Positions 1 through 64,000 of a DNA stretch of 64,000 bases are shown in pieces. The stretch spans positions 1-64,000 of the forward strand of contig CALWPL010000003.1 of NCBI GenBank assembly GCA_944383405.1, in the 5' to 3' direction. The notes beneath the pieces are model-generated. The model saw nothing but the letters and a program-made list of their open reading frames with translations, ran no database searches and was not told the origin of the DNA. Source of the stretch: an uncultured Clostridia bacterium (GTDB lineage: Bacteria; Bacillota; Clostridia; Christensenellales; UBA1242). Position numbers and translations under genes: made by a program. Every line of letters starts with the position of its first letter. Positions within the stretch are counted from its first letter, which is position 1.

Positions 1-108
1 ATTTGTTCTAATAAATTTAGGTTAATTTAAGTTTTAATATAAATAAACCTACAAAGGGAGTTTAGAATTTAACTAAACATTTGTGCGGTACGGTTCTAAA
101 GTTAAGCT

Positions 109-119
109 CTCCGCCAAAT
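109..119. repeat. Left copy of an 11-bp direct repeat
   Basis: CTCCGCCAAAT occurs here and again at 2729-2739, bracketing two orphan genes; a shorter form, TCCGCCAA, lies at 1843-1850. It is GC-richer than its surroundings and resembles the 3' end of a tRNA-Ser gene (CTCTCCGCCA), but the upstream bases do not fold into a tRNA. It could be an attachment-site scar or chance. Confidence 0.35.
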
Positions 120-123
120 GATT

Positions 124-151
124 GTCGTTTGAGTTCAAACGACTTTTTTAT
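124..151 (+). terminator. Intrinsic terminator of an upstream unit
   Basis: GTCGTTTG and CAAACGAC form a perfect 8-bp stem around an AGTT loop, followed at once by a run of six T. It ends a transcript that enters from left of the window. Between here and the gene ending at 404 I see only AT-rich sequence with no gene or clear signal. Confidence 0.65.
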
Positions 152-403
152 TCTTAGATTAAATCCACTTATATCTTGTTTATTATTATAAAATATGTAA
201 CAAAGTTGTTTACAACTTTAATGATAACTCATTAGAACTCGGAAAAGTAAATTTAAACTCAATGCAACTTTAAAGGATATCCTTTTTCTTGCCTACGATT
301 TAAAAACCTTTACCCAAACAAACAGCAACTTTCCAAACCTATCAGCAAATGAAATTTAACTCTTTTACAAAACAATCGATAAAACTATAAAAAGAGATTG
401 AAT

Positions 404-1723
404 TTATTTCTCTTCCTTCTCAATTTTTTTCTTTAATTCTTTTTCTGCTCTTTGAATATCTCTTGGCGTTATTTTCAAGTTTACAGGATTATAAACAAAT
501 TCTTCACCAAAAATATCTTTATATAAACCTTTAAAATATTCTTCCTCTCTCAAATCATCAAATAATGGCCACACTTGATAATAAAGCTTCCAATCAGATT
601 CATTAAATTTTTGCATATATCTAATTATATTTTCTTTATCATCTAACAAAACATATTTAGCATAAATAAACTTATCACTACAATTTGTCCAATCCATATC
701 TCGCAAAACTTCTTTCATTTTATCAATTTCTTTTAACTTTTTATAGGCAATACATAAATTTATTTTATATATATATTGATAATCTGAAGAATGTTTTAAA
801 TATTTTGTTAATTGGTTTTTTAATAATATTGTAGCTAATTGAGGACTTTTGGTTAGTTTATCTACAATGTTTTCATTAATAGCATTTTCAATATAATCCA
901 TCATTCCTTCATCTTTTATATAATATTTTTGACCAATTACATTAAATAAGTAAGAAGTTGACAAATGAACAGTATAAAACAAAAATGTCATATTATCAGG
1001 ATTAAAAACTATCTTTTTATTTTTTTCTATAACAAAACCCAAATTTTTATATTTTTCAATATTAATCGTTCTAAAGAAAAAATTACTTGGTTTACTATCA
1101 TTATGTATGATTATGTTTCGTAGTTCACATAAAAACATAAAATCATCATAATTAGGCATTTGCGTTTTTATATTTAATGAAAATTTTTTATCTAACCATT
1201 CAAATTGTTCAGAATGACTTTTTCTAAAAAAGGAATCTATAAATTTTTCAATATAAAAATCTTGAATGCTGTATGTATCTGTACAATCACTTAATTCAGC
1301 GTATCTAACACTTTCATCTATTACATTAATTTGACCACTAATATGTTGAAACAAATATATTAATAATTCTGACAAAAATTGATCAAAATTAGTTATAAGA
1401 GAAACTACTAAATTTGAAGGTATCATTTGCAATAAGTAATCTGATTGTTCCATTCTATTAGAAATAGTCTCTAATTGATTAGCTAATATATAGCCATTAA
1501 ATTCTTTTTGCTCTATATCTTTTTGCAATTTTCTGATTTTAGAAATAGACTTAATCCATCTCTTATGAAATACATCATATTCTTTTATATTATTTAACAT
1601 AGATTGAAAAGTATATAAATGAATGGCATCATATTTTGTAACAACATTCGTGTAAATACTCGTAAAATTAGTGTATACTTTCTGGGGATTTTTAGTTATC
1701 TCTTCTTCTGTTAACCTTGCCAT
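404..1723 (-). CDS. Orphan HEPN-like protein, 439 aa
   Basis: I do not recognise a named family. The protein is hydrophilic and mostly helical, with no signal peptide or membrane segment, so it is probably cytoplasmic. Around residues 202-207 it carries R-NIII-H, which fits the R-x4-6-H motif of HEPN domains, many of which are RNases in toxin-antitoxin and phage-defence systems. The flanking segments (about 100-215) have the alternating hydrophobic helices expected for such a bundle, and the part after residue 280 looks like helical repeats. An upstream ATG at 1774 exists, but AAGGAG lies just before the ATG at 1723, so I chose the latter. It is divergent from the HExxH gene at 1908. The HEPN call rests on one short motif and could be coincidence. 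Confidence 0.55.
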   Translation of the reverse strand: MARLTEEEITKNPQKVYTNFTSIYTNVVTKYDAIHLYTFQSMLNNIKEYDVFHKRWIKSISKIRKLQKDIEQKEFNGYILANQLETISNRMEQSDYLLQMIPSNLVVSLITNFDQFLSELLIYLFQHISGQINVIDESVRYAELSDCTDTYSIQDFYIEKFIDSFFRKSHSEQFEWLDKKFSLNIKTQMPNYDDFMFLCELRNIIIHNDSKPSNFFFRTINIEKYKNLGFVIEKNKKIVFNPDNMTFLFYTVHLSTSYLFNVIGQKYYIKDEGMMDYIENAINENIVDKLTKSPQLATILLKNQLTKYLKHSSDYQYIYKINLCIAYKKLKEIDKMKEVLRDMDWTNCSDKFIYAKYVLLDDKENIIRYMQKFNESDWKLYYQVWPLFDDLREEEYFKGLYKDIFGEEFVYNPVNLKITPRDIQRAEKELKKKIEKEEK

Positions 1724-1860
1724 GTTATTCTCCTTAATTGTTTTAAGTATAACATAAATATTATTTTTTTTCAATATTTATATCAACTTTCATCCACCCA
1801 GTACCAATGTATATTTTAGTGTTAGGATTGATTATCGGTTTATCCGCCAACGATTCTTTT

Positions 1861-1887
1861 AATGTACCAAATGCTGTTTGGTACATT
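1861..1887. promoter_or_regulatory. Perfect 11-bp inverted repeat upstream of the HExxH gene
   Basis: AATGTACCAAA at 1861-1871 and its exact reverse complement at 1877-1887 flank a 5-nt loop. No T-run follows on either strand, so it is not a standard terminator. It ends 9 nt before the AGGAG of the gene at 1908 and lies in the gap between two divergent genes, where an operator or a 5'-UTR hairpin would fit. Confidence 0.5.
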
Positions 1888-1907
1888 ATTTATGGCAGGA
1901 GAAAATT

Positions 1908-2726
1908 GTGTTAAATATAGAATTTATTACAGACGAAGATATCATGGCTAGAATGATGGTATCAAAAAGCGAAATGCCAGTTGATTTTGCAAATTATTTA
2001 TGGGATAAATATAAACTTTCTTATATAATTTTGCAGAGAAATTTTAAATCGAATGAAATAGATAATAATATAATTTTAGAATTAAAACAACAAAGTTTTT
2101 TTAAAAATTATTGTAATGAAGCCGAAAAAAATTTGAAAAGAATAAAAACTAATTGGGAAAAACACAAAAATAAGATAAACACATTTTTAAATAAAATTTT
2201 CAAAAAAGAGTTTACACTGAATATATCAGCTATAATTTTTGCTCCTACTTTGTGCTGTGGCAGGAATATTGGTAATAATCAATTTGTTTGGGGGCATAAA
2301 TATGGATTGACCGACAGAAACTATGACTTGGTTTATCTTGTTCACGAATCTTTACACTCTTATTTTGAGAATAATGATATTACTCATACTATAATAGAAA
2401 AAGTATCTGATTTTGAGTTATCAAAAAATTTAAATAAATCTAAGAACATATATAACGGGCACGAAGATTTAAACCTTTTGCATATTAAAATTTTACCTTT
2501 TTGGCATATATATTTAAACAAAACACAAAAAAATATCGAAAAAGAAAAAAAGTTTTACAATGTAAATTATGAGCAGAAAGACTTTGTTGAATTTCGATCT
2601 AAAATAGAAGATATGAATATAGATGATTTTAGTAAATTTATGGAGCAAATAAATTTTGAAGATTTGTTGAATGTTGAGTGTTCATATTTAATTAAAAAAA
2701 AAATAATGTACGCTTCGACAATCTAA
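1908..2726 (+). CDS. Orphan protein with HExxH metallopeptidase-like motif, 272 aa
   Basis: I do not recognise the family. It has no signal peptide or membrane segment. HESLH at residues 146-150 fits the HExxH zinc site of metallopeptidases, preceded by a hydrophobic strand (LVYLV). Glutamates at about 164 and 170 could serve as a third ligand. Two adjacent cysteines lie near residue 116. A frame start at TTG 1878 is possible, but AGGAG at 1897-1901 sits 6 nt before GTG 1908, which I take as the start. It is divergent from the HEPN-like gene, and both lie between copies of an 11-bp repeat. Protease activity is an inference from one motif. Confidence 0.5.
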   Translation: MLNIEFITDEDIMARMMVSKSEMPVDFANYLWDKYKLSYIILQRNFKSNEIDNNIILELKQQSFFKNYCNEAEKNLKRIKTNWEKHKNKINTFLNKIFKKEFTLNISAIIFAPTLCCGRNIGNNQFVWGHKYGLTDRNYDLVYLVHESLHSYFENNDITHTIIEKVSDFELSKNLNKSKNIYNGHEDLNLLHIKILPFWHIYLNKTQKNIEKEKKFYNVNYEQKDFVEFRSKIEDMNIDDFSKFMEQINFEDLLNVECSYLIKKKIMYASTI

Positions 2727-2728
2727 TA

Positions 2729-2739
2729 CTCCGCCAAAT
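2729..2739. repeat. Right copy of the 11-bp direct repeat
   Basis: Exact copy of the CTCCGCCAAAT at 109-119, starting 3 nt after the HExxH gene stop. The rest of the gap to 3021 is AT-rich and holds no gene that I can see. Confidence 0.35.
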
Positions 2740-2969
2740 TGAAATAAGCCGCTATTTTAGTGGGGATTAGATATAAAATGACACATTTTAGGCTTGAGTT
2801 TTTGTATAGGCTTAGAATGTGTTTACTTTTTTGACATGGTTTAAAAATAACAGTGTTTTAGGATTTTTATGGCTATTTTAAGAGTTTATAGGATTAAAAT
2901 TTTTTAAAGTCATAAATTTTTTTAATAGGCAAAAATTTTTAAAATGTTTTTATAATAGATTAATATAAA

Positions 2970-2998
2970 ATTGCTTTATTTTTAATTTAATGTTATAT
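2970..2998 (+). promoter_or_regulatory. Putative promoter of the LRR lipoprotein gene
   Basis: TTGCTT (2970-2975) and TATATT (2993-2998) are 17 bp apart. Transcription would start near 3005, just ahead of the ribosome site (AAGGTAGAG) of the gene at 3022. In such AT-rich DNA the match is only moderately informative. Confidence 0.4.
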
Positions 2999-3021
2999 TT
3001 AAATAAAAATAAGGTAGAGTT

Positions 3022-4593
3022 ATGAAAAAGTATTTAGAATTAAATCAAAAAATAATATTTCTTTGTATTTTATTTATAATTGGGATGACATCTTTGTTTT
3101 TATTTGTTAGTTGTGATGATTCAGATAGTCTTTATAAGGTAAATATAGCAGAAAATCAAAACTGTACAATTTCTACTAATAAATCAGAGTATTATAAAGA
3201 TGAACAAGTAATGGTTTATGTAAATGCTCTTGAAGGATTTGAGATTGAAGAAACATATTATTTAAAAAATGATAATAATACAAAATACTTTTTTACAAAT
3301 TCTTTTGCTATGCCAGATGGAGATGTAACTATATATGCAGAGACTAAAATGCATTTTGATATTAGTGTTAATGATGATAGTTTAGGAACGGCTTATTTAA
3401 ATAATATTAATGAGTTTGATATAACCCCCAGAGACAACGCAGTTTTTGTTGGGATAAAAGATATGGATATAAATGAATATGTTTATTTAAATTTAGCGGA
3501 TACCTATTATGTAACTTTATTAAGAGATATAGAAACAAAAACAAGCGTAGAAGATTATTATTTTAATTTAGCAAATTTAAGTAAGGCAACATTTAGAGAT
3601 TTATTTGATAGGTTGTATTATTCTGATATAAATGAAATTAACAGCATGCTTGAAAGTGAAATATCATATAATGCAAACCTTGAATATTATACATATGCTA
3701 GAAAATATGCAACAGAATTTAAAAATGGGTATTTTGATAAAGCCTTAACCAAAGGTGGTAATTATGAAGTGGTGTTTAATAGTAAGGAGGATACTTCTAC
3801 ACTACAAAAAGATGATGTTGAATATTTAGTATATAACACTGCAAAATTAGCCTTTGTAACAGGTTATTTTGGGAACAATACGACGCTTGAAATTCCAGAA
3901 GTGGTTGGCGAAAATAAAGTTGTTGGAATATTGCCAAATTACGATAAAGAACTTAATGTTACAGAAAGTACTTTTTCTAATAGTTTACAAAGTATAACGA
4001 TTCCAAGTTCAATACAAGATATTCATCCTTACACTTTTATGGGGCTTAGTAATTTAACAGAAATTATTGCACCAAGTGTTACACGAATTGGAGAAGGGGC
4101 TTTTGCTGGAACTAATCTTCAAAATATTCAAATAAGCGAAGAAGTGGTGTTTATTGATGACTTGGCTTTTAGTGGTTGTCAAATAAGTAGTATTACAATA
4201 AAAAACATACCTTTAATAAATTCAATTAAAGATAGTAATTCACTAGGAGAATTAGTAGGGCAGGCAAAAGAGATATTTATTCCAACAGCAAACAATTCAT
4301 ATTTAATAAATAGTTATATTTACTCGTTTGATGAAGAAAGAAATTTATATGTATTTAGGCCAATTGAAATAATAACTAATATTGAGATTGGAGAAATTAA
4401 AATTAGTGCTGTGAGTCCAAATAGTTATTGGAAATTAAATATATCCTTACCAAGTGAGTATCTTGTGTATTGGGAGTATTCAGAAGATGGGCTGTCAAGA
4501 TATAGCGTGGAAGATTTTATTTATAAAGACAAACTGATAGATATGAAAAATCCAAAAATTTATATTTATTTTTATATTGGAGAACAAATATAG
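3022..4593 (+). CDS. BspA-type leucine-rich-repeat lipoprotein, 523 aa
   Basis: The N-terminal signal peptide ends in FVSC with Cys31, a lipobox (Phe at -3 is uncommon), so the protein is probably anchored outside the cell membrane. Residues about 36-110 resemble the bacterial repeat found in InlB-like surface proteins, with the typical ending FAMPDGDVTIYA. Residues about 290-430 are leucine-rich repeats of the BspA (LRR_5) type, visible in phrases such as SITIPSSIQDI and RIGEGAFAG. Such proteins usually bind host or microbial surface ligands; that role is inferred here. The middle region (110-280) is unassigned. The membrane-protein gene at 4636 follows 42 nt downstream. Confidence 0.75.
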   Translation: MKKYLELNQKIIFLCILFIIGMTSLFLFVSCDDSDSLYKVNIAENQNCTISTNKSEYYKDEQVMVYVNALEGFEIEETYYLKNDNNTKYFFTNSFAMPDGDVTIYAETKMHFDISVNDDSLGTAYLNNINEFDITPRDNAVFVGIKDMDINEYVYLNLADTYYVTLLRDIETKTSVEDYYFNLANLSKATFRDLFDRLYYSDINEINSMLESEISYNANLEYYTYARKYATEFKNGYFDKALTKGGNYEVVFNSKEDTSTLQKDDVEYLVYNTAKLAFVTGYFGNNTTLEIPEVVGENKVVGILPNYDKELNVTESTFSNSLQSITIPSSIQDIHPYTFMGLSNLTEIIAPSVTRIGEGAFAGTNLQNIQISEEVVFIDDLAFSGCQISSITIKNIPLINSIKDSNSLGELVGQAKEIFIPTANNSYLINSYIYSFDEERNLYVFRPIEIITNIEIGEIKISAVSPNSYWKLNISLPSEYLVYWEYSEDGLSRYSVEDFIYKDKLIDMKNPKIYIYFYIGEQI

Positions 4594-4604
4594 AAAATAA
4601 ATTT

Positions 4605-4613
4605 TGTTATAAT
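4605..4613 (+). promoter_or_regulatory. Extended -10 promoter element
   Basis: TGT directly followed by a consensus TATAAT (4608-4613) forms an extended -10 box; no good -35 is needed or seen. The transcript would begin near 4620, just before the AGGAGA ribosome site of the gene at 4636. Confidence 0.5.
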
Positions 4614-4635
4614 ACAATGCTTTTAGGAGAAGAAA

Positions 4636-5805
4636 ATGAATGATAAATTTAAAGAAAATGTTTTAAATGTTGGATTAATTATTTGTAGCATTTTTATTCT
4701 ATATTTTATTTTAGGGTACATGGTAATTGGAATACAACTTTTCGTGCAGTTTGCGGATATTAGTTCTCGTGAAGTAACATTAAATGGAGTCTTTGTTTTT
4801 GTATTAATGGGGCTTTTATTAGTTGAGTTAGTCTTAATTTTAATAAGATTTTGTTCACAAAAAGTTCGCAATAATTTGAGATTTAACATTAGTTTATTTT
4901 TTGTTGGATTATTAATACTTATAACAAATTTAATTTTCTTTATTTATTCTTTAACAATTATGCAAAGTTTATCTCTTTCTAGGTTAAATGGTAATGGAGG
5001 TTCAATCGCTGCAATGCAAGAGTTGCTTTCAAGTCTGATTAGTTCTTATAGTGTAGAATTATTGCCATTATATATTGAGTCTTTAATATTAATGATAATT
5101 GTAACTTGTGTACTTGGATTTCTTACTTTTTCACATAAATATAAAAATATTTGTAAGGTTCAAAATAACAATTCTAATAAAGAAATCAATTTAGACAGTA
5201 AAGAGTTAGGAGTAGTTGATAGTAATGAAAAAACAAAAAATAAAAATATCAATAGGCTGCTTGTAGTAATTATATCTGTTTGTTCGCTATTAGTTGTTGT
5301 TTCTTCCGTATTATTTGCAGTTTTTATATCTACAAGTGATTATAAGGCAGAGCGAAACAATATTGCTTTAATTAGTCAAAATTATGATGAGTACTTAAAT
5401 CAAGGTTATTTAACAATGTGTAATTTTAATGATTATGAAGTAACTCTTTCATTAAAAATTACTTATACATTAGATGGCGAGTATGCAGAATTTCTAATTG
5501 ATGAAGTAACCATACCAAAAAACACAAGCGCTTATGATATTGAATTTGTTATCCCAAGTAGTAGTAATGACGATAGAATACAATATTTAGATACCTACTA
5601 TTTAAATGAAAATAATATATATTTAAGTTTGCCATATCGTGAGACATATAGTTATAAATTTGGGGCAAAGGAAATAATTTTCTTAGTTCTTTTATGTTTG
5701 TCAGGTGTTGGATTAATAGGAACTATTATTGTATTTATCAGTAAGCATAATAGTGAAAATAAAACTTCATTAAAGGTAGATGCCTTAATTAAAGAAAATA
5801 AATAA
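4636..5805 (+). CDS. Multi-pass membrane protein of unknown function, 389 aa
   Basis: Not recognised. Six probable membrane segments can be seen at residues about 9-31, 50-72, 80-106, 145-168, 208-233 and 348-372. A hydrophilic stretch (about 172-205) rich in Asn and Lys separates the fourth and fifth, and a soluble, probably extracellular, domain of about 110 residues lies between the fifth and sixth. AGGAGA precedes the ATG. It sits 42 nt after the leucine-rich lipoprotein gene but has its own extended -10 box. No catalytic motif is visible. Confidence 0.6.
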   Translation: MNDKFKENVLNVGLIICSIFILYFILGYMVIGIQLFVQFADISSREVTLNGVFVFVLMGLLLVELVLILIRFCSQKVRNNLRFNISLFFVGLLILITNLIFFIYSLTIMQSLSLSRLNGNGGSIAAMQELLSSLISSYSVELLPLYIESLILMIIVTCVLGFLTFSHKYKNICKVQNNNSNKEINLDSKELGVVDSNEKTKNKNINRLLVVIISVCSLLVVVSSVLFAVFISTSDYKAERNNIALISQNYDEYLNQGYLTMCNFNDYEVTLSLKITYTLDGEYAEFLIDEVTIPKNTSAYDIEFVIPSSSNDDRIQYLDTYYLNENNIYLSLPYRETYSYKFGAKEIIFLVLLCLSGVGLIGTIIVFISKHNSENKTSLKVDALIKENK

Positions 5806-5865
5806 AATTACTTTAATGAAAGATATAAGGTAAAAAATATTAAAAAAAATTAAATTTTATTATTT

Positions 5866-5893
5866 TTGATTGGAAAGTTATAATTTTTATACT
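5866..5893 (+). promoter_or_regulatory. Putative mscL promoter
   Basis: TTGATT (5866-5871) is 16 bp from TATACT (5888-5893). The start would lie near 5900, followed by the strong AAGGAGAG ribosome site of mscL. Confidence 0.4.
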
Positions 5894-5922
5894 ATTAGAT
5901 ATTATAGGAAGGAGAGAAACAA

Positions 5923-6543
5923 ATGAAAAAGTTTTGGAGTGAATTTAAAGCGTTTATAAGTAAAGGAAATATTGTCGACCTTGCAGTTGCAGTTGTTATA
6001 GGGACTGCGTTTAATGCAATAGTAACGAGCCTTGTTAATGATTTGATTATGCCGCTTATTACCTGGGGACTTGGTGCTGAAAGTCTTAGTGATTTAGCAA
6101 TAGTACTTCAAAGAGATGCAGAAGGGCTTGCAACGCTTACATGGAATTATGGTAATTTTATTCAAACTTTAATTAATTTCTTAATAATAGCATTGACAAT
6201 ATTTATTGTCTTAAAAGTAATGATGAAAAGTTCTGAGATGTTTAAAGAAGTTGCGAGTAAGGTTAGGTTTTCAAGTAAAGAAGAAAAGGAATATTTAATT
6301 ACTCAAGATATTGATTTAAAGGATAAAAAAGCAGTGAAAGAGGCTTTAAAGGAAAGGAAAGCAGAAATAGATAGACTAGAAAAAGAAAAAGCGGAAAAAG
6401 CAAAGGAAGAAGCTTATAAAAATAGTACAGAAGGAATTCTTAAAGAAATCCGTGATTTGCTGATAGAGAATAAAACACAAAAAGTAGAAGTTACAAAAAG
6501 TACTTTAAAACAAGAAAAAAATAATACTAATAAAGACAAATAA
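5923..6543 (+). CDS. mscL: Large-conductance mechanosensitive channel MscL
   Basis: MscL opens a wide pore in the cell membrane under tension and releases solutes during osmotic downshock. The first helix (KGNIVDLAVAVVIG, residues 14-27) and the IVTSLVNDLIMPLI segment that follows are diagnostic. The second membrane helix spans about 82-105, and the C-terminal helix retains ILKEIRDLLIENK. At 206 residues it is longer than the usual 130-150. The extra length is a lysine- and glutamate-rich helix (about 110-170) between the second membrane segment and the C-terminal bundle. It stands alone with its own promoter and terminator. Confidence 0.95.
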   Translation: MKKFWSEFKAFISKGNIVDLAVAVVIGTAFNAIVTSLVNDLIMPLITWGLGAESLSDLAIVLQRDAEGLATLTWNYGNFIQTLINFLIIALTIFIVLKVMMKSSEMFKEVASKVRFSSKEEKEYLITQDIDLKDKKAVKEALKERKAEIDRLEKEKAEKAKEEAYKNSTEGILKEIRDLLIENKTQKVEVTKSTLKQEKNNTNKDK

Positions 6544-6573
6544 AAATTGTAAACTTTCTGTTTACAATTTTTT
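6542..6573 (+). terminator. mscL terminator
   Basis: A 13-bp perfect stem (6542-6554 with 6560-6572) around TTTCT, its right arm merging into a T-run. It overlaps the mscL stop codon. The stretch from here to 6708 holds nothing else that I can see. Confidence 0.8.
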
Positions 6574-6708
6574 CTATTGAATAGTTTTTATAAATTAAAA
6601 TCTTTGCAGATTTTTATTACTTTATATTTAGCCACTTTTATTACTAAATAAAACTAAGACAATAAAATAAATGATTTAAAAATCTTATATGACTTGTTTA
6701 TTTTAAAT

Positions 6709-7236
6709 TTATTTAAAAATATTGCTTATAATTGATTTTGTTATTTTCCTAATGTCATTAATATTAAAAGAGACATTATCTTTTAAATAATCAAGGTATA
6801 AGCCAGTTAATCCGTTTATGGCAAAATAAACGACAATAGGGTCAACTTTATAATTATTTATTTTATTAATTTTTTCAATAAATTCTTTTTTAATATTATC
6901 TACAAGAGACATTGGAATGGCATTAATTATTATCTTATAATCTTTTTCATTTTTTAAAAAATGATCTGTTATCACATCAATTAGTTCATCAAATCCTTCT
7001 GCTTTTGTAAGGTTTTTAAGACCTTGTGAAAGTTTTTCCATAAGTTCATCTTGGATTTCTTTTAATATCTCAGTAGGGTTACTGTAATGATTATAAAAAG
7101 TTCCACGATTAATGCTAGCAACTTTTACAATATCGCTAACACTTATTTCTGATAGTGATTTTTTATTTAAAAGAGTTATCATCGCATTTCTAATTAACAT
7201 TTTTGACCTAATGGCATTTTTATATGGTGCTTTCAT
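6709..7236 (-). CDS. TetR-family transcriptional regulator, 175 aa
   Basis: The N-terminal 55 residues form the TetR helix-turn-helix, with the family signature ISVSDIVKVASINRGTFYNHY. The C-terminal part (60-175) is a helical ligand or dimer domain of the kind seen in short TetR proteins of Gram-positive bacteria. A longer frame begins at 7278, but TTGGAG lies 7 nt before the ATG at 7236, and the extra residues do not look like TetR. It is divergent from the ABC exporter genes at 7396, so it most likely represses that operon and itself from the shared 160-bp gap. The inducer is unknown. Confidence 0.88.
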   Translation of the reverse strand: MKAPYKNAIRSKMLIRNAMITLLNKKSLSEISVSDIVKVASINRGTFYNHYSNPTEILKEIQDELMEKLSQGLKNLTKAEGFDELIDVITDHFLKNEKDYKIIINAIPMSLVDNIKKEFIEKINKINNYKVDPIVVYFAINGLTGLYLDYLKDNVSFNINDIRKITKSIISNIFK

Positions 7237-7290
7237 GTTTTGCTCCAATTTTATACAAAAACATAACAAAGTGTTCAAAAATAGATAGGA

Positions 7291-7330
7291 AAAATATATT
7301 TTGTATAATAATTTTTATATGATATATTTT
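7291..7330. promoter_or_regulatory. Inverted-repeat operator candidate in the divergent promoter region
   Basis: AAAATATAT (7291-7299) and ATATATTTT (7322-7330) are 9-bp inverted arms 22 bp apart, and two TATAAT hexamers (7304-7309, 7330-7335) lie within or next to them. This is where a TetR protein would act on both the regulator gene and the exporter operon. The arms are pure AT, so chance is a real alternative. Confidence 0.35.
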
Positions 7331-7395
7331 ATAATAACATAATGTACAATATTGGTCAAATGTCTAAGATTGATAAACGCTAAAAGGAGAATGTT

Positions 7396-8331
7396 GTGGG
7401 AGTAATTGAAGTTGAAAATTTAACAAAAGATTATGGTTTTGGAAGGGGAGTTTTCGATGTTAGTTTTAGTGTTGAAAAGGGAGAAGTTTTTGGCTTTTTA
7501 GGGCCTAATGGCGCTGGAAAATCTACTACAATTAGACACATAATGGCGTTTTCAAGACCAGATAAGGGTATTACTAAATTATTTGGGATGGAGACTTTCA
7601 AGAATTATCATAAAATTCTAAATAGAGTTGGATATATTCCAGGCGAAATTGCTTTACCACAGGGGCTAACTGGTATTGAATTTCTTAGAATGATGCAAGA
7701 TTTACAAAAGATACATAATGAAGAAAGGCTTAGGATGTTGCTTAAATATTTTGAACTTGATAAGGTAACGCTAAGAGGTGAAACAAAAAAGATGAGTCTA
7801 GGGGTTAAAAGAAAACTTGCTATTGTTTCTGCTTTTATGAACGACCCAGAAGTTTTAATTCTTGACGAGCCAACAAGTGGGCTAGATATAGTTATGCAGG
7901 AAAAGTTTATAGACTTTATAAAAAAGGAAAAGAAAAGGGGAAAAACAATTCTTTTATCTAGTCATATATTTAGTGAAGTAGACGCAACATGTGATAGGAT
8001 TGCAATAATAAAAGATGGGAAAATTGTTTCAGAAGTAGTTGCTAATGATTTAAAGCATGCTACAAAAAAACTTTATAAGGTTGTTTTTAAAGAACAAAAA
8101 GACTGCAAAGAGTTTATAAAGGAAGTAAAAAATTCTAAATTTATAAAGTTGATTGAACAGAATTGTGAAAATAAATTTGTATTAATATTAACAGATGATA
8201 AGGATATAAATAAGACTGTAAATATACTTTCAAAGTATGAGATAAAAGATTTCACAAATATAAAAGAGACACTAGAAGATTATTTTATGAAATTTTATAA
8301 AGAGGAACAGGACTTTGGAGGGATTAAATAG
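7396..8331 (+). CDS. ABC exporter ATP-binding protein (first), 311 aa
   Basis: A complete nucleotide-binding domain: Walker A GPNGAGKST near residue 36, signature MSLGVKRK, Walker B VLILDEPTSGLD and switch histidine in SSHIF. About 80 residues follow the ATPase core, as in DrrA/BcrA-type exporter subunits. GTG is the start, 7 nt after AAGGAG. It overlaps the second ATPase gene by 1 nt, and the permease follows, so the three probably form one export system, with the two ATPases as a heterodimer. The divergent TetR gene is the likely regulator. The substrate is unknown; drugs or peptides are common for this group. Confidence 0.9.
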   Translation: MGVIEVENLTKDYGFGRGVFDVSFSVEKGEVFGFLGPNGAGKSTTIRHIMAFSRPDKGITKLFGMETFKNYHKILNRVGYIPGEIALPQGLTGIEFLRMMQDLQKIHNEERLRMLLKYFELDKVTLRGETKKMSLGVKRKLAIVSAFMNDPEVLILDEPTSGLDIVMQEKFIDFIKKEKKRGKTILLSSHIFSEVDATCDRIAIIKDGKIVSEVVANDLKHATKKLYKVVFKEQKDCKEFIKEVKNSKFIKLIEQNCENKFVLILTDDKDINKTVNILSKYEIKDFTNIKETLEDYFMKFYKEEQDFGGIK

Positions 8332-9239
8332 TGGATGGTGTAATAGTAATTCAAGATTTAACAAAAGATTATGGAAAAGGGCGAGGAATATTTCATTTGA
8401 ATTTAGAAATAAAGAAAGGCGAAATGGTAGGTTTTGTTGGAACAAATGGTTCTGGCAAGACAACTACTATAAGATGTCTGCTTGGATATATAAAACCAAC
8501 AGGAGGCAAGTGTTATGTTCTTAATATGGAGTCTTGGGAAAACGCTAGTAAAATAGCAAAACATATTGGATATGTACCAGGCGAGATTGGGTTCCCAGAT
8601 TTGCCAACTGGAACAGCGTTTTTAAAAGGTCAAGCCGAATTTTTTCATATTAAAGACATGAGTTATGTTGATGAGATGATAAAAAAACTTCAACTTGACC
8701 CAAGGGCAAATTTAAAGAGAATGAGCAAGGGAATGAAGCAAAAGACGGCTCTAGTAGCAGCACTTATGAACAATGCAGATATTTTAATTCTTGACGAGCC
8801 GACAACAGGGCTTGACCCCCTTATGAGAATTGCATTTATTGATATGATAAAGGAAGAACACAAGAAAGGGAAAACAATTTTAATGTCAAGTCATATGTTT
8901 AACGAAGTAGAAGATACATGCGACAGGGTAGTACTAATTTCAGATGGGCATATAATTGATGTTGCAGATATGGACAAAATAAAAAACAGAAAAATTAAAG
9001 ATTTTAAAATTGAATTTAACAATAAAGAAGATTACGAGAAATTTAAAAAACAAAAATATAAGATAATAAGAGACCAAAAACAGTATAATCAAGTTACGAT
9101 AAGTATTATGGATGAAGATATTGATGAATTGTTTAAGGATTTGAAAGATTATGACTTAAAGTTTATTTCAGAAGTGAAATATACGCTAGAAAAATATTTT
9201 AGAGAAAAAATAAAAGAAAAGGAGAAACAAAATGTTTAG
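8331..9239 (+). CDS. ABC exporter ATP-binding protein (second), 302 aa
   Basis: Paralogue of the gene before it, starting with GTG inside that gene's stop codon. The motifs are intact: Walker A GTNGSGKTT, signature MSKGMKQK, Walker B ILILDEPTTGLDP and SSHMF. With both ATPases intact, a heterodimer with two working sites is expected. GGAGGG precedes the start. The 3' end overlaps the permease gene by 8 nt, so the genes are translationally coupled. Confidence 0.9.
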   Translation: MDGVIVIQDLTKDYGKGRGIFHLNLEIKKGEMVGFVGTNGSGKTTTIRCLLGYIKPTGGKCYVLNMESWENASKIAKHIGYVPGEIGFPDLPTGTAFLKGQAEFFHIKDMSYVDEMIKKLQLDPRANLKRMSKGMKQKTALVAALMNNADILILDEPTTGLDPLMRIAFIDMIKEEHKKGKTILMSSHMFNEVEDTCDRVVLISDGHIIDVADMDKIKNRKIKDFKIEFNNKEDYEKFKKQKYKIIRDQKQYNQVTISIMDEDIDELFKDLKDYDLKFISEVKYTLEKYFREKIKEKEKQNV

Positions 9240-10710
9240 TAAAGCGCTATTTAAGCAGTCGTGTAAAGCAAATGGTATTATGTGGATAACAATAACTATT
9301 GCGGTATGTATAATGCTTGCTTGTCTTATGATGATTTCTGGTGGCGGAAATTTAGGAGAAATGAGAACGGGGATAACAAACACTATGGTGCAAGACACCA
9401 TGGATAAGCAAATACAGAGTAGAGCACTTAATTATTATAATATAACGGACAATACGCTTGAAATAATTAATAGTTATGACTCGCCAAATCCTACGAATGT
9501 TTTCTTATTGACTGATTTAAAAAAATATATAGATGAAATTTGTCAAAGCAATAACTACCAAGAAGGAACAGATGAATATAATGAAGTTTTAGCATTAGTT
9601 TATGGAACTATAATTGATGGAATAGACATAGGTCTAGATTATACATATCTCACTAAACCAATAGATATGAAAGATGAAGTCTATATGAGGGAATACGCTT
9701 CAAGTTTTTTATCTTCAAATATGGTAAGCGAACAAAATGTTGATAAAGTACTAAATCAACTTAGTCAATATTCTATTGATGAAGAAGATTATAAAAATTT
9801 AACTTATACAAATGAGCAAGGGCAAGAAGTTTCAAGATATACAGGGGAAAGTGGTAAAGTTTATATTAAGGATTTATCAACTGATAGCATAGTAACATAT
9901 CTTGCAAGATTAGAATATGAACTTGAATCTCTTGACCCAAGCGACCCTAGTTTTACTGAACAAGAAAATGCGATAAAAAATGCACTCATTGCAGAAGTTG
10001 GAGAAAGTTTTCTTTCATCTCTTCCACAGTCTGTTGGCGAGTCGCTTCAAGAACTTGGAACTATGGATTTATTTAATTTAATTACTGGTTCAATTTTCTT
10101 CAAAGTTGCAGGATTACTTCTTCCTATAATTTATATTATAATGGTGGCAAATAACTTGATAGCGGGTCAAGTAGATAGCGGTTCAATGGCTTATATTTTG
10201 TCAACATCAACAAAAAGAAAGCAAGTTGTTTATACGCAGGCGACTTATCTTGTTGGGTCATTATTTTTAATGTGTTTATGCACAACAGCAGTAAGTTTTT
10301 TATGTTTTATGTTTCTTGACACTTCAATGATTACTATGACTTATGGAGAACTTGCATTACTAAATATTGGTTTCTTTATAACTTTATTTGCAATAAGTGG
10401 CATATCTTTCTTAACTTCTTGTTGGTTTAATAGAACAAAACATTCAATGGGAATTGGTGGAGGTCTTAATATGTTTTTCTTAGTTGCTACAATCCTTGGT
10501 CTTTTTGGTTCAAAGGTTTTACCTTCTGTTGTAAGGATTGACTCTCTTAATTTCTTTAATTATTGTTCAATAATTACTCTTTTTGATGAAATGTCAATTT
10601 TAGGCGGTACAACTACTTTTATTTGGAAACTTGCAATACTCGTTGTTGTGGGAATTGTTTGTTATGTCATTGGGGCTGAGAAGTTCAAACGAAAAGATTT
10701 GCCTCTATAA
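9232..10710 (+). CDS. ABC-2 type exporter permease, 492 aa
   Basis: This is the membrane subunit for the two preceding ATPases. One membrane helix (about 17-40) is followed by a soluble, probably extracellular, domain of about 230 residues rich in acidic residues. Five or six helices in the C-terminal half follow (from about 285 to 485). The segment ANNLIAGQVDSGSMAYILS, with its cytoplasmic coupling helix, is typical of ABC-2 permeases. The last residues (KRKDLPL) resemble the common tail of this group. A terminator follows at once. Confidence 0.87.
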   Translation: MFSKALFKQSCKANGIMWITITIAVCIMLACLMMISGGGNLGEMRTGITNTMVQDTMDKQIQSRALNYYNITDNTLEIINSYDSPNPTNVFLLTDLKKYIDEICQSNNYQEGTDEYNEVLALVYGTIIDGIDIGLDYTYLTKPIDMKDEVYMREYASSFLSSNMVSEQNVDKVLNQLSQYSIDEEDYKNLTYTNEQGQEVSRYTGESGKVYIKDLSTDSIVTYLARLEYELESLDPSDPSFTEQENAIKNALIAEVGESFLSSLPQSVGESLQELGTMDLFNLITGSIFFKVAGLLLPIIYIIMVANNLIAGQVDSGSMAYILSTSTKRKQVVYTQATYLVGSLFLMCLCTTAVSFLCFMFLDTSMITMTYGELALLNIGFFITLFAISGISFLTSCWFNRTKHSMGIGGGLNMFFLVATILGLFGSKVLPSVVRIDSLNFFNYCSIITLFDEMSILGGTTTFIWKLAILVVVGIVCYVIGAEKFKRKDLPL

Positions 10711-10716
10711 AAAGAT

Positions 10717-10754
10717 ATATCAAGCAGTCTTAAATGCTTGATATTCTCTTTTTT
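10717..10754 (+). terminator. Terminator of the ABC exporter operon
   Basis: ATATCAAGCA (10717-10726) pairs perfectly with TGCTTGATAT (10735-10744) across an 8-nt loop, then TCTCTTTTTT. Confidence 0.8.
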
Positions 10755-10843
10755 ATCATGTAAGATACTAAATATTTTATAAATAGATTTTGAAAAATTT
10801 TTATTGCTTATAAAAAAAGATAAATATTTTTAAAAGGGAAAAA

Positions 10844-11347
10844 ATGAAAGTTATTAGTAAACAAAAAAATAGTAGAATGTGTTTTATTTGTGGGATGGAC
10901 AACCCTATTGGGCTTAAAGCACAGTTTTATAACATGGAAGATGGTAGTGTTATGACTCCATTTAGAATGAGAGAAGATTTACAGAGTTTTCCAGAGCGTA
11001 CTCATGGCGGAATAACAGCGACTATGCTTGATGAGTTGGGGCTCAGGGCGCTTTGGAGTGATGGTAAAGAAGATAGGTTTGGGGTAACAACTTCTATAAG
11101 TGTAAAGTATAGAAAACCTGTAAGGTATGATGAAGATTTAATAGGCAAGGGAAAGGTTATTAAAGAAACTAATCTTGCAATTACTACAAGGGCTGAGATA
11201 TTTAATAAAAAGGGAGAATTATTGGCAAATGCAGATGTTGTCTATTTAAAATTGCCAATTGAGAAAATTAATAAGAATGTTAATGCTTCTCATGAAATGC
11301 CTTATTTAATACATGATAATATAACTGAAATTAACTTTGAAAATTAA
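10844..11347 (+). CDS. PaaI/4HBT-type hotdog thioesterase, 167 aa
   Basis: A small single-domain protein of the hotdog fold that would hydrolyse acyl-CoA or similar thioesters in the cytoplasm. The signature HGGITATMLDELG (residues about 52-64) contains the active-site helix start and acidic residue of the PaaI group. VKYRKPV and the strands that follow fit the fold. The N-terminal CFICGMDNPIGL is the cysteine-containing start common in one subgroup of this family. AAAAGGGAA precedes the ATG. It converges on the glycosyltransferase gene with a 4-nt overlap. The substrate cannot be told. Confidence 0.82.
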   Translation: MKVISKQKNSRMCFICGMDNPIGLKAQFYNMEDGSVMTPFRMREDLQSFPERTHGGITATMLDELGLRALWSDGKEDRFGVTTSISVKYRKPVRYDEDLIGKGKVIKETNLAITTRAEIFNKKGELLANADVVYLKLPIEKINKNVNASHEMPYLIHDNITEINFEN

Positions 11348-12447
11348 TGAGAACTATCTAGTAAATTTTTAAAAATTATTAAATTATTCTTAATTCGTGG
11401 ATTTTGTGGCTCGAAAGTTAGTGCTTTTATGCAATAGTCATAGGCGTCTTTATAGTTGCCTAGATAATAGTAGGACATATATAATAAGTCGTAAGGAATT
11501 TCATTCCAACAATCAGACTGGGACATATAATTTAGCGTTCTAGTTTTTATTTCAAACATTGCTTTAATAATAATTATGCACATAATATAATCTTTTGTTT
11601 CATAGTAAAATTTTGCAAGCGCAAGATATGGCTCTCTTGTATTTATACATTCTATTATGGCTTTTTTATAATATTTTTCTGCTTGTTTTAAATTATTTTT
11701 CTTAAAGTAACAGTCTCCAATATATCTTAAACTAGCACTTCTTTCATCTTTCCAAGTAGAAGTTTTAAGTGAAAGGTGCTTTTTAAACATTTTTATTGCT
11801 TTATCAAGGTGGTTATTAAACATATATTCTCTTGCAAGATAATGCGTGTTTCTATCATTTTCTGGGTTTTCTTTTACGCTTAGTTCAAGCAAAGATAAAT
11901 ATTGTGCTCTACTTTTATTTGCGTCAGGGTAGTGGCGAAGGACTAAATTGTCTGCTATAGCAATATTATCAGTTTTAAGATTTCCCATATAGGTTAAAAC
12001 TTCGTGAACAGGATAAATCCATTTAAACCCATGTCTTGCGTGGCACTTTTCGTAGTAAAAGGTTAGACCATCTTGCCCATTTTCTAGCACATTCCATACA
12101 TATTTATACCTTAGTTGTATGGTTTTGTTTTTTATCCACACTTCTTCTATTTTTTTCCGCCACCCAGTTTCAAAGACTTCATCAAGGTCTGTTGACATGC
12201 AAATGTCTATATCTGAACTTATTTTTGACATACTATAATTTCTAGCATCATCAAATCGCCAAGGAGAAAAAATTTTTTGATAGACCTTAATGCCAAGTGC
12301 TTTTAACTTTTGTACGCTGTTATCAGTACTTCCAGTATCCACAACAACTATTTCGTCTGCTTCTTTCATACTGTTGTACCACCTATCAACAAACTTTTCT
12401 TCATTTTTACATATTGCGTATATGCAAATTTTTAGGTTGTTTGACAT
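11344..12447 (-). CDS. Family 2 glycosyltransferase with TPR repeats, 367 aa
   Basis: The N-terminal 110 residues are a GT-A glycosyltransferase: CIYAICKNEEKFVDRW, then IVVVDTGSTDNS for nucleotide-sugar binding, and DLDE as the DxD-type metal site. From about residue 190 to the end, helical pairs such as YLGNYKDAYDYCIKALTFEP show tetratricopeptide repeats. This layout is known for cytoplasmic transferases that glycosylate proteins or peptides (SunS-like) and for some cell-wall enzymes; the acceptor here is unknown. An open frame extends upstream to 12711, but AAGGAAA before the ATG at 12447 and the family's usual start favour 12447. Confidence 0.85.
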   Translation of the reverse strand: MSNNLKICIYAICKNEEKFVDRWYNSMKEADEIVVVDTGSTDNSVQKLKALGIKVYQKIFSPWRFDDARNYSMSKISSDIDICMSTDLDEVFETGWRKKIEEVWIKNKTIQLRYKYVWNVLENGQDGLTFYYEKCHARHGFKWIYPVHEVLTYMGNLKTDNIAIADNLVLRHYPDANKSRAQYLSLLELSVKENPENDRNTHYLAREYMFNNHLDKAIKMFKKHLSLKTSTWKDERSASLRYIGDCYFKKNNLKQAEKYYKKAIIECINTREPYLALAKFYYETKDYIMCIIIIKAMFEIKTRTLNYMSQSDCWNEIPYDLLYMSYYYLGNYKDAYDYCIKALTFEPQNPRIKNNLIIFKNLLDSSH

Positions 12448-12616
12448 TTTTACTATTTCCTTTTGAATATATTTATGAAAATTGACAAATCTTTGACAAA
12501 AATGTGTTCTTGATAAAAAATACTTTGAAACTTTGTATTTTTGTTGTATATTAATAATTGTTAAAATAAATATAGTTTGGTAATTGTAGCATACTAACAA
12601 AAAGGGAAAGGAGATT

Positions 12617-15600
12617 ATGATTATGGATAGTAGTACTATTGGGTTAATTTTAACAATTCTCGTTGCAGTTATTTTAGTACTATCAGTTCTTTTTGGTATA
12701 AAAAGGGGCATGAAAAAAACTCTTTTTAGATTTGGCTGGATTTTTGTAACTGCCTTAATTTTATGGTTTGTAACACCAGCGTTATCTAATTACTTAAATA
12801 GTTTCGATTTAACAAGTTATAACCTTGATATAATGGGTCCTGTACATAGACTTAGTGATATCGGTGTGAATTTGTTAAATAGTGTAACAAATGGGTTAAA
12901 TAATCCGGAACTTGCAGAAACAATAAGTCAAAGCAGTGCACTCAATTCTTTTGCTCAAAATTTGCCAACTTTGGTTTTAAATGTTGTCTTGTTTGTTTTA
13001 CTATTTTGGCTTACAAAATGGATTTTGTGGCCTATTTGGGCTCTTATTTCATCAAAGATATTTGATAAAGATAAAAAAGCAAAAAAACAATACCAGAAAA
13101 AACTAAAAAGTTTAAAGAAAAGTGGTATGCCAATAAAAGAAGAAGACTTAAAAAATATGCCACAGAAAAAAAATCAATTCCGAGTACTTGGCGGTGTTTT
13201 TGGGCTTGTGATGGGGCTGCTTATATGTGCTGTAACATTTAGTCCAATAATAGGAATTAACAATATTTATCAAAATGTCTATGCAAATGTAACAACGACA
13301 AATGAGCAGGGCGAAGAAGTTCCATATTTAACAACCATTGTAGAAGACGAAGAAATGCTAGAAATTGCTAATTGCTATGAAGATTCGGTTGCTTCAAATA
13401 TTCTTACTTATACAGGTATGGGGTTTGTTTCAAATTTCATGTTTAGTAATATGGCTGTTGTACAGGTGGAAGAAGAAAAAATAAAACTTACAGACGAGAT
13501 TGATGCGGTTATTAGTGCGTATAATCAAGTTATAATAATAGATGAGATAACAGCTGACTTTGAAAATGTAACAAAGGATGATATAACTAAGGGAATAACT
13601 GCGGTTAAAGAACTCTTTTTTGACATTGAAGATAGCAAGTTAATTTATGTGATAGGAGATGATTTGTTGCCTAAAATAATTGACTTGTACATTATAAATA
13701 ATGATGAATTTACTTTAGAAATTAATGGTGTTGATTATGCAACAATGCTAAAAGATGCATATAGAGAAAGTACTGCACATAATCCACTAACTATGTCAAG
13801 TCTTCAAAGCCAGATAGACGCCATAGCAGATATTGCTACTTTATTTAATAACAATAATTTACTTTTGCCAATAATTAAAGGAGAAGTGGCAGAAACAAAT
13901 GATGTAGTTTCACTTTTTGCAAATAATATAAGTAACACGACTTCGTTTAGTAACACATTAGTTGATGAATTATACAATATTACTTTGCTTGAAGGTCAAT
14001 ATCCAGCACTTATTGATGATTTAATTGGGGATTTATATGAAAGTCTAGAAATAGGGAATTTTGTCTCAAATGAAAATCAAATGTCAAGTGCAAGTTTAAG
14101 TTCAAGTTTAAAAAATATCTTAGTAAGTGCGCTTGATTTTATAAAGTACTATAATGAAAGTGTGGACCTTGATTTTGGGGATAATACTCAGGTTGCGCTT
14201 GCAAGTGTTGGTAGGGCTATTGATTATGTTAAAGATGGAATTTTATCTAATGAAAGTTATGATAGTTTGGTTAGTTTTATTAGAGAGCAGATAAATAGTT
14301 TTACAAGCGATTTTACAGATTTAACAACAGTAACAAGTGAACTAAATAATGTTACAAGTTGGGAAGACGAGTTTAGGTCTTTAGCGCCTCTGTATGAGGT
14401 TGTAATTGATATTCGAAATGATGATGAAAATCCTATTACAGCAGATGCGGTTTTAAATGGCGAGTATAGTTTAAATAATGTAGGAGTAGCACTTCAAAGT
14501 GTTATTTCAAGTAAAAATTCAAAACTTATTACTAATAAAAATATACGAAATATTCTTGAAAGTTTATTGAATAAACTCGAAGACGAACAGTTAAATGAAT
14601 ATCTAAATATTAATGTAAACGGACAAATTATAAAAGAAATTATTTTAAATAATATTTGGGATGAAAGCCAAGACGCTGGGCAAGAATCTAAAATAGTTGA
14701 TTGGGGAAATGAACTTAATTATTCTTTAAATCTAATTGTAAATATTAATAAAACTTTAATTAATTTTGACCAAGATGTTGTTAGTTCAAGTGATAATAAC
14801 GACCTTAAAATTTTAGGTAAGTCAATAGACGATGCTATTGCAAATACAAATTTATTTATTTCAAATGAAGTAATGCGTTCTCTTATTGATTACTTTATGA
14901 CAGGTTTAAGACAAGACGGCAGTTTGCCAACTGAATTAAATGAAATACTTGATATGACATATACTGTCAATCAAACTGAGTATACTGTTTATGAAGGAAT
15001 GCTTAACAATATTTATATTGGGGGTAGGACGAATGTAACTTCATGGGAAAATGAACTCGGTACTCTTAAAGTCGTGTTTAGTGATGCTCTAAATAATACT
15101 GAAGATTTGACTAGTGTTGGTGGAGTATTAGATGATTTAGCACCAAGTCAAATACTATCTAGAGATATTGTGAGAGAAATTGTTGTTCACTATGTCAATC
15201 AAGAGACAGAAAGTTTAGAAGAAGGGTTGCAAGCCCCAATACAAACCATGATTAATATTATAAGGGCAGACAGCGTAGATTCTTCAGGAAATTATTTAAT
15301 AAAATACGAAACTGAAATTGGAAATCTCATAAGTTTAGTTGATGTTGTAACATCTACTTATGAAAGAGATCCTAATACTGGGGCAAGTGCTGACTATGTA
15401 AAATTTGATGCAATAGGTAGTGAATTTGATAGGCTTTGTGCACTATCTAGTAGTGGTGCAGGGCTTACGCCAAGTAGGCTACTTACAAAACAGGTTATAA
15501 ACGAGTTTTTAGCATATTATATTCAACAATTTAGTACTGATTTTGATGAGGATATGGCACAAATTATTTCAAGTATCCCAGGCGAAAACAATTCAAACTT

Positions 15601-16765
15601 AAATAATATTACAAGTTATAGACTTGAATTTAATGGTATTATGACGCTAGTTGAAACAATGCAGAAAGAAAATGTAACACTTGTTGAAATTGGGATTGCT
15701 ATTGATGACTATAAGGATAATAATAGGACTATTATTATCCCTAATATTACACCAGATGTAGTGAGTTATTATATTGACCAAAATATAGATATGACAGGGG
15801 ATAATTCTTGGCTTGAGACACCTATAACTACAATAAAAACAAACCTTAATAATTTAGATATTAATTCTGTAAGTTTTGAAAAGGAATTTGCCTATATTGA
15901 CGAATTTAGCGATATTGTAGAAAGACAAATTACAATTACAGGAGATAATAGTATAGGAAAGTTCTTTGATAAGGTAATTGGTGTAAATAGTGGGTCAACC
16001 TACACGAGCCAAATACTTACAAAGAATGTTATAAATCAAATATTAAATAAAGTTTTGAATGACGAGATAACTGATAAAGTTACTATTACTGCAGATGAAG
16101 AATTAAAGGCTATTGCGGACCAAATTATAAGCAATGTTAATGATATTCAAAGTTATCAGTCTGAATTTGACAATTTAAATACCTTGCTTAACCTTATGAA
16201 CAATGATAACCTTGACACAATAGAACTAGGGAAGACGCTTGATGGTATTATGGCAAACAGTAATCTTATAAAAAGAGAGAATGTTGTAAGTATAGTAGAA
16301 TATTACTTTGAAGATGAAATGTTAGATTATACAAATGGCTTATATGGAGAAGTAATTACAAGTATAAAAAATAGCATTTCAAATGTTAGCGGTTTTGAAG
16401 GGTTCTTTACAGAACTAGACACTTTGGCGGGCTATTTTGATGGTTTACTAGAAATAAATAGTATTGAAGATTTTAGGCTATCAGAACAAATTGGGGCAAA
16501 TCTTGATAGTATTGCAGAAACAATGCAAAATATTGGTAGCCAGGCTACTGCCCATTCAATAGCAAATATTTTCTTTGAACAGTTAAAGAGTTTTGATTAT
16601 AATGGACTTACATTTGAAACAGAAATCAATCAAGTATTAGTAAATAATAACTTTGACAGTTATCTTGAAGGAGAAGTTCAAACAGGCTATTATACGAGTT
16701 TAATTTCTCAAATGAAAAGTGCTATTACTAGTAGTATAGAAGGGAGTATTAACCAAGGAGAATAG
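12617..16765 (+). CDS. CvpA-like membrane protein with a huge repeated ectodomain, 1382 aa
   Basis: The first 215 residues resemble CvpA-family membrane proteins: four helices at about 8-28, 37-56, 115-142 and 189-213, a FGIKRGM motif after helix 1, and a lysine-rich loop (147-187). CvpA proteins are normally only 160-200 residues long. Here about 1170 more residues follow, with no further membrane segment, so they probably lie outside the membrane. From about 580 on they form eight degenerate modules of 80-115 residues, each opening with an aromatic residue followed by E-x-E-[FL] (near 582, 697, 810, 897, 1001, 1088, 1180 and 1260). Asn and Ser are abundant. AAAGGAG precedes the ATG. Function unknown; a surface or scaffold role is a guess. 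Confidence 0.75.
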   Translation: MIMDSSTIGLILTILVAVILVLSVLFGIKRGMKKTLFRFGWIFVTALILWFVTPALSNYLNSFDLTSYNLDIMGPVHRLSDIGVNLLNSVTNGLNNPELAETISQSSALNSFAQNLPTLVLNVVLFVLLFWLTKWILWPIWALISSKIFDKDKKAKKQYQKKLKSLKKSGMPIKEEDLKNMPQKKNQFRVLGGVFGLVMGLLICAVTFSPIIGINNIYQNVYANVTTTNEQGEEVPYLTTIVEDEEMLEIANCYEDSVASNILTYTGMGFVSNFMFSNMAVVQVEEEKIKLTDEIDAVISAYNQVIIIDEITADFENVTKDDITKGITAVKELFFDIEDSKLIYVIGDDLLPKIIDLYIINNDEFTLEINGVDYATMLKDAYRESTAHNPLTMSSLQSQIDAIADIATLFNNNNLLLPIIKGEVAETNDVVSLFANNISNTTSFSNTLVDELYNITLLEGQYPALIDDLIGDLYESLEIGNFVSNENQMSSASLSSSLKNILVSALDFIKYYNESVDLDFGDNTQVALASVGRAIDYVKDGILSNESYDSLVSFIREQINSFTSDFTDLTTVTSELNNVTSWEDEFRSLAPLYEVVIDIRNDDENPITADAVLNGEYSLNNVGVALQSVISSKNSKLITNKNIRNILESLLNKLEDEQLNEYLNINVNGQIIKEIILNNIWDESQDAGQESKIVDWGNELNYSLNLIVNINKTLINFDQDVVSSSDNNDLKILGKSIDDAIANTNLFISNEVMRSLIDYFMTGLRQDGSLPTELNEILDMTYTVNQTEYTVYEGMLNNIYIGGRTNVTSWENELGTLKVVFSDALNNTEDLTSVGGVLDDLAPSQILSRDIVREIVVHYVNQETESLEEGLQAPIQTMINIIRADSVDSSGNYLIKYETEIGNLISLVDVVTSTYERDPNTGASADYVKFDAIGSEFDRLCALSSSGAGLTPSRLLTKQVINEFLAYYIQQFSTDFDEDMAQIISSIPGENNSNLNNITSYRLEFNGIMTLVETMQKENVTLVEIGIAIDDYKDNNRTIIIPNITPDVVSYYIDQNIDMTGDNSWLETPITTIKTNLNNLDINSVSFEKEFAYIDEFSDIVERQITITGDNSIGKFFDKVIGVNSGSTYTSQILTKNVINQILNKVLNDEITDKVTITADEELKAIADQIISNVNDIQSYQSEFDNLNTLLNLMNNDNLDTIELGKTLDGIMANSNLIKRENVVSIVEYYFEDEMLDYTNGLYGEVITSIKNSISNVSGFEGFFTELDTLAGYFDGLLEINSIEDFRLSEQIGANLDSIAETMQNIGSQATAHSIANIFFEQLKSFDYNGLTFETEINQVLVNNNFDSYLEGEVQTGYYTSLISQMKSAITSSIEGSINQGE

Positions 16766-16780
16766 AGAAGAATAGAGTAG

Positions 16781-16813
16781 AAAACCAATCTTGAATTTTC
16801 AAGATTGGTTTTT
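16781..16813 (+). terminator. Terminator of the CvpA-like gene
   Basis: A 15-bp perfect stem (16781-16795 with 16798-16812) runs into T residues. It is nearly symmetrical and could also act against the convergent asnS transcript. Confidence 0.75.
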
Positions 16814-16874
16814 AGTTATTTAATAATATAGATCTTTATTAAATATTGTTTAAAATAGTTATCTATAAGTTTAA

Positions 16875-18254
16875 TTAAAATTCACAATTCTTAGGTGTTC
16901 TAGGGAATGGGATAACATCTCTAATGTTTTGCATGCCTGTTACATACATAATAAATCTATCAAAGCCCATACCAAAACCACTATGCTTTACACTACCAAA
17001 TTTTCTTAAATTTAAGTACCACCAATAGTCTTTTTCATTGAGTCCTAATTCGTGAATTCTGTTAAGCAATACATCATATCTTTCTTCTCTTTCACTTGCT
17101 CCACATAGTTCGCCAATTCCAGGAACAAGCAAGTCTGTTGCTTTAACAGTTTTGTTGTCATCGTTTACTCTCATATAAAATGCTTTAATTTCCTTTGGAT
17201 AGTTATAAACAAATACAGGTTTACCATACACTTCTTGAGTTAAATATTTTTCATGTTCTGTTTGTAAATCGCAACCCCAAGATGCTTTAAATTCAAAATT
17301 TTTATTATTTTTTTCTAGTTTTTCTATTGCCTCGTCATAAGTAATTCTCGCAAATTCGCTTTCATGAACATTTTTTAGTTTATCTAAGAGACCTTTTTCA
17401 ATAAATTTATCAAAAAATTCAAGTTCATTTTTGCATTTTTCAAACAAATACCCTATTACATATTTTATCATTTTTTCCATTAAATCCATATCGTCAAAAA
17501 GTTCGTAAAAGGCTATTTCAGGTTCAATATGCCAAAATTCATTTGCATGTTTTACGGTATTACTATTTTCCGCTCTAAATGAAGGGCCAAAGGTATAAAC
17601 TTTTCCCATTGACAAAGCAAAAACTTCTCCTTCAAGTTGACAAGAAGGGGAAAGAAACACTGATTTGCCAAATAATTCGTCTTTTGGATTTAATTTTTTC
17701 CCAGAATATATATCTTGTGTGCTAACCCTAAATAATTCGCCAGCGCCTTCACAATCTGACGATGTTAGAATTGGAGCATGAAGATAAACAAATCCTTCAT
17801 CATTAAAGAACTTGTGCAAGGCATAGCAGGCTTCGCTTCTTACTCTAAAAACAGCATTAAATAAATTTGTTCTAGGTCTAAGATATCCTTGCTCTCTTAA
17901 AAATTCCATGCTTTGCCCTTTCTTTTGTAATGGATAGTCATTACCTGTTTTAGACATTATTTCAATTTCAAGAGCGTGAAGTTCAAAAGGTTGCTTGTTT
18001 TCAGGAGTAAGAACTAATTTTCCAATGCATTTTAGACTGCTACCAGTGTTGAGTTTAGCAACTTCTTGATAATTTTTAATATTTTCAGGAGTAAAAACAA
18101 TTTGTAGCCCTTTAAAAGATGTGCCATCATTTAAGTCAATAAATCCAAAATTTTTATTATCTCTAACACTTCTAACCCAACCGCCGACGGTTACTTGTGT
18201 ATCTTTTAGTTTTTCGCTTTCTTTATAAAGTGTTCTAATATCAGTCAATTTCAT
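16875..18254 (-). CDS. asnS: Asparaginyl-tRNA synthetase
   Basis: Charges tRNA-Asn with asparagine. The N-terminal OB-fold anticodon-binding domain is clear (VGGWVRSVRDNKNFGFIDL). The class II core follows, with motif 2 around FRAENSNTVKHANEFWHIEPE and motif 3 in GFGMGFDRFIMYVTG. The ending IPFPRTPKNCEF is typical of AsnRS rather than AspRS. At 459 residues it has the normal length. AGGAGA lies 8 nt before the ATG. The upstream gap is only 50 nt from a terminator, so no T-box leader is present. Confidence 0.96.
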   Translation of the reverse strand: MKLTDIRTLYKESEKLKDTQVTVGGWVRSVRDNKNFGFIDLNDGTSFKGLQIVFTPENIKNYQEVAKLNTGSSLKCIGKLVLTPENKQPFELHALEIEIMSKTGNDYPLQKKGQSMEFLREQGYLRPRTNLFNAVFRVRSEACYALHKFFNDEGFVYLHAPILTSSDCEGAGELFRVSTQDIYSGKKLNPKDELFGKSVFLSPSCQLEGEVFALSMGKVYTFGPSFRAENSNTVKHANEFWHIEPEIAFYELFDDMDLMEKMIKYVIGYLFEKCKNELEFFDKFIEKGLLDKLKNVHESEFARITYDEAIEKLEKNNKNFEFKASWGCDLQTEHEKYLTQEVYGKPVFVYNYPKEIKAFYMRVNDDNKTVKATDLLVPGIGELCGASEREERYDVLLNRIHELGLNEKDYWWYLNLRKFGSVKHSGFGMGFDRFIMYVTGMQNIRDVIPFPRTPKNCEF

Positions 18255-18303
18255 TTTAAAAGTCTCCTATAAAAAAATAATCTTTTTAATTATACACAAT
18301 ATA

Positions 18304-18335
18304 AAAAACAAATGCAAATAAAAGCATTTGTTTTT
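18304..18335 (-). terminator. Terminator between asnS and the acidic orphan gene
   Basis: ACAAATGC and GCATTTGT form a stem around AAATAAAA, with runs of A before and T after, so it could work on either strand. It lies just downstream of the minus-strand gene ending at 18358 and separates it from asnS. Confidence 0.7.
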
Positions 18336-18357
18336 AATTTTTATATTTTAAATTCTT

Positions 18358-19011
18358 TTACATTTCTGGTGAATAATCGTCTGAAAAATCTTTTTCAATT
18401 CCGTCGTAAAAGTCGCCTAAAATTTTATTTTGTCTTCTAAATGCTTCTCTTGTAGTATCGTATAATGAACTATTAAGTCTTTCGTCTTCAATGGAAATAG
18501 ATTCTATAAAATTTGATTGATTAACTTTGTAAGATGGAATCGCATATTCTTCTACTTCCACAAAGTCGTCATTTTCGTCTGAATAAAAGCCTTCATTATC
18601 TTCATATTGTTCTAAAAAATCTTTATCAAATGCAAATATTTCAAGCGCTCCTTTATGATGAGTTTCTTTATCAACTCCATATAAAATTTGGTCTTTGTCT
18701 TGAAAGTTCTTAAAGAAATGCATATATTTTCCTTCTTCTTCGTAATCGTGAGTGCTCAGAAATTGTTCATTCCATTCTGAACCTAGATTTTCCATGCTTT
18801 CTCCTTCTTCAAGGTCATAGATACTGTCAACTTCCTCTGGTAAACCCCATCTAAAAACAACAACCTTTTCATTTCCAAAATAATCATCTAGATAGTTTAC
18901 ATATTCTTCAAGAATTCTATCCTCAGAAATATTTTGATTTTTTCTTTCAAATTGGTCTAAGTATAACATAGGCTTTTTTTCTTTATTTTTTAAATTTTTA
19001 TCAACGCTCAT
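18358..19011 (-). CDS. Acidic protein of unknown function, 217 aa
   Basis: Not recognised. It is soluble, with no signal or membrane segment, and very rich in Asp and Glu, including clusters such as YDLEEGESMENL and SDENDDFVEVEE. Residues about 35-115 look like a mixed alpha/beta domain (VVVFRWGLPEEV, KYMHFFKNFQ). A frame start at 19047 exists, but AAGGAG lies 7 nt before the ATG at 19011. It is divergent from the DUF202 gene and transcribed alone. Confidence 0.6.
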   Translation of the reverse strand: MSVDKNLKNKEKKPMLYLDQFERKNQNISEDRILEEYVNYLDDYFGNEKVVVFRWGLPEEVDSIYDLEEGESMENLGSEWNEQFLSTHDYEEEGKYMHFFKNFQDKDQILYGVDKETHHKGALEIFAFDKDFLEQYEDNEGFYSDENDDFVEVEEYAIPSYKVNQSNFIESISIEDERLNSSLYDTTREAFRRQNKILGDFYDGIEKDFSDDYSPEM

Positions 19012-19112
19012 TTTAAACTCCTTTTTGTTTCTACTATTTTGCACCATTTTGACATAAAAATCAATAGTATATATAAAATTTTTTATTTATTTATAAAAAA
19101 TTAGTAAATAAT

Positions 19113-19153
19113 TTGACGCATTGCTTAATTATATGTATTATTTTACATATAAT
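19113..19153 (+). promoter_or_regulatory. Promoter with a perfect palindromic operator
   Basis: TTGACG (19113-19118) and TATTAT (19136-19141) are 17 bp apart. ATTATATGTA (19128-19137) and its exact complement TACATATAAT (19144-19153) form a 10-bp inverted repeat with a 6-bp spacer that covers the -10 box and the expected start. A dimeric repressor bound there would block the DUF202 gene. Confidence 0.6.
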
Positions 19154-19186
19154 ACTTTATTATATAAATATAAAAGAGGGAATAAA

Positions 19187-19519
19187 ATGACTCAGAAAGA
19201 AAAAGATAAACTAAAACTAGAAGCACTTAGAACCAGACTTTCCATTAGGCAAACTGCAATGTCGTGTGAAAGGTCTTTGCTTTCGTATATAAGAACCGCT
19301 TGCGTTTTTGTATCCCTTGCTTTTACTTATTTAAAGATAGCGTCTTATGATCAATTTGATGTTTTTGTAATCGTTATGTTTGCAATTGGTTTTTTCTTTT
19401 TGTTCTTTGGAGTTATTGAGTATGTAATTGCTAAAAGAAAGACCAAAGTAATAGGTCGACATGTCGATAGAGAGTTTTTAGATGTAAATGATAAATTCTT
19501 TGATGAAGATGACGAATAA
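19187..19519 (+). CDS. DUF202 membrane protein, 110 aa
   Basis: ERSLLSYIRTACVFVSLAF matches the ERTxLAWxRT signature of the DUF202 (YidH-type) family, small inner-membrane proteins of unknown function. Two membrane helices are visible at about 34-52 and 61-82. The C-terminal tail is strongly charged (KFFDEDDE). A frame start at 19121 would place the promoter inside the gene; GAGGG before the ATG at 19187 and the family length favour the later start. Confidence 0.82.
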   Translation: MTQKEKDKLKLEALRTRLSIRQTAMSCERSLLSYIRTACVFVSLAFTYLKIASYDQFDVFVIVMFAIGFFFLFFGVIEYVIAKRKTKVIGRHVDREFLDVNDKFFDEDDE

Positions 19520-19590
19520 TGAGATAAATTATTTTCTTATTTTACTATAATTTGCTGCATATTATTCAAAAAAAATTACAAAACAAGGCA

Positions 19591-19628
19591 AAAAATACGA
19601 ACACTCGGAAAGGTGTTCGTATTTTTTT
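19591..19628 (+). terminator. Terminator between the DUF202 gene and the rRNA promoter
   Basis: AATACGAACAC pairs with GTGTTCGTATT around a short loop, followed by seven T. It isolates the rRNA unit from the gene upstream, so no 16S transcript can run into it from this side. Confidence 0.8.
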
Positions 19629-19669
19629 AGTAAAAAAATAAAAAAAAAGAAAATTTTTAAAAAAAGTTA

Positions 19670-19698
19670 TTGACAGAGATTTGCCCCTGTGGTATTCT
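19670..19698 (+). promoter_or_regulatory. rRNA promoter for the 23S-5S unit
   Basis: Consensus TTGACA (19670-19675), 17-bp spacer, TATTCT (19693-19698), preceded by a long A/T-rich tract of the UP-element kind. The predicted start is near 19705, about 310 nt ahead of the 23S gene. Confidence 0.8.
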
Positions 19699-19704
19699 TG
19701 CATT

Positions 19705-20015
19705 GTCGCTAACGAAAAGTTAAGCGGCTGTGCTACGGCACAAAGAATAGTACCATCACAACTGCATATTTGAAGAGTAGACAAATATCGAGTTAAGTAT
19801 TTGCATTTGTCAAATATTTAAAACGCTAATTTAAACAAAAAGTTATCTACTAATTTTAGTAAATAGTTTTTTCGTTTAATCGTGTAATATGTATTTTCAA
19901 ATTAAATCAAACCGATTTGATGTAAATTCAATTACGCTGAGTAATAACAAGATATGTCAAGATAATCATAGACTTTTGAAAGTTTATTTCAAAGTGATGA
20001 GAATAGATCTTTTTA
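19705..20015 (+). other. 23S rRNA leader with left processing arm
   Basis: Untranslated leader. A hairpin with a UACG tetraloop lies at 19729-19742. The 26 nt at 19746-19771 pair with 22984-23009 after the 23S gene, with a single G-U wobble, giving the RNase III-type stalk that brackets the 23S precursor. A weaker hairpin at 19843-19866 is followed by six T (19867-19872) and could act as an attenuator. No reading frame here looks real. Confidence 0.75.
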
Positions 20016-22937
<2,922 letters not shown>

Positions 22938-22983
22938 AGTATATCTTGATAAAGTTGATATTACTACTTTCGTCTATTATATT

Positions 22984-23009
22984 AAATATGCAGTTGTGAT
23001 GGTGCTATT
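22984..23009 (+). other. Right arm of the 23S processing stem
   Basis: Complement of 19746-19771 over 26 nt with one G-U pair. Between it and the 5S gene lies a further self-complementary stretch (about 23016-23034). Confidence 0.8.
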
Positions 23010-23043
23010 TTTACCTTCCTTTTTTAAAAAGGAAAAAATTTAC

Positions 23044-23072
23044 TTGATTATTTCTGTTAATTCAGTTATAAT
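23044..23072 (+). promoter_or_regulatory. Putative independent promoter for 5S rRNA
   Basis: TTGATT (23044-23049), 17-bp spacer, consensus TATAAT (23067-23072). The predicted start, 6-7 nt later, coincides with the mature 5S 5' end. It may supplement read-through from 23S, as no terminator separates them. Confidence 0.45.
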
Positions 23073-23075
23073 ACC

Positions 23076-23198
23076 AGTGATGGTGAAGATAGAGAGAAGG
23101 ATCCACCCGTTATCATTCCGAACACGGAAGTTAAGCTTCTCATCGCCGAAGATACTTGGCTGGACACGGCCCGGGAAATCAGGACATTGCCATCGCAT
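23076..23198 (+). rRNA. rrf: 5S ribosomal RNA
   Basis: CCGAACACGGAAGTTAAGC is the conserved 5S core, and CACCCGTTATCATTCC precedes it. The ends pair through GTGATGGTG (23077-23085) and TGCCATCGC (23188-23196), allowing wobbles, so the boundaries are good to a few bases. Confidence 0.92.
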
Positions 23199-23205
23199 CA
23201 TTGAA

Positions 23206-23229
23206 GGCACCGCATGAGGTGTCTTTTTT
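23206..23229 (+). terminator. Terminator of the 23S-5S unit
   Basis: GGCACC pairs with GGTGTC (with wobbles) around GCATGA, followed by six T. Confidence 0.75.
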
Positions 23230-23325
23230 GTTTATTAATAAAGTAAATTTTATATTTTATTATGTAATTTAATTATATTGCTTTTGGATTCTTTTTTTAT
23301 TATACTTTATCATATAGGGGATAGT

Positions 23326-24345
23326 ATGAAAAAAACTTTAAAAATAATAAAAAAATTTCAAGATATTAGGTCTCATATATGGAATAAATTTGAAGAAAAT
23401 GAACCTATTTATCAAACCCCAGCACTTGATATGATAGTTACCTTGACCTTCAATAAAAAAACAAGGTGGACTGATAAAAAACTTCCAGATATCATTTTAA
23501 AATATGGTAAATTCCCACCGTTAGATATTGAAAAGCTGCACAAGCAGGGATTGACAGGCGAAGGAGTAAATGTAGCTATAATTGACCAGCCCCTTGCTTT
23601 AAACCATCCAGAATATAAAGGAAAAGTAGTGAGCTATAAAACTTTTGCCCCAGATGGATACCAACTTGAAAAAAGTAGTATGCATGGACCCGCTGTTGCA
23701 AGTTTACTTGTCGGAGAAGAATTGGGTACCGCACCAAAAGCCAACCTTTATTACTATGCTTTTCCGGCATGGCTAAAAGATTGTTTATACGCAGCTCATG
23801 CTCTTGAAGATATAATAAAAATAAATAAAACATTTGATGATAAACATAAAATTAAATTTGTTTCCGTTTCAGCCGCTTTTTCTGGTGTTGGCAGTTTTTT
23901 TGAAAAAAACCTTGACGCATGGGATAAAGCGTTTGCTCATGCTGTAAAAGAAGGGATATGTGTTATAGATTGTTCAGGAGAGCATGGCTTTATTGGACCT
24001 GGGTATGTTGATTTTGTTGATAACTCTTTTAAATATGGTTTTCCTGATAGCTATGAAAATAAGCCTACCAACTATGTGCATGTCCCAAATTCTTTGAGAA
24101 CTGTGGCAGAGAGTTATGACAATGAATATTTTTCGTATGCTTATTATGGTAAAGGTGGATTGAGTTGGGGTATCCCTTATGCAACTGGAATTTTGTGTTT
24201 AGGACAGCAGTTAAATCCAAATCTTTCAGCAAAAGAATTAAAGAAAATCTTTATTAAAACTGCAAAGAAGAACAAGAATGTGGTAAATCCAGAAGGCTTT
24301 ATTGAAAGTGTAAGAGATGTATTAAAAAGAACAAGTAAAATTTAA
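23326..24345 (+). CDS. Cytoplasmic subtilase-like (S8) protein with altered oxyanion residue, 339 aa
   Basis: Subtilisin fold motifs are in order: VNVAIIDQPL (Asp87), HGPAVASLLVG (His120), and GLSWGIPYATG (Ser280) in place of the usual GTSMATPHVAG. The block that normally reads AAGN, whose Asn forms the oxyanion hole, reads CSGEHG here, so Glu219 takes its place. There is no signal peptide and almost no propeptide, so the protein probably stays in the cell. AGGGG lies 6 nt before the ATG at 23326; the frame is open back to 23278 without a ribosome site. It stands alone after the rRNA unit. It may be a protease with unusual chemistry or a non-catalytic relative. Confidence 0.8.
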   Translation: MKKTLKIIKKFQDIRSHIWNKFEENEPIYQTPALDMIVTLTFNKKTRWTDKKLPDIILKYGKFPPLDIEKLHKQGLTGEGVNVAIIDQPLALNHPEYKGKVVSYKTFAPDGYQLEKSSMHGPAVASLLVGEELGTAPKANLYYYAFPAWLKDCLYAAHALEDIIKINKTFDDKHKIKFVSVSAAFSGVGSFFEKNLDAWDKAFAHAVKEGICVIDCSGEHGFIGPGYVDFVDNSFKYGFPDSYENKPTNYVHVPNSLRTVAESYDNEYFSYAYYGKGGLSWGIPYATGILCLGQQLNPNLSAKELKKIFIKTAKKNKNVVNPEGFIESVRDVLKRTSKI

Positions 24346-24464
24346 TACTTTTTAATAAAAATGTGCAGAAATTTTGGTAGAATTATATAATTTGATATAA
24401 TATTCAAATTTGCTATAAAATTAATAATAATATCAAAAAAATAACTCTGTAAATATAATGTTAT

Positions 24465-24605
24465 ATGACCGCTGATGAAATTAATGTATTGGCTGTTAGT
24501 ATTGCCAAGGCACTTAAATGCAAATTAACCAAGAAAGAACTTCTTGAAGTTTGTACTTTGCTTAGTCAAATAGTGTGTAATATAGGTACATATTTTAAGA
24601 GTTAA
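24465..24605 (+). CDS. Small protein of unknown function, 46 aa
   Basis: The frame begins MTADEINVLAVSIAKAL and continues with KLTKKELLEVCTLLSQI, an amphipathic two-helix pattern that looks like a real small protein rather than noise. It resembles, from memory, a family of short uncharacterised proteins in gut Bacillota. TATAAT at 24454-24459 ends 5 nt before the ATG and there is no ribosome site, so it may be read from a leaderless mRNA, though the -35 is poor. It overlaps the next, convergent gene by 4 nt. Confidence 0.5.
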   Translation: MTADEINVLAVSIAKALKCKLTKKELLEVCTLLSQIVCNIGTYFKS

Positions 24606-24793
24606 AACTTATAATTTTTAAGAATTTTAAGGTAATATTCCCATTTTTCTTTCCTTATTGGCATGGGACGATTTGATCTAAAAAATAAAACTAGTGCGGG
24701 AGAAATATTATTCCATTTATCAACAAATTTGTAATCAATCAAATCTTTTTCGTTAATTAATTTTTTTATTTTTGCATGATAGTTAAAGTACAT
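24602..24793 (-). CDS. Small protein of unknown function, 63 aa
   Basis: Begins MYFNYHAKIKKLINEKDL and later has NISPALVLFF and PMPIRKEKWEYYL. The composition is protein-like, with few rare or repeated residues, and the tail-to-tail 4-nt overlap with the 46-aa gene resembles that of real convergent pairs elsewhere in the window (11344-11347). No ribosome site is evident before its ATG. I believe similar short proteins exist in related bacteria but cannot name the family. Confidence 0.45.
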   Translation of the reverse strand: MYFNYHAKIKKLINEKDLIDYKFVDKWNNISPALVLFFRSNRPMPIRKEKWEYYLKILKNYKF

Positions 24794-25139
24794 AAACTTA
24801 GTTTGTATTTATAAATTCTTAATATTCATTAAAATTAATTAAAAATATTAAGTTTATATTGTATTATTTTATAATTTGTGCTAAAATGAACTTATATATA
24901 AGTAGTAAAAATTAAGTTTATTTTAAAAGTAATAAAAATTAGTTGGATAGAAAAATTGAATTTTTAAGCTTTGTTTGAAAGTAAGATTATAATTGTAAAA
25001 TAAAAGAAAATGTTTTAAAGAAAATAGTTATAAATAAAAAGCAAATAAAATATAAAAATAATACTAAATTTATTTTTATTTTTCTTTAAAAAGAATATAA
25101 TATTACTAAGAGAAAATAAGGGAATAAGGAGGTGCAAAA
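24794..25139. other. AT-rich intergenic region
   Basis: No gene or RNA is visible. A TATAAT at 25096-25101 lies about 40 nt before the start of the next gene and may be its -10 box; the -35 is unclear. The strong AAGGAGGTG ribosome site at 25127-25135 belongs to that gene. Confidence 0.5.
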
Positions 25140-27191
25140 TTGAAGAAGAGAGCAAAGATTTGTTTTTATATATTTGTTGTTTGTGCTTTTTTAGCCCTTG
25201 GTATTTTAGGATACTATGTATTTAATGTTGGCAATGACAATGTAATGGTTGGATCTAGAAAATTTGTAACCTTTAATGCAATTAGAAATGCTGCATCATA
25301 TTCGGTTACAGTTTCAGATTCTTTGGGTGAAAGTGGAGAAGCTCAATATGTCGTTGAGAAAGAGCAGATAAATAATAAGAATTCTTATCAATATAATGTT
25401 GATGTTTATATTAATGATTATATGGTTGCAGAAGAAAGTTATTTACAAGAGATAACAGGTGAAGATAAGGGAAAAGGAACAATTGATTGCAATATAAAGA
25501 ATTATACTATCAATTATTATGGCAATGACATAAATAATGATCAGTCAGAAAATGCGGGATCTGGAACTAGATTAACATATATTGATCAAACCTTAGAAGA
25601 TGTGGATAGTAATATTTTTTGTATTGTTGTAAGTGAATATTTTGGTTCTCTTTTTGATGAAGATGGAAAGTATTATATTAGTTGTACGCCTCTTGATGAA
25701 AATGGTGATCCTATTATAGATGAAACAAGTGGAGAAAATATTATTGAAGAAGTTGAGTTCGAATATATTGCATACTATGAACAAGATTTTGAAAGAAAAG
25801 GTGAATTTTATTATGATGGTGAATGGTATGATTATGTAATAGAAGATGTTGATGAACTTAATGCTATTGTTTCGTATGTTATTCTTTATAGGGAAGCACA
25901 GGATAGTTTCTCATTTTATATCAAAACCGACGAGATAAACGAGGGAAATATTAATGGATTAGTTATAAATGCAATTAATAACTATCCAGAGTATGATGCT
26001 CTTGAAGAGAAACCTGTTTATGCAACTATGGAAGATAATGTTTGTATTCTTAATGATTTTGAATATTATCTTGATGAAAATTTTACAAAGACATATCTGG
26101 ATCTTCAAGAAGAAGATGAAGCAGTTTATAGTAAAGCGTTAAATTCTTTACAAAAAATAGATGCAAATTACTTGCCAGAATATATTAAAATAGACAATGA
26201 AACAAGGGGAAGAACCTTTTATATTGATAGTGTAAAAGATGAAGTCGTAGTATATAATACAGAACAACTTTTTATGGTTGTTCAAAGTGGTGCAAGACCA
26301 ATATTTATTGAAGGGAAAAGTGATATTGCAAAATTAGTTTATGATAACGCTCTTCAAATTTTACGAAAAATTAATAATAGTGATGATTTAACTGATTATG
26401 AAAAAGCATTAAATATTTACAGATATATAACTGCAAATGTTATTTATGACCATGTAACTTATTCGTTTATGGACCTTAAAGGTGATTTTACAATTAAAAG
26501 CTTTGGGGATTATAGTTGTTTTTATTTAGAAGGCGTTTTTTATGATTTTGATGGCCTTGAAAATCAATATGCAGTGTGTGATGGACTTGCTAAGGCGTAT
26601 TCTCTTTTATGTAATATTGAAGGAATAGAATGCTTTAAGGTAAATGGGGAAATTATAGGTCAAGGCAATCATGCGTGGAATAAAATCTATTTAGACGATG
26701 AAAAATATAATGCTTATGGATGGTTTTATGTTGATACAACATGGGGGGAAGGGGTATATTATACTGATGGCGATTATTATCAAATATTGACTCACACATA
26801 TTTTCTTTTTAGCCAAGATGACAGTGAACGAATTATAAATTATCCAAAAAATACTGAAAGTGAATTGCCTTCTAATGATTATAATTATTATGCAAATACG
26901 AAATATAATTATAACGGAGAAGAAATTGATTGTTATATTGAAAGTGATCAAGAATTGATTAATATACTAAATTATGCGGATAGTCAAGTTACTTTTAATG
27001 GAGATTCTAAGGTTGTAGAATTATTATTTGATAAAAAATATTTTAATACTCCAAACAATTTAATAAAAGACATATTAAATAGAGTTATTTATCAATATTT
27101 ATATAGAGAGATTGGGATAAACAATAGTTTTGAATATATTAGTTTACTGACAGTTGATAATCCGGTTGTTATATTTAGATTTTATAAATAA
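25140..27191 (+). CDS. Membrane-anchored transglutaminase-like protein, 683 aa
   Basis: Starts with TTG behind a near-perfect AAGGAGGTG. One hydrophobic helix (about 7-29) anchors or exports it. The C-terminal half contains a transglutaminase-like core with the Cys-His-Asp triad: YAVCDGLAKAYSLLC (Cys480), NHAWNKI (His511) and FYVDTTWG (Asp532). In bacteria such domains usually act as cysteine peptidases or cross-linking enzymes at the cell surface. The N-terminal 350 residues are acidic and unassigned. It is a single gene facing glf across a shared terminator. The substrate is unknown. Confidence 0.82.
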   Translation: MKKRAKICFYIFVVCAFLALGILGYYVFNVGNDNVMVGSRKFVTFNAIRNAASYSVTVSDSLGESGEAQYVVEKEQINNKNSYQYNVDVYINDYMVAEESYLQEITGEDKGKGTIDCNIKNYTINYYGNDINNDQSENAGSGTRLTYIDQTLEDVDSNIFCIVVSEYFGSLFDEDGKYYISCTPLDENGDPIIDETSGENIIEEVEFEYIAYYEQDFERKGEFYYDGEWYDYVIEDVDELNAIVSYVILYREAQDSFSFYIKTDEINEGNINGLVINAINNYPEYDALEEKPVYATMEDNVCILNDFEYYLDENFTKTYLDLQEEDEAVYSKALNSLQKIDANYLPEYIKIDNETRGRTFYIDSVKDEVVVYNTEQLFMVVQSGARPIFIEGKSDIAKLVYDNALQILRKINNSDDLTDYEKALNIYRYITANVIYDHVTYSFMDLKGDFTIKSFGDYSCFYLEGVFYDFDGLENQYAVCDGLAKAYSLLCNIEGIECFKVNGEIIGQGNHAWNKIYLDDEKYNAYGWFYVDTTWGEGVYYTDGDYYQILTHTYFLFSQDDSERIINYPKNTESELPSNDYNYYANTKYNYNGEEIDCYIESDQELINILNYADSQVTFNGDSKVVELLFDKKYFNTPNNLIKDILNRVIYQYLYREIGINNSFEYISLLTVDNPVVIFRFYK

Positions 27192-27208
27192 TCAATTAAA
27201 ATAAAAAA

Positions 27209-27237
27209 TCCTTTAATTTATTAAAGGACTTTTTTTG
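27209..27237. terminator. Bidirectional terminator between convergent genes
   Basis: TCCTTTAA (27209-27216) pairs with TTAAAGGA (27221-27228), with A-runs on one side and seven T on the other, so it serves both the transglutaminase gene and glf. Confidence 0.7.
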
Positions 27238-27242
27238 TATTA

Positions 27243-28343
27243 CTATAATTCCTGTTTACAAAAGTCAAGAGCTGCTTGTATTGTATCATCCATATCAAAA
27301 TATTTATACATTCCTAACCTCCCACCAAAGATTACATTTTTCTCCTTATCAGCAAGCTTTTTGTACTCGTCATAAAGTTTGTTGTTTTTCTCATCATTAA
27401 CAGAATAGTATGGTTCGTCTCCGTCTTGCCATGTTTTTGGATATTCTTTTGTAATTATTGTCTTTGGTTGATGCCCAAATTCAAAATGTTTATGTTCAAT
27501 TATTCTGGTATATGGAATTTCATATTCTGTATAATTAACAACTGCATTACCTTGATAGTTTTCTACATTTAATGTCTCTGTTTCAAATTTTAAGCTCCTG
27601 TATTCGAGCTTGCCAAATTTGCAATTAAAGAATTCATCAATCATACCTGTATATATTATTTTATCTGCTATCTCATTTAATTCTTCTTTGTGTTCAAGAT
27701 AATTCGTGTTGAGTTTTACGGTTGCTTTTTCAAGCATCTTCTTACATATTTGAGTATATCCACCAATTGGAATACCTTGGAATCTATCATTAAAGTAATT
27801 GTTATCGTAAGTAAATCTAACTGGGAGTCTTCTTATAATGAATGAAGGAAGTTCAGTTGCTCGTCTACCCCATTGTTTTTCGGTATACCCTTTGACTAAT
27901 TTTTCATAAATGTCTTTTCCTACAAGAGAAAGTGCCTGTTCTTCAAGATTTTTAGGAGTCGTTGTTGCATACTCCTTTTTTTGTTTTTCAATCATATCTT
28001 TTGCTTCTTGTGGAGTAAAAATATTCCACATTTTTGAAAATGTATTCATATTGAATGGTAAATTGTAAACCTCATTTTTGTATCTTGCAATAGGAGAGTT
28101 TATGTAATTATTAAAATCTGCAAATGTATTTACATAATTCCATATTTCCTTATTTGATGTATGGAATATGTGTGCTCCGTATTTATGTACATTAATATCT
28201 TCTTTATTTTCTGTGTAAATGTTTCCTGCAATGTGGTTTCTTTTATCTATCACAAGGCATTTTTTTCCTTTTTTTCCCGCTTCATAAGCAAAAACACATC
28301 CAAATAATCCTGCTCCAACAATGAGATAATCATATTTTTTCAT
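27243..28343 (-). CDS. glf: UDP-galactopyranose mutase
   Basis: Flavoenzyme that converts UDP-galactopyranose to UDP-galactofuranose for surface glycans. The FAD-binding start YDYLIVGAGLFGCVFAYE is clear. HKYGAHIFHTSN, YTEKQWGRRATELP and the C-terminal FGGRLGMYKYFDMDDTI are family signatures, and the arginine in the last of these is a known substrate contact. The length (366) is normal. AGGAGG precedes the ATG. It lies after rmuC and the VanW gene on the same strand, but a 62-nt gap leaves room for its own promoter. It implies galactofuranose in the cell envelope. Confidence 0.96.
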   Translation of the reverse strand: MKKYDYLIVGAGLFGCVFAYEAGKKGKKCLVIDKRNHIAGNIYTENKEDINVHKYGAHIFHTSNKEIWNYVNTFADFNNYINSPIARYKNEVYNLPFNMNTFSKMWNIFTPQEAKDMIEKQKKEYATTTPKNLEEQALSLVGKDIYEKLVKGYTEKQWGRRATELPSFIIRRLPVRFTYDNNYFNDRFQGIPIGGYTQICKKMLEKATVKLNTNYLEHKEELNEIADKIIYTGMIDEFFNCKFGKLEYRSLKFETETLNVENYQGNAVVNYTEYEIPYTRIIEHKHFEFGHQPKTIITKEYPKTWQDGDEPYYSVNDEKNNKLYDEYKKLADKEKNVIFGGRLGMYKYFDMDDTIQAALDFCKQEL

Positions 28344-28405
28344 TTTTATTTCCTCCTATAATTTCTTATAGTATAAGGGGTAAATAAGAAGTTTGTCAAA
28401 AGGTT

Positions 28406-29878
28406 TTAATCATTAACTATTGTATTTTTATCAATGGTAAGGTTTTCTTTTGGAATAGTCATTCCTTCTGGCAAACTTTCACAGCCTTCGTAGAGTATTC
28501 CAGGTTGAGCGTCATAGGTGGCGTGCCTTAATTGTTTTGATTTTACTAGTTCGCCATTTTTATAATATTCAATATATGATTTTGCCTCGTAACCATTCTT
28601 TGCTTGTTTAACTCGTAAAAATTCTCCTTTGAACATAATCTTATCTGAATATCTTCCAGTTTTATCAGGGATTATCTTATCTTTACCCGCAGGAATAGTT
28701 TTTAAAATGACCCCTTTTGTTTTAATGGTGTAGTTTTCTTTATTTGTATCCCCATAAATTTTAAAGGTAATTTTATTGCCATCTGCATGGCCAATTATGT
28801 AAATTGGAAGTGATGAGGTGTTTGTAAATTTTAAGTCTGCAGTACTCCAAGATACCATTGCATCAAGGCAAGGCTCTACATAAGAAACGGGAAGAGAGTG
28901 TTTGTGTACTTCGCTTACTTCTATATTTGCAAGTAAAAGGGCGTTATACAAGGTGGTTGATACTTGACAAATACCACCGCCTACGCCTTTAACAAAAACG
29001 CCATCTTTAATAATGTTTGCTTCTTTGTAACCTTTATCAACTGTTCTTTTGCCGACAACATTATTAAATGAAAATGTTTCATTTGGCATGATTTGGTATT
29101 CATTTAATTGGTTAACTGCAAGTTTTATATTATTTTTTCTATCCATATTAGAGCTAGCATAAGAAGTCGAAAACTCACTTTGTTTCTTGGTCGATTTTAA
29201 GATATCCTCACTTGTAAATTTAGGTAAAACATTTTTTGTGGATATGTCAATTGATAGATTAGAAGAAAATTTTAGCCCATTTACAATGTCATCGTAAACC
29301 TTTTCTTTGTCAAGTTGAGTGCCGAATGTTTCAGGGATTATATCAAAGGTATTTTTGTTATAATTGTATTTTGCACAGGCAGAAATAGGGGTTGTGTCTA
29401 TTTCAAGGGCGATATTATCTAACTTTTCATCAATTCCAAGTAAAACATAATTAGTTGCTATTTTGCTATCAAATCCCATATTTTTTATTTTTCGAATCAA
29501 TTTTGCTTTATTAACTGAAGGCTTTCTATTTGATTTTTGTAATTCTTCTAGCACAATATGTATATTTGAGTGAATTTCAAAGTCATTGCTTCCAAATTTC
29601 CACTCTTTACTTCCATAGGTTAATGTAAGGCTTAAATCTTCTTCCGTACTTTTTGCAATATTACTTAATTTTTGCTCTGCTTCATCGGCAGTTAAACCTG
29701 ACAGGTCAACTCCACATACCGTGTAGCCTTCTTCAAAAGTTGCATTACAAAAAACAAATTCATTTATTAAATAAAAAGCAAAAAAAGGAATAGCAAATGA
29801 AAATACGAAAATTAAACACACAATTTTTATGTGTTTAACAATTCTCCAACGCTTATTGTTTTCTGTACTATTTTTCAT
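28406..29878 (-). CDS. VanW-family membrane-anchored protein, 490 aa
   Basis: One membrane helix (about 18-42) is followed by a putative peptidoglycan-binding domain (YTVCGVDLSGLTADEAEQKL and onward). The VanW domain itself is around residues 245-375, with the signature FSFNNVVGKRT and GVGGGICQVSTTLYNALL. The end (380-465) resembles a G5-type beta domain. VanW proteins are common at the cell wall of Gram-positive bacteria; their function is not settled and does not by itself mean vancomycin resistance. No ribosome site is visible before the ATG. It lies 53 nt after rmuC on the same strand. Confidence 0.88.
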   Translation of the reverse strand: MKNSTENNKRWRIVKHIKIVCLIFVFSFAIPFFAFYLINEFVFCNATFEEGYTVCGVDLSGLTADEAEQKLSNIAKSTEEDLSLTLTYGSKEWKFGSNDFEIHSNIHIVLEELQKSNRKPSVNKAKLIRKIKNMGFDSKIATNYVLLGIDEKLDNIALEIDTTPISACAKYNYNKNTFDIIPETFGTQLDKEKVYDDIVNGLKFSSNLSIDISTKNVLPKFTSEDILKSTKKQSEFSTSYASSNMDRKNNIKLAVNQLNEYQIMPNETFSFNNVVGKRTVDKGYKEANIIKDGVFVKGVGGGICQVSTTLYNALLLANIEVSEVHKHSLPVSYVEPCLDAMVSWSTADLKFTNTSSLPIYIIGHADGNKITFKIYGDTNKENYTIKTKGVILKTIPAGKDKIIPDKTGRYSDKIMFKGEFLRVKQAKNGYEAKSYIEYYKNGELVKSKQLRHATYDAQPGILYEGCESLPEGMTIPKENLTIDKNTIVND

Positions 29879-29931
29879 ATAAATAGTATGAGTATTAAAA
29901 AACTAATTATATAAGACAAAAATTGGAAAAT

Positions 29932-31242
29932 TTAAAAATCTATTAAATCTGTATCACTATCATCTAATGAATGGTTTTCTATTTCAATATCAGCAACATC
30001 TTTTAATTTTCTTTGAATTGTTTTAGTTTTTTTAGTTGCAAAATCAAGAGTGTTTGATGCTTCGTCAATCTTTTTTTGAGTTTTTGAAAGTAATTCTACG
30101 AATTTATTAAATTCTGCTTTAAAAATACTTAAAGTATTCCAAATCTCACTACTTCTCTTTTCAATTGCAAGCGTTTTAAAGCCCATTTGAAGACTATTGA
30201 GTAGTGCGGTTAGGGTTGTTGGCCCGCAAACCATAATTTTATATTTATGCTGCAAGGTTTCGCATAGGGCAGGGCGTCTTATAACCTCGGCGTATAATCC
30301 TTCTATTGGTAGGTACATTACCGCAAAATCTGTTGTCGTTGGTGGGTCTATATATTTTTCACAAATAGATTTTGCTTCTTCTTTAATCCTATTTTCTAAG
30401 TTTTTAATTTGAACTTCAACTTCTTGTAGGTTATTTGTTTCGCTTGCAGCACAAAGCCTAGAATAATCTTCCATAGGAAATTTAGCATCTATTGGAAGCA
30501 AAAGTTCACTTTCTCCTTTACCAGGGAGAATTACAGCAAAGTCGACTTTTTCAGAAGAATTTTTCTTTATATTTACCTGTTCTTTATATTGAGATTTTGA
30601 AAGTATTTGTTCAAGTAAACTTGATAATTGCACTTCGCCCCAACCACCACGAGTTTTTACATTGGTAAGAACTCTTTTAAGGTCTCCTACTCCTGTTGCT
30701 AGGCTCTGCATTTCGCCGATTCCTTTTGAGACGGTATCAAGCCCTTGTACGATTAATTTAACTGATTCACCTAGTCTTTGTTCAAGAGTTGAAGATAATT
30801 TTTCATCAACAGTTTGTCTCATTTGTTCAAGTTTTTTCTCATTCCTGTCTTGCAGACTTTTTAGGTTTTCAGAAATGATATCTGAAATTCTATTTAGTTT
30901 AGCGTCATTATCTTTTAATATTTCGTTTAATCTATTTTCAATAATAGTTAATTGTTGATTTTGCCCTTTTGACAAGTTTGATAGAAAATTTGAAACATTT
31001 TCATTGTAGTTTTTTATGGCTGTTAAGACAAATTCGTTGAGTTGTTTTGTTGAAGAAAATAAACTTTCAAATAAATTTTTTATTGTCTTCTCAAGATACT
31101 CGTTTTGGTGCTTCATTTCTTCCACAAGTTCCTGATAATCAAAATTAATATTTTTTCGTTTTATTAGGGATAGCAATGAAATACTAAGTATTACACATGA
31201 TACCCCAAGTATTAAAATAAGTAAAATTTGTTCTAAATTCAT
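29932..31242 (-). CDS. rmuC: RmuC-family DNA recombination protein, 436 aa
   Basis: RmuC proteins limit rearrangements at inverted repeats; they have a PD-(D/E)xK nuclease-like fold. An N-terminal membrane helix (about 5-26) is followed by a long coiled coil (30-165). The conserved core begins at about 180 (GVGDLKRVLTNVKTRGGWGE) and includes LPIDAKFPMEDY and AVMYLPIEGLYAEV. The frame opens at 31287, but AAAAGGA before the ATG at 31242 and the anchor pattern favour the later start. It is divergent from the gene at 31374. Confidence 0.92.
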   Translation of the reverse strand: MNLEQILLILILGVSCVILSISLLSLIKRKNINFDYQELVEEMKHQNEYLEKTIKNLFESLFSSTKQLNEFVLTAIKNYNENVSNFLSNLSKGQNQQLTIIENRLNEILKDNDAKLNRISDIISENLKSLQDRNEKKLEQMRQTVDEKLSSTLEQRLGESVKLIVQGLDTVSKGIGEMQSLATGVGDLKRVLTNVKTRGGWGEVQLSSLLEQILSKSQYKEQVNIKKNSSEKVDFAVILPGKGESELLLPIDAKFPMEDYSRLCAASETNNLQEVEVQIKNLENRIKEEAKSICEKYIDPPTTTDFAVMYLPIEGLYAEVIRRPALCETLQHKYKIMVCGPTTLTALLNSLQMGFKTLAIEKRSSEIWNTLSIFKAEFNKFVELLSKTQKKIDEASNTLDFATKKTKTIQRKLKDVADIEIENHSLDDSDTDLIDF

Positions 31243-31338
31243 ATTTTTTCCTTTTAATTTTATAATTATAGCAAAAAAGTTAAACATAAAAAAACAAATT
31301 TAATTAGTTTATTAAAATTGTTTTTATAAACACAATAA

Positions 31339-31367
31339 TTGACACAAACGCTCTTAGGTGGTAAAAT
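31339..31367 (+). promoter_or_regulatory. Promoter predicting a leaderless mRNA
   Basis: Consensus TTGACA (31339-31344), 17-bp spacer, TAAAAT (31362-31367). The -10 box ends 6 nt before the ATG at 31374, so the transcript should begin at or next to the start codon. Confidence 0.7.
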
Positions 31368-31373
31368 TTTAAT

Positions 31374-32261
31374 ATGAAAAAGTTTTTTTCAGTCCTTCTT
31401 AGAATTATTATGTTATTATCATTTGTAGGCATTTTAGTTTTTGTGTCTATTGCTTTTATCAATAGCCAAAACACTTCGTTTGAGGCATATAACTATGTTT
31501 ACAATAATAAGCAAACGCTAAATTTAGATGAAACAATTGAAAATATTAATAATAATGTAAAAATTAGATATGGGGCAAGAGATGATGTTTATGCTAGTTT
31601 TATCAGTGTTGCTGTAAGTGATATAAGTGAAGGAATTGATTATTTTTTAAATTATTTAGCATTGCAGGACAATATAACAAGAGGCGAACAAGATAGAATA
31701 ATTCGTAGTTTTGACAACATGTCAAATGAGTTGTCTATTGTGAATAATGCTTATAACGAATATATGGAAGCGTATAAAATTGCACAAGAACAAAGTGGAG
31801 CAGAATATGCAGCACAAAATGTTATTGCAAGAGAGATTTATTTAATAGATAGATATATTATTTTTTATAATGCAGAGTCGTTGCTACTTAAAAATATTGT
31901 TGAAATAATACAAGATTATTCTATGGAGCAAATTTCTTATGAAGGTTTGACTTATTTAATAAAAACAGGGCTTTCTGAAGGCGTGATTAGAGAAGTTTTT
32001 GTTGGAGAAAGTCAGGAAGATAGGGGAGATATTGCTAATAATGAACTTGCAAATACATTTTACGAGTTTGATATTAGGTCGACAAGATTTTCAAACAAAG
32101 ATGTTGTTCTAAATGAGAGTTTACGCACTTTTGTAGAAGATTTGAATCATCTTAATATTTACAGTTGGGCTGGTAATTATGATGGCTATATTGCAAATTT
32201 AACAGGGACAACTAAGGCAAGGGCAATAAGTGCTAAGAGTTTTTTTGATAACAACTTTTAG
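31374..32261 (+). CDS. Orphan membrane-anchored protein, 295 aa
   Basis: Not recognised. An N-terminal helix (about 4-28) is a signal anchor or signal peptide; there is no lipobox. The rest is mostly helical, with many Asn, Tyr and Glu. The only ribosome-site-like bases (AGGTGG) lie inside the promoter, too far from the ATG, and the -10 box ends 6 nt before the ATG, so a leaderless mRNA is likely. The lipoprotein gene at 32274 follows 12 nt later, so the two probably form an operon and may act together at the surface. Confidence 0.6.
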   Translation: MKKFFSVLLRIIMLLSFVGILVFVSIAFINSQNTSFEAYNYVYNNKQTLNLDETIENINNNVKIRYGARDDVYASFISVAVSDISEGIDYFLNYLALQDNITRGEQDRIIRSFDNMSNELSIVNNAYNEYMEAYKIAQEQSGAEYAAQNVIAREIYLIDRYIIFYNAESLLLKNIVEIIQDYSMEQISYEGLTYLIKTGLSEGVIREVFVGESQEDRGDIANNELANTFYEFDIRSTRFSNKDVVLNESLRTFVEDLNHLNIYSWAGNYDGYIANLTGTTKARAISAKSFFDNNF

Positions 32262-32273
32262 GGAGGAAGAATT

Positions 32274-33299
32274 TTGAAAAAGAAGTTTGCTTTAATATTA
32301 ATTTGTATTTTGTCTTTTGGCATATTCTTTTTTACTGGTTGTAATGAAACAAATTACACAAAAGAAGATGTTGAAAATCTTTATAGTAGTATAATAGATG
32401 AATATGGCGATGATGATGGTTTGTTAAATTTAGGCATTGACATAAGTCTTGTTGTTGAAGGTGGCATTATAAATCAAGATAAAGCCTATATTTTTCCACT
32501 TGTTTATAACAAATACATTTCTTGTGCGTCAGGAGTGTGCTTTGGCTCATCACAAAGGCAAGGTAAGACATTGATTTATTCAATAAATAACTTTGAGCAA
32601 GAAGAAATAAACGAGATTTATAATAAACTCATTCGTGTAAGAGAATCAATAAAAAGTTTTGTTAATGCTAAGTACATTTTTGAAAATAGTAAGGGAAACT
32701 TATATTATATGGAGACTATTGAGACTTTAAACACTCTTATAAGTGATTTGTATTCTTTAAATGATTCTTTCTCTGAATATTATTTTAAATATTTTTATAC
32801 AGATTTTTCACAGGAATCAGTTCTAGCAGAAGGTAGTTTAAAAGATTTTATGTGGTATCAATTATGTTCTATTTCAAAGGTTTCTTTTGAGTATGAGTTA
32901 AAAACATTTAAAATGAGTAATCCTTATGGCGAAATTGAAACTTGGTTTGCAAATACTCAACTTATAAAAGACTTTATTGCAATTTCTGAGCGGGCTATTA
33001 ACTATTTAAAAAACGACAATCTTCTTGCTGGAGTTTTTGAAAATAATAAAGCATTAATATTAGATATTTTAAAGAATATACAATATGAGATGTCAGGGTT
33101 TGAAAGCGAATATTCTTTATTTTTAAGAGCGTTAAATAATGTTAATATTAGGGAATATTTTACATCAGTAAATCAAGACGCATATAAGGAGTCTCTAACT
33201 AATTTAGAAAAATCAAGTTTTGAAATTATAGATTCTTTTATAGAAGGAAGATATACAGGCTTTATGGAAGGGCTTACTAGTATTATTAATTATCTTTGA
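32274..33299 (+). CDS. Orphan lipoprotein, 341 aa
   Basis: Starts with TTG behind GGGAGGAAG. The signal peptide ends in FTGC with Cys23 as the lipid site, so it should be anchored on the outer face of the membrane. The body is helical and acidic, with no known domain that I can see; a short CASGVCFG motif with two cysteines lies near residue 88. Probably co-transcribed with the anchored protein before it. The gene pair is followed by gltX after 65 nt. Confidence 0.62.
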   Translation: MKKKFALILICILSFGIFFFTGCNETNYTKEDVENLYSSIIDEYGDDDGLLNLGIDISLVVEGGIINQDKAYIFPLVYNKYISCASGVCFGSSQRQGKTLIYSINNFEQEEINEIYNKLIRVRESIKSFVNAKYIFENSKGNLYYMETIETLNTLISDLYSLNDSFSEYYFKYFYTDFSQESVLAEGSLKDFMWYQLCSISKVSFEYELKTFKMSNPYGEIETWFANTQLIKDFIAISERAINYLKNDNLLAGVFENNKALILDILKNIQYEMSGFESEYSLFLRALNNVNIREYFTSVNQDAYKESLTNLEKSSFEIIDSFIEGRYTGFMEGLTSIINYL

Positions 33300-33364
33300 T
33301 TACTAGGAGTAAAGTAAGAAGAATAGCGACAAAATTACTAAAAATAAATAATTAGGAGAGAAAA

Positions 33365-35044
33365 ATGGATTATATTAAATTAGCAAATTTACTTTTTCCA
33401 GATGTAGATTTGACAGTAAAAGAGTGTTTCGAGGCGTTCCCAAAAAGGATTCTGCCAGAAAAAGCAGAAGTTGTTCGTATTGCACCTAGTCCAACGGGAT
33501 ATTTACATATAGGTTCTGTTTATGGGGCATTTATAGATAAGTTAATTGCTTATCATACAAATGGTGTGTATTATATGCGTCTTGAAGATACAGATAGTAA
33601 AAGAGAAGTTGAAAACGCAGGCGATATAGCATATAATATGCTAAGCCTTTTTGGTTTAAAGCCAGACGAAGGTTATGCAGGTTCAGATAAAAAAGAAATA
33701 GGGGCTTATGGAGAATATGTTCAGAGTAAAAGGCAAAGGTATTATCTTGCATTTGCAAAGCATCTTGTAAGTATTGGCAGGGCATATCCTTGTTTTTGTT
33801 CAGGCGGTGGGAGCAAAGAAGACATTTTAAAAAGAAGGCAAGAAGAACTTGAAAAAACAAACGATATAGAAGAAAAAGATAAATGTAGAGATTTAACATA
33901 TGAAGAAATTGAAAAAAATATTAAGGATAACAAACCTTTTGCAATTAGATTAAAATCTAGTGGAAATCCTGAAAGGACATTTTCTTTTAAAGATGAGATT
34001 AAGGGAGTTAGAGAAATAAGAGAAAATGCAAAGGATATAGTTATTTTAAAAAGTGATTTTACTCCGCCTTATGCTCTTGCTCATGTGGTAGATGATTCGC
34101 TTATGCAAACTACACTTGTAGTAAGGGGGGAGGAATGGTATCCATCTCTTGCGAGTCATTTAGAGTTATTTAATGCGTTTAATATAAAACCACCAAAATA
34201 TGCACATACACCTGTCGTGTGTAAAATTGATGAAGATGGCAATAAAAGGAAGTTAAGTAAAAGGAAAGACAAGGAAGCCGATGCAAGATATTTTATTGAG
34301 CAAGGTTATCCGGTGAGCAGCGTGATGGAATATCTGCTTAATTTAATTAATAGTGATTTTGAAGATTGGAGAAGGCAAAATCCTACATTATCATACTTTG
34401 AATTTCCGTTTAAAGTGTCAAAAATTGGTTCTAATAATCCTATGTTTGACTTTCAAAAGTTAAATGATTACTCAAAACAAGTTATAAGTAGATTTAGTGC
34501 ACTAGATGTTTATGATAGGTGTTTATCTTGGGCAAAATCTTATGATAACGCTTTTTATAAAATTTTAAGAGATAAAAAAGATTTTTCAATAAAATTATTT
34601 AGTATTGATAGAGAAGGCAAAAACCCAAGAAAAGATATTGCAAAGTGGAGTGATGTTTCTTCGCTTTATGATTATATGTTTTTTGGAGTTGAAAATAAAA
34701 ATTTAGCCGATTATGAATTTGATGAAAATTTATTAAAAGAAGACATTATAAATGTTCTTAGTGAATATAAAAAAGTTTACAATAGACAAGATGATAAACA
34801 AACTTGGTTTGATAAAATTAAAGCCATTTGTCCAAAATTTGGCTTTTGCGACAATATGAAAGATTTTAAAAAAGAGCCACAAAAATATAAGGGTAGTGTG
34901 GCAGATGTTAGCGGGATAATAAGAGTTGCTACAACGACAAGAAAAAATACTCCTGATTTATATTTTTTACTTGACCTTATGGGAAAAGAAGAAATTAATA
35001 ATAGAATTGATAAAGTTATTAAATTATTAAGAGAAGGGGAATAG
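33365..35044 (+). CDS. gltX: Glutamyl-tRNA synthetase
   Basis: Class I synthetase that charges tRNA-Glu. APSPTGYLHIGS (residues about 40-51) is the HIGH region, and KLSKR (296-300) is the KMSKS loop. YYMRLEDTDSKREV and VVRGEEWYPSLASHLELF are typical. At 559 residues it is longer than the common 470-500. Part of this is an N-terminal extension of about 35 residues before the HIGH domain, and the rest is in the helical C-terminal domain. GGAGAG precedes the ATG. The small membrane-protein gene follows 2 nt after the stop. Confidence 0.94.
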   Translation: MDYIKLANLLFPDVDLTVKECFEAFPKRILPEKAEVVRIAPSPTGYLHIGSVYGAFIDKLIAYHTNGVYYMRLEDTDSKREVENAGDIAYNMLSLFGLKPDEGYAGSDKKEIGAYGEYVQSKRQRYYLAFAKHLVSIGRAYPCFCSGGGSKEDILKRRQEELEKTNDIEEKDKCRDLTYEEIEKNIKDNKPFAIRLKSSGNPERTFSFKDEIKGVREIRENAKDIVILKSDFTPPYALAHVVDDSLMQTTLVVRGEEWYPSLASHLELFNAFNIKPPKYAHTPVVCKIDEDGNKRKLSKRKDKEADARYFIEQGYPVSSVMEYLLNLINSDFEDWRRQNPTLSYFEFPFKVSKIGSNNPMFDFQKLNDYSKQVISRFSALDVYDRCLSWAKSYDNAFYKILRDKKDFSIKLFSIDREGKNPRKDIAKWSDVSSLYDYMFFGVENKNLADYEFDENLLKEDIINVLSEYKKVYNRQDDKQTWFDKIKAICPKFGFCDNMKDFKKEPQKYKGSVADVSGIIRVATTTRKNTPDLYFLLDLMGKEEINNRIDKVIKLLREGE

Positions 35045-35046
35045 AA

Positions 35047-35337
35047 ATGGTAATTTTAAAGAGTTTTTCTGGAATATTAAATATAATAGGTCAAATACTT
35101 GCATTTTTAACTATTATTATGCTAGGGCTTATTTATTTAAATGACGCTTTACCTGTTAAATTTTTACCAGAAGATTTTTATAACACACTTGTAAGTATAA
35201 AGGAGTATGCGGTAATTATTACAATAACTGTTTGCGGTTTTGCTTTTGCATGCAAACGCTCATTAATTATATTTATTCCTTTTTGCATTTTAGCAATTTG
35301 TGCGCTTGCGTGTTATTCAATAACATTGTTTGGTTAA
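35047..35337 (+). CDS. Small three-helix membrane protein, 96 aa
   Basis: Not recognised. Three hydrophobic segments (about 8-31, 49-68, 70-94) fill nearly the whole protein. Its ribosome site (AAGGGG) lies inside the end of gltX, and only 2 nt separate the genes, so it is read from the gltX transcript. Confidence 0.6.
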   Translation: MVILKSFSGILNIIGQILAFLTIIMLGLIYLNDALPVKFLPEDFYNTLVSIKEYAVIITITVCGFAFACKRSLIIFIPFCILAICALACYSITLFG

Positions 35338-35423
35338 TAAATAGTTAAATTTTACTCAATTTTTGCATAAAAAAAGTACAAGCCCTCATAGATATAAAAT
35401 ATAAAAAATTAAGGGTGATAAAA

Positions 35424-36944
35424 TTGAGTAAATCTAATAAAAAGAAAATTGCATTAAAAATTGTTATTATTTCACTTATATTATTGCTAGTATTAGGAAT
35501 AGTTATTTTTGCTCTTATTTCATGTAAAGATAATATTTTAAAGCAAGGCGAAATAACTAATTATACTTTAAATTTAAGTTTTGATGAAAGTAATAATACA
35601 TTAACAGGTATTCAAGAGACGGATTATATTAATAATTATGAAGTGGTGTTAAAAACACTTGAATTTCATCTGTATCCAAATGCGTTTAGAACTGACGCTG
35701 TCTATCGCCCTGTAAATACACTTAATTATCAAAGGGCATATCCTAATGGATTTTCATCTGGTGGGATTACTATAAAAAGTGTAAAAGTTGATGGTCAGAG
35801 TAAAGAAATTAATGTTACTGGAAATGATAAAAATATTCTTGAAGTTGAGTTAAATGATGATTTATATCCTGGAGATAGAGTTTTAGTTCAACTTGAATAT
35901 GTTGTGCAACTGCCAAATTGTTTACATAGGTTTGGGTATGGGGATAATACCTATAACTTTGGCAACTTTTATCCTATTGCAAGTATTTATGAACAAGGGT
36001 CTTTTAGAGAAGATAATTATGGGGCAAACGGCGACCCTTTTTATAGTCAAATGTCAAATTACGATGTAACAATAACTTACGACGATGATTTTATTCTTGC
36101 AAGTTCAGGGGAACAATTAAATACAACTTTATCTAATGGATTAAAGACAACGACAATTAACGCAGATGCTGTAAGAGATTTTGCTTTTGTGCTTAGTAAA
36201 AACTTTTCGGTTATTTCAAAAAAGACAGGTAATACAATGGTTTACTATTATTACTATGATGATGCAACGCCAGAAAAAAGTTTGCAGGCAGGAGTCGATG
36301 CTATAAGCACCTTTAATAATTTATTTGGAGAATATCCATATAAAACATATAGCGTTGTTAAGGCAAATTTTATACATGGGGGTATGGAATATCCAAATTT
36401 AGTTTACATTTCAGATAGTGTAGAAGATTATGAAGATTATATTAATGTGATAATTCATGAAACTGCTCATCAATGGTGGTATAATTTAGTTGGGAGTAAT
36501 GCTTGTGAATATGCATGGTTAGACGAAGGGCTTACAGAATTTTCAACCCTGTTATTTTACAGGTATAATAAGGGTTATAATGTAAATATAGAAGATAGTT
36601 TAAATGCTTCACTCTCAAGTTATTTACTTTTTAGTGAAATTTATGAAAGTGCATACGGAGAGTTTAATAGTACAATGAGCAGAAATGTAAATGATTTTTC
36701 AGGCGAAATGGAGTATGTGTATGTTACTTATGTTAAAGGAGTTTTATTTTTTGACTCATTAGAAGAAACTATTGGGGAAAAGAATTTTTTAAAGGCATTG
36801 AAACATTATTTTAAAGAAAATGAATTTAAAATTGCAACTCCTGATGATATGATTTCTAGTTTTGAAATAGTAACAAAAAGAAGTTTGGAAGGATTTTTTG
36901 ATTCTTGGATAAATGGGAAGGTTATTCTTCAGAATTATGATTAA
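35424..36944 (+). CDS. M1-family aminopeptidase-like lipoprotein, 506 aa
   Basis: The zinc site is complete: HETAHQWW (His345, Glu346, His349) and, 18 residues on, WLDEGLTEF (Glu368), the M1 pattern. The exopeptidase motif that usually reads GAMEN appears as GGMEYP near residue 315. The N-terminal helix ends in LISC (Cys34), which fits a lipobox, so the enzyme probably works outside the membrane on peptides. AAGGGTGAT lies before TTG 35424, which I chose over the in-frame GTG at 35415. The C-terminal helical domain of large M1 enzymes is absent, as in short bacterial members. Confidence 0.87.
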   Translation: MSKSNKKKIALKIVIISLILLLVLGIVIFALISCKDNILKQGEITNYTLNLSFDESNNTLTGIQETDYINNYEVVLKTLEFHLYPNAFRTDAVYRPVNTLNYQRAYPNGFSSGGITIKSVKVDGQSKEINVTGNDKNILEVELNDDLYPGDRVLVQLEYVVQLPNCLHRFGYGDNTYNFGNFYPIASIYEQGSFREDNYGANGDPFYSQMSNYDVTITYDDDFILASSGEQLNTTLSNGLKTTTINADAVRDFAFVLSKNFSVISKKTGNTMVYYYYYDDATPEKSLQAGVDAISTFNNLFGEYPYKTYSVVKANFIHGGMEYPNLVYISDSVEDYEDYINVIIHETAHQWWYNLVGSNACEYAWLDEGLTEFSTLLFYRYNKGYNVNIEDSLNASLSSYLLFSEIYESAYGEFNSTMSRNVNDFSGEMEYVYVTYVKGVLFFDSLEETIGEKNFLKALKHYFKENEFKIATPDDMISSFEIVTKRSLEGFFDSWINGKVILQNYD

Positions 36945-36983
36945 TAATTATTTAAAATGTTAATTACTTTTTATATTTAATAT

Positions 36984-36992
36984 GATATAATA
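36984..36992 (+). promoter_or_regulatory. Extended -10 promoter of the hydrolase gene
   Basis: TGA followed by consensus TATAAT (36987-36992). The start near 36999 leaves a short leader with an AGAGGA ribosome site before the ATG at 37013. Confidence 0.5.
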
Positions 36993-37012
36993 TGTAGTCA
37001 AAAGAGGAAATT

Positions 37013-37804
37013 ATGAGAACTGTAAACTTATCAAGTGGGAGCAAGGGGAATTGTACTTATATAGAGTCTAGTCAAGCAAGGGTTTTGATTGATGATGGCT
37101 TATCTTATATAAATTTAAAACAAAGACTATCACAAATTGGAGTTGAGCCATCGAGTATAGATGCAATTCTTTTAACTCATGAGCATACTGACCATTTGGG
37201 TGGAATAAATAGTTTTTTAAAAAAGAATAAAAACGCAAAAGTATACATACCTGCCTTTGCAAAAGATTTTTGTATTTCTAGTATAATGGAATTGCCGCAA
37301 TCTCAAATTGTTTGGTTTACAACAAGTGATTTTTTTATAAAAGATATAACAATCTCTTGCTTTGTTTTACCACATGATAGCAAGTTTTGTGTAGGGTATA
37401 GTTTATACTTTTCTCAAAGAAAAGTTAGTATTGCAACGGACTTAGGTTATATATCAGATGACATTATAAATTGTCTTGCTGGAAGTAATATTTTGTATCT
37501 TGAAAGTAACCATGATGAACATTTGCTTATGAAAAATCCTAAGTATCCTATGAAAACAAAAAAAAGAATTCTTAGTAATAAAGGACATTTATCAAATAAT
37601 GCTTGTGCTCATGCACTTGCAAGATTAATTCCAAGTGGAGTTGTGCAAGTCGTTCTATCTCATTTAAGTGAAGAAAATAATACTCCGAACCTAGCCTATT
37701 CTACTATAAAAAGTATTTTACAAGATTATGGTATTGTTGAAGGTAAAAATGTTTTTGTTGATGTCGCCTATCAAAATAAAATTGGAACAATATTTAATTT
37801 GTAG
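37013..37804 (+). CDS. MBL-fold hydrolase of the YycJ/WalJ type, 263 aa
   Basis: The metallo-beta-lactamase metal site HEHTDH is at residues 56-61, behind LASGSKGN-like NLSSGSKGNCTYIE and VLIDDGLS, as in YycJ/WalJ. Known members are nucleases or hydrolases linked to DNA repair and cell-wall control, usually next to the walRK two-component genes. Those genes are not here, so the link is not preserved in this window. Further ligands are seen in LPHDSKFCVGY and SHLSEENNTP. It stands alone between its own promoter and terminator. Confidence 0.88.
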   Translation: MRTVNLSSGSKGNCTYIESSQARVLIDDGLSYINLKQRLSQIGVEPSSIDAILLTHEHTDHLGGINSFLKKNKNAKVYIPAFAKDFCISSIMELPQSQIVWFTTSDFFIKDITISCFVLPHDSKFCVGYSLYFSQRKVSIATDLGYISDDIINCLAGSNILYLESNHDEHLLMKNPKYPMKTKKRILSNKGHLSNNACAHALARLIPSGVVQVVLSHLSEENNTPNLAYSTIKSILQDYGIVEGKNVFVDVAYQNKIGTIFNL

Positions 37805-37840
37805 TTTGTTTTAATTTACTTTTTATATAGTAAAAATTTT

Positions 37841-37872
37841 CTTTTCATAAACTTTTATGAAAGGATTTTTTT
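37841..37872 (+). terminator. Terminator after the MBL hydrolase gene
   Basis: CTTTTCATAAA pairs with TTTATGAAAGG (one wobble), followed by ATTTTTTTA. Confidence 0.7.
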
Positions 37873-37970
37873 ATATTTACTCAAAAATAGTTTGTTTTTA
37901 AATTTTTCTTTTTAAACAAATAAGAAAATTTTTAATATTAAGTTTTTTTTTATAAATTAATATTTATAAA

Positions 37971-38000
37971 TTGATTATATACTTTAATTTATGCTATAAT
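37971..38000 (+). promoter_or_regulatory. Promoter predicting a leaderless mRNA
   Basis: TTGATT (37971-37976), 18-bp spacer ending in TGC, consensus TATAAT (37995-38000). Six T separate it from the ATG at 38007, so no ribosome site can exist. Confidence 0.7.
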
Positions 38001-38006
38001 TTTTTT

Positions 38007-39020
38007 ATGAAAAAAAATTTTTTTAATTACCGAGATGGAAGTTTAGTTTTTTTATTCGCAGTACTTGGATTTTTAATTATAAGTATTATTATGAGTCAAT
38101 TATTAGGAATAATAAGTAATGCTAGCAATATTGAATTTACACAACTATCACAATCAAACTGGGTTGCATGGTTAAATTGCCTATTAACCGAATTAGTATA
38201 TTTTTTAGTGGTTTTAATATATTGTAAAACAAAAAAAATTGAGTATTTTGTTGCAAGTAAAACAAAAACGAAGTTTAATGTAAAGGTTTTTTTAATAACA
38301 ATTTTAATAGGCCTTGTTGTTTTTTTTGCAAGTATTAACTTTACAGGTCTTTTTAACTATTTATTTTCATTTATTGCACCTATAAGTAATGGGAATATTC
38401 CATTAGGAAACTTTGGGGAGTTTATTATTACTGTTATTACTTACGCACTTTTACCTGCGGTTTGTGAAGAAATTTTATTTAGGGGTGTAATTTTTAATTC
38501 TCTTAGGCATAAAATGAATGTTACTTGGAGTATTATTTTAAGTGCTTTTATTTTTGCTTTAATTCATTTTTCTATTTTTCAAACAATTCATCAATTTGTT
38601 ATGGGGATAGTTTTGGCGATTCTTTGTTATTACACAGGAAGTATTTTTTATGGTATGATATATCATTTTGTTAATAATTTTATTATAATTTTGATTTCTT
38701 ATATTACAAGTAATTCTGGACTTGAATTTTCTTCATGGGGAAGTGTTGAAATTATACTTTCTATTACGATTTTCTTTATAGGAATTGGCGTTACTATTTT
38801 ACTTTTATATTTAGTAAAAAGATTTTCAAATAAGAAAAAAGAAGATTATGACAACGAAAAACAAATTATTTTTGAACAAAATAGATTTAATTACAAAGGG
38901 CTAAGTGATAAAGAAGTTGCTAGCATTTTTAAAAAAGAAAATAGGGAAAGTTCATTTATTTTGTTTTCAACTATTATTTTTTGTATACTGATTTGGTTTA
39001 TGAATTCATTTGGGGGATAA
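38007..39020 (+). CDS. CPBP-family intramembrane protease (first), 337 aa
   Basis: Glutamate-type intramembrane protease of the Abi/CPBP family. The conserved motifs are CEEILFRGVIF (the EExxxR box), FALIHFSIF and YHFVNNF, each within membrane helices; about eight helices are visible. The C-terminal tail is charged. No ribosome site is present, and the -10 box ends 6 nt before the ATG, so I discard the longer frame from 37971 and infer a leaderless start. A second family member follows 1 nt downstream. Substrates may be membrane or lipid-linked proteins; none is known. Confidence 0.88.
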   Translation: MKKNFFNYRDGSLVFLFAVLGFLIISIIMSQLLGIISNASNIEFTQLSQSNWVAWLNCLLTELVYFLVVLIYCKTKKIEYFVASKTKTKFNVKVFLITILIGLVVFFASINFTGLFNYLFSFIAPISNGNIPLGNFGEFIITVITYALLPAVCEEILFRGVIFNSLRHKMNVTWSIILSAFIFALIHFSIFQTIHQFVMGIVLAILCYYTGSIFYGMIYHFVNNFIIILISYITSNSGLEFSSWGSVEIILSITIFFIGIGVTILLLYLVKRFSNKKKEDYDNEKQIIFEQNRFNYKGLSDKEVASIFKKENRESSFILFSTIIFCILIWFMNSFGG

Positions 39021-39021
39021 T

Positions 39022-40146
39022 ATGGAAAAGAAGTTATCAACATTTTCTTGTGCAATGTTAACATATTTTGTAATGCTAATATGTTTTGTAATTATTAGAA
39101 TTATTTTTTTGTATGTAACGCTACCATTTAGTGATAGTGTGAATGATTTAATAGTTACTATATTTATTCAAGGCGGACTTATGTTTGCAGTTGCTATTTT
39201 TATGTTTTCAGGACTTAAAAAGCAAAAAGTAAAAACAACTTTTGCTGATTTTGGCTATAAAAAAGTAGAAATATATCCAATATTAATTAGTATTTTAATA
39301 GGTATTGTTTGCTATTTTCTAAATTTATTTATTGCTTCTTTTTTTAATACATTAATTTCATTATGCGGTTATGAGTCGGTGCCGGCATTTTCAGGAAGCG
39401 GTTCGGATTATTCTACTTTATCATTTGTACTTCAAGTAATAAGCGTTGCCCTGCTTCCAGCAATTTGCGAAGAAACTGCACACAGGGGACTTCTTTTACA
39501 TGGGTTATCATGCATTGGCATAGGGAAAGCAATGCTAATATCTTCTCTGTTATTTGGGTTAATGCATCTAAATATAAATCAATTTTTTTATGCTGTTGTT
39601 CTTGGCTTTATTATTGCTTTGTCTGTCGTTGTTAGTAAAAGTATTTTTCCTGCGATAATAATTCATTTCATGAACAACTTTTTGAGCACATATTTTTCGT
39701 TTGCAAGCCACAACAATTGGATAGGGGGAAATATTCCTCAACTTTTAGAAAACTTTTTGTATGGCGGCGGGAATGTGTTTGCTTACTTTTTAACTAGTCT
39801 CTTAACTCTTGCTTGTCTTATATTATTTTTAGTTTTACTATTTACAATTTTATTAAAAGAAACGAGAATAAAAGGCGTTGTAAAAATGCTTAATGATATT
39901 TCACAAATTAATAAAGAATATCAGTCTCCAAATAGTAAAATAGAAAGAAATAAAAATTTGATTAATATGTACGAAGTTAATAAACTTATGGGAGAATATA
40001 ATATTAAAAGTTTAAATAGTATGGTGTTTACTGATATAGAAAATAAAGGGAGAAAACTTGATAAATTTGAAATAATTAGTCTTGTTTCGTGTATTGTTAT
40101 AGGTGCTATAATTACAATTTCAACATTTATTTGGGGAGTACTATAA
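39022..40146 (+). CDS. CPBP-family intramembrane protease (second), 374 aa
   Basis: Shows the same three boxes as its neighbour: CEETAHRGLLLHG, FGLMHLNINQF and IIHFMNNFLS. About nine membrane helices can be drawn, and a soluble segment (about 285-345) precedes the last one. GGGGG just before the ATG overlaps the end of the first gene, so the two are coupled. The sequences differ too much to be a recent duplication, which suggests different substrates or a two-part protease. rlmH follows 1 nt after the stop. Confidence 0.88.
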   Translation: MEKKLSTFSCAMLTYFVMLICFVIIRIIFLYVTLPFSDSVNDLIVTIFIQGGLMFAVAIFMFSGLKKQKVKTTFADFGYKKVEIYPILISILIGIVCYFLNLFIASFFNTLISLCGYESVPAFSGSGSDYSTLSFVLQVISVALLPAICEETAHRGLLLHGLSCIGIGKAMLISSLLFGLMHLNINQFFYAVVLGFIIALSVVVSKSIFPAIIIHFMNNFLSTYFSFASHNNWIGGNIPQLLENFLYGGGNVFAYFLTSLLTLACLILFLVLLFTILLKETRIKGVVKMLNDISQINKEYQSPNSKIERNKNLINMYEVNKLMGEYNIKSLNSMVFTDIENKGRKLDKFEIISLVSCIVIGAIITISTFIWGVL

Positions 40147-40147
40147 A

Positions 40148-40615
40148 ATGTATAAAATAAATATTGTATGTGTTGGGTCGTTGAAAGAAAAATATTTTAT
40201 TTCTGCACAATCGGAGTACTTAAAGCGTCTTAGTAGATTTTGTGAAATAAATTTAGTAGAGTTGCCAGAATTTAAACTGCCAGCATCTCCAACATTAAGC
40301 CAAATTGAGCAGGCATTAGATAAAGAATACGAGCAAATACTTTTGTATTTAAAAGGGAAGGTCATTATACTTGCAGTTGAAGGGAAGATGCTTGATAGTA
40401 ATGAGTTTGAAAGAGAATTATTTAAAAATTTCAATACTTGTGGCGTTATAACATTTGTGATAGGTAGTTCTTATGGCATAAGTAGTAAGTTAAAAAATAA
40501 TTATTTAATAAGTTTATCAAAGATGACTTTTCCACACCATTTAGCACGCATAATGCTTGAAGAGCAGATTTATAGAGCCTTTACTATTCATAATAATATA
40601 ACCTATCACAAGTGA
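40148..40615 (+). CDS. rlmH: 23S rRNA pseudouridine-1915 N3-methyltransferase
   Basis: SPOUT-class methyltransferase that modifies helix 69 of 23S rRNA in the assembled ribosome. The family pattern is clear: INIVCVGSLKEKY at the start, ITFVIGSSYGI for the knotted cofactor site, and the ending LSKMTFPHHLARIMLEEQIYRA. Normal length at 155 residues. GGGGAG precedes the ATG, coupled to the protease gene upstream. The target loop is present in the 23S gene of this window, at about 21938-21965. Confidence 0.95.
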   Translation: MYKINIVCVGSLKEKYFISAQSEYLKRLSRFCEINLVELPEFKLPASPTLSQIEQALDKEYEQILLYLKGKVIILAVEGKMLDSNEFERELFKNFNTCGVITFVIGSSYGISSKLKNNYLISLSKMTFPHHLARIMLEEQIYRAFTIHNNITYHK

Positions 40616-40619
40616 GAAT

Positions 40620-40649
40620 TTGTCAAACTTTTTTTATTTTAAATATAAT
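40620..40649 (+). promoter_or_regulatory. Promoter predicting a leaderless mRNA
   Basis: TTGTCA (40620-40625), 18-bp spacer, consensus TATAAT (40644-40649), ending 6 nt before the ATG at 40656. No ribosome site lies between. Confidence 0.65.
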
Positions 40650-40655
40650 AAAATA

Positions 40656-41495
40656 ATGAGTGAAATATATAGTTTATTAAAAAATAAAATAGAAGAATTG
40701 AAAAAAAACACAAAGTATTTTATTGCTGGCAAAAGTCAACTTGGTGAAGATATCATTGCGTTTGAAATTGGAAGTAGAACGGACAAGACAATTCTTGTTC
40801 AAGGAAGTATTCATGCAAGGGAATATATAACCGCCTTTTTATTAATTGAAATAATAAGGTATTTAAAAAATTTTGAAATAGATGGTAGAGTTATAATTGT
40901 CCCACTTGCAAATCCTGACGGAGTTAGAATTTGTCTTGAAGGATATGAGTTTATAGAAAAAAAAGAACAAAAAGAAATAGTAAAAAATATTCTAAAAAGG
41001 TCAGATAGAAAACTCTATAAAGCAAATGCAAATGGAGTTGACTTAAATGTTAATTTTGATGCAAACTGGGGGCAGGGAGCAAGTAACTTTTTTGATTATC
41101 CTTGGTATGAAAACTATGTAGGAAAATATCCTAATTCAGAAGTTGAAGTAAGAACTCTTATTGATTTAACAAAAAAGGTTGCACCCTTTTTAACTTTAAG
41201 TTATCATAGTAAAGGGAATGTGATTTTTTATGGATTTGAAGGGCAATCAAAAAAGAGCAAAGAAAATGAGAAAAAATATCTTGAAGTTATTGTAGATAAA
41301 ACAGGTTACGCCCCAATTTTTACTCAGAATAGTACGGGTGGATATAAAGACTACTGTTTACTTAAATTAGACATAATAGGATTTACAATAGAAGTTGGGA
41401 ATGATTATTTGTCTCATCCAATTGGATTAGAACAGTTAGATAGTATATTTAACAGAAATAAAGATTTAATAATTGAACTTTTAAAGGTAAAATAA
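40656..41495 (+). CDS. M14-family zinc carboxypeptidase, cytoplasmic, 279 aa
   Basis: The metal ligands are in place: SIHARE (His53, Glu56) and the later histidine in LSYHSKG. Substrate contacts NPDG and GVDLNVNFDANW follow the family, and the catalytic Glu is in FTIEVGND. Enzymes of this group include those that cut gamma-D-glutamyl-diaminopimelate bonds of wall peptides. Lacking a signal peptide, this one probably trims recycled wall peptides inside the cell. A frame from TTG 40620 would swallow the promoter; the ATG at 40656 fits a leaderless start. tadA follows 3 nt later. Confidence 0.87.
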   Translation: MSEIYSLLKNKIEELKKNTKYFIAGKSQLGEDIIAFEIGSRTDKTILVQGSIHAREYITAFLLIEIIRYLKNFEIDGRVIIVPLANPDGVRICLEGYEFIEKKEQKEIVKNILKRSDRKLYKANANGVDLNVNFDANWGQGASNFFDYPWYENYVGKYPNSEVEVRTLIDLTKKVAPFLTLSYHSKGNVIFYGFEGQSKKSKENEKKYLEVIVDKTGYAPIFTQNSTGGYKDYCLLKLDIIGFTIEVGNDYLSHPIGLEQLDSIFNRNKDLIIELLKVK

Positions 41496-41498
41496 ATT

Positions 41499-42245
41499 AT
41501 GCAAGAAAAATTTATGAAGAAAGCACTAGAGCAAGCAAAAATCGCTTTAAAAAATGGAGAAATACCAGTTGGAGCGGTTATAGTTAGGAATAACGAGATT
41601 GTATCAATGGCTTGCAATAGTAGAGAACAAAAACAAAATGCAATAAATCACGCAGAAATACTTGCAATTAGTAAGGCATGTAAAAAATTAAAGAGTTTTA
41701 GATTGGATGACTGTGAGATGTATGTAACGCTTGAACCCTGTGCTATGTGTACAGGGGCCATATTAAATTCAAGATTAAGGAAGATATATATTGGATGTAA
41801 AGATGATTTTTATGGTTGTTCTGGTGGAAAGATTAATTTATTAAATGGGGAGTTTGGGATAAAAGTTGATGTTGAATTTGACAGTAAAAATAAGGAATGT
41901 AAAGAGTTATTAGATAGGTTTTTTATTAATGTTAGACAAAAAAATAAGGTTAAAAAGATGTTAGGGGAAATAATTTCTTTTAATTGTCAAGATAATCAAT
42001 TTTTTTATCAAGATGATGTTTTAGGAAAGATTTTTGTGTATAATTTTTTACCAAAAAGCAAAAATGCTGGACAGGTAGTTGCGATAATTGAAGATTTGAA
42101 AAAAAACAATATTAGTTTTGTTGTGTCAGACAAACTTGAAAATATTTTTGCAGATGATATTTTTTTAAAAGTAAAGGATAATTATAAAAAAACAACTATA
42201 AAAATATTTACAAAAAATAAAGAAAAAAAGATATATAATACTTAG
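41499..42245 (+). CDS. tadA: tRNA adenosine deaminase with C-terminal extension, 248 aa
   Basis: Converts adenosine 34 to inosine in tRNA-Arg. Zinc and catalytic residues are present: HAE (His51, Glu53) and PCAMC (Cys81, Cys84), with IPVGAVIV and GAILNSRLRKIYIG nearby. The deaminase ends at about residue 150. A further 95 residues form an alpha/beta segment (FFYQDDVLGKIFVYNFL and onward) that I do not recognise and that usual TadA proteins of 150-170 residues lack. It follows the carboxypeptidase gene by 3 nt without a strong ribosome site. Confidence 0.92.
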   Translation: MQEKFMKKALEQAKIALKNGEIPVGAVIVRNNEIVSMACNSREQKQNAINHAEILAISKACKKLKSFRLDDCEMYVTLEPCAMCTGAILNSRLRKIYIGCKDDFYGCSGGKINLLNGEFGIKVDVEFDSKNKECKELLDRFFINVRQKNKVKKMLGEIISFNCQDNQFFYQDDVLGKIFVYNFLPKSKNAGQVVAIIEDLKKNNISFVVSDKLENIFADDIFLKVKDNYKKTTIKIFTKNKEKKIYNT

Positions 42246-42249
42246 TTAG

Positions 42250-42278
42250 TTGACAAATTTATGTTAAAAAACTAACAT
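42250..42278 (+). promoter_or_regulatory. Promoter predicting a leaderless mRNA
   Basis: Consensus TTGACA (42250-42255), 17-bp spacer, TAACAT (42273-42278), ending 6 nt before the ATG at 42285. The bases between contain no ribosome site. Confidence 0.6.
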
Positions 42279-42284
42279 AAAAGT

Positions 42285-43070
42285 ATGAATAATTTTATTT
42301 TATCAACTGAGTTATTGACTGAGTTTGAATTATCATCTCCACAAGAACATAAGATAAGGGCTGTTGTTATTTGTCAAAACAAATTAAAAAGTTTATATAA
42401 TGAAGACCTTATGGGAAAGTGTGTTAAAGAGTGGGTAATAGACTCTTTAAAGTCATTTGAAACTCAGGAAATTTATATAGATGACAATAAGAAAAGTTTA
42501 ATTGAAATAGTTACGCCAATTATAAAAGATGAAGATTATTTAATAGTTCTATATGCAGATACGCCTTTAATAACTGAGGATGTCATATTTGATGCTGTTG
42601 AATACGCAACGACAAAAAATCTTGATTTTTGTAAATTGTATCGTGGTGCAATAATTAAGACTGAAGCAATAAGAAATAATAGTTTTGAATATTCCTCAGA
42701 AGCAAATTTTTTAGATAAAGAAGCGTTTTTTACTGTTTTTGACAACAAAACCATTACTCACGCAAGACAAGTTTTAAAAAACAGAATACTTGATAGTTTA
42801 GTTAAAAATGGCATAAATTTTTTTGACAAGTCTAGTTGCTATATTGAGGCACAGGTTGAAATTGCAAGTAATGTAAAGATTTATGCAAACAATGTAATTA
42901 AGAAATTTTCTAAAATCATGCAGGGAAGCGTGCTTGGAGAAAACAATATAATTATAAATAGTGAGATTGGAGAAAATTGTCAAATTGTTTCTTCGTTTAT
43001 ACAAAATGAAAAGATAAAAAAAGGAAGTAAAATTGGTCCTTTTGCAAAATTAAATGGAGCAAAAAAATGA
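42285..43070 (+). CDS. Shortened GlmU-like protein, 261 aa
   Basis: Resembles a cut-down UDP-GlcNAc pyrophosphorylase/acetyltransferase. VLYADTPLITED matches the GlmU metal-site region, and ARQVLKNRI precedes a short left-handed helix (CYIEAQVEIASNVKIYAN, then SVLGENNIIINSEIGENCQI). The nucleotide-binding start LAAGxGTRM is missing, and so is most of the acetyltransferase domain; GlmU normally has about 455 residues. The gene order glmU-like, pth, mfd matches Bacillus (gcaD ... pth ... mfd), which supports descent from glmU. It overlaps pth by 4 nt. It is probably no longer a normal GlmU; its present role is unknown. Confidence 0.7.
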   Translation: MNNFILSTELLTEFELSSPQEHKIRAVVICQNKLKSLYNEDLMGKCVKEWVIDSLKSFETQEIYIDDNKKSLIEIVTPIIKDEDYLIVLYADTPLITEDVIFDAVEYATTKNLDFCKLYRGAIIKTEAIRNNSFEYSSEANFLDKEAFFTVFDNKTITHARQVLKNRILDSLVKNGINFFDKSSCYIEAQVEIASNVKIYANNVIKKFSKIMQGSVLGENNIIINSEIGENCQIVSSFIQNEKIKKGSKIGPFAKLNGAKK

Positions 43071-43591
43071 AATTAATTGTTGGACTTGGGAATCCTGGAA
43101 AAGAGTATGAAAATACTTATCATAATATAGGATTTTTGGCACTTGATAAATTAGCAAAAAAACTTGGAATTAGCATAAATAAATCAAAATTTAATTCTAT
43201 ATATGGACAAGGAAAATACAATGATGAAATTGTTTTTTTAATAAAGCCCTTAACATATATGAATTTAAGTGGTAATGCTGTAAGCCAGTTTGCAAGATTT
43301 TATAAAGTTTCTCCACAAGACATAATTGTTTTTTGTGATGACATTGACCTTGAAAAAGGCGTTTCAAGATATAGAGAGCATGGTAGCGGTGGAACTCATA
43401 ATGGACTTAAAAGCATAGTGTATTCTTTATCATCTGAAAACTTTAAGAGAATTAAAATTGGGGCTGGAAATGATAAAAGTATTGATTTAAAAGATTATGT
43501 GCTAAGCAAAATTGATGAGAATAGTTTAGTTCTTATAAATAAGGCTATTGACGAAGGAATTGAAAAAGTGTTAAAATTGATAGGTAAATGA
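43067..43591 (+). CDS. pth: Peptidyl-tRNA hydrolase
   Basis: Releases tRNA from peptidyl-tRNA that drops off ribosomes. VGLGNPGKEYENTYHNIG gives Asn9 and catalytic His19; FCDDIDL gives the paired Asp, and GSGGTHNGLKSI is the conserved glycine loop. 174 residues, a little short but complete. The start overlaps the GlmU-like gene and the end overlaps mfd, each by 4 nt, so the three genes are translationally coupled. Confidence 0.95.
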   Translation: MKLIVGLGNPGKEYENTYHNIGFLALDKLAKKLGISINKSKFNSIYGQGKYNDEIVFLIKPLTYMNLSGNAVSQFARFYKVSPQDIIVFCDDIDLEKGVSRYREHGSGGTHNGLKSIVYSLSSENFKRIKIGAGNDKSIDLKDYVLSKIDENSLVLINKAIDEGIEKVLKLIGK

Positions 43592-46500
43592 AAAGTTTTG
43601 AACAAAGATTACAAGAGATAGGACAATATAAAAAAATCACAATAAGTGGTCTAAACGAGGGCGAAAAGGCGTTTTTACCTTATTTTTTTGATACAAAAAC
43701 GCTAATAATTTGTAATAGTTTAGATTCCCTTGATATTTATAAAACAACTTTGCAAGAACTAGGTAAAAGAGTAATTAGTCTTGAAAGCAAATTACCACTT
43801 CTTATAACTCTTAATGAAAAATCTTCACAAGAGTTTAAAGATTATTATAATTTTGTAAGTTGTCTTGAAAGGCAAGATTATGATGTAATACTTATGACCG
43901 CTGAGGCGTTATTTCAAAAATTACCTAGTAAAGATTATATAAGAAAGCATACTTTGCACCTAAAAAAAGGTGGTAAATACAATATAGAAGAACTAATATC
44001 AAGCCTTATTGATATGGGGTATACAAAAAGAGAACTTGTTTATGAAAAGGGAGAATTTGCTGTAAGGGGAGATATTGTAGATATTTTTGCAATTAATAAT
44101 GAAAACCCTTTTAGAATAAATTTTTTTGATGATGAAATTGAAAGTATAAATTTTTTTAATAAATCAACATTTAAGCAAGAAAAAGAAAGTAGAGAAGTTG
44201 ATATTTTTTGTAGTTCACTTATAAATTTAGATGAACAAATAAAACAAGATGTTGAAAATTTAATAAGAACTGACCTTGCTAAATTGTCCTTAAAATCTGA
44301 AAGCATGATTAGAATTTCAAATATTGTTTCAACTCAATTTGAGTATTTAGAGCACGGAGCAAATTGCCTTTCAAGTGTATTTTTTTTGCCTTATCTAAAT
44401 TATTATAATTCTTCTGTGTTTGATTATTTATTAAATGAAACAAATATAATATTTGATGAGCCTAAATTGATTACAGATAAAATAACTGTTGTTGATGAAG
44501 AAAATATCAATAGTTTTTTAACACTTTCATTAAATGGCGAATTTCTTCCAAAACATATGGACTTTTACTTTAAGAAAAAAGAAATTTTTAAAGATATTGA
44601 AAATTTTAATTTAATTGCATATTCTAGGTTAGTAACACAAAACAAGATATTTGAAAGTGAACAATATGTAAATTTCATTTGTCCACAGATTAAAAAATAT
44701 ACAAATCATTTTGTTGACCTTGTTCAAGATGTTAAAAATTTAGTAAGCAATGGGTACACTATTATAATTAGCAATTCTATACCTATAACTTCAAATAAGT
44801 TAAAGAATTTTCTTGATGAAAAAAATGTGCCTTTTACCGAGATAGAAAATATTAGTGGGATAAATGAAGGAAAGATTAATCTTGTAAGTAAAGGGTTTTC
44901 CTTTTCTGCACATTTTGAAATAGAAAAGATATTTTTTATTGGAGAAAGGGACCTAAATTCTTATCAGATTACCAAAAAAATTAATAAAGTTGATAGTAGT
45001 CCTAAGTTTTTACCACAGGTTGGAGAATATGTCGTACATGAAGTTCATGGTATAGGAAAGTGTATTGGAATAAAAAATTTAAAAATTACAAATGTAAGTA
45101 GAGATTACATTATAATTGAATACAGAGATGGGGATTTGTTGTATGTGCCTAGTGAAAATGCAAATATGCTTTCTAATTTTTCAGGCGAGCAAGAACCAAA
45201 GTGTAATAAAATAGGTGGAACTGAGTTTTTTAAAATTAAGCAAAAAGTAAAAAAATCTATTAAAGAAATGACTTTTGACTTAATAAAGGTTTACTCAGAT
45301 AGGTTGAATGCAAAGGGTTTTGTATATTCAAAAGATACTTATTTGCAAACTGCATTTGAAGAGTCTTTTCCGTATTCATATACTGAAGACCAGATAAAAG
45401 CACTAAACGAAATTAAATCTGATATGGAAAGCAAGAAAATAATGGATAGGCTTTTATGTGGGGATGTTGGGTTTGGGAAAACAGAAGTTGCTTTGGCTGC
45501 TGCTTTTAAAGCAATTCAAGATGGTAAACAAGTTGCAATAATTTGTCCAACAACAATACTATGTGAACAGCATTATGCGACCGCTATTGGAAGAATGAAA
45601 AATTTTCTTGTGAGAGTATCTTGTATTAATAGATTTAGGACGCAAAAAGAACAAACAAAGATATTGCAAGATTTAAAAGAAGGGAATATTGACCTTATTT
45701 GTGGAACGCATAGGCTACTTAGTTGTGATGTTAAGTTTAAAGATTTAGGGCTTATGATTATTGACGAAGAGCAACGATTTGGGGTGGAGGATAAAGATAA
45801 GTTAAAAAACATAAAGAAAAATGTTGATGTTCTTTCTCTATCGGCAACTCCAATTCCAAGAACGCTTTATATGTCTCTTGTCGGGATAAGGGATGTAAGT
45901 TTTATTACCACCCCACCAAAAAGACGAAAACTTGTTAAAACTTCTGTTGTTGATTATTCTGACAATATCTTAATTGATGCTTGTAAAAAAGAACTTGATA
46001 GGGGTGGACAAGTTTTGATTGTATATAATAGAGTTGCAACAATTTCAAATTTCTATGCACATGTAAAAAGTCTACTTAAAGATGTCAAAATTGATTTTGC
46101 ACATGGTCAAATGTCGTCAAAGGCACTTGAAGAAGCAATTTATAAATTGTATTCAAGACAAACTCAAATTTTAATAAGTACGATTTTAATTGAAAATGGA
46201 ATAGATTTGCCTTATGCAAATACACTTTTTGTTATTGATGCTGATAAACTAGGACTTAGTCAACTTTATCAATTGAGAGGTAGAATTGGGAGAAGTGATG
46301 TAGAAGCATATGCTTATTTTAGTTTTTCAAAAGATAAAACTCTTAGCGAAGACTCTTATAAACGACTTGACGCAATTATGGAATTTTCTGATTTTGGAAG
46401 TGGGTATAAGGTGGCTTTAAGAGATTTAGAAATAAGGGGTGCAGGAGATGTTCTTGGTAGATTTCAACACGGGCACATGCAACAAGTTGGTTTTGATATG

Positions 46501-47007
46501 TATGTAAAGTTACTAAACGAGGCGGTTGGAGAAATTAGGGGCGAAAAGGTGGAAGAACAAAAAGATATAAAACTTGACATAGGGCTTAGTGCATTCGTTC
46601 CAAATAATTATATTTCTTCAAATGAAAATCGAATAGTTTTTTATACAAAGGTAAGTAAAATTAGTTCTCTTGAAGATTTGGATAATGTCATTAGTGAGAC
46701 AAGCAATATTTATGGACCATTGCCAAGTCCGGTTAAGCAACTTTGTTATGTAGGGCTTATAAAAAATTTAGGACAAAAGATTATGGCGAGTAAAATAGTT
46801 TTAAATGAATTTGGAGCAAAAATTTATTTTTATGATGATATTTTAAATACTTCTTTTTATGAGTATTTGTCAGGTGGCGGAATAGATTTTGTTTTAAATA
46901 AAGAAAAAGTGCCTATAATTACATTAAAGAAGGAAGCAAGTTTTGAAAAACAGCAAGAAAGTCTTATAAATTTTCTTTTAAAATGTTTACAAATTGCTAA
47001 TAAATAA
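43588..47007 (+). CDS. mfd: Transcription-repair coupling factor Mfd
   Basis: Removes RNA polymerase stalled at DNA damage and recruits UvrA. The N-terminal UvrB-like part covers about 1-330. The RNA-polymerase-interacting domain is near 475-540 (VGEYVVHEVHGIGKCIGI). The translocase motifs follow: LLCGDVGFGKTEVALAAAF (Walker A, near 626), MIIDEEQRFGV (near 725), LSATPIPRTLYMS, and QLYQLRGRIGRSD. The TRCF C-terminal domain closes the protein. At 1139 residues the length is normal. Confidence 0.97.
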   Translation: MKSFEQRLQEIGQYKKITISGLNEGEKAFLPYFFDTKTLIICNSLDSLDIYKTTLQELGKRVISLESKLPLLITLNEKSSQEFKDYYNFVSCLERQDYDVILMTAEALFQKLPSKDYIRKHTLHLKKGGKYNIEELISSLIDMGYTKRELVYEKGEFAVRGDIVDIFAINNENPFRINFFDDEIESINFFNKSTFKQEKESREVDIFCSSLINLDEQIKQDVENLIRTDLAKLSLKSESMIRISNIVSTQFEYLEHGANCLSSVFFLPYLNYYNSSVFDYLLNETNIIFDEPKLITDKITVVDEENINSFLTLSLNGEFLPKHMDFYFKKKEIFKDIENFNLIAYSRLVTQNKIFESEQYVNFICPQIKKYTNHFVDLVQDVKNLVSNGYTIIISNSIPITSNKLKNFLDEKNVPFTEIENISGINEGKINLVSKGFSFSAHFEIEKIFFIGERDLNSYQITKKINKVDSSPKFLPQVGEYVVHEVHGIGKCIGIKNLKITNVSRDYIIIEYRDGDLLYVPSENANMLSNFSGEQEPKCNKIGGTEFFKIKQKVKKSIKEMTFDLIKVYSDRLNAKGFVYSKDTYLQTAFEESFPYSYTEDQIKALNEIKSDMESKKIMDRLLCGDVGFGKTEVALAAAFKAIQDGKQVAIICPTTILCEQHYATAIGRMKNFLVRVSCINRFRTQKEQTKILQDLKEGNIDLICGTHRLLSCDVKFKDLGLMIIDEEQRFGVEDKDKLKNIKKNVDVLSLSATPIPRTLYMSLVGIRDVSFITTPPKRRKLVKTSVVDYSDNILIDACKKELDRGGQVLIVYNRVATISNFYAHVKSLLKDVKIDFAHGQMSSKALEEAIYKLYSRQTQILISTILIENGIDLPYANTLFVIDADKLGLSQLYQLRGRIGRSDVEAYAYFSFSKDKTLSEDSYKRLDAIMEFSDFGSGYKVALRDLEIRGAGDVLGRFQHGHMQQVGFDMYVKLLNEAVGEIRGEKVEEQKDIKLDIGLSAFVPNNYISSNENRIVFYTKVSKISSLEDLDNVISETSNIYGPLPSPVKQLCYVGLIKNLGQKIMASKIVLNEFGAKIYFYDDILNTSFYEYLSGGGIDFVLNKEKVPIITLKKEASFEKQQESLINFLLKCLQIANK

Positions 47008-47088
47008 TTGATTTTGTTTGCTTTCTATTGTATAATTATCTTTGTCTAAAATGGACTGATTGTATTATTTTTTTCTTGGGAGTTTATT

Positions 47089-48813
47089 GTGAAAAAGAAA
47101 ATTGCTTTATTTTTAATGTTTATTGTTTCTTCTTTGTCAATATTGACAGGGTGTAATTTATTTTCAACTAATAACTATAATGCACTCTCATCAATAGTTG
47201 CAACAAACGGAGATGTATCAATTACAAGACAAGACCTTATATTGGCGTATAATAATGGTGGTTATTATTATAATTATTTGTATGGATATACTCAGGAAGA
47301 AGCAGTTAGAATGACGATTGATGAGTTAATTGATCAGGAGTATTTATTAAAATATATTGATTCTCAGGGGAGTAAATATTCTTTAAGCAGTGATGATTAT
47401 TGTATAGTAATTTCTGATACATGGGAATATATAGATAATAGAATGTCAACCTATGTAGAAGCGGTAAGGAATGATTTAGGGTTATCAAAGGAAGAATTAT
47501 CAACAGAAGAAGAGACTGAGGAACCTGAGTACGCTCCACAGGAACAATATGTAACAAAATTTGAAAATATTGATGGAAAGATTGTTTTAATTGAAAGTCA
47601 GGAAGAAGATGAAATTCTTGTGCATGGTACCTTTACTAGTGAAGAAGAGGCTAGAAAATATGCCACATCTCACGCAGAACAACATGTAAGGAATCATATA
47701 AGTGCTAAGGATAAGGATTATGTTGAACTTGTTTGGACTAGATATATTACTGCATTAAAATCTGAACAAGCCAATTATAATTATAAAGATATGAGTGATG
47801 AGGCTGTTTTTAATAGAGAGATAACTGAAATTTTTAATAGTAATTTAAAGGCACAAAAAATAGCAAAATATCAGGAAATCACTGAACTATCAAATGGTTT
47901 TTATTATGATGATTCTTTAAAAAGATATGTAATACAAGAATCAACATTACAAAAAATAGTTGATGCCTATGTAAATAAATATAATGAAAATGTGGAAAGA
48001 TATAATTCTACAAAGGATAAGACTAATTTTTATAAAAATGTTGCAGGGACGGATAGTAGGAAAAATTATGTTTACTATGGTAAGCAAGGTGAAGAAACCT
48101 TAGTTACTTGTACGCATATTTTAATTCAACTTAGTGATGATCAATTAAATGAGATAGAAAGGCTTGAGAGTAGTTCAATGTATCAAGGTGAAATACTTGA
48201 AGAAATGTTAAAGAATGAAAAATCTCAAGAAAACACGCTTGCATTTGAAAGAGACTTAGAGACTGGCGAAGTAATTGATAGTGAAGGAATTAGTGTTGCT
48301 ACCCTTTATCAAAATCTAAAAAATTCTCTAAAAACTGTAAATGGAATAGAAAATATAACAAAAGTTTTTAACAACTATTTATACAGGTATAATGTTGATA
48401 GTGGAATAATTAATGCTCAGTATGATTATGTTGTAGGAACAAAAAATAGTGCTATGGTTGAAAGTTTTACAAATCTTGTAAGGGATTTACATGAAAATGG
48501 CAAGGTAGGAGATATTGGAATTTGTTATGAAGAGAACGATAATTATAGCGGTTATCATATAGTACTTTATACTGGAACTCTAACAAATCTTTTTGAAACA
48601 ACTGATGAGTTAAAAACTCTTACAACTGAAAATGTTTATAGGATTTTATCAAGCGAGAAAACATCACTTTCATATAATCAAACAACATTTGAATTGATGT
48701 TTGATAGTGTTATTCAGGATATTTATAATACATTGAAAACAGATGTTATTGCTTCTCAAATGAGCGGGACAACAACGGTTTATGAAGTACCAAATTTTTC
48801 AGATTTATATTAA
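47089..48813 (+). CDS. PrsA/SurA-like foldase lipoprotein, 574 aa
   Basis: GTG start behind GGGAG. The signal peptide ends in LTGC (Cys22), so it is anchored outside the membrane. Residues 35-110 resemble the SurA-type N-terminal chaperone helices (VSITRQDLILAY, TIDELIDQEYLLKYI). Pieces of a parvulin-like prolyl isomerase follow, split by long insertions: TCTHILIQ and much later GKVGDIGICYEENDNYSGYHIVLY. Such lipoproteins help exported proteins fold; the large surface proteins in this window are possible clients. A gene of this kind often follows mfd in Clostridia. Confidence 0.78.
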   Translation: MKKKIALFLMFIVSSLSILTGCNLFSTNNYNALSSIVATNGDVSITRQDLILAYNNGGYYYNYLYGYTQEEAVRMTIDELIDQEYLLKYIDSQGSKYSLSSDDYCIVISDTWEYIDNRMSTYVEAVRNDLGLSKEELSTEEETEEPEYAPQEQYVTKFENIDGKIVLIESQEEDEILVHGTFTSEEEARKYATSHAEQHVRNHISAKDKDYVELVWTRYITALKSEQANYNYKDMSDEAVFNREITEIFNSNLKAQKIAKYQEITELSNGFYYDDSLKRYVIQESTLQKIVDAYVNKYNENVERYNSTKDKTNFYKNVAGTDSRKNYVYYGKQGEETLVTCTHILIQLSDDQLNEIERLESSSMYQGEILEEMLKNEKSQENTLAFERDLETGEVIDSEGISVATLYQNLKNSLKTVNGIENITKVFNNYLYRYNVDSGIINAQYDYVVGTKNSAMVESFTNLVRDLHENGKVGDIGICYEENDNYSGYHIVLYTGTLTNLFETTDELKTLTTENVYRILSSEKTSLSYNQTTFELMFDSVIQDIYNTLKTDVIASQMSGTTTVYEVPNFSDLY

Positions 48814-48857
48814 TAAGTAAAGTTTTTAATTGAAATTTTAAATAAAGGGAGGAGTTG

Positions 48858-50243
48858 ATGTCAGATAATAATACTAAAATAGAACAGAAAAAAAATAAGC
48901 ACAAAACTCTTGTCCTTTCTTTAAAACTTGTCATATATAAAAAGGGAAATATTAAAAGATTTTTAAGTAATTATGGTGCGAATTTGAATGAGGATCGCAG
49001 GTTTTATATAAAGTCTCCTACTTGTTCAAATTTAATTAATGAGTCAAAAGAGACCGATAGAGTAATTTTAAAACAAAGTGATGTAAAATCAAAAAAGAAA
49101 AAAAAATTATGGAATTTTCTTTATTTTGCCATAAATGTTATAGTTATAGTTATTACATTAGCAATACAATTATCCGGTGAAGCAAATCCAAGCGAGTCTT
49201 TATCGGCTATTTTTGATGCTAATTGGTGGTTTATTTTGGCGGCATTTGGTGTCTTTGCTGCTGGAATGGTTTTAGACCAATTAAGATTTGCTGTGCTTAT
49301 ACATAAGGCAACTGGAGTGTTTAGGATTAACCTTGCATATAAGGTGGCGGCACAAGGTAGATATTACGATATTATTACTCCGCTTAGCACTGGTGGGCAG
49401 CCTTTTCAGGTGCTTTATCTTAATAAGTATGGGGTAAAGGCTGGGCAAGGCATTTCAATTGTAATGGCAAAATATATTTTCTATCAAATTGTTTATTTTA
49501 TTGGGGCTAGTTACTTTTTATTTAGAAGTACATTTTTTAGCGATACAGTCAATAGTTTTTTAAGTGGAGCGGCAACAACTTTTAGTTGGATAGGTTATAT
49601 TGCAATTGCAGTGGTTATTTTTTTCATAGGGTTTATTTCATTAAACAAGAGAGCAGGGGCAGGATTTGTTGTAGGAATCTTAAAATTACTAAGTAAAATA
49701 AAGATAGGTAAATTTAAATTGGTAAAGGATTATAAGAAATCCTTTCAAAATGTTATGAGAACTGTGAATACTTGGCAAAAAACGACTAAACAATATAGTA
49801 AATCTGCTTGGGTTATTTTTGTAAATGTTATTTGTTCAATAATTTATTTTTTCCTAAATTATAGTATGCTTTTCTTTATTTATTGTGCGTTTGAAGGCTG
49901 GCATCCAGAAATGTGGTTGCAGATAGTGTCTATGGGTGTTTTAATTGATTTGGCTTCTGCTTTTAATCCTATCCCAATGGGAACAGGTACGGCAGAATTA
50001 TCGTTTACCGCTTTATTTGCAGTGCTTATCTCATCAACAGGAGCACAGGTCTGGGCACTTATTATTTGGAGAATTTTATATTACTATATTTATATTTTAC
50101 AAGGTTTCTTACTTTTGAGTTATGATTACGCAATAGGGAATAGAAGGCTTGAAAAGTATAAGGATTTTTGGTTGCATCCAATAAGAGAGCGTATTAGAAT
50201 TAGGAAAGAGGAAAGATTAAAGAAAAATTCAAAATCCGAATGA
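48858..50243 (+). CDS. Flippase-like integral membrane protein (MprF N-terminal type), 461 aa
   Basis: A UPF0104/LPG_synthase_TM protein. About eight membrane helices start near residue 85; QGRYYDIITPLSTGGQPFQVLYL and the late FNPIPMGTGTAELSF are family hallmarks. Relatives flip aminoacylated or glycosylated lipids; without the MprF synthetase domain the substrate is unclear. The first 80 residues are a charged cytoplasmic extension. GGGAGGAG precedes the ATG at 48858; the TTG at 48855 is too close to it. Confidence 0.87.
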   Translation: MSDNNTKIEQKKNKHKTLVLSLKLVIYKKGNIKRFLSNYGANLNEDRRFYIKSPTCSNLINESKETDRVILKQSDVKSKKKKKLWNFLYFAINVIVIVITLAIQLSGEANPSESLSAIFDANWWFILAAFGVFAAGMVLDQLRFAVLIHKATGVFRINLAYKVAAQGRYYDIITPLSTGGQPFQVLYLNKYGVKAGQGISIVMAKYIFYQIVYFIGASYFLFRSTFFSDTVNSFLSGAATTFSWIGYIAIAVVIFFIGFISLNKRAGAGFVVGILKLLSKIKIGKFKLVKDYKKSFQNVMRTVNTWQKTTKQYSKSAWVIFVNVICSIIYFFLNYSMLFFIYCAFEGWHPEMWLQIVSMGVLIDLASAFNPIPMGTGTAELSFTALFAVLISSTGAQVWALIIWRILYYYIYILQGFLLLSYDYAIGNRRLEKYKDFWLHPIRERIRIRKEERLKKNSKSE

Positions 50244-50298
50244 ATGGTCTAAATTAAAAAATTTCTGTATTCGGCTTATTTACTGCATATTTTGAATT

Positions 50299-50328
50299 TA
50301 TTCGACCGCTTGGTCGAATATTTTTTTT
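50299..50328 (+). terminator. Terminator after the flippase-like gene
   Basis: TATTCGACC (50299-50307) pairs perfectly with GGTCGAATA (50312-50320), followed by eight T. Confidence 0.85.
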
Positions 50329-50391
50329 ATTAAAACTCCTTATCTTTTATTTTTTTGTTTGAAAACTTTATGCATGGAAATAATTAATCAT

Positions 50392-50859
50392 ATGAAAAAG
50401 TTTATTTTGTTTTTATTGTCAATCTTATTATTGTCTTTTACATATATTAAGTTACAGAATGAAGATTTTTTCTATGACTATTTTAAAACATTTGATGAAG
50501 TAGAGTTTTGTTATGTTTATAAGAGTAGTGAAAAGGAAGATACGGCTAGTAATGAATATGTGCTAAGTAGTGGGGGATATGATTTTTTGTATTTTTTTGA
50601 TAGTTCGTCAATAGAATTTTCTCCTGATTACTATGAAGTCAATTTTAATGGAGATGAACAAACAATAAAAAAAATTTTAAAGGACTTAAATATTTTAGTT
50701 TATAATTCTGAAAATGTTGAAAAAAGGTTTATTATTTATGGATACTCGTCAAATTTTAGAAAATATTGTTTGGTAAATAATAGAAAGATTAATTTTCAAA
50801 TAGTTTTATTAAATAACAAGATAATGGTCGGATATCCAATGATTTATAGTGGATTTTAA
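50392..50859 (+). CDS. YwmB-like secreted protein, 155 aa
   Basis: An N-terminal helix (about 4-20) is a signal or anchor. The tail, INFQIVLLNNKIMVGYPMIYSGF-like with the core NFQI and VGYPMI, resembles the end of YwmB proteins (NLQIAL then GTPI). In Bacillus ywmB lies upstream of spoIID, spoIIQ and spoIIID; here a SpoIIQ-like gene and spoIIID follow, which supports the call. YwmB is usually about 240 residues, so this copy is shortened. The frame opens at 50359, but the ATG at 50392 starts at the signal peptide. No clear ribosome site is present. Confidence 0.5.
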   Translation: MKKFILFLLSILLLSFTYIKLQNEDFFYDYFKTFDEVEFCYVYKSSEKEDTASNEYVLSSGGYDFLYFFDSSSIEFSPDYYEVNFNGDEQTIKKILKDLNILVYNSENVEKRFIIYGYSSNFRKYCLVNNRKINFQIVLLNNKIMVGYPMIYSGF

Positions 50860-50914
50860 AATAAATGTTTAAAAAAATTATTGCTGTCAACAATTCTATC
50901 AAGGAGGAATTGAG

Positions 50915-51496
50915 ATGGCAAATACTCAAGTAAAATATTTTTTTCATAGACACAAAAGATTACTTATTACTTTATGTTCTTGTGCTTTGGCTATTGCATT
51001 AATTTGTATTGTAGCAGTGAAAAGTGCGGAAATTGCAAGAGATGAAGATTATCTTCAAACGACAAATCCAAGTAATATTACATTTGTAATGCCTGTAAAA
51101 GATGGGGTTGTTATTAAAGATTTTTCAAACACAGCATTAAAGTACAATTCCACATTGAAGCAATGGGAGGCTCACAAAGCAGTTGATATTAAAGGTGCTG
51201 ATAATGCGGATGTTTATGCTTGTTACGCAGGGGAGATTTTATCTATTGAAAATGATTACTTAAAGGGCACTGTTGTTACTATTAAACATTCAAATTCTTT
51301 ACAAACAGTGTATGCTTCACTAGACGAAAATGTTAATGTAGAAGTTGGCGATAAGGTAAATGCAGGAGATATTATTGGAAAAGTATCAACAAGTGCAAAA
51401 GGCGAATCTAATGATGGGGCTCATTTACACTTTGAAGTATTACTTGATGGTGTAAAAACAGATCCAAATCTTTATCTTGAAAATTCCAACAAATAA
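50915..51496 (+). CDS. spoIIQ: SpoIIQ-like M23 peptidase, 193 aa
   Basis: One membrane helix (about 16-37) is followed by a LytM/M23 domain. In SpoIIQ this faces the intermembrane space of the developing spore and forms a channel with SpoIIIAH. The zinc motifs are intact: HKAVD (His87, Asp91) and HLHFE (His170, His172). Bacillus SpoIIQ has lost one of these ligands, while clostridial SpoIIQ keeps them. The position just before spoIIID (with acpP between) matches spoIIQ synteny. AAGGAGG precedes the ATG. It could instead be a general cell-wall M23 endopeptidase. Confidence 0.68.
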   Translation: MANTQVKYFFHRHKRLLITLCSCALAIALICIVAVKSAEIARDEDYLQTTNPSNITFVMPVKDGVVIKDFSNTALKYNSTLKQWEAHKAVDIKGADNADVYACYAGEILSIENDYLKGTVVTIKHSNSLQTVYASLDENVNVEVGDKVNAGDIIGKVSTSAKGESNDGAHLHFEVLLDGVKTDPNLYLENSNK

Positions 51497-51512
51497 AACC
51501 GCTATATTTTGC

Positions 51513-51541
51513 TTTACTTGAATTTAAAAATAGTGTATACT
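51513..51541 (+). promoter_or_regulatory. Putative acpP promoter
   Basis: TTTACT (51513-51518) and TATACT (51536-51541) are 17 bp apart, and TG lies directly before the -10 box. The transcript would begin near 51548 with a CGGAGG ribosome site before the ATG at 51574. Confidence 0.4.
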
Positions 51542-51573
51542 TTTTTTGAATTTAAAGTAATTCGGAGGAAAAT

Positions 51574-51813
51574 ATGACAATAGACAAGATAAGAGAAATG
51601 CTTGCAAACCAACTAAATGTTGAAGCAGATAAAATTAATGAGAAATCAAGAATTATTGAAGATCTTGGAGCAGATTCTCTTGATATGATTGAAATGCTTA
51701 TGGCTCTTGAAGAAGAATTTGGGATAACTGTTCCAGATGAAGATGCCGAGAAATTAAAAACGGTAGGGGATATAGCAAAGTATATTGACTCAGTAAAAAA
51801 AGAAGATAAGTAA
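51574..51813 (+). CDS. acpP: Acyl carrier protein
   Basis: 79-residue acidic four-helix protein that carries acyl chains on a phosphopantetheine arm in fatty acid synthesis. LGADSLDMIEMLMALEEEF is the family signature; Ser35 is the attachment site. GGAGG precedes the ATG. It has its own promoter and terminator, between the SpoIIQ-like gene and spoIIID, not next to the fatty acid genes. Confidence 0.95.
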   Translation: MTIDKIREMLANQLNVEADKINEKSRIIEDLGADSLDMIEMLMALEEEFGITVPDEDAEKLKTVGDIAKYIDSVKKEDK

Positions 51814-51824
51814 TAAAAATTTTT

Positions 51825-51857
51825 GAAGTTTCTTAGAAATAAGGGGCTTCTTTTTTT
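51825..51857 (+). terminator. acpP terminator
   Basis: GAAGTTTCTTA pairs with TAAGGGGCTTC (three wobbles) around GAAA, followed by seven T. Confidence 0.8.
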
Positions 51858-51930
51858 ATATAAATTATTACAATTTTTGACATAATTTTCAATGTTCTCA
51901 TCATATCTCTATAAAATAGAGAGGTGAAGA

Positions 51931-52200
51931 GTGAGAACAAATATTGATGAAAGAGTTTTTGCTGAAGCGGAAGTTTTATTAAAGGACAAAGGAACTGTAA
52001 GAAGTCTAGCAAAACAATTTAAAGTGTCAAAAAGCACAGTACATTTTGATTTAAGTAAAAGACTAAAAAAACTTAATTATTCACTATTTGAGAAAGTTGA
52101 TAAAATTCTTAAATTTAATCTCTCTGAAAGGCATTTAAGGGGTGGAATTGCGACAAAAAATAAGTATAAAAAATTAGCAGTTAAAGATAAAAAAGTGTAA
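51931..52200 (+). CDS. spoIIID: Sporulation regulator SpoIIID
   Basis: Small DNA-binding protein (89 residues) that adjusts mother-cell gene expression during sporulation. KGTVRSLAKQFKVSKSTVHF is the helix-turn-helix (about 20-40), and the second DNA-contact segment has SERHLRGGIATKNKYK, closely matching the HLRGGEATKLKY of known SpoIIID. GAGGTGAAG lies just before the GTG start. Its presence suggests that the organism or its recent ancestors made spores. The 190-nt gap that follows holds no gene. Confidence 0.92.
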   Translation: MRTNIDERVFAEAEVLLKDKGTVRSLAKQFKVSKSTVHFDLSKRLKKLNYSLFEKVDKILKFNLSERHLRGGIATKNKYKKLAVKDKKV

Positions 52201-52394
52201 AAAATTTTTTGCATTTTTTTATCAACTTTTTTAATTTTAAAATTTAAAATGCCTACTTTTTTTGAGTAAAAAAATTTGACTTTTTTCTCAATTTGTTTGA
52301 CAAGAATGTATATATTAAAATATAATTATTTACAATAAATGGCTGATATTATATTTCTTTCAAAAATTGACATAATAAGGAGTAGGTGTTTATT

Positions 52395-55300
52395 ATGAAA
52401 AAAGTTTTTCTTTTCTTATCAATTTTTTTACTATCTTTGTCAACAGTTTTAGTTGCATGTAACGAAGATAGGTACGCTGATCTTCGAGTATCTCTTGTTT
52501 CAATTACAAGCGACTCTGGAAGAGAAGTTACATACAATGAAGAAGGGGGCTACTATGAAGTTTACTATGGAGATACAATAACAATTTCTTCAAGGGTTTC
52601 TTCTTCTAGTAATGTTAGTAGTATGCTAAATTATGTTAGTGAAAGTAATGAATCTTTTCCACGCATAGGACACACAGATACAACGGCAACCTTTGGAGCA
52701 ATGACTCCTTCAAAGGATAGTAGATTTAGAGTTACTGTTTCTTCGATAGAAACGAGTAGAGGTTCTTTGAGTCTTTATTTTAAAGTGTTGCTTCCTGTTA
52801 GTCAGATAGACATATCTGATAACTTAGGTGTGATGGTAGAAAAAGATATTGATTTGAAAGACGAAGTAAAATATTACAGTGATTTAGTTTCAGACTCAAC
52901 TGTTGAAGCAGATGTTGATGAGAAAGAAGTATTTTTTGAGTTAGATTATTACATAGATGAAACAGGAACAAGAATAAGTCTTGTTGAAGAAAATGGAAAC
53001 TATAGTCTTGCAAACGATGATTCAAATACGCCTGCTTTTAGATTGAATAATGGAGTATTAAGTGTTATAGATGCTTCTCTTGATGGGCAAATTGGGCTTG
53101 TTGTTAAATCAGAAAAATACGACGAAGGGCTTGAAGATTATTTAGAGTCATCTTCTTTGTCTGAACAAGAGAAAGAAACTTTAAGAAAACAGAATAATAG
53201 ATTAATGGTAGAAAGAGAAGTCGAAATTGTTACACCTATTACCCTTGATGATATTGAGTTTAGTGGAGGACAAGTTTCATTTGAAGGCTATAATAGTGAG
53301 GCGGGAAATAAACATGTAAAATTATTTGCGCTTTTATATAACAATTCTGCTGACAAATATTCATTTGATAATAGCGAATTTTCTTATTTTTATGAAGATA
53401 TTATAGTTTCTGTTATGTCAAGCGAAGATTTTGATATTGTTGCAGAAATTGGAACAATGGTAATAGGCGACGAAGAATATAAGAGCCAAGATGGTGTTAT
53501 TAAAATATCAAATAATGACTCGGAGCACCTAATTACTTCAAATGGTAATGTTGTTGGAAGAAGTCAAAGCTTTAGGGCTTTGTCAGAAGGGACAGGTATT
53601 GCTTATATTGATTTTGTAATAAACTATGCTTTTGATAACGATATAAGTTTTAGTTTTTCAGAACTTTATAAAGACTATCTAAATTCTCTTGATAGTATGG
53701 ATTATGAGGCATTAAATGATTGGGAGAAAAATACAAAAGTTGAATTTGAAGTAAGTTCTATTCCAAGTTCAATTGCCGTTACACAAGATGGGAATCAAAT
53801 AGATGAAGAAGGCTTAACAATTTTTGATTCTTATGCTAGTTCAACTAATGGGAGTAAAATAAGTGTAAATTTAGATACAATAGGAGTACTAGACGAAGAT
53901 AAAATTGTTAGGATATATATTACAAGTGCAGCGGGTGTTAATGTTTCAAATTTTTTTGAAATTAGAAATGCAAATGGTAATTTGATTACAATCAATACGC
54001 AAGTTGAAGATTCTCAAACTTTATATTATTTTGATATTGATTTATCTAATGAGTTTAATAGAGAATTTTATATTAAGGCAAAAAATGTTACAGAAAATCA
54101 AAGTTTCACTTTAAGTTTTGAAAACATCATTGGTTCTCGTATTTATAACAGAAATGGGGAAGAAATTGTTCCAGGAATAAATGGCTCTACTCTTGAAGGT
54201 AAGATTGTTAGTTTTAATACAGAGATTGCAAAAGGTATTACTAATATAGAAGTAATGGCTATTAATGGAGAAAATTATTATAGTATTGATAGCGCTCATA
54301 GAGCAGAAAATGTTGAAACATATAGACAACTTGTTTTAGATGTTGATAATGCTGGTGGAACACTTCTTGCATATTTCTTTGATGATGGTTTGCAAGGGGA
54401 AATTACACTTACTGGTTACGATGAGAGTATTATTGAACTTGTTCCGACTTCTTCCACAGTAGATTCTTATTTTGATGAAGCATTAATAAATAATCAAGAT
54501 TTGCAATTAGGAGATGTTGTTGCTTTTAGGGGACTTAAAGTAGGAAATACAACTATAACATTCACTGCTGAAAATGGGTATAGTGTTAGTGTTAATGTAA
54601 GTGTTGTGAATAAAGCTGAAAATGTTAAAGTTTTGCTTCGTGAAACTTATGAAGAAGGTGTAATAACAGAAAATTCTTTAAATACATCTTCGCCTTTTGC
54701 AAGTGCAAAATTTGGACATTTTTTTGATATTATTTATACAACAAGTAGTTCAAATACATCTGGTGTGATAAGTTATAGTTATGAATCAAGTAATCCAGCG
54801 GTGGCTTTTATAAATCAGTCAGGCAGAGTTACAACCCTAAGTGCTGGCGTTACAACAATAAACGCAGTTGTAAGTTATTATACATTTGAAAGAGTCAATG
54901 GGTTTAATCAATGGGCACAAAAAGATTATACTTTATCTTTTGACTTGAATGTTTTTATTCCTGCGTCAACTTTTAACTTAAATGCATCAGTCATTAATGT
55001 TTATGATGTTAATTCATTACCTTTTGACATGGCAGGACAGGCAGATGTTAGTTTGACTTTAAGTATTGGAGATTCTGATGCAACAATTGCAAGCCCTGAA
55101 TATGAAGACAAGATTATTTTTGAAGTAGAACAATCGGGAGTTCGTTACTTAAATGCAAATTATGTTAATGGGAATAAAGTTGTTGGAAGAACATTTAATG
55201 CAACGGCAACTTTAAGAAATAATGAAACTTCTGCAAGTGTTGTTGTTACAGTTACGATTGACCAATTTGGGCAAATAATCACAAGAAATTGCATAATCAA

Positions 55301-58300
55301 TATTAATAAGGCAAAACAGGTAGAGAGTGTTTTTGTAACAGCAATGGATGGGGAGCAGACAGTTCCTATTGAAATATATGATGAAAATTCAAATGAAGAT
55401 TTATATGTCATGAGAGTTAGAAATGGGGACAATTTAACTTTAAGGACTTCTATCAATCCAGAAGATGCTTTAATTGACGACCTTGAAGTTTATCTTAATC
55501 TAGCGCAAAGTAACGGAGATATTGGGGAAGAAGATTTAACTTGTTCTTTTGCAGGTTTGTCAAGAGGAGAGATTGACAATACATCAAATCTTGATATTAA
55601 TGGAGATGATAGTTTTAGTTTAACAGTTAAAGATGAACCTGGCGAATTTTATATTACTATTATTGCAAGAGATAGTTATAGAAATGAAACTATTTATGAT
55701 ACATATATTAGAATTCTTGTACTAATTGAAAATGGAGAAGAACATTCTTATTCAATTAGCAATTATCAAGAGTTAAAGAAAATTGAAAATGAGCCTGACA
55801 AGAATTACATTCTCGTGTCAGATATTCTCCTTCCTACAAATTGGGAGCCAATTAAGGGATTTACAGGCGTTTTGAATGGTAATAATCATACAATTTCTAA
55901 TCTTAGTATTAGTTATTTAAGTGGTAATAATATTGGGCTTTTTGAGAGTATTGGTTTTAATGAAGATACTCAGATTTTTGGTACGGTTTATGACTTAAAA
56001 CTTGAAGTATCATCAATTAATTTAACCGATTTAAATAGTGCCTTATCAGGAGAGATAAATATAGGAACACTTGCGGGTATAAACCAAGGCATTATTATGA
56101 ATGTTGCAGTAAAATTTAATAATATTAACATAAATATATCAAGTAATGATATTAATGTTGGTGGAATTGTTGGGAGAAATGAAGGGGTAATTTATAACTT
56201 TGGCATGGATTTAAGCAGTAATATACTTGATGATGACCAAAGAAATAGTACTTATTTTTCAAACAATCCAACAGGCTTATATTCAATTTATGGAGACGGA
56301 AGTATTCCAAAAGACTTGAAAACAAACTATTGTATTGCTACAAATTACAGTGTTGGCAATATATCTGTAACATCTAATAGTATTGCAAATATTGGTGGTA
56401 TTGCTGGTTATAATAAGGGAGCAGTAAATGGGTATTATGGAATTTATCAAAATCAGATTAATTCAAGTAGCAGTGATGTTGTATTTGTAACTTCATATCA
56501 AAATTCAGGAATTGATGCTATTGTAAATATAAATAAAGGCGTTGGGCAAATAACATCAAGTCAGTCGTCTGTTGGTGGTGTAGTAGGACTTAATGGTGGG
56601 GCAGGAATACTAGCAAACATTGGTGTTGAAGGTAATATTGGTAGTTATAATTTTGAAACAGGGGTATTAAGTGGTACTTATAATAATGTTGGTGGTGTTG
56701 TAGGGCAGAATACAACAGGAAGAATAATAAATGTTTTAACTAGTACTCGTGTAAATGGAAATGAAAATGTTGGGGGCGTTGTAGGGCTTGCCGCTGGTAC
56801 TGGGATTTCTGAGACTGAATATTCTAGATTTAGTAATGTTAGGGTTGAAAATTATGGGCAATCTACTGGAAATTCAAATAACACTCTTGTGGTTGGAAGA
56901 ACAAATGTTGGTGGTATTGCAGGAAATGTAACTTACGGAAGATTTGAAAGCGTTTATTCGTATGGTTATGCTGACAAATTCAATAGTTTATATTCTACTT
57001 ATGGAGATGTCTATGCATATGGGGATAACGCTTATGCAGGCGGTATTGCAGGAAATAATGATAATCAAACACGAATTAATAAAGGTTTTTCAACTTTTAA
57101 TATAATTTCAAGTAGTGCAAGTAGTAATGTTAGGGGACTATTTGGGGCTGGAAGTATAAATTATGTTGAAGATGTCTTTTATATTGGTGTAATTAGTAAT
57201 TTATCTCTTGAGAATAGTAGTATTGAAACAATTTTAGGTGTTTTAAAAGGTGTAAATTATTATTATGCATTGAGATATGCTGACAGTAGTAATTTAGAGA
57301 TAGAAGGAAACAAAGATTGTTTTGTTGCTCTTGCTTATGAAGACGAAGATGCATCTCAAACAGAGCACCAAAATATTGTGTTTGGGCACTGGATAATAGA
57401 GTCTCAAGAATATGTTGAAGTTATTAAGGGCTCAGACTTATTAAAGGATATACCAGTAGAGATTAATGTAACTGGAAATGGAGAAACTGCTATATTGCAG
57501 GACGGAGAATACACATTATTCTTTAGTAACAATTTAGATAGAAATAAATTTTATAATTATAGTTATGAGAATGAGCAAGGTCAGAATGTAAATGTTTTAA
57601 TTATAAATTACTCACAAGGTCAAAATGAATTTGATTTGAATGATATATTTGTATTAAATACAGAGCCAGAAAGTATCTCAAGTATTAATATCGTTGTAAG
57701 AAAAGTCGATTCTTTAAATGATATTGTAAGTATTACAGATGATGGAAGGATGATACTAAGTGGGGTTGGAGAAACTGAACTTTTATTTAGCATAAAAGAA
57801 AATAGTACAGTTTCATCAACAATAAGAGTCATAGTTGTTGAAAACTTTGACAAATTGTTATTATCTCCTAATACGAATTTTTCCACATCATATCTTGATG
57901 CAACTATTAATAATCCAATGGATGTAAGGCTTAATGTAGACTTAAATTTCAATAGTCTTCTAGTTGAAGATATTAATAATCAAGAACAAGAAATTGAAGG
58001 TTACACGGATTATTCTGTTGAATTTGAAGTAAAATATAGTGCAGAAAGAACAGGAGAATATACCCTAGATGGTATAGAAGATTATATAACACAAGGGAAC
58101 AAGACAATTAGATTTAATCAAGAAGGATATTATCAAATAACACCTTCTGTTGTATTTGTTGATGAAAATGGACAGAAGTATAGAATTATTGATGATAGTT
58201 GGGTATTTTATCTAAATGCTTATGCAAGTGCAAGTGATATTGTTATAAAACAAACAGAGATATATCTTGAAGGTGATGATACACAAGATATAATGATAGC

Positions 58301-61300
58301 CCTTTATGTAAATGTTATGACTACGATTCCAAATCTTGTTTTGCAACTGGTTAATCAAAATGGGGAGACACTAAGTCTAGAAAGGGTAGTTATAGACGAG
58401 ACTACTGGTCAATGCACTTATGAAAATGTAAATTCTCCTTTTATATTTACTCTTACTCCAGATGCAACTTCGCAAGGCGGGGCATTCTATTATAATGTTA
58501 GAATATCTGTAAAAGATGAATATAAGAGTATAGACGAAATATTGACATATACATTAAAAGCGTATGATGAGGGAGAGGCGTTAATTAATGATTATGCAGA
58601 CATGTTAATTAATCTTGTTCCTGCAAGTTTAACGAGCGTAAGTTCGGCACATTATGCATATACAGAGACTGTTTCATCACTAGTAAATTCTACAAGTACA
58701 CCTAGTGAAGGGGAAGATGTTCCATCATATTTCTATTCTTATTCAACTACACAATCTGACACTATTATTGCTGGGATGGGTGGTTTACTTGTAATAGATT
58801 TATTGCCTTATTATTCAAATATAATTTCCGTATCAGTAAAATCAAGTCTTGGATTACAAGGAAATGCTTTATCTTTTGTTCAGATGGTAAAGGTTAAAGA
58901 TTCAACAAATCCTAATGTTGAATATTATGTTTATGCGCCAACTACAACTAGAAATGAAGATGGTAGTGTTGAATTGAGTTTGATTTCTTCAATGCCAAAT
59001 GCTCAAATTACAGTACAGGGAAATAGTGGGGTGCTAACTGGAGAAATATCTTATGCATTTGAAGAGGAAGAAAATTATCCTAACACGGGAAGGCTTTTTG
59101 TTAGGACAATTGCTCCAAGTTCTTTAAGTGAAGAAGATGAGTTTGATATTACGATTACGGTTAAGTATTTAGAATTAAATCAAGATAATGAATTAATTGA
59201 AGTTTCAAGAGATTATGTCCAACATTTAGAGGTAAGAAGTACACCTGGCGTTTCTCTTGAAGTATCGCATAATGGTAATGAAAGAGATATAATTGCTTAT
59301 ACAGGAACAAATAGTCAAGAGTCAACAGAAGCAGACTGGTTAGATATTTTTGCAGATGTTGAGCAAAACTTTGATTATAATTTAACTTATTCTGTTATTA
59401 GTGGAGGGAGAGATGTTGGACAAAGTGCTGACCATGCTATGCTCACACAATATTCAGATAGGTATGTTTTAAGGCTTGGGCCAAGTGCACAAATTGGAGA
59501 TGTGATTTCAATTATCTTAACTGTTGACATAAATTATGGAGATTACACTATAGAACAGAGTTATGTAAAGCAAATTACTGTTGTAGATTCTGTAATTGAG
59601 AGTTTAAGTATTACAGGAATTGATGACAATGGCGATGTTTTAATGACAATTTCATCTTCAAAACAATTAAGGGCAGAAGTTAATGGTTTTGGAACGCTTG
59701 AAACCTTGGAAGATATTGAAGAGAGAATCTCAAGAAGTGTTGTGTCAACAAATGGAGCCGCTTATTATTGGTATGGCAGTATTGGAAATAGCGGACAATA
59801 TGGTACTCTTAACAGTTTAGATGTTACAAATTCTCTTCCTTTTGCGGTCAACCAAATAGCAACAAGCAATGAGCCAGCAGAGGAAATTACTGTAAACGAA
59901 GATTATTTGGGAGTAATTTCTGGTAGTCAAGAAATGTTTACTGTAGCGTATGACACAATTTATCTTGAAGGACTTGTTGGTGCAGGAGATGCAGAGTTAT
60001 TACTTAGGTGCTCTTATGTGTATAGAGACGGAAGGTTGCTACTTATTCCAAACAATGGGAATATAGTTACAGAGTTTGTTAAAGAGTTGTTCTTTACGGT
60101 AAGAGTTGTTGAAGGCGAAGATGAAGAAAATCTTACTCCTATTGAAAACGAAGAAGATTTAAGGACAAAGATGGTTGAAGGTGGTAATTACATTTTAATG
60201 AATGATATTACCATTGAATCTCACAGACCAATTGACGCTCAATTTGCTTCGTTTGATGGAAATAATAAAATAATAACAATAGAAGCATTTTATTATAAAC
60301 CAGGCAGTTCTAATGTTGATGCATCAATTAATTTGGGATTGTTTAGTACGGTTTCTTCAAGTTCGATTGTGAAAAATCTCATTGTTGCATTGCCAGATGA
60401 TAAAACGGTGCCTATGGATTTAATAAATTATTCTGAGATTAATTTTGGCGGTATTGCTGGTATTAATAATGGTATAATAACAAATTGTGATGTTATTACT
60501 ATTATGTCAAGTGCAACTGGGTCATATGATTATACAATTAATATGAACACATCAAATAGAGCAACTGTTAACTTTGGTGGATTTGTAGGAGTAAACAATG
60601 GCGTAATTACAAATTCAAGAGTAGGTAGGGATTCTGTTGATGTTTTAAGAACATATAATAATGAAACAACTATTGTTAGAAAAGTTGAGTATGAATTGAC
60701 TTCTCCTAGAACACTTATAAGTGTAAATGGAGCAGGTTTTATTGGTGGTTTTGTATCAACAAATAAAGGTACTATTTCATCAAGTTTTGCAAAGAACCTT
60801 CAAATAGAAGTATTTAATGATATAGAAGGTGGAAATAGAGTTAGAACAGCAGGTTTTGCAGTAACAAATAATGGTTATATTAATGGTTCATATTCCGCTG
60901 GTTGGGAAGAAGAGAGTTATGCTAGTGAAGGGGATGTAATAGACTCGAATAGAAAACTAGGTGGTGGTTTGTATTCAAATGGACCAGTATCAGGTTTTGT
61001 ATTTGATAATAATAATTACATCCAAGATAGTTATTCAAACATAAATCTAAATGGAAGTTATGTTTTTGCTGCAAGAACACAAAGAGTTGTTGAAGATACA
61101 GAGGTTGAACATATTAATTCTGTTCCACCACCTGCATCTAGTGGTTTTGTGTATAATATGAGTGATGATGCTTATGTATATACTTCCTATTCTTTAAGCA
61201 AAATTCATAGTGCAAATAATACTCATGGAGCATTTGAAAGTAGACTTGATTCGCCGTTTAGAAATGACAATTCAACGCAGCATGGGACAATAGAAAATTG

Positions 61301-64000
61301 TTATTTCTTAAAGGAATTAGAAGAAAATTTTGATTCTGATGATGAAAGGGCAAAAGAATTGTCAGATAGTGCTGTAATTGATGTTGAAGAGACAGAAATT
61401 AATTCTGGATTAAATCAATTTGCAAGTGTAGATAGTTTTAATGGCTTTGCATTTGACCCAGAAATTGAAGATTTTGCTACATTTGAAGGACAAAGTTCTG
61501 GTGGAGTATGGGCAATATCACTTGGTAGTAATAATAGTGGATATCCAGAACTTATTAGTGCAAATACAATAGCAATTTCCTGCAGGGTACTTAATGTATC
61601 TAAGTCGGGCGATGGAACTACAACGAGATTATACTTTACCTATGTTGCTGATTATGATTTGGGTTCATATAATAATCCATATTTAATTGCAACCGCAGAA
61701 CAATATAATGATATATTTAGTGATTATGAAAATGAAGAAACATTAAATGACAATGTTGCTTCAAAATTTACAGGTAATGTAAGGCTTATTAATCACATTA
61801 ATTTATCAGGAATTACTCCTGCATCAACATCAGTTGAATATACATCTATACTTGGAGAAACATCTGTATTTGATGGGAACTATCTTGCAATATATAATAT
61901 ATCTCTTGCTGATAGTAATGTTGGTAGACATTCTTTTGGGTTGTTTAGAGATGTTTATAGTGCTGGAGTTAAAAATCTAACACTAGGCGTTTCTGGTATA
62001 ACTGCTGGTAATAGTACAAGCGTAGGAGCACTTGCTGGAGTTATAGTTGATAGTAATATTGCTAATATTTCTCTTGTTGCATGTGGTAATGGGTCAAGAA
62101 GCGTTCTTGGAAACAATTATGTAGGTGGACTCGCTGGAATTATTACTGCAAGTAATTCAGGAAAGATTTATTACATTTCAAATATAAAATCAGATCTATC
62201 AATCATGGGTGGTAATGGCGGAAACATTAATTCTTCGATAAAATCGTCATTTAGAACATGGTCAGAGATTGAGCCTATAAATATTTCAACTAGTGCGAGT
62301 GGTGGAAATCTTAGATTGCACAATTTAAGCACAAATGTTTACTACGCAGGTGGTATTGCAGGCGTAATAGATTTAAGACAAGAGACTGAAGATGGTTCAA
62401 CTGCTGTAATGACAGAGGAAAATGTAACTAATATTCATGTCGGAGAATTTGTTGAAAATACAAGCATTAATAGCATGTCAGGTAGCGCTAATGCTGATTA
62501 TTCATCAGTTGTTGAAATACTATCAGATTATGCTGGCGGTTTGTTTGGGTTTATTGGAGAACAAACTTATGTTGCAAAATCTGAATTTATAGTTGATACA
62601 GATAGTTCAATTTCTGGAGTACAAGTCGCTGGTGGTATTGCAGGTATTAATTTTGGAATGATTGCAAAATCTTATGTCTCTTACAACTCAGAAACTATTT
62701 CAATGGTTGATGAGAGTTTGGTCGATTATGTCCAGGGATTGTCAGGTGTTGAAAGTCCTAATACCAACTTATTCTCACGGGATGAATCAACATATAGACC
62801 AAGATATATTGGTGGAATTGTTGGAATAAATGCTGGTTCTAGTACAAGCGGATCAGGAAGCATTATTGATAGTTTCAACAGAGTCGATGTTAAGAATAGT
62901 GGTTCTGTTGGTGTTGGTGGAATTGCTGGTGCAAGTTATATTGGCGAAATATCAAATGTTTATACAACCGCAAGTTTAATGGGTAATTTAAATTCAACTG
63001 AGACTGTTTATATTGGCGGTATAATAGGTAGAATTTTTGATAATGCAAATGAAGGATATTTTACAGATGTTGCATCAGGAGAGAAAACATTACAGTTAAG
63101 CAACATGGTTGCATTAAATGCATGGGATGCAAGTGATTTTAATGATTTATTTGACTATGTAAATAATAAGAATGGTCTTATTGGTGCTTTGTATGGTTAT
63201 TATGAAAACCAAAAAGCAGAAGGAAATATGGGTATTGTTAGACTTGATCAAGGGGCACATGTGTATTTCCAAAAATATTTGCTTGAAAATTATGAGAATT
63301 CATATATTTCTTCTGTTGGTATTGATCAGGAATTTGATATAAATGACTATATAGAGCAAGAAGAACAAGGGAATGTATCTTATATAAGATTATGGGGTGC
63401 TGAAAGCAATGAAAATCTTTCAAGTTCAAGATTCTATGACGAATATTTAGCATCTTATCTTTCAACTTCGCAAGAGTTTACAATTGATCCTCAGGATTAC
63501 ATGGCTTTATTTAGCGACATTGATAGTGTTGATGCAATGCAACTTAGGGGCGCTTATTTTAGTTCTCTTAGATGGTCAAGGGTTGTTTGGAGATATGAAG
63601 CAAGTGATATTCTTCCAATACTTGATTATGGCTATGAATCTTCAATTGTTAGAATATATACAGCAGAACAATTTATAGAAGAATTGTCAACAAGAAGCAA
63701 TTCTGATATGACATATCTTGTTATGAATGATATTGATTTTAGTGGTATCGATATTAGTCCAATTACTACTACATTCAGTGGAAGGCTTACAGGTAACGAT
63801 ATTGTTTATGAAGTTAATGGTAAAACATATACAAGAAATCCAATACTATTTAATTTAAAGTTTGAAGCAGTTGATAGAGAAATTTCAAGTTATGCTTTAT
63901 TTGAAACAACTAGCAATGCAACAATTTCTAACTTGAATTTTGTTGTATCAGATTATAATGTTACATTTGATGTCAATGTTGCAGGAGAAACAAGGGCTTC
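52395..64000 (+). CDS. Giant GLUG-repeat lipoprotein, 3' end beyond the window (at least 3868 aa)
   Basis: The frame opens at ATG 52395 (AAGGAG at 52378-52383, a long spacing) and I find no stop to the window end, where it still reads in frame. The signal peptide ends in LVAC (Cys22), a lipobox. Ig-like stretches lie near 700-870 (VGNTTITFTAENGYSVSVNV; SGRVTTLSAGVTTINAVV). Four modules begin with a 'list position, keep or add to the ground state' pattern such as YSISNYQELKKI then FTGVLNGNNHTISNL, at about 1118, 2582, 3090 and 3752. They run into GLUG-type repeats (NVGGVVGQNTTG, VGGIAGNVTYG, YVGGLAGIIT). Between them lie further beta-rich regions. Likely a surface adhesin or scaffold; partners unknown. 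Confidence 0.85.
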   Translation, partial: MKKVFLFLSIFLLSLSTVLVACNEDRYADLRVSLVSITSDSGREVTYNEEGGYYEVYYGDTITISSRVSSSSNVSSMLNYVSESNESFPRIGHTDTTATFGAMTPSKDSRFRVTVSSIETSRGSLSLYFKVLLPVSQIDISDNLGVMVEKDIDLKDEVKYYSDLVSDSTVEADVDEKEVFFELDYYIDETGTRISLVEENGNYSLANDDSNTPAFRLNNGVLSVIDASLDGQIGLVVKSEKYDEGLEDYLESSSLSEQEKETLRKQNNRLMVEREVEIVTPITLDDIEFSGGQVSFEGYNSEAGNKHVKLFALLYNNSADKYSFDNSEFSYFYEDIIVSVMSSEDFDIVAEIGTMVIGDEEYKSQDGVIKISNNDSEHLITSNGNVVGRSQSFRALSEGTGIAYIDFVINYAFDNDISFSFSELYKDYLNSLDSMDYEALNDWEKNTKVEFEVSSIPSSIAVTQDGNQIDEEGLTIFDSYASSTNGSKISVNLDTIGVLDEDKIVRIYITSAAGVNVSNFFEIRNANGNLITINTQVEDSQTLYYFDIDLSNEFNREFYIKAKNVTENQSFTLSFENIIGSRIYNRNGEEIVPGINGSTLEGKIVSFNTEIAKGITNIEVMAINGENYYSIDSAHRAENVETYRQLVLDVDNAGGTLLAYFFDDGLQGEITLTGYDESIIELVPTSSTVDSYFDEALINNQDLQLGDVVAFRGLKVGNTTITFTAENGYSVSVNVSVVNKAENVKVLLRETYEEGVITENSLNTSSPFASAKFGHFFDIIYTTSSSNTSGVISYSYESSNPAVAFINQSGRVTTLSAGVTTINAVVSYYTFERVNGFNQWAQKDYTLSFDLNVFIPASTFNLNASVINVYDVNSLPFDMAGQADVSLTLSIGDSDATIASPEYEDKIIFEVEQSGVRYLNANYVNGNKVVGRTFNATATLRNNETSASVVVTVTIDQFGQIITRNCIININKAKQVESVFVTAMDGEQTVPIEIYDENSNEDLYVMRVRNGDNLTLRTSINPEDALIDDLEVYLNLAQSNGDIGEEDLTCSFAGLSRGEIDNTSNLDINGDDSFSLTVKDEPGEFYITIIARDSYRNETIYDTYIRILVLIENGEEHSYSISNYQELKKIENEPDKNYILVSDILLPTNWEPIKGFTGVLNGNNHTISNLSISYLSGNNIGLFESIGFNEDTQIFGTVYDLKLEVSSINLTDLNSALSGEINIGTLAGINQGIIMNVAVKFNNININISSNDINVGGIVGRNEGVIYNFGMDLSSNILDDDQRNSTYFSNNPTGLYSIYGDGSIPKDLKTNYCIATNYSVGNISVTSNSIANIGGIAGYNKGAVNGYYGIYQNQINSSSSDVVFVTSYQNSGIDAIVNINKGVGQITSSQSSVGGVVGLNGGAGILANIGVEGNIGSYNFETGVLSGTYNNVGGVVGQNTTGRIINVLTSTRVNGNENVGGVVGLAAGTGISETEYSRFSNVRVENYGQSTGNSNNTLVVGRTNVGGIAGNVTYGRFESVYSYGYADKFNSLYSTYGDVYAYGDNAYAGGIAGNNDNQTRINKGFSTFNIISSSASSNVRGLFGAGSINYVEDVFYIGVISNLSLENSSIETILGVLKGVNYYYALRYADSSNLEIEGNKDCFVALAYEDEDASQTEHQNIVFGHWIIESQEYVEVIKGSDLLKDIPVEINVTGNGETAILQDGEYTLFFSNNLDRNKFYNYSYENEQGQNVNVLIINYSQGQNEFDLNDIFVLNTEPESISSINIVVRKVDSLNDIVSITDDGRMILSGVGETELLFSIKENSTVSSTIRVIVVENFDKLLLSPNTNFSTSYLDATINNPMDVRLNVDLNFNSLLVEDINNQEQEIEGYTDYSVEFEVKYSAERTGEYTLDGIEDYITQGNKTIRFNQEGYYQITPSVVFVDENGQKYRIIDDSWVFYLNAYASASDIVIKQTEIYLEGDDTQDIMIALYVNVMTTIPNLVLQLVNQNGETLSLERVVIDETTGQCTYENVNSPFIFTLTPDATSQGGAFYYNVRISVKDEYKSIDEILTYTLKAYDEGEALINDYADMLINLVPASLTSVSSAHYAYTETVSSLVNSTSTPSEGEDVPSYFYSYSTTQSDTIIAGMGGLLVIDLLPYYSNIISVSVKSSLGLQGNALSFVQMVKVKDSTNPNVEYYVYAPTTTRNEDGSVELSLISSMPNAQITVQGNSGVLTGEISYAFEEEENYPNTGRLFVRTIAPSSLSEEDEFDITITVKYLELNQDNELIEVSRDYVQHLEVRSTPGVSLEVSHNGNERDIIAYTGTNSQESTEADWLDIFADVEQNFDYNLTYSVISGGRDVGQSADHAMLTQYSDRYVLRLGPSAQIGDVISIILTVDINYGDYTIEQSYVKQITVVDSVIESLSITGIDDNGDVLMTISSSKQLRAEVNGFGTLETLEDIEERISRSVVSTNGAAYYWYGSIGNSGQYGTLNSLDVTNSLPFAVNQIATSNEPAEEITVNEDYLGVISGSQEMFTVAYDTIYLEGLVGAGDAELLLRCSYVYRDGRLLLIPNNGNIVTEFVKELFFTVRVVEGEDEENLTPIENEEDLRTKMVEGGNYILMNDITIESHRPIDAQFASFDGNNKIITIEAFYYKPGSSNVDASINLGLFSTVSSSSIVKNLIVALPDDKTVPMDLINYSEINFGGIAGINNGIITNCDVITIMSSATGSYDYTINMNTSNRATVNFGGFVGVNNGVITNSRVGRDSVDVLRTYNNETTIVRKVEYELTSPRTLISVNGAGFIGGFVSTNKGTISSSFAKNLQIEVFNDIEGGNRVRTAGFAVTNNGYINGSYSAGWEEESYASEGDVIDSNRKLGGGLYSNGPVSGFVFDNNNYIQDSYSNINLNGSYVFAARTQRVVEDTEVEHINSVPPPASSGFVYNMSDDAYVYTSYSLSKIHSANNTHGAFESRLDSPFRNDNSTQHGTIENCYFLKELEENFDSDDERAKELSDSAVIDVEETEINSGLNQFASVDSFNGFAFDPEIEDFATFEGQSSGGVWAISLGSNNSGYPELISANTIAISCRVLNVSKSGDGTTTRLYFTYVADYDLGSYNNPYLIATAEQYNDIFSDYENEETLNDNVASKFTGNVRLINHINLSGITPASTSVEYTSILGETSVFDGNYLAIYNISLADSNVGRHSFGLFRDVYSAGVKNLTLGVSGITAGNSTSVGALAGVIVDSNIANISLVACGNGSRSVLGNNYVGGLAGIITASNSGKIYYISNIKSDLSIMGGNGGNINSSIKSSFRTWSEIEPINISTSASGGNLRLHNLSTNVYYAGGIAGVIDLRQETEDGSTAVMTEENVTNIHVGEFVENTSINSMSGSANADYSSVVEILSDYAGGLFGFIGEQTYVAKSEFIVDTDSSISGVQVAGGIAGINFGMIAKSYVSYNSETISMVDESLVDYVQGLSGVESPNTNLFSRDESTYRPRYIGGIVGINAGSSTSGSGSIIDSFNRVDVKNSGSVGVGGIAGASYIGEISNVYTTASLMGNLNSTETVYIGGIIGRIFDNANEGYFTDVASGEKTLQLSNMVALNAWDASDFNDLFDYVNNKNGLIGALYGYYENQKAEGNMGIVRLDQGAHVYFQKYLLENYENSYISSVGIDQEFDINDYIEQEEQGNVSYIRLWGAESNENLSSSRFYDEYLASYLSTSQEFTIDPQDYMALFSDIDSVDAMQLRGAYFSSLRWSRVVWRYEASDILPILDYGYESSIVRIYTAEQFIEELSTRSNSDMTYLVMNDIDFSGIDISPITTTFSGRLTGNDIVYEVNGKTYTRNPILFNLKFEAVDREISSYALFETTSNATISNLNFVVSDYNVTFDVNVAGETRA

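Follow-up and report, generated by a model that had tools for sequence, protein, structure and literature searches.

Predicted leaderless mRNAs alongside Shine-Dalgarno-led genes in an uncultured clostridial genome and its relatives

Leaderless genes of bacteria carry a TA-like signal, a -10-like box whose first T lies about 12 nt before the start codon, and have no Shine-Dalgarno (SD) site (Zheng et al. 2011, PMC3160421). In the low-GC genomes of that survey the box has the fuller TAtAAT consensus with a preceding TG, and among Firmicutes the leaderless genes were found mainly in Lactobacillales and Mycoplasma (PMC3160421). About 8-9% of Streptococcus mRNAs are leaderless, conserved between species and coexistent with SD genes (PMC4448216, PMC6431027); in one of these studies the leaderless share was 8%, all with AUG and 90% beginning at the A (PMC4448216). 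In transcription start site (TSS) maps of Clostridia, a few percent of the sites are no more than a few nt from a start codon (PMC5171806, PMC9045289), with 2-3% in solventogenic strains (PMC9045289), and the apparent leaderless cases of C. phytofermentans generally retain a ribosome-binding site (RBS) and have another TSS upstream (PMC5171806). Leaderless genes make up on average ~19% of genes in Actinobacteria and 39% in Deinococcus-Thermus (PMC3160421), where the -10 box, a looser TANNNT, abuts the open-reading frame (PMC3160421, PMC3898074, PMC12340547).

The genes described here share with the signal of Zheng et al. the position of the box, the TAtAAT consensus with TG and the missing SD, but their lineage is a clostridial order, apparently Christensenellales. 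As in Streptococcus, they start with AUG, coexist with SD genes and tend to keep their state between relatives; the streptococcal cases, however, were mapped experimentally and in another class of Bacillota, whereas ours are predicted from sequence, and here a given gene often differs in mode between relatives. The other Clostridia belong to the same class, but the genes here lack an RBS. The -10 box abuts the reading frame as it does in Actinobacteria and Deinococcus-Thermus, yet the layout covers ~6% of genes and includes a full -35 box and TATAAT. Targeted searching with partial coverage of the literature returned no report of leaderless mRNA in Christensenella or Christensenellales. The phenomenon is known; the lineage and the switching within a family appear to be new.

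The genome comprises 1.33 Mb on 20 contigs, is 98% complete and has ~30% G+C, and the window, the whole stretch of DNA that was analysed, consists of bases 1-64000 of its contig 3. The glutamyl-tRNA synthetase encoded in the window has relatives at 77, 69 and 67% identity from uncultured Christensenella sp. and Clostridia bacterium, and NCBI assigns Christensenella to the order Christensenellales of Clostridia, which suggests the order name used here. An earlier note had described four genes of the window with -35/-10 pairs, spacers of 17-18 bp and a -10 box ending 6 nt from the ATG; the sequence confirms this arrangement, with promoters of the sigma-A type on the forward strand. The gene at 31374 has the junction TTGACA-17-TAAAAT-6-ATG (15.2 bits), with its -35 box at 31339..31344 and its -10 box, extended by TGG, at 31362..31367. 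The junction of the gene at 38007 is TTGATT-18-TATAAT-6-ATG (12.0 bits; -35 box at 37971..37976, -10 box extended by TGC at 37995..38000), that of the gene at 40656 is TTGTCA-18-TATAAT-6-ATG (10.3 bits; boxes at 40620..40625 and 40644..40649) and that of the gene at 42285 is TTGACA-17-TAACAT-6-ATG (9.5 bits; boxes at 42250..42255 and 42273..42278). Among internal ATGs, ~0.04% (0.2 per 509) have a promoter scoring 8 or more at precisely 6 nt, so that by simple arithmetic ~0.01 such junctions would be expected among the ~35 genes of the window, against the four found; the spacing is thus beyond chance, as had been supposed. As a fixed value it did not stand, since 6 nt is the mode of a genome-wide range of 6-10 nt, and the four genes are part of a genome-wide class and not a special set.

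Most other genes of the window have SD sites, as noted earlier, and the absence of a ribosome site holds for 38007, 40656 and 42285, which have duplex energies of 1.5 to 2.3 kcal/mol and are not SD-led. It does not hold literally for 31374, where AGGTGG occurs at 31356-31361, 13 nt upstream. This motif is too distant for ordinary SD pairing (the duplex reaches -2.9 kcal/mol if the usual spacing is required and -7.2 if it is not), and, because it lies in the spacer between the -35 and -10 boxes, it would fall outside an mRNA made from that promoter. It is also missing from all three orthologues in the syntenic relatives L004, L005 and L006.

The product of the first gene (31374..32261, 295 aa, predicted leaderless) is an orphan, as described earlier, without a Pfam or NCBIfam match, and domain searches bear out the calls of a CPBP/Rce1-like intramembrane protease for the second (38007..39020, predicted leaderless; PF02517, E=1.6e-20) and of an M14 zinc carboxypeptidase-like protein for the third (40656..41495, predicted leaderless; PF00246, E=1.5e-28). 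The GlmU-like call for the fourth (42285..43070, 261 aa, predicted leaderless), which heads a run continuing with pth and mfd, was only partly upheld: a GlmU match exists (E=1.7e-24), but it is limited to about residues 207-330 and lies well below the family cut-off, so this product may not be a full GlmU. Read-through from the gene ~40 bp upstream could give 40656 and 42285 a leadered transcript as well. The protease gene is the first of a tandem pair of CPBP (Rce1-like) genes (38007-40146), of which the second has an SD, and the pair is syntenic in three relatives. At 43548-43588, within the 3' end of pth, a candidate promoter TTGACG-18-TAAAAT ends 10 nt before mfd; it is kept in L004, which is uninformative because of the coding constraint on pth.

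Other features of the genome were also recorded. A frame of ~7,695 aa, beginning MKKVFLFLSIFL and preceded by a good SD, opens at 52395 of the window and runs beyond 64000, probably encoding a giant secreted or surface protein. The 23S and 5S rRNA genes at 20016-23195 of the window have no adjoining 16S gene, the sole 16S found being on another contig (C7:1048-2608), so the rRNA genes look unlinked. At C6:14288-15868, a PolC-like gene of only 526 aa, corresponding to the N-terminal part with the exonuclease domain, is followed by a rimP-like gene; it represents a truncated PolC, a split PolC or an assembly error.

To place the four junctions in a genome-wide frame, a generic sigma-A promoter matrix (-35, spacer, -10 and TG extension) was scored at each distance from the first ATG of mechanically called genes over 864 kb (65% of the genome), made up of two stretch sets (800 kb) and the window, with a score of 8 or more counted as a strong promoter. 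Strong promoters ended 0 to 5 nt from the ATG in 1, 0, 0, 0, 1 and 0 of the scanned genes, at 6 nt in 16, at 7 nt in six and at 8 nt in none, while the internal-ATG control gave ~0.2 at 6 nt; the 6-nt peak was reproduced when the -10 box was scored alone. The earlier note had proposed such a count, split by ribosome site, and on held-out sequence the predicted peak at 6-7 nt emerged in the genes lacking an SD. Among 104 such genes outside the window, strong promoters numbered 11 at 6 nt, six at 7, five at 9 and two at 10, against a mean of 0.28 per position (17 at 6 and 7 nt together, P=7e-20), with hardly any beyond 15 nt. The 356 SD genes outside the window had a single strong promoter at 6 nt; between 7 and 14 nt there was none, and their promoters were otherwise spread over 15-54 nt. 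Two promoter layouts therefore do coexist, one with the -10 box at 15-54 nt and an SD, the other with the -10 box at 6-10 nt and none.

At the strict threshold, 28 of 502 genes (~1 in 18, ~6%) are leaderless-type, compared with 76 SD genes that have a detectable promoter; 31374 is not among the 28, having been classed as SD by the script on account of its AGGTGG. The class has the marks of known leaderless genes: a -10-like box at a sharply preferred distance (mode 6 nt, i.e. -12 to -7), would-be mRNAs without an SD, and AUG starts. GTG and TTG starts gave no distance peak in this genome or in the family. About 60 of the genes in which no SD was scored have no strong promoter within 60 nt, and some of these probably have wrong starts; absence of an SD alone thus does not define the class.

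Transcription by sigma-A usually begins 6-7 nt past the -10 box, preferably at a purine that follows a pyrimidine. In our genome and the family together, 47 of 51 leaderless-type genes (92%) have a pyrimidine immediately before the ATG, compared with 324 of 620 SD genes (52%; p=4.5e-9). Promoters closer than 6 nt would start the RNA within or past the AUG and are nearly absent; this absence and the pyrimidine at -1 are both predicted by leaderless transcription that starts at the A of the ATG. The genes with a 9-nt distance, 13 when pooled, have T at -1 in 13/13; in addition, position -3 is a purine in 11/13 and position -4 a pyrimidine in 10/13. The five that form the 9-nt peak of our genome (C1 68126, C4 104210, C7 29470, C2 5093 and C4 49344), which encode MnmE, MiaB, TilS, a HAD hydrolase and a Xer-like recombinase, have A at -3 and T at -1 in 5/5. 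Genes of this 9-nt group have either 3-nt leaders, which are possible, or a distant start, and for those at 9-10 nt a leader of 3-4 nt is equally likely as none.

The whole block of the window is present in L004, L005 and L006 in the same gene order, and three of the four junctions are kept there although the proteins are only 35-55% identical (35-48% for the orphan at 31374) and the upstream DNA around the conserved junctions is otherwise unalignable. In L004, L005 and L006 respectively, the promoter lies 8, 6 and 9 nt before the orthologue of 31374 and 6, 6 and 7 nt before that of 38007. The 42285 promoter stands at 6 nt in L004 and L006, while L005 has an SD (gggggaaaa) in its place. The junction at 40656 is poorly conserved, with TATAAT-6-ATG but no good -35 box in L004 and no scoring promoter in L005 or L006. 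The SD genes between the four, gltX and pth, have no such junction. In the family sample, orthologues have the leaderless state in common far more often than chance would give (12 shared, odds ratio 15, p=2e-7), with the caveat that not all pairs are independent because several are recN or the window block itself. Within the family, recN varies between a leaderless-type and an SD-led form.

For a wider comparison, the same pipeline was applied to 63 relatives and 20 outgroup genomes, with ~20 kb taken from each. Leaderless-type genes numbered 23/393 in the family and 20/560 (11/294 plus 9/266, in two samples) in other families of the order, at GC contents of 0.27-0.68, and each group of the order has members with distances of 7-10 nt. 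In the sample from other clostridial orders the count was 0/289, with promoter detection there about half as high; set against SD promoters, the contrast is 20:53 in the order versus 0:23 in the other orders (p=0.003). The nadK gene for NAD kinase, which sits upstream of recN, is leaderless-type in 15/37 stretches from other families of the order versus 0/18 from other orders (p=0.001), where an SD is present in 18/18. Leaderless-type nadK was found up to 62% G+C, three of the 15 having a possible GTG start (in higher-GC families), and the SD-led nadK genes of the order often have the same TGTATAAT-like box farther upstream with the SD between box and start. In L102, L201 and L197 a palindrome resembling an ARG box (TTGAATAATTATTCAA in L102) overlaps the leaderless nadK promoter, which suggests that the nadK-recN operon may be under ArgR control. 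The overlap may help to conserve the promoter sequence. An ArgR operator in place of a promoter was considered and rejected, as it leaves the fixed distance to the start and the missing SD unexplained.

The 28 genes include repair and recombination functions (recN, recJ, addB, mfd, an ogg-like glycosylase and a Xer-type recombinase), RNA-modification functions (miaB, mnmE, tilS, threonylcarbamoyladenylate synthase, dusB and an RluA-like synthase), a NifS-like desulfurase, RNase HI and lepA. A random 20 promoter-proximal SD genes contained L9, HPF, GAPDH, RpoA, AspS, MarR/TetR regulators and others, with no RNA-modification gene among the 20. The leaderless set leans to DNA-repair and RNA-modification enzymes, a lean that is post hoc and small. 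Codon usage differed weakly and not significantly between leaderless-type and promoter-proximal SD genes (p=0.20).

Several other explanations of these junctions can be weighed. Words resembling TATAAT are common at ~30% G+C, and chance in a genome of 70% AT would be the simplest account, but at 6 nt the internal-ATG control of this genome yields 0.2 against the 16 found at gene starts, and genomes of the order with 50-62% GC share the layout; together with the contrast between genes with and without an SD, this rules out chance as a general explanation and leaves it a negligible probability. Scarcely more credible is the misassignment of start codons, in which the true start would lie downstream behind an SD. 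Start choice was indeed mechanical, taking the first ATG, but downstream in-frame SD starts are no commoner in leaderless-type genes (2/28) than in SD genes (31/365), and on that ground the explanation was rejected. The orthologous proteins also align from the first Met, and the N-termini of leaderless-type genes fit known proteins such as RecN, LepA, MnmE, MiaB, RNase HI and TilS.

Alternatively, the mRNAs could start farther upstream or arise by read-through, with AU-rich, unstructured leaders bound with the aid of S1 and the TATAAT incidental. Several of the genes without an SD do lie 30-50 bp after a same-strand gene, and an ORF with several S1 domains is present; we nevertheless consider this unlikely, as it leaves unexplained the 6-nt peak of a -10 box with a -35 box at the correct spacing, the pyrimidine-purine initiator and the conservation of the exact junction, and promoters at 15-54 nt are almost absent from these genes. 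Ultra-short leaders, with a start 1-4 nt before the AUG, overlap with leaderless transcription as a sub-case that probably applies to part of the class, to which the second possible initiator of the 9-nt group and the 7-10 nt members throughout the order both point. As an account of the class they seem doubtful, although better placed than the alternatives above, given that the modal distance of 6 nt puts the usual start on the A of the ATG and that the pyrimidine at -1 prevails overall and is T even in every gene of the 9-nt group.

Leaderless and SD initiation used side by side, with orthologues switching between the two modes, is thus our best reading of the sequences. The earlier prediction of mRNAs that begin at or beside the AUG is supported by the held-out peak, the initiator bases, the few promoters at 0-5 nt, the conservation and the restriction to one order, and, if leaders of 0-4 nt are counted as leaderless, we put at roughly 0.87 the probability that most of the class has leaderless mRNAs. 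From the layouts, distance peak, initiator bases, conservation and spread, all read from the DNA, we infer both where the mRNAs begin and how ribosomes bind them. The housekeeping sigma factor would start transcription on the A of the AUG or no more than about 4 nt away from it, and the ribosome would recognise the 5'-terminal AUG directly, without anti-SD pairing. This is the simplest account, and it follows the pattern mapped in streptococci (PMC4448216, PMC6431027). Known leaderless cases use 70S-type initiation. SD initiation would serve most genes and leaderless initiation the rest; the 16S tail, ...GGATCACCTCCTTT, carries a canonical anti-SD, so the cell should be able to use SD sites.

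If this reading is correct, a large and mostly uncultured gut clostridial order would join the short list of lineages that use leaderless mRNAs widely, a contrary case within the class Clostridia, for which TSS maps have called such mRNAs rare. Callers that rely on SD sites may misplace gene starts in metagenome-assembled genomes of the order. The switching of orthologues between leaderless and SD modes within one family would offer a natural comparison of what each mode does. It is an evenly balanced proposition that coexistence of the two modes across the order, apparently Christensenellales, is an ancestral trait, with recN, nadK and the 42285 operon switching repeatedly by movement of the -10 box relative to the start, and that genes may fall to one mode or the other according to their expression or stress regime.
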